From a virus: a DNA stretch of 30,428 nt. The position numbers and the translations under genes are program-made. Below, one piece after another: positions 1 to 30,428 of the stretch (position 1 is its first letter; every line of letters begins with the position of its first letter). The stretch covers positions 7,978-38,405 of the IMG/VR virus record IMGVR_UViG_3300000115_000071; one strand, written 5' to 3'. The notes under the pieces are model-generated. The model made no database searches, was not told where the DNA came from, and saw only the letters and a list, made by a program, of their open reading frames with translations.

Positions 1-450
1 CTGGTATCGTCGCATAGCAGTAGACACAACAGCCCTTTGAACAGGGGTATCCATGTCTTCCCAACGTACCTTGTGAATAATTTCAATAGTATGCTCTATC
101 CCTGCCTCCCAAGTATCCTTTTGATCAGTAACATTCCAAAGATAAGCATCTGGTTCCCCCCTAAGGGAAGATATAATGCTAAATCCATCGTCATTACTAT
201 GATGTGAAACTAACTCAGCCGACAAAAGGTCTGAAGGAAGCATAATCTTAAGATCAGAATCAGGCTTAACCTTCTTTTCATACTTGTTTCCAGTAAGACC
301 TCGCATCTGAAAGTCTTCAGTAGCCCGATCTAACATAAACTCTGCAATACCTGTATCAACACCGGAGGCCTCATCAAGATCGGCTACCAATGATTCACCA
401 GCTGATAAAAGCATCTGGTTGACTGCATCAATTCTAGTAATAGCACCCAT
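1..450 (-). CDS. Tail tubular protein A (T7 gp11-like), 3' end beyond window
   Basis: The first 150 codons are present and the frame is open to the window edge, so the C-terminus is missing. The product starts MGAITRIDAVNQMLLSAGE and continues through a Val-Asp-Thr-Gly helix into RATEDFQMRGL. This follows the T7 gp11 N-terminal pattern (AVNDILASIGE ... RQIQSRGW), including the short helix-turn that repeats in head-to-tail adaptor proteins. In T7, gp11 is the gatekeeper ring that joins portal to nozzle. The start is fixed by a GGAGG ribosome site six bases upstream of ATG. It is the next gene after the major capsid protein and terminator, exactly as in T7. I am confident of the family; the assignment rests on motif-level resemblance, not an alignment score. 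Confidence 0.85.
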   Translation of the reverse strand, partial: MGAITRIDAVNQMLLSAGESLVADLDEASGVDTGIAEFMLDRATEDFQMRGLTGNKYEKKVKPDSDLKIMLPSDLLSAELVSHHSNDDGFSIISSLRGEPDAYLWNVTDQKDTWEAGIEHTIEIIHKVRWEDMDTPVQRAVVSTAMRRYQ

Positions 451-479
451 AGGTAACCTCCTGTGTTAAAGAAAACACG

Positions 480-503
480 CCCGGCCCCAATTAAGGGACC
501 GGG
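480..503 (-). terminator. Intrinsic-type terminator after capsid gene (T-phi position)
   Basis: On the minus strand a nine-pair stem (CCCGGTCCC with GGGGCCGGG reading across a TTAATT loop, one G-U wobble) is followed by GCGTGTTTTCTTT. It lies between the capsid and tail tube genes. T7 places its late terminator T-phi in this same position, where it lowers tail gene expression relative to capsid. The U-tract is interrupted, so partial readthrough is expected, which fits downstream virion genes still being needed. Confidence 0.8.
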
Positions 504-557
504 GTGTAGATAATTATCACCACCTTTACAGTAGTATAATCAAATATGAAACCTAGA

Positions 558-1919
558 TTAGGCTTCAGTGTACTCAGCGTCGAACGTGCCGCCGTTAGCA
601 GCCTTCTTACGGACGTAACCGATAGAAGTCGTACCATCGTTATCATCCGAAGAAGTACCATCAACAAACAACGCAGACAACTCGGGACGAAGAACGCCCG
701 TGCCGCCCATCATCGAAGCACAGGTGAAGGTCGAGTTACGACGGATATCATCCACCGTGTCAACCTTAAGGCCCTGAAGGCTAAGAGATGCAACAGCAGC
801 TCTCTGCCAGCAAATAGCCTTAACACCAGCATCAGCCCACTGGAGATTGTAGCGAGAAGCCTGACCATCTCCGGTTTCGGACACAGCGCCTTCACCAATC
901 TCAACATCACCATAGTTCTTGATGGGACAATGGTTACTCTTCATAATGATAACACCCATGTAAGTGAGAGTATCCTGAAGAGCAAACATTCCCTGCGTAA
1001 ACGGAGCACCCAGACCACCAGCTTCAGCCACACCGCCGAACATTGGCTGTGCGTTAATTACGTCACTGGAGGAACGAGCCACACCAAGAGAACGAATCTC
1101 TTGGAAAGCCTTGGGGGACACTGCGCAGTAGACCTGCTCCATGGGAGCGTTGATCGTCTGGAGGTGAACCATCCAAGTCTCAATAAACTCAAGAACCTTA
1201 AGAGCTGCCGTAGTACGTTCAGCGGTAGTAATTGCATTACCCGAAGAACCATCACCAGCACCTGCGTTACCGTTCTTAGCCGTCCACGTAGCACCGGTGT
1301 CAGCACCGAGAGCCTGAAGAACAGCCGAACAGTAGACCTGTCCATCATGCTTGTCCACAGCACCTTCCATACCGGCATTAGTGACGTTATCACCGTAACC
1401 TTCAGGGCCGAGAACAATGCCCGGAAGCTTAGCTTCCAGAGCAGCACGAGCAATGTATGACGCAATCTGCTTATCACGAGTAGAAGCAAGACGGAGACCA
1501 GCCTGACGGGCCAGCTCTGCACGGTACTCCCACTGAGTAACCATAAGGTCAACATTGTCTAATTCAAAGTGAGCAGCCATTGGACGGTTGTCCAAGGAAA
1601 TCTTGAACTGGTTTGAAACTGCGTTCTCACCACCAAGAAGCTCTTCACCAGCACCCCACTGAGCCTTCAGGCCAACAGTACCGGTTCTGGGGAACAGCAT
1701 TTCCCGACCACTAGAAATTGTCTTGTGGTCTACAAGACCTTCAAAAACATTATACGTATCGTAGGCATGGAGCACTTCGCCCGACCAAATCGGAAGCCAA
1801 AGCTTACCGCCTGTTGCCATCGTCGACGGCGTAGCATCAGTAGCCGCCGTTGTAGTCCTATGGGATAACCCTGCACCTGTAGCTGCAAAGCTGTCTCCTG
1901 TTGGTCCACCATATGTCAT
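558..1919 (-). CDS. Major capsid protein (T7 gp10A-like)
   Basis: A 453-residue protein that would form the icosahedral head. It has the composition and order of T7-group capsid proteins: an Ala/Thr/Gly-rich N-terminal arm, then the WSGEVLHAYDTYNVFEGLVD segment with the following SGREMLFPRTGTVGLKAQW (the phage E-loop-like region), a MAAHFELDNVDLMVTQWEYR helix, and a C-terminal domain. T7 gp10A starts its folded part in a similar way. The gene sits between scaffold and gp11-like tail gene and is followed by a terminator, both T7 features. The start is set by AAAGGATATTACTATG. Base composition is richer in GC than the portal and scaffold genes, as expected of a highly expressed gene. I see no slippery 10A/10B frameshift extension near the stop. 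Confidence 0.9.
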   Translation of the reverse strand: MTYGGPTGDSFAATGAGLSHRTTTAATDATPSTMATGGKLWLPIWSGEVLHAYDTYNVFEGLVDHKTISSGREMLFPRTGTVGLKAQWGAGEELLGGENAVSNQFKISLDNRPMAAHFELDNVDLMVTQWEYRAELARQAGLRLASTRDKQIASYIARAALEAKLPGIVLGPEGYGDNVTNAGMEGAVDKHDGQVYCSAVLQALGADTGATWTAKNGNAGAGDGSSGNAITTAERTTAALKVLEFIETWMVHLQTINAPMEQVYCAVSPKAFQEIRSLGVARSSSDVINAQPMFGGVAEAGGLGAPFTQGMFALQDTLTYMGVIIMKSNHCPIKNYGDVEIGEGAVSETGDGQASRYNLQWADAGVKAICWQRAAVASLSLQGLKVDTVDDIRRNSTFTCASMMGGTGVLRPELSALFVDGTSSDDNDGTTSIGYVRKKAANGGTFDAEYTEA

Positions 1920-2091
1920 AGTAATATCCTTTCAATTAGATATTTTAAGTTAAATAAAAGAAAGGGCAACACACTTAGGATTATTCTTTCGAGTCCTTTG
2001 TATGGGTAGTCATTCTATATTATCCTTCTGCTTAGGATCTCTCCTAAGCTCCATCATAAACTAGATATGTCGTAAGACAGCCCCCTGCGTC
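1920..2091 (-). promoter_or_regulatory. Capsid leader with two hairpins
   Basis: The 172-base gap between scaffold and capsid is the longest gap in the structural cluster. On the minus strand it opens with a perfect 7-bp stem (GTAAGAC/GTCTTAC at 2072-2095) that overlaps the scaffold stop codon, followed by a second perfect 7-bp stem with a 4-base loop (arms at 2031-2037 and 2042-2048). It ends with an A/T-rich run and the capsid ribosome site. Two tiny in-frame stretches (15 and 10 codons) are present but too short to call. This is where T7 keeps its strongest late promoter, phi10, but I could not match a repeated promoter motif, so a promoter here is inference. Confidence 0.5.
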
Positions 2092-3054
2092 TTACTGGGG
2101 AAGATTGTTCCAGTCAGTCCGCATCATGCGGGCTTCAACTGCTTCCCTAAACTTTGGATCAGTCCTAAATCTAGGATTATTTCGATCCGTGTTGAATTCT
2201 CTCTGAGTACCATAGGCAGGCGTAGAGACCTGAGTCTCTGCCACTGGCTGCCTATTGGGCATAGGCGCAGGCTCGTTAGCCGTAGGCTTCTGAGCCATTG
2301 CATGGTCATACTGTGCAGACAAGCCACGCAGTACAACCTCATATCCCGGAGAAGCAAGACCAGCATTGATATTAAGTCTCTCTTCAGGAGACATAGAGCT
2401 TTCAGCCCATTTCATAATATTACCAAGCTTGTCTTGATTTCCCACAATATCTGAAGCCTTACCATAGGCTTCTCTCATCTTAGCCTTCTGTCCAGTAACA
2501 TAGTCTGCAATCATTCGATCAGAGAAATTAGTCTTTCCCTTAATCTCAGCTACAGTCTCTTCAGAAAGTTGACCAGTGGTATTCATTTCGTAGCCCCACT
2601 TGTCCCAATCTGAATCACTAAACGTCGGTGCTTCGGAAGGAGCTTCTTCCTTGGGTTCATCCAAAGAAAGCCTAAGCTCTTCCGTACCTGTCGGTTCTAC
2701 ATTTGCTTGAGGAGTTTCCACAGGCGCTTCAGGGTTGCCCTCTTGATAACCCGGATTTACAGTACCCTGTTCTGAGTACTGTGTCTTAAGATCTGCGATC
2801 TCTTGCCGAGCTTGAGTGTATTGCCCCTGTGCATGCTTAAGGCTGTCAAACCAAGCACCCGCATCCTGAAAATTCTCAGGAATTGTTTGTCCTTGATCCT
2901 GAACATACCGTTCAAAAGCTACACGTTCTTTTGCTGCATTAACTTCTTCAGCTGTTGCAGTTACAGATTGTTCCGCAGCCTGCAAATTGTCCATGGCCGG
3001 ATTGGCTTCTGGGTTTGCATACGGAGTCTGACTTTCAACTTGATTATTTTCCAT
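2092..3054 (-). CDS. Scaffolding / capsid assembly protein (T7 gp9-like)
   Basis: About 320 residues, acidic and rich in Glu, Gln, Pro and Ala, with predicted helices and no folded-enzyme signature, which is typical of podoviral scaffolds. The N-terminal third is low-complexity and helical (AEEVNAAKERVAFERYVQDQ), the middle is Pro/Glu-rich, and the C-terminal part contains YGTQREFNTDRNNPRFRTDP followed by a basic/aromatic tail ending RTDWNNLPQ. In T7 the basic C-terminal tail of gp9 contacts the coat protein. The gene lies directly before the capsid gene. I chose the start at MENNQVESQ because an AAGGGG site lies about ten bases upstream. A start 16 codons earlier would overlap the preceding membrane protein gene and lacks a ribosome site. 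Confidence 0.8.
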   Translation of the reverse strand: MENNQVESQTPYANPEANPAMDNLQAAEQSVTATAEEVNAAKERVAFERYVQDQGQTIPENFQDAGAWFDSLKHAQGQYTQARQEIADLKTQYSEQGTVNPGYQEGNPEAPVETPQANVEPTGTEELRLSLDEPKEEAPSEAPTFSDSDWDKWGYEMNTTGQLSEETVAEIKGKTNFSDRMIADYVTGQKAKMREAYGKASDIVGNQDKLGNIMKWAESSMSPEERLNINAGLASPGYEVVLRGLSAQYDHAMAQKPTANEPAPMPNRQPVAETQVSTPAYGTQREFNTDRNNPRFRTDPKFREAVEARMMRTDWNNLPQ

Positions 3055-3079
3055 AAGATTGTTCCCCTTCGGAGTCTTA

Positions 3080-3292
3080 TTACCTAAGTGACATAATGTC
3101 ATCCATAAAATTTATTACCGTAGTAATAACAAATGTAATTAGAACCGCCCCGGTATACAGCCTCGTCTGAAGCTTAGCAAACGTCACTTCGATATTGGAC
3201 AATCTCTCATCGATATCGTCGAGACGGTGGCTACACCGTTCAAGCTCTTTTAAAACTAATCGTTTGTATTCGTCCCAGCCATTGTCATTCAT
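3080..3292 (-). CDS. Small membrane protein, holin/XhlA-like topology
   Basis: A 70-residue protein. Residues 1-40 are hydrophilic with a short coiled coil (RLDDIDERLSNIEVTFAKLQ), followed by one hydrophobic segment (TGAVLITFVITTVINF) and a short charged tail. XhlA-type proteins and some small phage holins have this layout: N-terminal helix, single membrane span. A strong AAGGAG site lies before ATGAATGAC, and an upstream in-frame extension lacks one. It sits between the LamG-protein and scaffold genes, where T7 has no counterpart. It could be a holin or another inner-membrane factor. No endolysin is visible within this window to support a lysis cassette, so the function is only a suggestion. 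Confidence 0.65.
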   Translation of the reverse strand: MNDNGWDEYKRLVLKELERCSHRLDDIDERLSNIEVTFAKLQTRLYTGAVLITFVITTVINFMDDIMSLR

Positions 3293-3303
3293 TGTGTAAC
3301 TCC

Positions 3304-4380
3304 TTAAGATGAATACACAGAGTCGCGCCGTGGCGGAACTGTTTTGTAAGGGTGGTCGGCTGGAAGGTTTCCTTCTATGCCCCATTTATGGGACAAGTAA
3401 CCTTCAATTTTTTGGCGAATAGAATCCTGAGGAGGTACACTACCTACTGAGTGATCTATAATAATAACCTCAGCTAGTTGTCCGTGAATACTAGAATCCT
3501 GTGCGGCATTGTTGCCAATGTATAATACACCATCAGAATCAGGATCAGCAATGTAATCCCCAGCAGGAGTTCCGTTCGCTGCGCCATTAAGAAAGTGATC
3601 TACGGTATTGTCTTCTTGAATTAAACTCATTAGAAATACTGTAGAATCATTAATAGTTGTAGCGTCACCAAGTTTTCCAGAAGCAGGACTTCCTCCCATC
3701 CTCTCAAACGAAGGTTTCCTAGTGGTAGTTCCTCTGCTTGTAGATACATTAATAAACCAAGCCCATCGAGGAAGAGCACTTGAAGCATCTTTCTTGTGAG
3801 CAAAGTATCTCTCATCACCAGAAATACCCGTATCTAAAGTAGAATCATAGTCTGAGGAGGTCTTGAACACGCAGTACATCTCAAGTTTTCCAGTATTAAT
3901 ATCTAAATTAGCGTGGTCGGGTATAGAAAAGGAGTCGTTATCCGCAGACATGTTGGCTACGCCTAGAGAATTAATAGCTCCAGCATCAAATGTAATACCA
4001 TTGTTAGCCGTCAACACGCTTGCTAACGGACCAGAGTCGGTTACAGTTGTAATAGAATCCCCACCAGATAATGTCTGGTCTAACTCATCAAACTTAGCCC
4101 ATAAATATAAATCAGTTTGCTTGTCAACTAAATCATCTAAAGTCCATACAGGAGCCTGATCTTTATTCCAACTAAGTTCGTGATCAGCAGGAATTGAAAG
4201 ACTTCGACTAGTAAATATTTTCTTTCGTAAAGCTAAGATATATTCTTTAGATCCCCTAGCTAACATCCTCTGTTGATTAATACGTAAGGCGCAGTTACTC
4301 CCACTTCCTAGAATATCACACGTTAGCATGCAATCAGTAGGTGAAATTATGGGAGTAATAGTGTTATAATCAATTGTCAT
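3304..4380 (-). CDS. LamG / concanavalin A-like lectin-domain virion protein
   Basis: A 358-residue protein. Residues 1-90 are unlike anything I recognise. From about residue 110 the sequence has the beta-rich pattern of phage LamG/ConA-like domains: SFSIPDHANLDI, KLEMYCVFKTSSD, a central strand region, then HGQLAEVIIIDHSV and the C-terminal signature KIEGYLSHKWGIEGNLPADH followed by PYK. That ending is characteristic of bacterial and phage ConA-like lectin/glucanase domains that bind carbohydrate. The ATG overlaps the portal stop (ATGA), so translation is probably coupled to portal. A LamG protein between portal and scaffold is not part of the T7 core. It may be a head decoration or a host-surface-binding protein. 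Confidence 0.8.
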   Translation of the reverse strand: MTIDYNTITPIISPTDCMLTCDILGSGSNCALRINQQRMLARGSKEYILALRKKIFTSRSLSIPADHELSWNKDQAPVWTLDDLVDKQTDLYLWAKFDELDQTLSGGDSITTVTDSGPLASVLTANNGITFDAGAINSLGVANMSADNDSFSIPDHANLDINTGKLEMYCVFKTSSDYDSTLDTGISGDERYFAHKKDASSALPRWAWFINVSTSRGTTTRKPSFERMGGSPASGKLGDATTINDSTVFLMSLIQEDNTVDHFLNGAANGTPAGDYIADPDSDGVLYIGNNAAQDSSIHGQLAEVIIIDHSVGSVPPQDSIRQKIEGYLSHKWGIEGNLPADHPYKTVPPRRDSVYSS

Positions 4381-5978
4381 ACCTGCCCTCCTGCTTGTTC
4401 AAGAGCAGGTAGAATATTCTGACCACCTGTCTGTTCTAAGTCCATCTGCGCAGCTTGCCCCATTGTATTAACAGCCTGAGATCCAGCCTGCTGTTGCAAC
4501 TGCTGTTGATTAGCCATCTCACCTTGGATCTGAGCCATTTCTAACTGCTCTTGTTTAGCCTCTTCTTCGCTCTTAATCCAGTTACTAGCATCAAATCCTA
4601 AGGAAGTAATTAAAGCTCTTCCATAAGAGTCCCACTTAAACAAAGCCATTGCTTCAGGAGGAAGGTTTCGCACCATCTCCCCCATCTGCATAAGCTTAGT
4701 CAAATCACTGTCTCTACTAAGGGCCAACAATCCTGTAACAATCTCAATAGATAAGAGTCCGCCCTCTTCTTCGAAGGCATTCTCTAACTTAGGATCAATC
4801 TCCTCGTTATCTAACATAAGGAGAACAGTACGTTGTACCATAGGCTTCATAAGCTGCCGAGCAATAGCGGAGAAAGCCCCACCAAGAACCTGCTCCAACT
4901 CTCGACCAATAGTTCTAATAGCCGTGGCTGTAACGCGATCACCCGTAGGCATGGTAGCAGAGTCCATAAGGAAAGCAACACCAATCTCTCGTCGCATCAT
5001 TTCAATAGCTGCCTGAGCTGACTGGATCTGGTTGTTCATCTGACCTGATGGGGTAATAGTAAAGACATCTCCAGCCCGAGCGGGGACAAAGCTCCCGTTC
5101 TGAGCAAGAGCTACGTCATCAATCTCTGTTAAACCTGCCGGATCAATGCCAATCCAAAACGCAGAACCAGCAGCCATACCCTCCATGCCAGCCTCAGTAT
5201 AAGACTCAAGAGCTTGAATGTCACCGATAATATCTTCACAGTGGGAGCGACCGTAGTTCTCCCCTGCTACCCCTGACCAACGCAGAGGAATGTAGGGACT
5301 AACCAAGTACTCACCGCTGTCTACTACGTTACCGTCCTCATCTTCCTTAACAACAGACCACCCTTCATCTTCCTTTGTCATACGACAAAAGATTGTATCG
5401 TATCCCTTACGAGACATATCATCAATCGAGGTGTAATAATAAGCATTAGCATCTTCATCATTAGGTTTGGTAGTGTATTCGAGATGGATAATTTCTTGAA
5501 CATCGCCTTCAACATTCCTTCTGACTACGTATTGGTCTAGCCGTAAGATCCGAAAATTAAGATTATCCTCTTGAATAAGAAGACAATCTCCACATACTAT
5601 TAAATGTTGTAATGCTAAGAACAAGGTCTCCCTTAAATTCTTAGAAGATAATTTGTTATAGACCTGATACGAAACAGATTCTAAAAACTCTGTGGTTTCT
5701 TGATCTGGATTCATTCCATTCCTTAATTCAAATCTAAAGAACGGAGTATCATTAAGAGGCAGCAGAGCAGAAAGAATTCTACTTGCCATAGAAGTAACAC
5801 CTCTTGATGCTACGGAAGAATACGGAGTATTCAAGGACATCTCTTCAGTCCAGCCTTCAGGAGGGAGGAGGGATGGGACTGTGAGTGTAGCACAATACCT
5901 AGCTCTTTCCATCTTAGAATGTCTAAGGCTATCTAGAGTTTTAAATCTTTCTCTTATGGTAGTTTCAGCCATTGACAT
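4377..5978 (-). CDS. Portal / head-tail connector (T7 gp8-like)
   Basis: A 533-residue protein matching T7 gp8 in length (536) and in motif order. It has an N-terminal RERFKTLDSLRHSKMERARY helix, TPYSSVASRGVTSMASRILSAL, LNDTPFFRFEL, a wing region with YTTKP, the YIPLRWSGVAGENYGRSHCE segment, MEGMAAGSAFWIGIDPAG, and RVTATAIRTIGRELEQVLGG. In T7 the dodecameric portal anchors the packaging motor and tail. The C-terminal 60 residues are Gln-rich and low-complexity, as in many podoviral portals. A GGAGG site precedes the chosen start. It is the first clearly recognised head gene downstream of the reductase and three or four small genes. Confidence 0.93.
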   Translation of the reverse strand: MSMAETTIRERFKTLDSLRHSKMERARYCATLTVPSLLPPEGWTEEMSLNTPYSSVASRGVTSMASRILSALLPLNDTPFFRFELRNGMNPDQETTEFLESVSYQVYNKLSSKNLRETLFLALQHLIVCGDCLLIQEDNLNFRILRLDQYVVRRNVEGDVQEIIHLEYTTKPNDEDANAYYYTSIDDMSRKGYDTIFCRMTKEDEGWSVVKEDEDGNVVDSGEYLVSPYIPLRWSGVAGENYGRSHCEDIIGDIQALESYTEAGMEGMAAGSAFWIGIDPAGLTEIDDVALAQNGSFVPARAGDVFTITPSGQMNNQIQSAQAAIEMMRREIGVAFLMDSATMPTGDRVTATAIRTIGRELEQVLGGAFSAIARQLMKPMVQRTVLLMLDNEEIDPKLENAFEEEGGLLSIEIVTGLLALSRDSDLTKLMQMGEMVRNLPPEAMALFKWDSYGRALITSLGFDASNWIKSEEEAKQEQLEMAQIQGEMANQQQLQQQAGSQAVNTMGQAAQMDLEQTGGQNILPALEQAGGQV

Positions 5979-5991
5979 ATATTAATCCTCC

Positions 5992-6348
5992 TTATTCAGG
6001 GTACTGTTCACCCTGAAGGCCTTGCTGGAGTGCTGTCATCCAGTCAATTGTAATACCTTCTTCGGTATCCACATCTTGCTCTTGATAAATAGCTTCTGCT
6101 TCTTGGGCTACATCTTCCGTATCCTCTCGAAGCAAACGCTCTGCTTCCATTTCAGATCTCTTGGTAGCTTCACGCATCTTCTCTTCATGAGCTAATCGAA
6201 GTTGTTCCATCTGCATCATACTATCCATTCGAGCTGATTCCATTGCTCGGAACCTACGCTCTTGATCCTCTGTCTGTTGTTGAAACAAAAGCATCATCTC
6301 TGCTGTGTTATCCTTTGGTGGGGTATACCCATCTGATCCGCCAGCCAT
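5992..6348 (-). CDS. Coiled-coil protein of unknown function, portal-adjacent
   Basis: A 118-residue, highly charged protein, almost wholly helical by composition. Residues 17-75 form a long Gln/Glu/Arg/Met-rich coiled coil (QQQTEDQERRFRAMESARMD ...), followed by an acidic tail ending GLQGEQYPE. No enzyme motif or membrane span is visible. It lies 13 bases upstream of the portal start and follows the LTPGE-motif protein, so it is probably a virion or assembly protein. I do not recognise the family. Confidence 0.75.
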   Translation of the reverse strand: MAGGSDGYTPPKDNTAEMMLLFQQQTEDQERRFRAMESARMDSMMQMEQLRLAHEEKMREATKRSEMEAERLLREDTEDVAQEAEAIYQEQDVDTEEGITIDWMTALQQGLQGEQYPE

Positions 6349-6360
6349 AATTAATTCCCC

Positions 6361-7665
6361 CTATAAAGGTCGATCAGAACTACCACTAGCCCTGAATCCA
6401 GATACTGTTCCGCCCCCGCCATAAGACGCTCGTCTACTGTAACTACGGGAAATCATACTACGAGGATCAGCAACAGATCCTGCGGCTCCTTCGGAGGCAG
6501 CAGTAGTTGGGGTGGACCCCTTACTATCAGACTGCAACCTTGCCATTCTAGCTTCTCTAGATAATGCTTCTTTACGTGCAGCAGCAGCTCTTTCTCTTTC
6601 TGCTTCTAACTGCATCTGAAGCTGTTCAAGATATTGATCTTGCTCAGCTTGTTGAGCAGCTTCAAAACTAGCAAAGTCTGCTTCTCTCTGCTCATCCCTA
6701 AGACTAACATAAGCAGTACCTTGACGACTACCGTAAGATCCTCCAGCTCCAGCATAAGAGCCGGTATAGGGAGCATCTCGATCTCTCTTAAGAGTATTCA
6801 TATAGTCTTCAAAGATCTCTCTCTTCTGATTCTTATCCATAGAGTCCCAAGATTCTTGGTATTTTTCCCCATGTTTGTACGCCCCTTGTCTTTGATAAGG
6901 AGTTAAAGAATCATAGCCAGAAGAGTATTCGTTGTTTCTCATAAGATAACCATACTTGTTATATGATTCCTTGAATGATTTATAATCAGGGTCGTTGTTA
7001 AACGAGTAGTGCTCGTAGCCAGAGTTGTTAAGGGCCATCTTCATAACATTTGTCATTGACCCAAACCCACTCTTAAGCTCAGCAACCTTACGATCTTCAA
7101 TAGATCTGTTCTGTTTATAATTAGTCATGTAAACATCAAACGCATCATAGTCTTCTTGAGTAGTCTTAAAAGCCCCACCTCTAGCCATACCAGCCATAGG
7201 CTTTTCAGCTCCCGAATAACCATAGTAACTGCCCTGACGAGCATACGCTCTACGAGAGTCACCACCACCACCCCCTAAGAGACCCCCTAAAAAGAACTCA
7301 GGCATCCCTGTTTCAGGGTTGACTGAGTTCTCTTCATTTCCTACTGTGTATTGTCCCATTGACAACCCATTCTCTGCAAAGAATTCATCTAAGAGAGACA
7401 TAAGTTCTTCGTCTTGGATATCCACAGGGATTACTATTTCGCCGGGGGTAAGGTGGCCGACAATCTGATCGCCGTTTCTGCCTTCCTCAGCAAGTTCTTC
7501 TCCCATAGGTTCCATGGGAGCTTCCCCTTCTGGTGGTGGCATCATATCCATAGGTGGCATTCCACCACCCATCATAGGATCCATTGGCATTCCTCCGGGA
7601 GGAGGTGCTCCTCCGCCCATCATAGGATCCATTGGCATTCCTTCAGGCATCATCATATCGGCCAT
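6361..7665 (-). CDS. Putative virion protein with Met/Pro/Gly repeats and LTPGE motif
   Basis: About 434 residues. The N-terminus is extraordinarily rich in Met, Pro and Gly, with a tandem repeat GMPMDPMMGGG. Next comes NGDQIVGHLTPGEIVIPVDI, the (M/L)LTPGE(x)VIP motif seen in many phage structural proteins next to tape-measure or internal virion genes. Then follow a Gly-rich patch, a Tyr/Asn/Asp-rich middle, and an Arg/Glu/Ala coiled coil (about 330-390). The tail is Ser/Gly/Arg-rich. I start it at MADMMMPEG because AAGGGG lies just upstream and the preceding gene ends four bases before; a start nine codons earlier lacks a site. Function unknown. Confidence 0.7.
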   Translation of the reverse strand: MADMMMPEGMPMDPMMGGGAPPPGGMPMDPMMGGGMPPMDMMPPPEGEAPMEPMGEELAEEGRNGDQIVGHLTPGEIVIPVDIQDEELMSLLDEFFAENGLSMGQYTVGNEENSVNPETGMPEFFLGGLLGGGGGDSRRAYARQGSYYGYSGAEKPMAGMARGGAFKTTQEDYDAFDVYMTNYKQNRSIEDRKVAELKSGFGSMTNVMKMALNNSGYEHYSFNNDPDYKSFKESYNKYGYLMRNNEYSSGYDSLTPYQRQGAYKHGEKYQESWDSMDKNQKREIFEDYMNTLKRDRDAPYTGSYAGAGGSYGSRQGTAYVSLRDEQREADFASFEAAQQAEQDQYLEQLQMQLEAERERAAAARKEALSREARMARLQSDSKGSTPTTAASEGAAGSVADPRSMISRSYSRRASYGGGGTVSGFRASGSSDRPL

Positions 7666-7669
7666 GGTC

Positions 7670-7852
7670 TTACCCCTTAATCTGGCTTTCATAAATTAAT
7701 CTTAGTTTACTAACAACCTCACGTTGTCCATCTCTCTTAGCAGCTTCTCTGGTAAACTGTTCACTTGTCATTTCCCCCTGATACTCCATCAGAGGATACA
7801 GACTTTCCAGTCTTTTTACTAGCTCCTCGTCTACTCTGGGCCAATTCTGCAT
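7670..7852 (-). CDS. Small T7-group protein of unknown function
   Basis: A 60-residue protein beginning MQNWPRVDEELVKRLESLYP. Short proteins with a W-P-x-V-D-x-x-L-V-K-x-L-E-x-x-Y/F-P opening are common between the replication and head genes of T7-like phages; their role is not known to me. A GGAG sits 10-13 bases upstream of the ATG. The gene overlaps the end of the preceding small gene by 92 bases in another frame. This frame has the more protein-like sequence of the two in the overlap. Confidence 0.6.
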   Translation of the reverse strand: MQNWPRVDEELVKRLESLYPLMEYQGEMTSEQFTREAAKRDGQREVVSKLRLIYESQIKG

Positions 7853-7970
7853 AGAGATTCTCCAGTCTTTCTATTCGATCATTGAGCTCACCAAACATTT
7901 CCACCTGCTCTGCCTTTGTAAATTCAGCACCGAGCTGAGCTTTAACTCTCATCATTTCCATTCTATTCAT
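7761..7970 (-). CDS. Small helical protein, unknown
   Basis: A 69-residue product. Residues 1-45 are a charged helix (EMFGELNDRIERLENLYAEL) and the C-terminal 25 are Ser/Gly/Lys-rich and probably disordered. A very strong ribosome site (GGAGGAATCCAATG) and a start that overlaps the reductase stop argue that it is translated. The low-complexity tail is read from the region also used, in another frame, by the following gene. The family is not recognised. Confidence 0.6.
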   Translation of the reverse strand: MNRMEMMRVKAQLGAEFTKAEQVEMFGELNDRIERLENLYAELAQSRRGASKKTGKSVSSDGVSGGNDK

Positions 7971-9885
7971 TGGATTCCTCCGTTAAATCTATCAGCTCAC
8001 ACGATCCCCCACTGCACGCAAGCGTGGCAGAAGCTACTGTATGATCTGTCTTTTCATATTCCTGAAGCTCAGCCCAATCAATAAACTCAGGCATCTTCAT
8101 TCGTAGTTGGTTGTAACCCATAGCATCCATCTTCTCAAAGGGTGCTTGATCATAACAATGATCTTGCTTAGGCAGGAAAGAGATACCTGAAATAATATCC
8201 CAGTTATCCCAGACCCACTGACCCATCTCCATAAAGTTGTCATCTGTATAGGTGACAGTCACGGACGGCTTGTGTTCACACCAGTGAAGTTGGTATTCCT
8301 TCCACAGCTCAAGGTGATCCATTGCATTGTGATCATCCTGAGTGATGGTCCCCTTAGGGGCCTTCATTGGGAAAGAAAATACCATAGTATTCTGAGGTCT
8401 CATAACACAAGGCTCATGAGGAATACCTTGGTTAATCATAAACTCACACATAGGATCCTTAGTATCCACACGGACACGCCTAATGTAGAACTCAGAGAAG
8501 CGAGGGTGAATACCTGAGGATGTGTTAGCAACACACGAGGTAGTACCACTAGGCTTACAACAAGTAATAGACTTACTTGGATTGATGCCTAACTTCTTAG
8601 ACCACTCAAGGTTAGTTTCCTTAGCGATCTGCTTAAGATCCTTAAGGGTAAACCTAAGGAGACCTAAGCCATCTTGTCCTGACATAAGCTTGTTATCATA
8701 GATACCAGTGAACGATACTCCAAGGAGACGTTCCTCCTCACAGTTATCCTTCCAGTTACTACCGAGGTAGGTGAAGTTAGTAAACTTCGATTGAATAGTA
8801 CCAAGGATGGTAGCCATTCGTACCTTAGCAGCAATGTCAGCATAGGTATCCTCAGGCTTAAGCACAACTTCTGTAAGGTTACAGAACTGCTGAGGCCTTA
8901 AGATAATCTCACTACAGGGATTCGTACCGAAGTTAATACCTTCGGTTTTCCGGCCCGCTTTGGCAGCAAGGGTAGCCATAGCTTCTCGGTTACAGATACC
9001 TCGTTCGCCTGAATGAGAATCATACAGACTGGACCACTCTTGCATGAAAGTGCTAAGAGTAGGGCGTGAGTCATAAACAGCGGAGTTGTTCGCAAGGCTC
9101 CGATGTCCTGAGGTTTCCCACCAAGGACCTGACTTAGCCATAGCCATCTCCCGGTCATACAGATCCGAAAGGCTAATGAGGGCTGACCTACGGACAGCAC
9201 CAGCAATGACAACCTCGCCTGTCAGGCAGACGATATCATGTACTTCAAGGGATGTCAGTCTTCTACCACTAGCTTTCGTAAATGTATTCACTATGAAACG
9301 GAAGAGCCTTTCTAATGGAGCCGGTCCCGACGAGCGGCCTCCGAAAGTCTTAAGTCTTGCGCCAGCGGGCCGGATGCGCGAAGTATCCCATGTCGGGTGG
9401 ACACCATCATACAGCGATTCCAAGAGCTGACGGTAGGCATTAGCCCACCCTACTCTAGAATCATCGACCACAATGTACTTGTCTTCCACTCGTGTAATCT
9501 TCTCGGGAATCACAGGAAGCTTCTCCACTTCCTTTTGTTCACAAGAGAACCCCACCCCAGTACCACAGCACAGGATGTACAAGACATCACTAAAGGCTGA
9601 GATCCTATCAATAGGGAGGTACGAACAGTTGTAAGTACAAACATCATCTACATCAGCAGCAGGACCTGCGGTCATCAAAGCTCTCATACTGGGGAAAACC
9701 TTGAGTTCCTTGACGGCAGCATTAAGCGTTACCATCTCCTCATCTTCTTTGTTTAATTCTGGAAAGCGGGTAGAGAGGTAATCAAAGTACCTATCAATAC
9801 ATTCATCCCACGTTTCGCGTCGGCCCTCATCATCAAGCCAGCGGCAATAGCGACTGGTCACGATAAATTGCTGAAAGTTATCCAT
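7963..9885 (-). CDS. Class II (adenosylcobalamin-dependent) ribonucleotide reductase, monomeric
   Basis: A 640-residue enzyme that would reduce ribonucleotides for phage DNA synthesis using vitamin B12 coenzyme. The radical-site motif NPCSE is at about residues 322-326, with the thiyl cysteine C324. A second cysteine lies eleven residues on (C335), matching the Cys408/Cys419 spacing of Lactobacillus leichmannii RTPR. The third redox cysteine is probably C87 (TYNCSYLPID). The IAGAVRRSALISLSD segment is typical of monomeric class II enzymes. The C-terminal pair C624/C629 (ACSGGSCE) would be the re-reducing tail. No partner NrdB gene is present, which agrees with class II. AAGGAG precedes the start. 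The location between exonuclease and portal matches several marine podoviruses. Confidence 0.93.
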   Translation of the reverse strand: MDNFQQFIVTSRYCRWLDDEGRRETWDECIDRYFDYLSTRFPELNKEDEEMVTLNAAVKELKVFPSMRALMTAGPAADVDDVCTYNCSYLPIDRISAFSDVLYILCCGTGVGFSCEQKEVEKLPVIPEKITRVEDKYIVVDDSRVGWANAYRQLLESLYDGVHPTWDTSRIRPAGARLKTFGGRSSGPAPLERLFRFIVNTFTKASGRRLTSLEVHDIVCLTGEVVIAGAVRRSALISLSDLYDREMAMAKSGPWWETSGHRSLANNSAVYDSRPTLSTFMQEWSSLYDSHSGERGICNREAMATLAAKAGRKTEGINFGTNPCSEIILRPQQFCNLTEVVLKPEDTYADIAAKVRMATILGTIQSKFTNFTYLGSNWKDNCEEERLLGVSFTGIYDNKLMSGQDGLGLLRFTLKDLKQIAKETNLEWSKKLGINPSKSITCCKPSGTTSCVANTSSGIHPRFSEFYIRRVRVDTKDPMCEFMINQGIPHEPCVMRPQNTMVFSFPMKAPKGTITQDDHNAMDHLELWKEYQLHWCEHKPSVTVTYTDDNFMEMGQWVWDNWDIISGISFLPKQDHCYDQAPFEKMDAMGYNQLRMKMPEFIDWAELQEYEKTDHTVASATLACSGGSCELIDLTEESNE

Positions 9886-9915
9886 AATATCTCCTTGATC
9901 TTCTAGTTAACCCAA

Positions 9916-10674
9916 TTATAAATACTGGGAAAAGTCATATAGGTTAAAGGTTTTAGTTTCTAAATCATACTCACCCTCATGTAGGATGCGGATGCAACGT
10001 GCCATAGCAAGAGCAAAGTCTTCTGCTACCATGTCCACTTCCTTACTTTCGGGGCGAGTCTCTTCACGATACCGCTCAATGATTGCGGGTTCCCACTCTT
10101 CTGGTTCAAGAGAGTCTAAGAACTTCTTAGCCTTCTTAGGCCCCACTCTCCACAGTCCGGGGAGTCCATCGATTCGATCCCCTGTCATCCATTGGATGCA
10201 GAAAAACTCATGGGCTTCTTCCTCGGTAATAAGATTAGGAATCTTTTGTTTGTCTGGATTCCAATGCCAGCCCGGTACACCACACAGATCCTTGTCTACA
10301 GTCACAGCAATTGCGTCTCCAGACGAGGCGGCTATACCTAAGAGATCGTCTGCTTCCAGTCGATCTTCCCATGTGGGGGTACAGCAGTCAATTAGAACTT
10401 CCTTGGCAATGTCTAAACATTCAGGTCGTGCTACTGAATCTCTGTTAGCTTTATATAAAGGCCAACAATCCCTTCGGTAGTTGTTACTTCTCGTATCAGA
10501 GAAAGCGACAACTACTTCAGGGTCAGTCCAATTCTTAATGGTAGGAGGAGTCCACTTACGAATGTCATCTCGCAGTCTATCCTCTAGACAATCGATACCT
10601 TCAGAGTCAGCCCAGAAAGCTGCTCTATAAATAAGAATGTCTCCATCAAGCATAATCTTATTTGGTATCTTCAT
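9916..10674 (-). CDS. 5'-3' exonuclease (T7 gp6-like, FEN family)
   Basis: About 252 residues. It contains the FEN/XPG-type acidic motifs in order: LDGDILIYRAAF near the N-terminus, EADDLLG (about 105), VTVDKDL, and GDRIDGLPGLWRVGPKKAKK, which is the GD-xxDG-P-G-GxxxA helix-hairpin-helix segment. In T7 this enzyme removes primers and degrades host DNA to feed nucleotide pools. The RNA has GAGGAGG immediately followed by three ATG codons. The third gives normal spacing, so I start there. The gene overlaps the end of the kinase-like gene by 17 bases. It is followed by the reductase, making a nucleotide-supply run. Confidence 0.9.
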   Translation of the reverse strand: MKIPNKIMLDGDILIYRAAFWADSEGIDCLEDRLRDDIRKWTPPTIKNWTDPEVVVAFSDTRSNNYRRDCWPLYKANRDSVARPECLDIAKEVLIDCCTPTWEDRLEADDLLGIAASSGDAIAVTVDKDLCGVPGWHWNPDKQKIPNLITEEEAHEFFCIQWMTGDRIDGLPGLWRVGPKKAKKFLDSLEPEEWEPAIIERYREETRPESKEVDMVAEDFALAMARCIRILHEGEYDLETKTFNLYDFSQYL

Positions 10675-11401
10675 CATCATCCTCCTCTAACGCTTCGATT
10701 AAAAGCCTGAGGAAGTCATCCATCACTTCATACTTAGCCGCAGGTTCCCCACTTCTTCTTGCGGTACAGATAGCGCAGCTACAATCCTCATCTGTACCTA
10801 AGTTAGGGTTTTCAATACCACACCACACACCAATCCATGGTTCTACAGAATCTAAGAACTCTTCTTGATTCCCTTCGTTTACAATTAAGTACTGAAAGAT
10901 CTCTTCGTAATCTTTTTCTTCTGCTTCCACATTATTAGCAAGGGTTTCTGACTCATGGTTACGCCATTCAGCATCAGAGTCAATTAAGGTTCTAGTTCCA
11001 GAAGAGATAAAGATCTGAGTAGCTCCACACTCACGGCCAAAGGCTACCTCATTCATAAAGCGGACATCATCTATAATAATGACACGCTCCCAATGAGGGT
11101 GGTCTTGTTCCAATGCTTCTACTTCTTGCACACGTTGTGCATTTATCTTATTTCGAAGAACTCCAACCCAATAGTCTGGATCCTCTTCTCTCTTTTCTAC
11201 TCCATACTTTTGACAAAACTCTCGGTATTCTTTTGGGTGTTCTTCTTTTGTAAGCCCCTGTTCAAGGGCAGCATCCTTGATGCCATCCGCAAGGGAGAGA
11301 AGGACAGGGAGCTGCCCCATATTAAAACTATACTCAGCAATCTTCTGTGCTAAGTAAGTCTTCCCAACTCTTGCCTTGCCGCTCAACATAATTATCTGCA
11401 T
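10658..11401 (-). CDS. P-loop deoxynucleoside monophosphate kinase-like protein
   Basis: A 247-residue protein that starts MQIIMLSGKARVGKTYLAQK, a Walker A P-loop (GKARVGKT) directly at the N-terminus. An Asp-rich IIIDDVRFMNEVAF segment at about 108-121 looks like Walker B plus the DVRxxxE signature of phage dNMP kinases. The substrate could be dNMPs made by the neighbouring exonuclease, which suits the context, but I cannot tell specificity. A Cys cluster (CSCAIC) near residue 210 and an acidic tail (EEDDDEDTK) are additions to the kinase core. AAGGAG precedes the start, which lies inside the preceding gene (68-base overlap). Confidence 0.65.
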   Translation of the reverse strand: MQIIMLSGKARVGKTYLAQKIAEYSFNMGQLPVLLSLADGIKDAALEQGLTKEEHPKEYREFCQKYGVEKREEDPDYWVGVLRNKINAQRVQEVEALEQDHPHWERVIIIDDVRFMNEVAFGRECGATQIFISSGTRTLIDSDAEWRNHESETLANNVEAEEKDYEEIFQYLIVNEGNQEEFLDSVEPWIGVWCGIENPNLGTDEDCSCAICTARRSGEPAAKYEVMDDFLRLLIEALEEDDDEDTK

Positions 11402-11843
11402 TTTTGAGCTCCTTTAATAAATCATCTGGACGCATATGAGTCTTAATGTTAAACCCCATAGACTGGAGTAACTTACAACTAAACATAGAACAGCTTTGTG
11501 GTTTCCAAGGTGGGTAAATAAACCGAGTCACAAAATACCATAGGAGTATTTTCCATGGGCGAATGATGTAACTTTTCTTAAGGTCTAATACCTTACGTTG
11601 TTGCTGAGCTGTTGATCCTATGTAGTAAATACTTTGAGGTGGTTTCAATCTTAGGTAAGCCTTTCCGTCCGCTGCTTTCATAGGCTTATCAACCCTAGTC
11701 AAGTAGTAAACAGGTGAACTTCCCTGCGGTGAAACCATTATACCACAGTGATTGGTGGGGGTCTTGGTTAATCTTGTAATTAACCTAGAATACCAATCAT
11801 CTTCCAAAGTATGAAAGACTACATACACATCTAATAAAATCAT
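11334..11843 (-). CDS. Possible permuted papain-like (NlpC/P60-type) protein
   Basis: A 169-residue protein. HCGIMVS at about residues 32-38 and SCSMFSCKLLQSMGF at about 116-130 give the order His-then-Cys. This resembles permuted NlpC/P60 or YiiX-like hydrolases (HxGI ... CSxF.xxLL..G). Between them lies a Leu/Lys/Tyr-rich region. Such enzymes act on peptidoglycan or lipid-linked substrates, but these residues are my only evidence and the fold is unproven. The start overlaps the preceding stop (ATGA) and there is no clear ribosome site, so it is likely translationally coupled. Confidence 0.55.
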   Translation of the reverse strand: MILLDVYVVFHTLEDDWYSRLITRLTKTPTNHCGIMVSPQGSSPVYYLTRVDKPMKAADGKAYLRLKPPQSIYYIGSTAQQQRKVLDLKKSYIIRPWKILLWYFVTRFIYPPWKPQSCSMFSCKLLQSMGFNIKTHMRPDDLLKELKNADNYVERQGKSWEDLLSTEDC

Positions 11844-12160
11844 TGATAGTACACACCCATACCTAAAGCGGTAGCAAGTGCATGCTCCATTCGTGCGCCT
11901 TCACTCTTGGCCCAGCCTGTAAGCATATACATGCAGTCACAGTCAAAGATAAGATCTACATCTCTCTTCAAGGCACTCTTAAGCTCAAGCTTTGTCATAT
12001 CGTTAGCTGGATCAACACCCTCTTCCCGATCTACCCGTGCTGGGTTGACAGGTTTCCAAATGTTTTTCTTATCTAACTCTTCTTCTGCTCTATCAAACTC
12101 ATCGTGATTGTTATTTACGTACCCTCTCATAGGGCCAGCAATATAAATATTAAGTTTCAT
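11840..12160 (-). CDS. DUF4406 nucleoside 2-deoxyribosyltransferase-like protein
   Basis: A 106-residue protein with the N-terminal signature IYIAGPMRGYVNNNHDEFDR, a middle Asp-rich segment (LKRDVDLIFDCDCMYMLTGW), and SEGARMEHALATALG near the end. These three blocks (IAGPM, DxD..., GW..S.GA..E...A) define DUF4406/NDT-like proteins, which handle nucleosides or nucleoside-like ligands. It sits directly after the DNA polymerase in a nucleotide-metabolism neighbourhood, so a role in nucleotide salvage is plausible but inferred. The start with AGGAGG is preferred over a start nine codons earlier, which would overlap the polymerase end. Confidence 0.8.
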   Translation of the reverse strand: MKLNIYIAGPMRGYVNNNHDEFDRAEEELDKKNIWKPVNPARVDREEGVDPANDMTKLELKSALKRDVDLIFDCDCMYMLTGWAKSEGARMEHALATALGMGVYYQ

Positions 12161-12168
12161 ATTTCCTC

Positions 12169-13869
12169 CTAGTGACAATCCCACCAATTAATTCCAATCT
12201 TGTACTCACCATCCAACGGCATCTGACAACCTAGCCTAACACCGGCTTCCCTAATAGAATCAACACCAAGCTGACCGATCTTCTCAGCAATCTCGGGTTC
12301 ACATTCTAGTTGCCATTCGTCGTGAACAGTAGCCATAAAGAAAGCCCTACCATTGTACTCCTTGTTGATCTTATTTGCAAGGAGACATTGGGCAACTTTC
12401 ATAACAATAGCACCATCACCCTGTAGCTGTACGTTAAGTGCAGCATGCTCGCTACGGCAGGGAGCTTCCCTTTCATCAAGCAGGGTAATAGTATTCTTCT
12501 TATTACTCTGAAACTTACAAGCTTCGATAAGTTTCTTAAGAGCTGGCAAGTTGTTTAGGAACTTTTCCTTAAGTGCCTTACCAGCAGCAGCATTCTTTCC
12601 AATAATCTTACCTATCTTTGCATCACCTGCACCATAGATAAAACCATAGAAGAATGTCTTTACGTTGTCGCGTTCAGTGATTCCAGTAGCATCCATATTT
12701 GTTTGATGTATGTCACCTTCCAACACAACTTTACTATAGGCTCCGTTGTCCCAACGGTGCATGCGACTAGCCAGCATCCTAGCCTCCAGACCAGAGGCGT
12801 CAATGCCTACCTGCTTCCACCCCTCACGAGGTACAAACAAGCTGCGTACTCTACGGTCAGAGGTTACCTGCTGTAGGTTAGGCTGACTGCATGTCATACG
12901 ACCTGTGACTGTACCCTGTGGGTTGACATTGCCATGAAGCCTGCCATCCCTAGAGTTCTCAGCACGGGTAATCCAATCCTTAAGAAACCCCATGGTCTTA
13001 ATGATGTCGAAGTACTTAACGAGTTCCTTTGCTTCAGGAAACTCAAGCTTCTTCACCACCTCAGCATCTACCTTAGGGTTACCCTTGTCAGTACGAGGGG
13101 CTTTCCACCCGTACTTAGTGTTAAGACGTTGGGCAATCTGCTGTCGGCTTGATGGGTTGAACACCGTAACCTTATCCTTGAGCCGCTTGCCTGTCTTCTC
13201 AGACCAACGTTCCTCCACGATGGGAGGGAAGATACTTCTCATCTCGTCCTCAATCTCGGACTTGTCATAGAGAAGTTCCTGCTCAAGGTCTAGTGCCTTG
13301 TTCACATCAAACCCAAACCCATTGCATCCTTGATCTGAGATGATCTCGGACACCATGTGCTCAAGCCTAACAATCTTCTTATGGGATTCAACAAACGCTT
13401 TCTGCTTGTTAAAGATTTCCACAGTTACCTTAGTATCTTGGATGCAGTAGGTCATCATCTCATCTGAGAAGACATCCCATCCACCCTGATAGTCCATCTT
13501 AAGACAACCTAGATGCTCACCCCAGCACTGAAGGCTGTTGCCTCCTAGAGGGTGTTCCTTCTTGTCTGGATACATGAGCCTAGAGACAACAAGGGAATCA
13601 TAAGCGGGTGTGTTAATAGGACCGAACAACCTGCGTAACACAGGAAGATCGTAAGCAATAATATTGTGGCCAACGAGAAGATCAGCATTCCGCAGACAAT
13701 CAACGCCATCCTTAATATGATCTGGACCAAAAGATTTAACTTCACCAGTGTCGATATCAACAACAGCAATGCACCATACAGTATCCGCTTCATATATTAC
13801 TTCACCTTTTCTATTAAGAACTAATTCATTCAGGCCATTGGCCTCGATATCAAAAGCGATCCGGTTCAT
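12169..13869 (-). CDS. DNA polymerase A family (T7 gp5-like) with 3'-5' exonuclease
   Basis: A 566-residue replicative polymerase. Exonuclease motifs: FDIEANGL (D7, E9), GHNIIAYDLPVL (D74), YCIQDTKV (D145). Polymerase motifs: A at about 357 (GIDASGLEARMLA), the O-helix at about 400-411 (RDNVKTFFYGFIYGAG), and C at about 515-518 (VHDEWQL). The residue equivalent to E. coli Phe762 / T7 Tyr526 is a tyrosine (Y408). The protein is about 140 residues shorter than T7 gp5 and the stretch between exonuclease and palm is compact. The thioredoxin-binding loop is therefore probably absent and processivity must come from elsewhere. It lies directly downstream of the primase-helicase, with a GAAAGG site before the start. 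Confidence 0.96.
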   Translation of the reverse strand: MNRIAFDIEANGLNELVLNRKGEVIYEADTVWCIAVVDIDTGEVKSFGPDHIKDGVDCLRNADLLVGHNIIAYDLPVLRRLFGPINTPAYDSLVVSRLMYPDKKEHPLGGNSLQCWGEHLGCLKMDYQGGWDVFSDEMMTYCIQDTKVTVEIFNKQKAFVESHKKIVRLEHMVSEIISDQGCNGFGFDVNKALDLEQELLYDKSEIEDEMRSIFPPIVEERWSEKTGKRLKDKVTVFNPSSRQQIAQRLNTKYGWKAPRTDKGNPKVDAEVVKKLEFPEAKELVKYFDIIKTMGFLKDWITRAENSRDGRLHGNVNPQGTVTGRMTCSQPNLQQVTSDRRVRSLFVPREGWKQVGIDASGLEARMLASRMHRWDNGAYSKVVLEGDIHQTNMDATGITERDNVKTFFYGFIYGAGDAKIGKIIGKNAAAGKALKEKFLNNLPALKKLIEACKFQSNKKNTITLLDEREAPCRSEHAALNVQLQGDGAIVMKVAQCLLANKINKEYNGRAFFMATVHDEWQLECEPEIAEKIGQLGVDSIREAGVRLGCQMPLDGEYKIGINWWDCH

Positions 13870-13887
13870 GAGGATCTTTCCTTTCTA

Positions 13888-15621
13888 TCAGTCGTTAGGG
13901 TCAACAAGAATAGAGCCAGAATCATCAAGAGCAAAGTCAATCTCTCTTGTCCGACCTGTCTCGTGATCGTAGAACAGACACGCAGCTACACCAGCCTTGC
14001 CAGTCAAACGATTCTTAAGTACCCGAACTGAGGTAGTGTTAGCCAGCTTAGGATCAGGGTTCTGTCGGTCACGTTCAAGAGCAACCACGACATTGGGTAC
14101 ACTAGACAGTGAGCCAGAGCCACGGAGATCCTGAAGAGTGATACGGTCACCCTCTTCATAAGCCTTCTGCGTCTTCTTAAGTTGTGAGATCACATCGATA
14201 CGTACACCCGTGCGAGACACGAGGCTACGCATTTCCTTCATGATGTTATCAATGACCAGACGTTCAGAGTTATTCCCGTTATAGGAATCATCCTGACTGC
14301 CCAGCAATCCAGCAGCAGCAGCGGTGATATGGTCAAGCACGATCACATCTACCTCAAGAGATACAGCCATGAACTCCATGCGAGCAAGGAGGTTAGTCAA
14401 GGCAGAGTTACCAAGGTGGTCGTAGATATACAGACCGGTATTACCAAGGGCCTTCTTTGCCTCTGCATACTCTTCGTCAGTGAACTCATTGATGATGTCG
14501 ATATCAGGATCACCCTTGCCCATCTTCTGGCGCAGGTCATTCATGATACGCATAGCCTTCTGAGCACGTACCGGTTTGTTAATCATGAGGGAGATCATGT
14601 CATCCATAGTTTCCTGTGGTGACTCTTCCAACATGATAGCACCAACGGAACGGCCTGAGGTAAGGTGGTCACTGATCAACTCTCTGATGATCGTAGACTT
14701 ACCTGACCCAGTACCTGAGCACCACAAGGTAATCTCTCCGCTTCGCTGACCGATAAGGAAGTCGGTCATCTTAGGGAAGGGGAAGGGATACACCCTAGTC
14801 TCTGAGGTGTCCATGCTCTCTGAGATTTGTGAGACATGGAGGATCTCGTCTGGGCTATAGGCCCGAGCTTCCCAGATAGAACTAATGACAGCCTTACCCT
14901 TACCCTTGACCAGACACTCATTGGCGTCCTTGAAAGGAAGGGATGCAATCTTAGCCTTGCCGGGAGGCAGAAGCTCAGCAACCTTAACGGCAGCTTCCTG
15001 TCCGGGCTCATCCATATCAAACATAATCACAACTTCATCGTAACTACTGAGCCACTCAAGGTTATCCTTGACTGCTCGTACTGCACTCTGTGCTCCATTA
15101 GGCACGCTAACCACAGGCCAGCGGTTCTCTTGGAGCTGGGAGACCGTCATGCAATCGTACTCGCCTTCGGTCACAACGACACGACGGCCTCCCGTCTTCC
15201 ACTTATCCTGTCCCCACAAGGGCAGACGGTGTGTATCACCAGTCCACGTAAACTTCTTGCCGGGGCATCGCACATGCTGTGCTACAGTTCTGCCATCCTT
15301 GACAAAGGAAGCAACCTCAGCTGTTTCCCCATTGACCTGAGCAGTCTCATAGCCAAACTTCCGAACGGTGTCCTCGTAGATCATACGCTCGGGGATACCC
15401 TTCAATGCACCTTTATAAATCTTATAGTTTCCGTTACGCTCAACGGGATTAGCTTTCATAGTCTTATCTCCTGTACCGTGTATGTAATGACCACAAGAAA
15501 AACAATACTTGTGACCGTCATCGTAGACGGCCATGTTATCTCCTGATCTGTCCCGTCCCATAGATGCACAAGCAGGGCATCGTTCCTTGCCTATTGCGTT
15601 TCCACTCTCCATGTCAAACAT
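13888..15621 (-). CDS. Bifunctional primase-helicase (T7 gp4-like)
   Basis: A 577-residue protein, close to T7 gp4 (566). The zinc-binding domain is CPAC at 15-18 and CFSC at 40-43. The TOPRIM domain shows VVTEGEYDCM (E152) and VIMFDMDEPGQEA (D202, D204). The RecA-like DnaB/gp4 helicase domain has the Walker A GTGSGKST at 303-310, then a Walker B-like VDVIVLDHI, SQLKK, and RGSGSLSSVPNVVVALERD. It would unwind the fork and lay primers for the polymerase encoded just downstream. The start gives MFDMESGN and the preceding bases read AAGGAGAACTAA. Confidence 0.95.
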   Translation of the reverse strand: MFDMESGNAIGKERCPACASMGRDRSGDNMAVYDDGHKYCFSCGHYIHGTGDKTMKANPVERNGNYKIYKGALKGIPERMIYEDTVRKFGYETAQVNGETAEVASFVKDGRTVAQHVRCPGKKFTWTGDTHRLPLWGQDKWKTGGRRVVVTEGEYDCMTVSQLQENRWPVVSVPNGAQSAVRAVKDNLEWLSSYDEVVIMFDMDEPGQEAAVKVAELLPPGKAKIASLPFKDANECLVKGKGKAVISSIWEARAYSPDEILHVSQISESMDTSETRVYPFPFPKMTDFLIGQRSGEITLWCSGTGSGKSTIIRELISDHLTSGRSVGAIMLEESPQETMDDMISLMINKPVRAQKAMRIMNDLRQKMGKGDPDIDIINEFTDEEYAEAKKALGNTGLYIYDHLGNSALTNLLARMEFMAVSLEVDVIVLDHITAAAAGLLGSQDDSYNGNNSERLVIDNIMKEMRSLVSRTGVRIDVISQLKKTQKAYEEGDRITLQDLRGSGSLSSVPNVVVALERDRQNPDPKLANTTSVRVLKNRLTGKAGVAACLFYDHETGRTREIDFALDDSGSILVDPND

Positions 15622-15631
15622 TTAGTTCTCC

Positions 15632-15754
15632 TTAGCCCTTTACAAAGGGCATCTTCTTGCCAAGCCAGCTAAACATAGGCCGACCCATCCAAGCACCAGC
15701 AATGAAGCATAAGCTCCAAGCACATACGGTAGAAACAATACTGTTAAAAATCAT
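15632..15754 (-). CDS. Tiny single-span membrane protein (40 aa)
   Basis: A 40-residue frame beginning MIFNSIVSTVCAWSLCFIAG, with one hydrophobic span and a basic tail ending KKMPFVKG. It is preceded by AAGGAGAACCAA, a strong ribosome site, and its ATG overlaps the stop of the upstream lipoprotein-like gene (ATGA), a typical phage pair. The stop lies ten bases before the primase-helicase start. Function is unknown; coupling to a lipobox protein makes a membrane-acting or lysis-related pair one possibility. Confidence 0.6.
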   Translation of the reverse strand: MIFNSIVSTVCAWSLCFIAGAWMGRPMFSWLGKKMPFVKG

Positions 15755-16164
15755 TTGGTTCTCCTTATAAAGATACCATCTTTCTTTCCTTTAACTATAC
15801 TCGTAACTGTTCTCCAGCCCCATGCTAAACTGATAGCACCGGTGACAATAAGTACTGGAATGAACAGCCAATCCGCATACAAAGCTATGAGGTAATTAAC
15901 CGTGATCATTATAACACCCCCGATCACTGGTCTCCACCCCATAGTTCCCCTCGAAATAACTAACAGGGCCATCCCTGCTAGTAAACACAACCCTCCAATG
16001 GCACTAAGAATACTAAGATTCTCTAAGCCATGCACCTGCTCAATGGTTGTTGTTTCAGTAGGTGGAATATAATCAGAGAGGGAAACCTTTGGGGGCTTCC
16101 CTACTGACTTACATCCTCCTAGTGCCATCAAGCCTAGTCCTATACCTGCTTTATCAATCATCAT
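15751..16164 (-). CDS. Putative lipoprotein with C-terminal membrane spans
   Basis: About 136-137 residues. The N-terminus (MIDKAGIGLGLMALGGCKSV) has a short basic n-region, a hydrophobic core and a lipobox LGGC, so it is probably cleaved and lipidated at the cysteine. After a 30-residue soluble stretch come three likely membrane spans (LSAIGGLCLLAGMALLVI; GGVIMITVNYLIALYA; FIPVLIVTGAISLAWGW) and a basic tail. Such a mix of lipobox and multiple spans is unusual; the lipobox may instead be part of a signal anchor. Two adjacent ATGs follow AAGGGGGAA and either may start it. It lies between the tRNA cluster and the primase-helicase. Function unknown. Confidence 0.65.
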   Translation of the reverse strand: MMIDKAGIGLGLMALGGCKSVGKPPKVSLSDYIPPTETTTIEQVHGLENLSILSAIGGLCLLAGMALLVISRGTMGWRPVIGGVIMITVNYLIALYADWLFIPVLIVTGAISLAWGWRTVTSIVKGKKDGIFIRRTK

Positions 16165-16251
16165 TTCCCCCTTCGTAAAACCAAATCTTACACACAATAA
16201 AGAATATTATATATGTAAAGATTATACTAATAAATATATCGTATATCATAA

Positions 16252-16336
16252 TACCCTCAATGGGACTCGAACCCATACTCCTGTAAAAGGAAACAGATTT
16301 TAAGTCTGTCGCGTCTGCCAATTCCGCCACAAGGGC
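16252..16336 (-). tRNA. tRNA-Leu (UAA)
   Basis: An 85-base class II tRNA. Acceptor GCCCTTG pairs with TGAGGGT (with G-U pairs), the T-arm is ATGGG-TTCGAGT-CCCAT, and a long variable arm follows the anticodon arm, as expected for leucine. The anticodon stem ACAGA/TCTGT encloses CTTAAAA, so the anticodon is UAA, reading UUA. CCA is not encoded. It is last of the three tRNA genes in transcription order. Confidence 0.93.
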
Positions 16337-16340
16337 ATAG

Positions 16341-16412
<72 letters not shown>

Positions 16413-16413
<1 letters not shown>

Positions 16414-16474
16414 ATAAGAGTATGTCCCCCAGCACTAGGGCTTTCGCCGTCGCAGCAGTTCGCATACTCTTATA
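16413..16474 (-). ncRNA. Structured spacer between two tRNAs: 12-bp inverted repeat with GNRA hairpin
   Basis: Arms at 16413-16424 and 16463-16474 form a perfect 12-bp stem (TATAAGAGTATG / CATACTCTTATA). The 38-base loop contains a smaller hairpin that reads GGC-GAAA-GCC on the minus strand (16439-16448). The element fills the whole gap between tRNA-Met and tRNA-Arg. It could be a processing hairpin for RNase III or E, or a self-cleaving or otherwise active RNA. I tested by eye for hammerhead core motifs (CUGANGA) and did not find them. Confidence 0.55.
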
Positions 16475-16475
16475 G

Positions 16476-16548
16476 TAGGCCAGCCCGGATTCGAACCGGG
16501 GACCAAGCGATTATGAGCCGCATGCTCTGACCGCTGAGCTACTGGCCT
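16476..16548 (-). tRNA. tRNA-Met (CAU), elongator type
   Basis: A 73-base cloverleaf. Acceptor AGGCCAG pairs with CTGGCCT, the D-arm region is TAGCTCAGCGGTCAGAGC, and the T-arm is CCCGG-TTCGAAT-CCGGG. The anticodon loop is CTCATAA, as in elongator tRNA-Met. The outermost anticodon stem pair is T-T, a weakness. A CAU tRNA can also be an Ile2 (lysidine-modified) tRNA, which I cannot exclude. Its first ten bases overlap the 3' end of the resolvase gene. Confidence 0.9.
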
Positions 16549-16925
16549 AGAGTTTCTAACCCCAGAGTAAAGTAACCTTCTTCTCCTTTAGGAGCCCATT
16601 GCTTTGAAGCGTAAACTTCTACAACTTGCACATCATCTACCCATAATCTTTTGTTCATTGAATCAAATATCGCTTTAATAAAATTATCTACGTCTGCCTT
16701 AGGTCTTGATAGCTTAGTCTTCTTGGGTTGTTTAATGTATAGTTCTAGGTCTACCTTAACGGGATCTCTGATTGGCTCAAAGTCAGGCCCAAGAACAGAG
16801 CAGATGACATCATCACACTCTTCTCGGAACCGTTTGTATGGACCGGCAAAGTAAGCCCCGTATCGTGTGACACGAGGCCTACTTGCGGCCACCGGGCTGA
16901 TGGGGAATACCCATTCATTGCCCAT
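16539..16925 (-). CDS. RusA-type Holliday junction resolvase
   Basis: A 128-residue protein with the RusA pattern: ASRPRVTRYGAYFAGPYKRF near the N-terminus, then RPKADVDNFIKAIFDSMNKR with WVDDVQVVEVYASK just after. The acidic residues D78, D80 and D97/D98 correspond to the catalytic D70, D72 and D91 of E. coli RusA. It would cut branched DNA during replication or packaging. T7 uses the unrelated gp3 endonuclease I at the equivalent step, so this is a functional replacement. No ribosome site is evident; the ATG lies just after the ssDNA-binding protein stop, so coupling is likely. The stop codon lies inside the tRNA-Met gene. Confidence 0.92.
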   Translation of the reverse strand: MGNEWVFPISPVAASRPRVTRYGAYFAGPYKRFREECDDVICSVLGPDFEPIRDPVKVDLELYIKQPKKTKLSRPKADVDNFIKAIFDSMNKRLWVDDVQVVEVYASKQWAPKGEEGYFTLGLETLGQ

Positions 16926-16927
16926 GA

Positions 16928-17434
16928 TTAGAACGGCATACCGTCAGCGTCGGTGTCAGCTTCCTTGACCTCGACGTTGCCGGTGAATCCTTCTGTCTTA
17001 CTAAAGCCACTGCTGTTAGAGTAGCCTTCACCCTTCTCAATGATCTGACAACCATTGAGGTACAGGGACATGGATCCATCCCGAGTCAGGATTGCTGGCT
17101 TCAGACGAAGCCGAACCTTATCACCGCCGAACGGGATAGCATTCGTCTCGTCATCAGAAGCATCACGGCAAGGGAATGCCTCGATGTTGTCCTTAACAAA
17201 GAGCTTGGTCTTCACCTTGAGAAGAGTAACACCATCGTCGTTAGTACGAAGGCCGTTAATCTTATCGCTGCCATGCTCTTGCTTCAGGTCCTCAAGCTTC
17301 ATCTGAAGCTCGTCGTCTACAACGACAGTAATGTTGTGGTTTGCTGCATCCGCTCCGAACTTATCGTCGGGACGGTGAAGGTGGGACCACTGCACATTGA
17401 GGGTTTCAGTATTAAATGGATTGATTTTCGTCAT
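16928..17434 (-). CDS. Single-stranded DNA-binding protein (T7 gp2.5-type)
   Basis: About 168 residues. The body shows beta-rich segments (NHNITVVVDDELQMKLEDLK, DKVRLRLKPAILTRDGSMSL). The acidic C-terminal tail ends EADTDADGMPF with a terminal phenylalanine, the feature that in T7 gp2.5 contacts polymerase and primase-helicase. Related phage proteins are annotated as DUF2815/SSB. It is encoded between a small gene and the resolvase, upstream of the replisome genes. The start at MTKINPFN follows AAGGAG by about ten bases; a GTG one codon earlier is an alternative. Confidence 0.85.
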   Translation of the reverse strand: MTKINPFNTETLNVQWSHLHRPDDKFGADAANHNITVVVDDELQMKLEDLKQEHGSDKINGLRTNDDGVTLLKVKTKLFVKDNIEAFPCRDASDDETNAIPFGGDKVRLRLKPAILTRDGSMSLYLNGCQIIEKGEGYSNSSGFSKTEGFTGNVEVKEADTDADGMPF

Positions 17435-17627
17435 CACTATTGTTCTCCTTTGTTTCATTACCTGCGGAAATTACATTTACGATTGTCTGGTTAATGTCGT
17501 TGGCGATGCTAGACAAAGCACCCGACAAGTCACCTAAGTATTTTAGCACAGTATCTGTCTTAATACCAGCCGGAAGTTGCATATCTTCCATATTTTCTTC
17601 CATAACTTCTGTGTTCATTTCTTCCAT
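17412..17627 (-). CDS. Small acidic protein, unknown
   Basis: A 71-residue protein, Glu/Met-rich at the N-terminus (MEEMNTEVMEENMEDMQLP), with a central helix (TVLKYLGDLSGALSSIANDI) and an acidic, Asn-rich tail. An AAGGAG site lies nine bases before the ATG. It overlaps the start of the ssDNA-binding protein gene by 23 bases, suggesting coupled expression. No known domain is recognised. Confidence 0.7.
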   Translation of the reverse strand: MEEMNTEVMEENMEDMQLPAGIKTDTVLKYLGDLSGALSSIANDINQTIVNVISAGNETKENNSDDENQSI

Positions 17628-17638
17628 ATGAACTCTCC

Positions 17639-18292
17639 TTACATCAGTTCCAGATAGGGATGCCCATCAATGACAACCCCAGCAGAAATAATAGGCTTCT
17701 TAAGGAACACGTTTCCATAAGCCATGCCCGTATGATTAATATCTATACCCGACCCAACGTTCATGCCGAACACCTTGTTGGTAGGGCCAGCCATCCAGTT
17801 GATGCTGGCGACTGAGTGAGTGTGTCCACTTACCACATTACATCCTCTTGTCCTTGCGGCATTGAAGGATGGATACTGATTGTTCTGACCAGTACCATGA
17901 TAGTAGAACACACCATCTTCTACGAAGCTGTACTCCCACTCCCACTTAGGAGTCTTATACAGTTCGCTGTACTCACGAAGGTACATCTGAGGGATGCCGC
18001 TGTCAGCAGCAAGCCTATGGATACGCTCATCGTGATTACCAATACAAACCTTGGCAACAGGGAAAGCCTTACGCCATTCCTTGAGGCCGTCCATTGCTTT
18101 GTTATACTCACCCATAGCACCATCCGATTCAGGATGCTTCTTATGGAATGAGATAGCATGGAGATCTAACACATCACCAATAAAGATTGTCTGGTTAGTC
18201 CTATACTTCTTCTTTAAAGACTTACAGAACTCCAAGTAATCTGCATGTACTGCGGGCAAATGCAAATCTCCAATAACTAATACCCTAGCCAT
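17639..18292 (-). CDS. Calcineurin-like metallophosphoesterase
   Basis: About 217 residues with the four metal-binding blocks in order: GDLHLP (motif I, GDxH), GDVLDLH (motif II), GNHDE (motif III, GNHD/E), and SGHTHS (motif IV, GHTH). It would hydrolyse phosphodiester or phosphomonoester bonds with a dinuclear metal centre. The natural substrate cannot be inferred; phage relatives act on RNA ends, DNA ends or cyclic nucleotides. GGAGG lies before the chosen ATG. An in-frame start 19 codons upstream lacks a site and would overlap the preceding gene further. Confidence 0.9.
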   Translation of the reverse strand: MARVLVIGDLHLPAVHADYLEFCKSLKKKYRTNQTIFIGDVLDLHAISFHKKHPESDGAMGEYNKAMDGLKEWRKAFPVAKVCIGNHDERIHRLAADSGIPQMYLREYSELYKTPKWEWEYSFVEDGVFYYHGTGQNNQYPSFNAARTRGCNVVSGHTHSVASINWMAGPTNKVFGMNVGSGIDINHTGMAYGNVFLKKPIISAGVVIDGHPYLELM

Positions 18293-18500
18293 TTGACTTT
18301 CCTCCGTATGCCTGCTTCCATTGTAGAGCAAGAGGGGGAAGGTCTGCACCCTTAGCAGGGATAGAAGCGTGCAGATCTAGGCCATGTACGATAGCCATTC
18401 GCTGAAACTTATTCAGCTTACCACCTTTAAGTAACATCAACTGTGTTACCTTAGGCTCTTTCTTCTTTGTCTTCTTGTAAAACTCAGTCAACATCTTCAT
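18285..18500 (-). CDS. Small basic protein, unknown
   Basis: About 71 residues, Lys-rich (YKKTKKKEPKVTQLMLLKGG), then LNKFQRMAIVHGLDLHASIP and a C-terminal LALQWKQAYGG. The middle could form a small helix-turn-helix, but I do not recognise a family. GAGGAG precedes two ATG codons in frame; the first is used here. Its stop overlaps the metallophosphoesterase start. Confidence 0.65.
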   Translation of the reverse strand: MKMLTEFYKKTKKKEPKVTQLMLLKGGKLNKFQRMAIVHGLDLHASIPAKGADLPPLALQWKQAYGGKSNG

Positions 18501-18633
18501 ACATCTCCTCATCATCAGCCATATCAATAATTATAGCATCCCAATTGTCTACTGTCAATACATTATCTATGGCTTCGTCAGAAAAATACATGTCACCTTC
18601 AAGGTCGATCACTTCATCAGACCAGTTCGTCAT
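18484..18633 (-). CDS. Very acidic small protein, unknown
   Basis: A 49-residue product (MTNWSDEVIDLEGDMYFSDE ...) ending in a run of Asp/Glu residues. GGAGG with six-base spacing supports its start. It overlaps its neighbours by 17 bases on each side. The acidic composition resembles DNA-mimic or host-takeover proteins of T7-like phages, but that is only an analogy. A sigma70 promoter consensus lies inside this gene. Confidence 0.65.
   Translation of the reverse strand: MTNWSDEVIDLEGDMYFSDEAIDNVLTVDNWDAIIIDMADDEEMYEDVD
18530..18558 (-). promoter_or_regulatory. Exact-consensus sigma70 promoter with extended -10
   Basis: Reading the minus strand, TTGACA (18558-18553) is followed by a 17-base spacer and TATAAT (18535-18530). 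A TGC sits immediately before the -10, giving an extended -10 element. All twelve hexamer positions match the E. coli consensus. It lies within the coding region of a 49-residue gene and would drive the metallophosphoesterase, ssDNA-binding protein, resolvase and tRNA genes. Host RNA polymerase recognition is inferred from sequence. Confidence 0.85.
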
Positions 18634-18859
18634 CAATTTCCTCCTCATCTGCCGGACATACCAGCTCAATCATTAGGTTTGGTACAAGGGGTACATCATT
18701 GTCAACATAAGAAGTGACAAGGTTTTGTACAAAGACCCTCATGAATTCATTACTAGGAAAGTAGCAGCTAAGTGTGCGTCGTTCTTTATTAAGTGCAAGT
18801 GTTGTTGCATACTTAATACTCAGCTCCATGTCTCCTTCATTATCAATCAGTAGTTTCAT
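18617..18859 (-). CDS. Small protein of unknown function
   Basis: About 80 residues starting MKLLIDNEGDMELSIKYATT, mixed alpha/beta in appearance, with a short acidic tail (PADEEEIDDELV). GGAGG six bases upstream of this ATG favours it over an ATG two codons earlier. It overlaps the preceding and following genes slightly, as do most genes in the early block. The family is not recognised. Confidence 0.7.
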   Translation of the reverse strand: MKLLIDNEGDMELSIKYATTLALNKERRTLSCYFPSNEFMRVFVQNLVTSYVDNDVPLVPNLMIELVCPADEEEIDDELV

Positions 18860-19247
18860 ATCCATCCTCCATGCTTGAAAAGATTTGCATTGACAGTATC
18901 ATTGTCTTAGGAATCTTTGTGATGGCCGAAGTTTCTTCCGGTCCAATCGTATCACACAGGGAGATAAAGAGATCGTCCTCATAGAGTACGTACCCTATAG
19001 TTTTCATAATAGGCGGAGGAATGCGTAGATTTTCACACGCTTCCTCCGCAGTAAGCCATCCACTATCTCCGTAAGTTTCTGCGTCTCGCCAGCTAATCTC
19101 TCTTCGATCAGGCGAAGAAATAATCTGATTGAAGAACGCTTGACAAGTCGAATGTTCCCCGCACTGGCACATCTGGGAGCAGCACTCCGAGTTGTTCTTG
19201 CACGTCTTCTCTGAATCGTTCCAACAAGTTCCATTGGTGCATCTCAT
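18843..19247 (-). CDS. Protein with Cys-rich, knottin-like N-terminus overlapping RNAP1
   Basis: A 134-residue product. The first 35 residues hold eight cysteines in the order C3-C8-C16-C22C23-C27-C29-C35. The central CC pair in NNSECCSQMCQC resembles inhibitor cystine knot domains. The remaining 100 residues (SWRDAETYGDSGWLTAEEAC ...) contain two further cysteines and look like an ordinary small domain. A very strong site, AAGGAGGAATTTTATG, starts it about 140 bases inside the 3' end of the RNA polymerase gene. Zinc binding is an equally good reading of the cysteines. The internal ATG further on has no ribosome site. Function unknown. Confidence 0.6.
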   Translation of the reverse strand: MRCTNGTCWNDSEKTCKNNSECCSQMCQCGEHSTCQAFFNQIISSPDRREISWRDAETYGDSGWLTAEEACENLRIPPPIMKTIGYVLYEDDLFISLCDTIGPEETSAITKIPKTMILSMQIFSSMEDGYETTD

Positions 19248-21549
19248 AAAATTCCTCCTTAATACAGGTACGCATAGTACTAACATATGGTGCATGACAT
19301 CCAAACGAATCGTGTATCATACTAAAAGATTTAATACCTAACATAATCATCCTCATAATTGTGCAAAACATATGGCTTGCATCTAGTGAATGGATGTAGT
19401 TAGGAGGTATGCCTTGCTCGGCCAGCTTCCTATCTACCTCCCCGGTAAATGTGGTGAAGGTAAGTTCCTTGTGTTTAAACAAAGAAGCTAAGCTTCTCCT
19501 CTTCTTAACCTTTGTATACTGGTGGACTACCTTAAACCCTGAGGGTACAGTGTACTCTAAACTTTGATTTACACTGGAGGCAATGTTACATATCTCTTTA
19601 AGATACTCCTTGCCTTTATTAGGCTGCACCAACGTAGTGTCCAGACCAGTTTGGATTGCTCGGGCGAGCTCAACGATTGCTCCCCCTCTTTTCTCTGGAG
19701 CAACCCAGTCTACATGCCCTTCAATCTTAATGTATTTTTGTATACCGTAGAACGTCAGACCATAAGCATCACACATGGTGGGACGCTTGGTCACCTTACG
19801 TTCAATCTTACTATTCCAATGGTTAAGAAAGTTTTGATACCATTCATTATCTTCATCATCCTTACACACATCTGTTACTCTATCAGCAATGTATTGATAA
19901 AGATCCTGAGGCTTATCACTTGGCTTAACATTAGTAAGGGTAGCCGTTACCTCATCACCCATGATAGCTGACCAGTGTTGACTACCGTTACATGCCCCAT
20001 CCATCTGCACAGGAACCTGTGTCAACCCATCTGTTCGGGTGAGATCGTATATAACAGCCAACCGTTGGAAGGATTTATTTTTCTTAGGGGCATCATCAAT
20101 CCATTCTTTATTCTCATAAGGATCTTCTGATACACGAAGAAGCATATCCCAGTTATCATCTACCCACCGCACACGCTCATCAAAAGAAACTTTATCTTGA
20201 TCAAACATGTTAGCGCAGTGAACCTTCAGCCAGTACAGTCCTTCTTCTGTTTGTTCCACAGCATTTGCAAACATAACTAATCCTTTGTCAAGGTCACTAC
20301 CCTGACAGGATAGGAGTTCGCATGTACTGTAGGCTCTACCTCTAAAGTCTAGGGTGTACGGCATGTAGAAAAACCTGTAGCTCATTAGGTTCTTAGCAAG
20401 GGCCAGACGCACTAGCATCCTGCCTCTTAACTGTTCTTGTTTATACCACTGGCCCCACATCTCTTCTTTATTCTGACACCATACTGCCTGCTCCATCTTC
20501 GTACCCTCAACAGGGTAGTCACCGTCGCAGTTGTACTCACTAAAGTCATACGATGGCAGGTTAGCATACTGTGAATTGTTTTTGAATAAGGTTTCCATAA
20601 CAGTAAGCACACGCTCATTGATACTCCACTCAGTTTCCATCTGAGCATTCACCCCATCCAGTACTAACTGACTGGGCATGGAATAATTCTGTGGTTTTAT
20701 TACATCAGGGTTATCATAGTTAGATCTATATCTTTGTACCATTTCCTTACGTATCCAAGGGTTAAGATAACCTCCACTCCTCTCGAGGGTATGTTCTACC
20801 GGAGGGGTTACCATAGGACGATACAACACAGCCATGTTCTGTAGTATGTCATGTCTTCTATGTAGTTCCTGTAGGATATCAGCATTGATCTCAACGTAAA
20901 GTCTCTTACTCTTCTTCCAGCTAGCACCAGTCTTGACCACTGCTACCCTCGTAGTGATAACGTCTGACTGCTCAGCAATACGTAGCATGTGATGACCGAA
21001 GTCTTGCTTCTGTTTGACCGTCATCTTACGTACCATGCCCATCTTCTTAGCAAAGGCAGCACACCGTTGGGGTGTCCAGTTCTTAATGAACTTTGATTGT
21101 TTAGTCCAATCATCTTTGTATTCTTCTCGGGCATCCTGATAGTTAATGATAGCTAAAGCATCATTGGATATCATAGTGGCTACCTTCTGTGCAAGGGGAG
21201 GCTGAGATGTCTTCCCTTCAACCCACCACTGAGGGTTAAGCCAGCATCGTATAAGGGTTCTTAAAGTAAGGTCTGCCATCTTGGCAGCACCTATCCTCAT
21301 GAGTGGATAGATCCAGTCTGGAGATCGTTTATTGCCACATACCTTATCAATCCAACTTTGGTATAGGGGTATGAGATTGAGCACCGCTGAGTCCAAGAGC
21401 TGCTGCTCAGGGATACCCTCATCAGGGGCTCTTGTGTATTCTCGCCAATAGCGGATGATACCACCCTCAAGCATGCCATGCTCAAGGATGTTCTGTTCAT
21501 GTAATCTTTTAGCCTGTTGATCTACAGTCAGGCTACGCCATTGTTCCAT
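19108..21549 (-). CDS. T7-type single-subunit DNA-directed RNA polymerase (RNAP1)
   Basis: An 813-residue polymerase (T7: 883). Key regions: DFRGRAY at 401-407 (T7 DWRGRVY); motif A MDGACNGSQHWSA with catalytic D517; motif B KRPTMCDAYGLTFYG with K588 and Y596 (T7 K631/Y639, same spacing of eight); motif C MIHDSFG with D747. The C-terminus ends LSSVLQSDYFFA, matching the T7 foot (LRDILESDFAFA). The N-terminal domain needed for promoter opening is present but about 70 residues shorter overall. It would transcribe middle and late phage genes. AAGGAG precedes the start. The 3' end overlaps the next gene by 140 bases. Confidence 0.97.
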   Translation of the reverse strand: MEQWRSLTVDQQAKRLHEQNILEHGMLEGGIIRYWREYTRAPDEGIPEQQLLDSAVLNLIPLYQSWIDKVCGNKRSPDWIYPLMRIGAAKMADLTLRTLIRCWLNPQWWVEGKTSQPPLAQKVATMISNDALAIINYQDAREEYKDDWTKQSKFIKNWTPQRCAAFAKKMGMVRKMTVKQKQDFGHHMLRIAEQSDVITTRVAVVKTGASWKKSKRLYVEINADILQELHRRHDILQNMAVLYRPMVTPPVEHTLERSGGYLNPWIRKEMVQRYRSNYDNPDVIKPQNYSMPSQLVLDGVNAQMETEWSINERVLTVMETLFKNNSQYANLPSYDFSEYNCDGDYPVEGTKMEQAVWCQNKEEMWGQWYKQEQLRGRMLVRLALAKNLMSYRFFYMPYTLDFRGRAYSTCELLSCQGSDLDKGLVMFANAVEQTEEGLYWLKVHCANMFDQDKVSFDERVRWVDDNWDMLLRVSEDPYENKEWIDDAPKKNKSFQRLAVIYDLTRTDGLTQVPVQMDGACNGSQHWSAIMGDEVTATLTNVKPSDKPQDLYQYIADRVTDVCKDDEDNEWYQNFLNHWNSKIERKVTKRPTMCDAYGLTFYGIQKYIKIEGHVDWVAPEKRGGAIVELARAIQTGLDTTLVQPNKGKEYLKEICNIASSVNQSLEYTVPSGFKVVHQYTKVKKRRSLASLFKHKELTFTTFTGEVDRKLAEQGIPPNYIHSLDASHMFCTIMRMIMLGIKSFSMIHDSFGCHAPYVSTMRTCIKEEFYEMHQWNLLERFREDVQEQLGVLLPDVPVRGTFDLSSVLQSDYFFA

Positions 21550-21560
21550 TTGAAGTCTCC

Positions 21561-21824
21561 TTAAAGCCCAAGTTCTTTGAGCTTAGCATCGAATTCCTCA
21601 CGGGTTATCTTCCCGAAGGCAAGATCATAATTCAAATCATACACTTCCTTAGGTACATCGCATTCTCTTGGGGCATCTCCCTTGCCTGCTCCAAACCCAC
21701 GCTTAGTATTCATGTTAGTGGGCTCCCATTTCCTACCTTCACGTTTCGTTTCTTGCCATTTCTTTCGAGCCTTATCGGCCCAAGGCTTTGCATCGTTCCA
21801 TGGTAAATCTTGTCTGTCAACCAT
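21561..21824 (-). CDS. Small protein with SHOCT-like C-terminal helix, unknown
   Basis: About 87 residues. The middle is Lys/Arg/Trp-rich and contains KRGFGAGKGDAPRECDVP. The end, DLAFGKITREEFDAKLKELG, is like the short SHOCT-type oligomerisation helix (G-x-I-T-x-E-E-F-x-x-K). It is the first gene after the GC-rich hairpin and lies 11 bases before RNAP1. I start it at MVDRQDLPW because GGAGG lies five bases upstream; earlier ATGs lie within or before that site. Confidence 0.7.
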   Translation of the reverse strand: MVDRQDLPWNDAKPWADKARKKWQETKREGRKWEPTNMNTKRGFGAGKGDAPRECDVPKEVYDLNYDLAFGKITREEFDAKLKELGL

Positions 21825-21842
21825 AAGATCCTCCATAATAAT

Positions 21843-21909
21843 AATCAAGGGGCGGGGCTAACCATTATCCGCCGCGGATTCGGACTAGAAACTTCCCCGC
21901 CCCCTGATT
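21843..21909 (-). terminator. GC-rich hairpin between DUF932 gene and RNAP1 gene cluster
   Basis: A nine-pair GC stem (GGGGCGGGG/CCCCGCCCC) is extended by five further pairs across a single mismatch. It encloses a 37-base loop that itself contains ATCC-GCCGC-GGAT. On the minus strand the stem is followed by TTGATTATTATTATGG, loosely U-rich. This looks like a terminator or transcription attenuator placed between the early block and RNAP1, or an RNase III-type processing site as in T7 early mRNA. Confidence 0.65.
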
Positions 21910-21914
21910 AATTA

Positions 21915-22904
21915 TTAGACAGCCTTCATTGCCATTTGCATGACTCTCAGGCTCTGCTTCTGTCCCTCGCCAAGCAAGTTGCGTGCTGCCTTAGAGGCAT
22001 CGGTACGCTTCCGTCCCTTGGTAGGGATACGGTGTTGAATCCAATGGGTCACTGCATTAGCAGCGTTCCAAGGACCAGTACCAGCAAGGTGTCGTTCCTC
22101 GTCGAAGGTCTGAGCCCACGTATCAAGGGTGACTACTGCCTTCTTATAACTCTTCTCTTCATGCTCATCAGTTGGGTTAGGATTTACCGGACCCTCAAGG
22201 GTTTGGTATGCATCCATCCAGAACTTAGAGATCTGGTGACGATCCCAGCTATGCATGCTCAGTTGCTGCACTGTATCACGGAACATCTTGCCCGTGCTAC
22301 GGTACATACTGAGGGCTTCTCGCATAGCGAAGAGCTTCTCATCGATGTTACCAGCATGAGTAACTCTGTACATCTTGCGTGACCCATGTTGAAGGGCCAT
22401 GCCAAGAGTGTTAGCACAGACAATACGTACTGACGTAGGCAGTGCTGAGAAAGCAAGGGTTGTATCATGGCTGTTTAGAAGAGCCAAGTAATCCGTTACC
22501 TCATCACCACGACCAGTAGCATCAAAGGTTTCACCCTTCAAGAGGACATAGATCTGACGACCATTCCTCAGGCTACCTGCTGTCTCTACCTTCACTTCAC
22601 CACCTAGTTCATAGGCAGCATCAAACAGTTCTTGATTCTGTACAACCTCATAACTGGGGCTGACAATACCAAGCACCTCATTAGTATCCTTTCGAACAGT
22701 TGCTACGTAGTCAGAGGTATAACTAATACCACCGTCCTGTCGCAGTGCTCCAAGGGAACCGGACTTCTCTACTTCCCAGTCAAGGCCGCTCAATCTGAGC
22801 GCTTCCTTAGGGGTAGGGGCATCCTCTACTACCGTACCAAGACCATGCCAAGCGGCCTGTCCTGCGTACACAGCACTATCGTTTTCATACATCTCGTGGG
22901 ACAT
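21915..22904 (-). CDS. DUF932 / phage-plasmid-like protein (TIGR03299 type)
   Basis: A 329-residue protein with the classic DUF932 opening: AWHGLGTVVEDAPTPKEALR after a short leader, then a DYVATVRKDTNEVLGIVSPS segment, and the signature TLAFSALPTSVRIVCANTLG at about 150-170. These proteins are widespread in phages and plasmids; their biochemical role is not known to me. This is the largest gene of the small-gene early block and its stop lies six bases from the GC-rich hairpin. Upstream AGGAG supports the chosen ATG. Confidence 0.88.
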   Translation of the reverse strand: MSHEMYENDSAVYAGQAAWHGLGTVVEDAPTPKEALRLSGLDWEVEKSGSLGALRQDGGISYTSDYVATVRKDTNEVLGIVSPSYEVVQNQELFDAAYELGGEVKVETAGSLRNGRQIYVLLKGETFDATGRGDEVTDYLALLNSHDTTLAFSALPTSVRIVCANTLGMALQHGSRKMYRVTHAGNIDEKLFAMREALSMYRSTGKMFRDTVQQLSMHSWDRHQISKFWMDAYQTLEGPVNPNPTDEHEEKSYKKAVVTLDTWAQTFDEERHLAGTGPWNAANAVTHWIQHRIPTKGRKRTDASKAARNLLGEGQKQSLRVMQMAMKAV

Positions 22905-22905
22905 A

Positions 22906-23016
22906 TTACTCTCCTATTGATTTAAGTTGCCATCCAGTGATTAGAAGATACATTACTAATGTATATCCTACCACTAGAAATAAGAATGTCAAGATCTTTT
23001 CTTTATTTTTCCTCAT
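22906..23016 (-). CDS. Tiny single-span membrane protein (36 aa)
   Basis: A 36-residue frame: basic N-terminus (MRKNKEKI), one hydrophobic span (LTFLFLVVGYTLVMYLLITG) and a short tail. GAGG lies nine bases before the ATG. It overlaps the stop of the preceding small gene by 14 bases and ends one base before the DUF932 start codon. Early T7-like phages often carry such single-span proteins that act at the host membrane; function is unknown here. Confidence 0.55.
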   Translation of the reverse strand: MRKNKEKILTFLFLVVGYTLVMYLLITGWQLKSIGE

Positions 23017-23197
23017 AAAGTTTAGCCTCATATACATGAGCACTATCTTTAGAGAACCATGCGGCATCCTTCTTAGCTTCTGAAGCCGTGCTATACAAAG
23101 CAACGTCTGCTTGCCAGTCACCGTTGTCATCCATCCAGTATCCTTCTGACATCCAAGTGTCACCGTTGACACGGATGGCCCATTGTTTATTAGTCAT
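23003..23197 (-). CDS. Small protein, unknown
   Basis: A 64-residue product with an aromatic-rich N-terminal half (QWAIRVNGDTWMSEGYWMDD) and a helical C-terminal half (TASEAKKDAAWFSKDSAHVY). The composition looks like a small soluble early protein. The ATG overlaps the preceding coding end and follows GAGGATCTTG; a TTG one codon earlier is also in frame. The family is not recognised. Confidence 0.65.
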   Translation of the reverse strand: MTNKQWAIRVNGDTWMSEGYWMDDNGDWQADVALYSTASEAKKDAAWFSKDSAHVYEAKLYEEK

Positions 23198-23477
23198 CAA
23201 GATCCTCGTGCATCATGCGTTCAGTAAGTTTATTTTCCATAATGATTTGGTCAGCCTGATCAGCAGGAATGATCTCAAGGATATCAATCTGATAATCAGA
23301 CAGGACATCATGCCTACCCTTATCAGCTCGGCGGTCTGCCAAGAAGGAATAGAAGTCCATTCCGTACTCATCAAACATTGTTTGAATGATTTCATCTACT
23401 TGTTCAGTGTCTTCAGCTTCTACCCGGAACGAGTATACATCTTCGACATTGATATACACTTCAAACTTCTTCACCAT
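23190..23477 (-). CDS. Small acidic protein, unknown
   Basis: A 95-residue, acidic alpha/beta protein (KKFEVYINVEDVYSFRVEAE at the start, ending MMHEDLDD). GAAGGAG precedes its ATG. Its N-terminal strands resemble those of the neighbouring upstream gene (KVFEIRINVTS ... AYAYVEAETEEEAKE), so the two may be diverged duplicates. Function unknown. Confidence 0.7.
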   Translation of the reverse strand: MVKKFEVYINVEDVYSFRVEAEDTEQVDEIIQTMFDEYGMDFYSFLADRRADKGRHDVLSDYQIDILEIIPADQADQIIMENKLTERMMHEDLDD

Positions 23478-23706
23478 TCTTCTCCTTCATACGGTTAGTC
23501 ATGAACTCATCATACTCTATGCTATCAACTTCCCAGTCACGAGTCTCACTGTCATGGGTTTCCCACCCATCCCAGTCAAAGTTGTAGGGATTTTCTTCGA
23601 ACATTTCCTTTGCTTCTTCCTCAGTCTCGGCTTCGACATAAGCATAGGCACTGTCCCACGTTGTACTTGTGACATTGATTCTTATTTCAAATACTTTATT
23701 CGACAT
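23461..23706 (-). CDS. Small acidic protein, unknown, similar in layout to the next gene
   Basis: About 81 residues from MSNKVFEIRINVTSTTWDSA. It has strand-strand-helix segments (AYAYVEAETEEEAKEMFEEN) and a Trp/Asp-rich middle. GAGGAGG with six-base spacing fixes this ATG rather than upstream ATGs in the same frame. The xVFEIxIxV...AYVEAETEEEAKE pattern recurs more weakly in the gene just downstream, hinting at tandem duplication. Confidence 0.7.
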   Translation of the reverse strand: MSNKVFEIRINVTSTTWDSAYAYVEAETEEEAKEMFEENPYNFDWDGWETHDSETRDWEVDSIEYDEFMTNRMKEKNGEEV

Positions 23707-23839
23707 CTGCATCCTCCTCATCAAACCAATCAGTGTATCTTTCTATCATGTGCTCCATGAGATCGTTATCTCCATGGAAGGCAGCATACCAAAAATTTTC
23801 TGCGACATTTTTCCAATTAGGTTCAGTCGAGAGGTCCAT
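23696..23839 (-). CDS. Very small acidic protein (47 aa), unknown
   Basis: A 47-residue product beginning MDLSTEPNWKNVAENFWYAA and ending in DWFDEEDADVE. GAGGAG before the ATG is strong. It overlaps both neighbouring genes by a few bases, typical of this packed early block. No family recognised. Confidence 0.6.
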   Translation of the reverse strand: MDLSTEPNWKNVAENFWYAAFHGDNDLMEHMIERYTDWFDEEDADVE

Positions 23840-24113
23840 AAGTTTTCTCCTCAAAGAACGGGGTGTATGTAGCAAGAAGTTTACGAGCATTGAAGGGACA
23901 GCAATCAGGCCCACCACATGCATGGTAGAAACTCTTAGCAACAGTGAACCAGTACTCTCGCTCACGCTCGAGCCAGTACACTTCTTCATCATGGCCTTCC
24001 TTGTGACGGTCCTTCCAGTACGGATCATCCGAAGGAGGCACACTCCACATGGGATTGCTGGGGTCTGTACCCCACATGTCGGGCAGGTCTGCCCAGTCAA
24101 TCGTCGTAGTCAT
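23823..24113 (-). CDS. Small Trp/His-rich protein, unknown
   Basis: About 96 residues. The N-terminal half has many Trp, Pro and Asp residues (DWADLPDMWGTDPSNPMWSV). The C-terminal half has a helix (EREYWFTVAKSFYHACGGPD) followed by the CC pair in GPDCCPFNARKLL. The cysteines C-GGPD-CC could bind a metal, but this is speculation. A weak AGGA lies about ten bases upstream of the chosen ATG, and the start overlaps the preceding gene by 17 bases. Confidence 0.6.
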   Translation of the reverse strand: MTTTIDWADLPDMWGTDPSNPMWSVPPSDDPYWKDRHKEGHDEEVYWLEREREYWFTVAKSFYHACGGPDCCPFNARKLLATYTPFFEEKTYGPLD

Positions 24114-24378
24114 CGCTTTCAATCCTATCGTTAACAAGTTTGCGTACAGCGTTACGGAACTGATCTTCATAGGCACAGCCATGGCGGTCCATCCAATCCT
24201 GAGCCATGACTTCTACGTCACACTCGAGATCGCTTGCCATGTTGTCACTGATCTCATCTTCGAATGCTTCTTCCATCTCGTGGTCAGTAGCCTCAAGCTC
24301 AACTTGAATTTCATTCCACATATTAGTACCGTTCATGTAGTCATTTACGATATACTGAATGTCATAGATCATACTCAT
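24097..24378 (-). CDS. Small acidic protein, unknown
   Basis: A 93-residue acidic, helical protein (QVELEATDHEMEEAFEDEIS and so on), ending DRIESDDYDD. AAAGGA lies before ATG and the start overlaps the preceding gene (ATGA-type). A sigma70-like -10 element overlaps its start codon. No family recognised. Confidence 0.68.
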   Translation of the reverse strand: MSMIYDIQYIVNDYMNGTNMWNEIQVELEATDHEMEEAFEDEISDNMASDLECDVEVMAQDWMDRHGCAYEDQFRNAVRKLVNDRIESDDYDD

Positions 24379-24397
24379 AGTGTTTGTCCTTTGTCAA
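24368..24397 (-). promoter_or_regulatory. Candidate sigma70 promoter, internal to early genes
   Basis: On the minus strand, TTGACA (24397-24392) is followed by 18 bases and TATGAT (24373-24368), eleven of twelve hexamer bases matching consensus. It overlaps the junction of two small genes. The 18-base spacer is acceptable. Because both elements lie in coding sequence, chance cannot be excluded. Confidence 0.45.
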
Positions 24398-24536
24398 GCC
24401 ATGTTTCATATGGCATCCACTCGTTGTTAGTATTCTTTACAAAATAATTTTCTTCGTTACCGTCTTCATCCATAGCAAAGTCATGGATCTTCTTACTTAA
24501 CCACAGTTCTTCTAACAGATCGGCTATAGTTTTCAT
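24375..24536 (-). CDS. Very small protein (53 aa), unknown
   Basis: A 53-residue frame, MKTIADLLEELWLSKKIHDF..., ending TWLDKGQTL. The ATG overlaps the stop of the upstream basic protein (TGATG) and the stop overlaps the next start (CTATGA). Such double overlap implies translational coupling. No clear ribosome site of its own is seen. Confidence 0.55.
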   Translation of the reverse strand: MKTIADLLEELWLSKKIHDFAMDEDGNEENYFVKNTNNEWMPYETWLDKGQTL

Positions 24537-24703
24537 CAGTCATCCCATTCTAAGTCATCGGTAGATTGTATCTTACCTTCGTTTAACTTTTGTTTAAGAT
24601 TCTTTCTATCAGGTTTCTTTGGGTTACGTCCCCAAGCTTTTCGCTTGGTCGAATTGTCCTCATCTTTTCTGTAGGACTTTCGTTTACTTTTCTTTCGTTG
24701 CAT
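24536..24703 (-). CDS. Small, very basic protein (55 aa), start uncertain
   Basis: From ATG the product is MQRKKSKRKSYRKDEDNSTK..., ending STDDLEWDD: a Lys/Arg-rich body with an acidic end. The ATG has no ribosome site at normal distance. A perfect GAGGAGG lies 19 bases upstream and instead precedes a different-frame 10-codon ORF (24684-24716) that reads MRQTYATKEK and stops at TAA. A +1 shift at that stop would join the two frames, giving KEKKRKSYRKDE. The gene is probably real; its true N-terminus is unresolved. Confidence 0.5.
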   Translation of the reverse strand: MQRKKSKRKSYRKDEDNSTKRKAWGRNPKKPDRKNLKQKLNEGKIQSTDDLEWDD

Positions 24704-24766
24704 AGGTCTGTCTCATCGTACACCTCCTCGCATTGTATCTCACATGCAAAGGATTCCCAATAAGTA

Positions 24767-25057
24767 TTAGAGTGCAGGCTCTCGCTCACGGAGTTGCTCC
24801 ATAATTTCAGTAACTTTTTCTTCAGTAATGTAAGGGTACAGTTCATCATGATGGATAGTCCAATCATTATTACTACGTCCTACAATCACAGCCAGTTCAT
24901 AAGTATTATCTTCTGGATCTGAGTACACCTGAAGCGGATTAGTATCAGAAACAGATTTGATAACTGATACGCCCCACTTGTTGGGGAAGAAGTGCCGTGC
25001 AATCACAGCCTTCAGCTCAGGTCTTTCTTCTTTAAACTTTAGATCATTAAAGGTCAT
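24767..25057 (-). CDS. Small protein, unknown
   Basis: About 96 residues from MTFNDLKFKEERPELKAVIA, mixed alpha/beta, ending in a Glu/Arg helix (TEIMEQLREREPAL). GGAGG six bases before this ATG makes it the better start over an ATG two codons earlier. It overlaps the previous gene by 11 bases. The family is not recognised. Confidence 0.7.
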   Translation of the reverse strand: MTFNDLKFKEERPELKAVIARHFFPNKWGVSVIKSVSDTNPLQVYSDPEDNTYELAVIVGRSNNDWTIHHDELYPYITEEKVTEIMEQLREREPAL

Positions 25058-25373
25058 GTCCATCCTCCCATTCTTCTACGTAATCTGATACATCAATTCC
25101 CCAACCACTGAGGAAGTTGTCTGCGTCCTGTCCATCAAGACGGATAGTCAGAGAGTGAACCTCTCCTTCAGCATCTACCCACCCAACGTCACCCCATACA
25201 GAGGTGCTGTCATAGTCTACTTCATACTCTACAGATCCGGGCGTGTCTCTATCACCACGATCCCAATCACACACGGCGTAGACTGAGCCGTCCATCTCCA
25301 TAAATCCATCACCCTTCTCACGGTAAGTGGAGAAGGATCCTTCTGTTTCAAATCGTCCATGCCAGTAACTCAT
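25047..25373 (-). CDS. Small acidic protein, unknown
   Basis: A 108-residue, acidic, beta-rich protein (SVEYEVDYDSTSVWGDVGWV, HSLTIRLDGQDADNFLSGWG), with a DVSDYVEEWEDGHDL tail. Its ATG overlaps the stop of the preceding gene (TAATG) with only a weak AAGGA upstream, suggesting coupling. No family recognised. Confidence 0.7.
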   Translation of the reverse strand: MSYWHGRFETEGSFSTYREKGDGFMEMDGSVYAVCDWDRGDRDTPGSVEYEVDYDSTSVWGDVGWVDAEGEVHSLTIRLDGQDADNFLSGWGIDVSDYVEEWEDGHDL

Positions 25374-25567
25374 TAGTCTAGTTCCTTACTAAAGATAACG
25401 TTAAACAAGAAGTGTTCTTCTTCATCAGTCAACCACATGTCTTCTTCCGTAGCAGTTTGCACAATAGTTGTAGCCATTCGCACAGCAGAGGGCCAATCCT
25501 CTGCATCTACCAGCCGTGCTACCATGTTCAATGACACAGTAATCAGGGCTGCATTCCAAGGTCCCAT
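25373..25567 (-). CDS. Small protein, first gene after the early promoter
   Basis: A 64-residue helical protein (MGPWNAALITVSLNMVARLV ...), ending FLFNVIFSKELD. AAGGAG lies seven bases before the ATG. It is the first gene downstream of the near-consensus sigma70 promoter and its leader of about 150 bases, so it is probably among the first proteins made from that promoter. Function unknown. Confidence 0.7.
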   Translation of the reverse strand: MGPWNAALITVSLNMVARLVDAEDWPSAVRMATTIVQTATEEDMWLTDEEEHFLFNVIFSKELD

Positions 25568-25722
25568 AGTTCTCTCCTTATAGTAACCATATTATTATTA
25601 CTCTTGGTGTGGTCATCACCTCATCTAGCCTCTTCACCGTCTCTGCGGTCTAGCTCGCCTAAGGATTCTTTAAGTGTAGTAGCAACAACCCTTAGTAATC
25701 TTCACTACACTACAACAATACC
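25568..25722 (-). promoter_or_regulatory. Leader of early transcript with 5' stem-loop
   Basis: The leader runs from the likely start site near 25716 to the first gene. Its 5' end holds a perfect 8-bp stem with arms at 25704-25711 and 25673-25680 and a 23-base loop. Further on, GGTG-ATGACCA-CACC forms a small hairpin. A 5' stem-loop can protect early mRNA from decay, which is a reasonable inference. I see no coding sequence here. Confidence 0.5.
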
Positions 25723-25751
25723 ATTGTACCATAGTACTCAGGCATTGTCAA
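25723..25751 (-). promoter_or_regulatory. Strong sigma70-type early promoter
   Basis: On the minus strand TTGACA (25751-25746), a 17-base spacer, and TACAAT (25728-25723), preceded by TGG, giving an extended -10. Eleven of twelve hexamer bases match consensus. It sits in a noncoding gap upstream of about a dozen early genes, the expected place for a host-RNA-polymerase promoter in a T7-like phage. Confidence 0.85.
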
Positions 25752-25758
25752 GGGGGAA

Positions 25759-26106
25759 TCACCAAACTTCAAACCCACCACATTCTCTAAGGAATCCAAC
25801 GAACTCAAGAAGGTCGCCCTTACTTGTACCGTAGTAGTTAGATCCGTCTTCGTTCTTAAAGATATCTGGTGAGTATGTATCTTCTACATTCTCATTGGTC
25901 CAGTCTTCTAGTTTGTCTGCCAGTTCATGACAGGCTACTTCATTACGTAGACCAGCACCGTCATTGAATCCCATTCTGCACAGTAGGTTATCACTTAGAA
26001 GTTCACCTTGATCTGCTGCCCAGATAGCCTCAACGATAGGTCGCCAGCCCCAACAGTTAGCACGAAAGTAAGTGCCTTCGTTAGCACCATACACATCCAT
26101 ACCCAT
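25759..26106 (-). CDS. Conserved small phage/plasmid protein (MGMDVYG family), unknown function
   Basis: A 115-residue protein beginning MGMDVYGANEGTYFRANCWG. Many phages and plasmids carry small proteins opening MGMDVYG...YFRxNxWxWRPL, and this one continues WRPIVEAIWAADQG; their role is not known to me. A GGAG site lies seven bases upstream. The conserved C-terminal part (DLLEFVGFLRECGGFEVW) supports full length. It ends just before the early promoter. Confidence 0.82.
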   Translation of the reverse strand: MGMDVYGANEGTYFRANCWGWRPIVEAIWAADQGELLSDNLLCRMGFNDGAGLRNEVACHELADKLEDWTNENVEDTYSPDIFKNEDGSNYYGTSKGDLLEFVGFLRECGGFEVW

Positions 26107-26108
26107 GA

Positions 26109-26375
26109 TCAGTCTCCAATCATTTCAATAGTTACATTAGCAGAACCGTAGTTCCTGACCAGTTCATTATACCTTGAGTACGCCTTCGAACGTACCTCTG
26201 TTTCCATAAGATCCCCATAAATATTATTTCTTTGACAGGGAGGAAAGATCTCTCGGACAATCCCAAGGTTGTCACCGTTAGGATCAATAGCAGGGTACTC
26301 AAACCAGCAGTAGGATTCATAACGATCCTCATTGTTGTCCGGTACATCATGCTGAAAGCCATGTGTCTTTGTCAT
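26109..26375 (-). CDS. Small protein of unknown function
   Basis: About 88 residues from MTKTHGFQHDVPDNNEDRYE, with a mixed alpha/beta look and a strand at the end (SANVTIEMIGD). AGGAGAATAG before this ATG fixes the start. A longer frame upstream runs through the tRNA-like element and is not credible. It ends two bases before the next gene's ATG. Confidence 0.7.
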   Translation of the reverse strand: MTKTHGFQHDVPDNNEDRYESYCWFEYPAIDPNGDNLGIVREIFPPCQRNNIYGDLMETEVRSKAYSRYNELVRNYGSANVTIEMIGD

Positions 26376-26400
26376 ATCTATTCTCCTGTTAGTTAATAAG

Positions 26401-26508
26401 TTAGGGGCCGGGATTCGAACCCGATGCGATATAAGTATAGTGACATGTGGCTCCTGAACCACCATCAAAAACCTCAGGACATCACAGAGCATTCCTAGGT
26501 CCCCCTAT
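26401..26508 (-). other. tRNA-like element (T-arm plus acceptor halves), possibly degenerate or att-type
   Basis: On the minus strand, TCGGG-TTCGAAT-CCCGG (26424-26408) is a perfect T-arm followed by CCCCTAA. ATAGGGG at 26508-26502 pairs with CCCCTAA except for the outermost base. The 77 bases between acceptor and T-arm are too long for a normal D-plus-anticodon region and I could not place a convincing D-arm or anticodon. It may be a tRNA with an insertion, a decayed tRNA, or the 3' half of a host tRNA kept as an attachment site; no integrase is visible. Confidence 0.4.
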
Positions 26509-26531
26509 TGATTGGAGTAGTTTTGTTCTGC

Positions 26532-26642
26532 TTACTCAGGCAGGCTGTACAGCGCCACGCCTTGATCCCCTAAGGGTACGCGACATTTAGATTGGGGATG
26601 TTGTTCACGCAGTTGCATCCCATCTGCGAATTGTTTCAGCAT
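26532..26642 (-). CDS. Tiny ORF (36 aa), tentative
   Basis: The frame MLKQFADGMQLREQHPQSKC ... ALYSLPE has a protein-like composition and lies in a gap of about 150 bases. There is no ribosome site near the ATG. It fills the space between the tRNA-like element and the next gene. It could equally be chance. Confidence 0.3.
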   Translation of the reverse strand: MLKQFADGMQLREQHPQSKCRVPLGDQGVALYSLPE

Positions 26643-26661
26643 TCAAGCAGGTACAATCAAC

Positions 26662-26892
26662 CTATTCTCGTGCGCCCAGCACAGCGAGGGCAGCATCCTT
26701 CTTCTCTTCTGAAGTAGAGGACATGCTTGCCACGTTGTGCAAGACATGATCCTCATAGTTAGTGTAGTCAGGAGCCGATGGCTCAAGAGATACACCCCGC
26801 TCTTCACACTGCTGGACGGCAACAGTTTGTGCCTCTCCAGCTCTGCTGTTAAGAGCAATGCTTCTCAAATCACGATCATTATACATAGTCAT
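26662..26892 (-). CDS. Small protein, unknown
   Basis: About 76 residues starting MTMYNDRDLRSIALNSRAGE, with a Glu/Gln-rich middle (AVQQCEERGVSLEPSAPDYT) and a Lys/Ala helix at the end (SEEKKDAALAVLGARE). GAGG lies five bases before this ATG; an ATG six codons upstream, with AAGGG before it, is the alternative start. It is the first gene after the three-hairpin array in transcription order. Confidence 0.65.
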   Translation of the reverse strand: MTMYNDRDLRSIALNSRAGEAQTVAVQQCEERGVSLEPSAPDYTNYEDHVLHNVASMSSTSEEKKDAALAVLGARE

Positions 26893-26937
26893 AGTAACCT
26901 CGCCACTCATGTGACCCTTATAATTAAAACCAAGAAC

Positions 26938-27078
26938 GCGGACGGATCACACAGTGTCCGTCAGCGAAGACCCCGTCCTGCTGGTGACTGCGCATACCGC
27001 AGTATCACCCCAGTCATCCCAGCAGGGACGGGACGCTTCACCGAAGCGGACGGATCATCCCGAAGGGTGTCCGTCCGC
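26938..27078 (-). ncRNA. Three-hairpin array with repeated GCGGACGGATCA elements
   Basis: Three strong stems stand in a row: 27046-27078 (nine-pair outer stem GCGGACGGA/TCCGTCCGC with inner CCC-GAA-GGG); 26972-27032 (about 12 pairs with one bulge, capped by ACTGCG-catac-CGCAGT at 26987-27003); and 26941-26962 (GACGGA/TCCGTC with CAC-ACA-GTG inside). GCGGACGGATCA occurs twice, at 26938 and 27046. The region lies between RNAP2 and the next early gene. It could be a terminator/RNase III processing array or a structured RNA. Only the last stem is followed by a T-rich stretch on the minus strand. Confidence 0.7.
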
Positions 27079-27093
27079 CGGACAAGAGAGGAT

Positions 27094-28815
27094 TTAGAAT
27101 ACCATTTGTGCGTTGAAGCAATCCTCCAGCCTCAGGCTGCCCATCTCAAGGGGCTTGCCTCCGCTCTGCTTCAACGTCTCGTTGAGCCAGTGGTTCGCAT
27201 GAACCACGAGCATGGCTCGGGTATACGCACGGCGAGCCCACCGTGCGTGGCAGATGTGCGTACCCACTGAGTCGTGGATAGGAGCAAGGCTCACGCCATG
27301 CGCCTTAGCATCCAACGCCATGTAGTGGATGATGGCTGCATCGAACGAGTGTACGTAGCAGGGCGGAGCCTGCGAGGCACACGCATCTTCCACCATGGTC
27401 AGCAGCCTCTTGCGATGCCGCTGCCCATCGATGGTGGTACACACCTCATGGGTCTCGTTGTTACGGTTGACCCTGTAGCCAAGGAGAGAGATCTCCATGT
27501 CCAGAGGAGTCTTCCACGAGAAGGTCTCCTTCCCACCGGACTTGGCGTAGATCGAAGTGGCTCTGCCACGCATCGCCTTGATGAACGCCTTGATGGAGGG
27601 AGCGATGGAGAACAAGGTATCCTGCATCTCCGTTGCAATCTCCAGTGCAGTCTCAAGGATCTCTGACTGGCTCTTGCCAGCCATGATCTCCTTGAGACAG
27701 GAGATGGGCTGGAGTGCAACCTCCTCACCCATCTTCACTAGGGTCATGACCTCATCGTACTGCATGGACTCGGTGCTCTGCACCAGCCCAGCAAACTTGA
27801 GGGCAAGGGCCTTGGAACCTGAGCCGTAGCCTGTCAGAATGACAGTCTTCTTGCCCAGTTCCTTACGAAGAATCTTGAAGGGAATCTTCTTGATGTCTTC
27901 GACCCATGCCTTGGGGTTGTCTCGCAGAAGGCGACGGACAACCATCTTGTAGAGGTCTCGCCTCTTGCCTCGTGATCCCATCACGTTGACAAGTTTGCCG
28001 AGGTTCTTGTCTCGAAGAAGGAACGCCATGTGCTGGAAGCCTGAGCACGAGGCATCCTGCTGCACGATGTACCGGCTCTTGCCGGTCTCCACCGCCTCGA
28101 CATAGGCGAGGGCAGCAGCACAGGTACAACAGGGTTTGGAGTCCTCGTTGTCATCGAGGTACGCCTCGGGATCGGCAGCGATCTCCCAGATCCTCTCGAG
28201 GGTGAGGTCGTACTCATCCTCGATGATCTCAAGGAAGATCATGAGGTCGAAGATCGAGACATCGCAGGCCGTAGCCATCTCAACCATCGACCTCGACACA
28301 TCGTCACCTTGCGGTGACAGGATGCCACGAGAGTCCTCATAGACACGACCTCGCCAGTCGAGGAATGCCTCCAGCCAGAACGCACCAGTACCGATACGAT
28401 CCACCTCTGCCCACAGGGCAGGCCGATCCATGCGAGACCGAAGCAGTCTCGCCATCCTCTGGTTCACCCCATAGGGTGTACCAGAGAGGTACTGCATAGC
28501 CTCATGGATAGCCTGAGGTACACCCATGCCAGCCCTATGGGATATCCTTGGGCTTACAAGGGTAGGCTCCTCAAGGGTAACCATGGTGTCCCTAAGGACT
28601 CCCTTGTAATCATACCTCTTGAGGTATGCCCATAGGGCATTCTCAGCATACTCAGGGGTACACCCATGGGCAATGACCACAGGGATCCTAAGGGAACCAA
28701 GGATCTGAGTGTCAGACCTCTGGTTGTACTTGAGTCTTGAGATCTCGGCGTCGAGTTTGTCGAGGCCGAACGATTCCAGCGTCTGCTGGTGACACTTGCG
28801 GATTGATGCTGTCAT
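27094..28815 (-). CDS. Second, compact T7-family single-subunit RNA polymerase (RNAP2)
   Basis: A 573-residue protein that carries the whole catalytic set of T7 RNA polymerase. FLDWRGRVYEDSRGILSPQG at 151-170 matches the T7 MDWRGRVYAVSMFNPQG segment. Motif A is DASCSGFQH with D254. Motif B is KKTVILTGYGSGS with K322 and Y330, the same eight-residue spacing as T7 K631/Y639. YVHSFDAAII is at 487-496 and motif C IHDSVG at 513-518 holds D515. The protein lacks about 300 residues, mostly the N-terminal promoter-opening domain, and ends NAQMVF where T7 ends DFAFA. AGG(TGT)AAT precedes the ATG. It is GC-rich and differs in composition from RNAP1. A polymerase function is very likely; its promoter, if any, is unknown. 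Confidence 0.88.
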   Translation of the reverse strand: MTASIRKCHQQTLESFGLDKLDAEISRLKYNQRSDTQILGSLRIPVVIAHGCTPEYAENALWAYLKRYDYKGVLRDTMVTLEEPTLVSPRISHRAGMGVPQAIHEAMQYLSGTPYGVNQRMARLLRSRMDRPALWAEVDRIGTGAFWLEAFLDWRGRVYEDSRGILSPQGDDVSRSMVEMATACDVSIFDLMIFLEIIEDEYDLTLERIWEIAADPEAYLDDNEDSKPCCTCAAALAYVEAVETGKSRYIVQQDASCSGFQHMAFLLRDKNLGKLVNVMGSRGKRRDLYKMVVRRLLRDNPKAWVEDIKKIPFKILRKELGKKTVILTGYGSGSKALALKFAGLVQSTESMQYDEVMTLVKMGEEVALQPISCLKEIMAGKSQSEILETALEIATEMQDTLFSIAPSIKAFIKAMRGRATSIYAKSGGKETFSWKTPLDMEISLLGYRVNRNNETHEVCTTIDGQRHRKRLLTMVEDACASQAPPCYVHSFDAAIIHYMALDAKAHGVSLAPIHDSVGTHICHARWARRAYTRAMLVVHANHWLNETLKQSGGKPLEMGSLRLEDCFNAQMVF

Positions 28816-28816
28816 A

Positions 28817-29053
28817 TTACACCTGCCTTTCGAAATCAGAGGGGACGAGACCACGACGGGCTGCCTTCGCAACCTTTGCATCGTAGTCCTCACAGAAGGA
28901 GACCTCCACGGTGGAGATATCCAGACCGGGGCAAGCCTCGACCACCGCATCAGCAGCCTCGCTGAGGCAGTTGAAGCAGTCGAGGATCTCACCGTCAAGG
29001 TAGACGGCGACGGTCCAAGGGGCGAGCATTTCGATAACGATCTTCTTGGTCAT
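28817..29053 (-). CDS. Small protein of the GC-rich early block, unknown
   Basis: About 78 residues from MTKKIVIEMLAPWTVAVYLD, alpha/beta, with a Cys-containing middle (EILDCFNCLSEAADAVVEAC) and a charged C-terminus ending FERQV. AAGGAGG lies upstream of this ATG, so the longer frame is rejected. The stop lies one base before the RNAP2 start codon, so the two are probably co-translated. Confidence 0.7.
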   Translation of the reverse strand: MTKKIVIEMLAPWTVAVYLDGEILDCFNCLSEAADAVVEACPGLDISTVEVSFCEDYDAKVAKAARRGLVPSDFERQV

Positions 29054-29087
29054 TGGTAATGACCTCCTTGAAAGAGAAAGAAACAGT

Positions 29088-29459
29088 TCAGTCGAGGATG
29101 GTGCCAACAGGGTAGAAGCCCTTGTCCATCTTGACCTTCCAAAACCATTCGATGATGTCCTGAGGCACGGCGGGATCAGGGTCTCCCACCTCAGGGATCT
29201 CCGTGAAGTCCTGAAGCAGGTGAGTGGTCAGGGTGTCCGTGTTGTAGGCGATCCAGATCAGACCCTCCTCGTCGTGGATGATCTTCCAGACAACAGGCTT
29301 GATCATGGACATGCCGATGATCTTACGATCAGGAGCACCGATAGACGTAGCCGTCTTGCAGTACTTGTCAGCCACCTCATGGCTGTCAAAGCAGCCCTTG
29401 ACCTCCCACTTCTTGGTGTCGTTGTAGAAGAACGAGACTTGGTAAACCTTGCGTGACAT
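29088..29459 (-). CDS. Early protein of unknown function
   Basis: About 123 residues from MSRKVYQVSFFYNDTKKWEV. The N-terminal part is beta-rich, the middle contains IKPVVWKIIHDEEGLIWIAY, and the C-terminus is Pro-rich before WFWKVKMDKGFYPVG. AAGGAGAAATCC precedes the ATG, the same type of site as in the next upstream gene. The family is not recognised. Confidence 0.7.
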   Translation of the reverse strand: MSRKVYQVSFFYNDTKKWEVKGCFDSHEVADKYCKTATSIGAPDRKIIGMSMIKPVVWKIIHDEEGLIWIAYNTDTLTTHLLQDFTEIPEVGDPDPAVPQDIIEWFWKVKMDKGFYPVGTILD

Positions 29460-29482
29460 GGATTTCTCCTTGGTTGGGGGAC

Positions 29483-29785
29483 TCAGCAAGTCCCGATAAC
29501 GTAGCGGTCGTAGAGACGATCAGCGATGGCCTTCTCCTCAGCCTCCATGTCAGCCACACTGACATAGGGGTTGTCCTCGTCGTACTCCTTGAGCCACTTG
29601 GACTGGGCAACGCAGACCTTCTCCCAGAACTCTCCCTCCGGGTCCTCCTTCACGAGGACCTCCACCTCCATAGCGAAGGCATCGATCAGACCCATGCCGG
29701 GACGGAAGCCAACCCTGTCCTTGAACATGTCGCTGAACATACCGTCCCTTGCGATCAAGAGTGCCATCGTTTCGAGACTCATCAT
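29483..29785 (-). CDS. Early protein of unknown function
   Basis: About 100 residues from MMSLETMALLIARDGMFSDM, helical, with an acidic middle (EVEVLVKEDPEGEFWEKV) and a C-terminal helix (MEAEEKAIADRLYDRYV). AAGGAG lies eight bases before the ATG. An upstream in-frame extension runs into GC-rich noncoding sequence and is rejected. Function unknown. Confidence 0.68.
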   Translation of the reverse strand: MMSLETMALLIARDGMFSDMFKDRVGFRPGMGLIDAFAMEVEVLVKEDPEGEFWEKVCVAQSKWLKEYDEDNPYVSVADMEAEEKAIADRLYDRYVIGTC

Positions 29786-30065
29786 GGTAGTTTCTCCTTG
29801 GTTTGGAAAAAAGCAGATGCCCCCGGACACACAGCGTGCCGTGAGAGGGCGTAGGAAGCCGCCTGAGAGCCTTTCGGCCACTCAGGTGGGAGGTTGGGTA
29901 GGTTGGAGGCGAAAGTCTCTTAGACGAGACCTCCGGGCCTCTCAAGAAGAGCCCGCCTCAGGGCGACGAGACCGCCGCTGGTCGGAACCGCTAGGGCTCT
30001 GCGGCTCTGCCGCTGGAGGCTTGGGCGAGACCGGCTTGGTCGCTGGCCTCGCAGCGTGGCCTGAG
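29786..30065 (-). other. GC-rich noncoding gap with hairpins
   Basis: This 280-base stretch shows no convincing gene. It holds a nine-pair hairpin at 29859-29889 whose inner loop reads GCC-GAAA-GGC on the minus strand, and GTCTC/GAGAC. A palindrome GGCCTGA-G-TCAGGCC (30058-30072) overlaps the end of the upstream gene. A short T/A-rich run lies just upstream of the next ribosome site. No sigma70 promoter is seen. It may be a leader, processing region or terminator for the upstream gene. Confidence 0.5.
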
Positions 30066-30428
30066 TCAGGCCATTGCCATCGATGCCTTGGCAATCGATG
30101 CAGCCTGCTTCCACTGCACAGGGTAGCGTGCCTTGATGAGCTCACCCTTGTAGTGGAGCATGCCACCCCAGCGTGCCTTCCACGCCTGATTGAGGTCGTA
30201 GAGCTCCTTGCCAGTGGGGGGAGAGAAGATGAAGTCCTCAGGGTGATCCGTCCTCTTCACCAAGGTGACGTAAGGCAGACCAGTAGTCACGCAGCACCAC
30301 TCCTGCGTGACGGTGTTCTTCCCTGCCCGATGGATCCGCTCCAGCGCCACATGATGGGAGCTCTGGTGGATCCACTCCGTTGGGGTCCCGTGTGCCACGG
30401 CACTCGCGCAGGCCATGAACAGGCAGCT
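30066..30428 (-). CDS. Unknown early protein, 5' end beyond window
   Basis: The frame is open to the right edge; the visible part is about 120 residues. An internal ATG (MACASAVAHGTPTEW) is present but without a ribosome site, so the true start is probably outside. Visible features are WCCVTTGLPYVTLVKRTDHP and NQAWKARWGGMLHYKGELIK, aromatic- and basic-rich, with no motif I recognise. Its stop is overlapped by the palindrome at 30058-30072. Confidence is limited because the beginning is missing. Confidence 0.6.
   Translation of the reverse strand, partial: SCLFMACASAVAHGTPTEWIHQSSHHVALERIHRAGKNTVTQEWCCVTTGLPYVTLVKRTDHPEDFIFSPPTGKELYDLNQAWKARWGGMLHYKGELIKARYPVQWKQAASIAKASMAMA

What the first reader, a model, noticed from the sequence alone, without database searches (positions are those of the whole stretch)
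16413..16474. Stem-loop that exactly fills the gap between tRNA-Met and tRNA-Arg
A perfect 12-bp inverted repeat encloses a 38-base loop with a GNRA-capped hairpin. Its stem begins at the first base of tRNA-Arg and stops one base from the tRNA-Met discriminator. It may expose tRNA ends for processing. HDV-like ribozymes next to phage tRNAs have been described, so a catalytic RNA should be considered, though I see no hammerhead core and the HDV double pseudoknot is not evident.
Basis: partly seen in the sequence, partly recalled or inferred. Interest (0 to 1): 0.65.

Follow-up and report, generated by a model that had tools for sequence, protein, structure and literature searches.

The report
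New structured RNA between phage tRNAs
The small stem-loop that fills the gap between two transfer-RNA genes of this uncultured phage belongs to a previously undescribed family of small structured RNAs that I found only between tRNA genes of related phages; its core is conserved while its outer stem is free to change, so it probably works as an RNA, but its job (and whether it cuts itself) is untested.

Summary
The stem-loop is real and exactly as described, but it should be read on the minus strand, the tRNA sense strand. It is not chance: fold z = -3.8, and no shuffle folds as well. Close relatives carry the same tRNA-Met/Arg/Leu array with and without it, so it is a clean 61-nt presence/absence element. 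Tightly packed tRNAs (0-6 nt apart) are the rule in this phage group. Two further, independent versions turned up between other tRNA pairs (Leu|Met and Arg|Lys) in distant phages. All three have an outer stem of unrelated sequence and the same core: P1-CRAA-S-UGCUG-Y-[hairpin]-R-UGCUG-S-GGGM-P1'. The two core strands match far beyond chance (0-2 in a million shuffles), and the S:S and Y:R positions covary. No Rfam family matches. Hammerhead and HDV/theta features were looked for and are absent. I conclude that this is a new small structured RNA family tied to phage tRNA arrays. It is most likely excised with the tRNAs and acts through its conserved internal-loop core. A new self-cleaving ribozyme is not excluded (about 20%). 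Only three independent sequences are known and there is no expression or biochemical evidence.

The parts
16463..16474 (-). P1, 5' arm (TATAAGAGTATG), outer stem of free sequence
   Evidence: Perfect complement of 16413-16424. In the L041 and L266 elements the arms are different sequences, still perfectly paired: 6 of 8 compared pairs change on both sides.
16459..16462 (-). conserved internal-loop strand CGAA (consensus CRAA)
   Evidence: CGAA in L083, L084 and L041; CAAA in L266 (alignment A3).
16452..16458 (-). core strand 1, S-UGCUG-Y (here CTGCTGC)
   Evidence: UGCUG invariant in all members; S and Y covary with their partners in core strand 2 (C-G/G-C and C-G/U-A).
16436..16451 (-). apical hairpin region, variable (here contains GGC-GAAA-GCC, 16439-16448)
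   Evidence: 16 nt here, 7 nt in L041, 9 nt in L266; sequence not conserved.
16429..16435 (-). core strand 2, R-UGCUG-S (here GTGCTGG)
   Evidence: UGCUG invariant; faces core strand 1.
16425..16428 (-). conserved internal-loop strand GGGA (consensus GGGM)
   Evidence: GGGA in window, L083, L084 and L041; GGGC in L266.
16413..16424 (-). P1, 3' arm (CATACTCTTATA); its last base is base 1 of tRNA-Arg
   Evidence: L083 and L084 have a U-A to U-G change that keeps the pair on the tRNA-sense strand.
16475..16548 (-). upstream tRNA-Met(CAT), no encoded CCA
16340..16413 (-). downstream tRNA-Arg(TCT), no encoded CCA

Best explanation
The stem-loop is one member of a new family of small (47-62 nt) structured RNAs embedded between phage tRNA genes. 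It is transcribed as part of the tRNA precursor (inferred). Because its outer stem P1 starts within 0-2 nt of one tRNA and ends within 0-4 nt of the next, the normal tRNA maturation enzymes (RNase P at the downstream tRNA, 3'-end nucleases at the upstream tRNA) would cut it out as a compact RNA closed by a perfect helix that resists exonucleases (inferred from anatomy). The conserved part is not the stem but the purine-rich internal loop CRAA/GGGM plus the paired S-UGCUG-Y / R-UGCUG-S strands. That core is what acts, most likely as the binding site of a host or phage protein or RNA, i.e. a stable trans-acting small RNA comparable in placement to T4 RNAC/RNAD (inferred). Shown here: conserved core, covarying stems, exclusive location between tRNAs among the members found, sense orientation, clean presence/absence. 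Not shown: transcription, excision, partner.
For: (1) Three independent versions sit between different tRNA pairs: Met|Arg (window, L002-L004, L083, L084), Leu|Met (L041/L108), Arg|Lys (L266). (2) Core strands anchored at P1 match 20/22 (window-L041), 16/22 (window-L266) and 18/22 (L041-L266), against a shuffle mean of about 6; 0, 2 and 1 of 10^6 shuffles reach this. (3) A model built before L266 was known found it at 25.3 bits, E = 0.0042 over 743 kb, exactly between two tRNAs; gap analysis found it independently. (4) 100% of 70 cells pair, 8 of 14 pairs change on both sides, slid controls 0. (5) Specificity: about 125 chance matches to the core pattern in bacterial and viral DNA have flanking stems of 0-5 bp; only the inter-tRNA members have 9-12 bp. 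(6) Spacers in this group are otherwise 0-6 nt, and empty sites exist for Met|Arg (L005, L055, L087, L088, L092) and Arg|Lys (L262). (7) The tRNA-sense strand keeps pairing through U-A to U-G and U.G/G.U pairs; the antisense strand would have A.C mismatches.
Against: Only three independent sequences. P1 'covariation' between unrelated perfect repeats is weaker evidence than changes along a lineage. The lowest-energy fold of each RNA uses a shifted register inside the core rather than the covarying one. L266 alone folds only slightly better than shuffles (z = -1.5). There is no transcript evidence. No partner protein specific to carriers was found. Exclusive tRNA linkage could also mean a cis role or an insertion preference.
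Confidence: 0.5

Rival explanations
1. A new class of small self-cleaving ribozyme. The conserved internal loop is the active site, P1 and the apical hairpin only hold it, and cleavage separates the two tRNAs.
For: Conserved single-stranded core with stems of free sequence is the usual anatomy of small ribozymes; size 47-62 nt fits; HDV-like theta ribozymes do occur directly at phage tRNA 3' ends and cut in vitro (PMC10879173). About 16 invariant core nucleotides.
Against: No match to any Rfam ribozyme at E<=10; no hammerhead CUGANGA; near-identical arrays exist without it. Cleavage in the core would leave stem arms on both tRNAs, so it would not by itself make mature ends. Other candidate RNAs picked for ribozyme-like settings did not cleave when tested (PMC10085705).
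Confidence: 0.2
2. A selfish or mobile hairpin that inserts at tRNA boundaries, its structure being needed for its own spread rather than for the phage.
For: Sporadic, clean presence/absence; three different tRNA junctions; the cassette with element is shared at 96% identity by a phage whose primase is only 48% identical; short direct repeats may flank the window (TATA) and L041 (TTGG) copies, by inspection.
Against: No conserved ends (P1 differs completely between types), never found outside tRNA gaps, one copy per contig, no linked enzyme seen. Horizontal exchange of the whole tRNA cassette explains the distribution of the window type.
Confidence: 0.15
3. A cis-acting processing or folding signal: P1 keeps two adjacent tRNAs apart or recruits a nuclease that cuts the precursor.
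For: Stem abuts both tRNAs; all members in sense orientation between tRNAs.
Against: Same tRNAs are otherwise encoded 0-2 nt apart without it; a simple stem would not need a conserved core.
Confidence: 0.12
4. Chance inverted repeat or decayed tRNA.
For: None beyond its position inside a tRNA array.
Against: no T-loop or anticodon arm remnant recognised.
Confidence: 0.02

Closest known systems
T4 RNAC and RNAD (species 1 and 2 small stable RNAs)
   Same: Small RNAs of unknown role encoded inside a phage tRNA cluster, 1-6 nt from their neighbours; roles reported unknown (PMC3014915).
   Different: 119-139 nt; no match to the covariance model R2; at the end of the array, not between two tRNAs.
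Theta ribozymes (HDV-like, phage tRNA-associated)
   Same: Short structured RNA starting at a phage tRNA 3' end, next to tRNAs without encoded CCA (PMC10879173).
   Different: Here the first bases after the tRNA pair with the last bases before the next tRNA in one nested hairpin; no HDV double pseudoknot and no Rfam HDV match.
Hammerhead and other small self-cleaving ribozymes (twister, twister-sister, pistol, hatchet)
   Same: Conserved core, free stems, similar length.
   Different: No match to any of these models; hammerhead CUGANGA absent.
GOLLD / ROOL phage RNAs
   Same: Structured RNAs of phages, often described near tRNAs (own knowledge).
   Different: Hundreds of nucleotides; no Rfam match.

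Membership tests
HDV-like / theta ribozyme | P1 5' strand at the cleavage site pairs with an internal segment (nested double pseudoknot) | tested here: not met
   the 7-mers at offsets +1 to +5 after the tRNA pair perfectly only with the extreme 3' arm; offsets -4 and -3 reach only 6 of 7 with wobbles.
HDV-like / theta ribozyme | Match to Rfam HDV models | tested here: not met
   no match at gathering or at E<=10.
HDV-like / theta ribozyme | Mg2+-dependent self-scission at the tRNA 3' end | not testable with these tools
   Needs in vitro transcription.
Hammerhead ribozyme (any permutation) | CUGANGA plus GAAA plus UH core strands | tested here: not met
   CUGANGA absent from the window element and its flanks.
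Twister, twister-sister, pistol, hatchet | Match to the Rfam covariance model | tested here: not met
   E<=10, permissive filters.
Intrinsic transcription terminator | GC-rich stem followed by a U run | tested here: not met
   none found in 16100-17000.
tRNA or tRNA remnant | Cloverleaf / T-arm signature | tested here: not met
   ARAGORN and Rfam tRNA do not call the spacer.
T4 RNAC/RNAD type small stable RNA | Accumulates as a discrete stable RNA | not testable with these tools
   No transcript data; sequence family differs.

The most novel reading that the evidence does not exclude
The conserved core CRAA-S-UGCUG-Y / R-UGCUG-S-GGGM is the active site of a new class of small self-cleaving ribozyme used by phages inside tRNA precursors.
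Probability: 0.2. Interest if true: 0.87.

Novelty: new variant of a known kind. Interest (0 to 1): 0.6.

Why it matters
Phage tRNA clusters have long been known to carry small RNAs whose job is unknown (T4 RNAC and RNAD), and theta ribozymes next to phage tRNAs were reported only in 2024. A compact conserved RNA that occurs only between tRNAs, with matched empty sites in near-identical arrays, makes the question testable: is the RNA excised, does it cleave itself, what does it bind? With a 47-nt minimal version (L041) the key test is one transcription reaction.

Tried and rejected
Known RNA families: Rfam at gathering and at E<=10 on window and L041; the only sub-threshold hits come from the tRNA parts or are chance. 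Plus-strand reading: GNRA loop and wobble pairs exist only on the minus strand. Cultured phages: BLAST with all three element types found nothing relevant; R2 on five cultured phages with tRNA arrays and on the T4 tRNA region found nothing. T-loop-anchored and D-arm-anchored relaxed patterns in 2.9 million viral contigs returned only known members plus chance matches. Partner protein: ORFs of carrier and non-carrier genomes compared, no exclusive partner. Intrinsic terminator and decayed tRNA rejected.

Full report
OBSERVATION. The window is part of a 38.4-kb uncultured phage contig. Its genes include an RNA polymerase, polA, primase-helicase, SSB, RusA, ribonucleotide reductase, portal and capsid. 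On the minus strand three tRNAs follow each other: Met(CAT), Arg(TCT), Leu(TAA). The Met-Arg gap contains a perfect 12-bp inverted repeat, 16463-16474 with 16413-16424, around a 38-nt loop, exactly as described. The relevant RNA is the minus strand, where the loop holds GGC-GAAA-GCC. It folds at -23.4 kcal/mol, z = -3.84, 0 of 200 shuffles.

PRESENCE/ABSENCE. L002, L003 and L004 carry an identical element, although L004's surroundings are only about 84% identical. L083 and L084 carry it with one stem change, A to G, which turns a U-A pair into U-G on the tRNA-sense strand; L083 has one further loop change. L084 is a distant phage (primase 48%, polymerase 52% identical) whose 300-nt tRNA cassette is 96% identical, so the cassette has moved horizontally. 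L005, L055, L056, L087, L088 and L092 have the same Met-Arg pair with 0-2 nt between them. Of 70 distinct inter-tRNA spacers, nearly all are 0-6 nt; the long ones are this family and a few other structured or unrelated spacers.

NEW MEMBERS. A scan of all inter-tRNA gaps in relatives showed a 49-nt spacer between tRNA-Leu and tRNA-Met in L041 with a different perfect outer stem but the same core. A covariance model from these sequences (R1) then found a third type in L266, between tRNA-Arg and tRNA-Lys, at E = 0.0042 over 743 kb, and the gap analysis found the same place independently. L262 is its empty site. The consensus is P1 - CRAA - S-UGCUG-Y - variable hairpin - R-UGCUG-S - GGGM - P1' (alignment A3).

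SIGNIFICANCE. With the strands anchored at P1 and no gaps allowed, the types match at 20, 16 and 18 of 22 positions; 0, 2 and 1 of a million shuffles do as well. Across five sequences and 14 proposed pairs, all 70 cells pair, 8 pairs change on both sides, and slid controls fall to 23-58% paired with no double changes. The S:S pair is C-G, G-C, G-C and the Y:R pair is C-G, C-G, U-A across the three types. The inner UGCUG/UGCUG strands never vary, so their U.G/G.U pairing is a proposal; the energy-optimal register is shifted. As a specificity control, chance matches to the core pattern in bacterial and viral contigs have flanking stems of 0-5 bp (they look like coding sequence by inspection), while the tRNA-gap members have 9 and 12 bp.

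RANGE. Whole-contig searches of about 100 relatives found no further members and one copy per contig. Viral pattern scans are exhausted, and none used the L266-type core, so more members may exist. Negative searches in cultured phages and bacterial genomes are weak.

MECHANISM. The element is not needed for tRNA processing in general, because near-identical arrays lack it. Its conserved part is a small purine-rich internal loop and the UGCUG strands, and its outer stem is free. I think it most likely that it is cut out by tRNA maturation as a small stable RNA and acts through its core, as a protein- or RNA-binding module. T4 RNAC and RNAD are the nearest precedent in position, also of unknown role. 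A new self-cleaving ribozyme is the leading rival: the anatomy fits, theta ribozymes set a precedent next to phage tRNAs, but no known ribozyme model matches, hammerhead and HDV features are missing, and cleavage inside the core would not make mature tRNA ends. A mobile hairpin, a cis processing signal and chance follow.

VERDICT. A genuine, conserved, undescribed small RNA family with three independent members; function open. Marked as inference: transcription, excision, partner, catalysis.

Noticed in passing
L003:4216-4296 (also L002): A second, unrelated inter-tRNA hairpin (18 bp, fold z = -5.2) fills the gap between tRNA-Arg and a tRNA-Leu that differs from the window's; only two contigs carry it.
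   Followed up: partly
L026:3416-3535, L028:1917-2088, L029:2801-2990: A 120-190-nt spacer between tRNA-Leu and tRNA-Ile shares a strongly conserved two-hairpin 3' half (TACCTTGGTTCTGTTGAACTTACCANCAGGACCGTCAATCCGCCC plus a 14-bp hairpin); no Rfam match at gathering for L028: another candidate RNA in phage tRNA arrays.
   Followed up: partly
L012:1658-1747 (and L013-L017, L021): A 90-nt spacer between tRNA-Leu and tRNA-Met with a GC-rich outer repeat, present at the same place in seven contigs; folds no better than shuffles.
   Followed up: partly
window 16539-16548: The stop end of the RusA-like gene (16539-16925, minus) overlaps the first ten bases of tRNA-Met.
   Followed up: no
L084:829-1125 versus window 16250-16548: A 300-nt tRNA cassette is 96% identical between phages whose primases are 48% identical, i.e. 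horizontal exchange of a whole tRNA array.
   Followed up: partly
L355 (T4 AF158101) 1909-2172: T4 rnaC and rnaD sit 1-6 nt from each other and from tRNA-Arg; they do not match the new model.
   Followed up: yes
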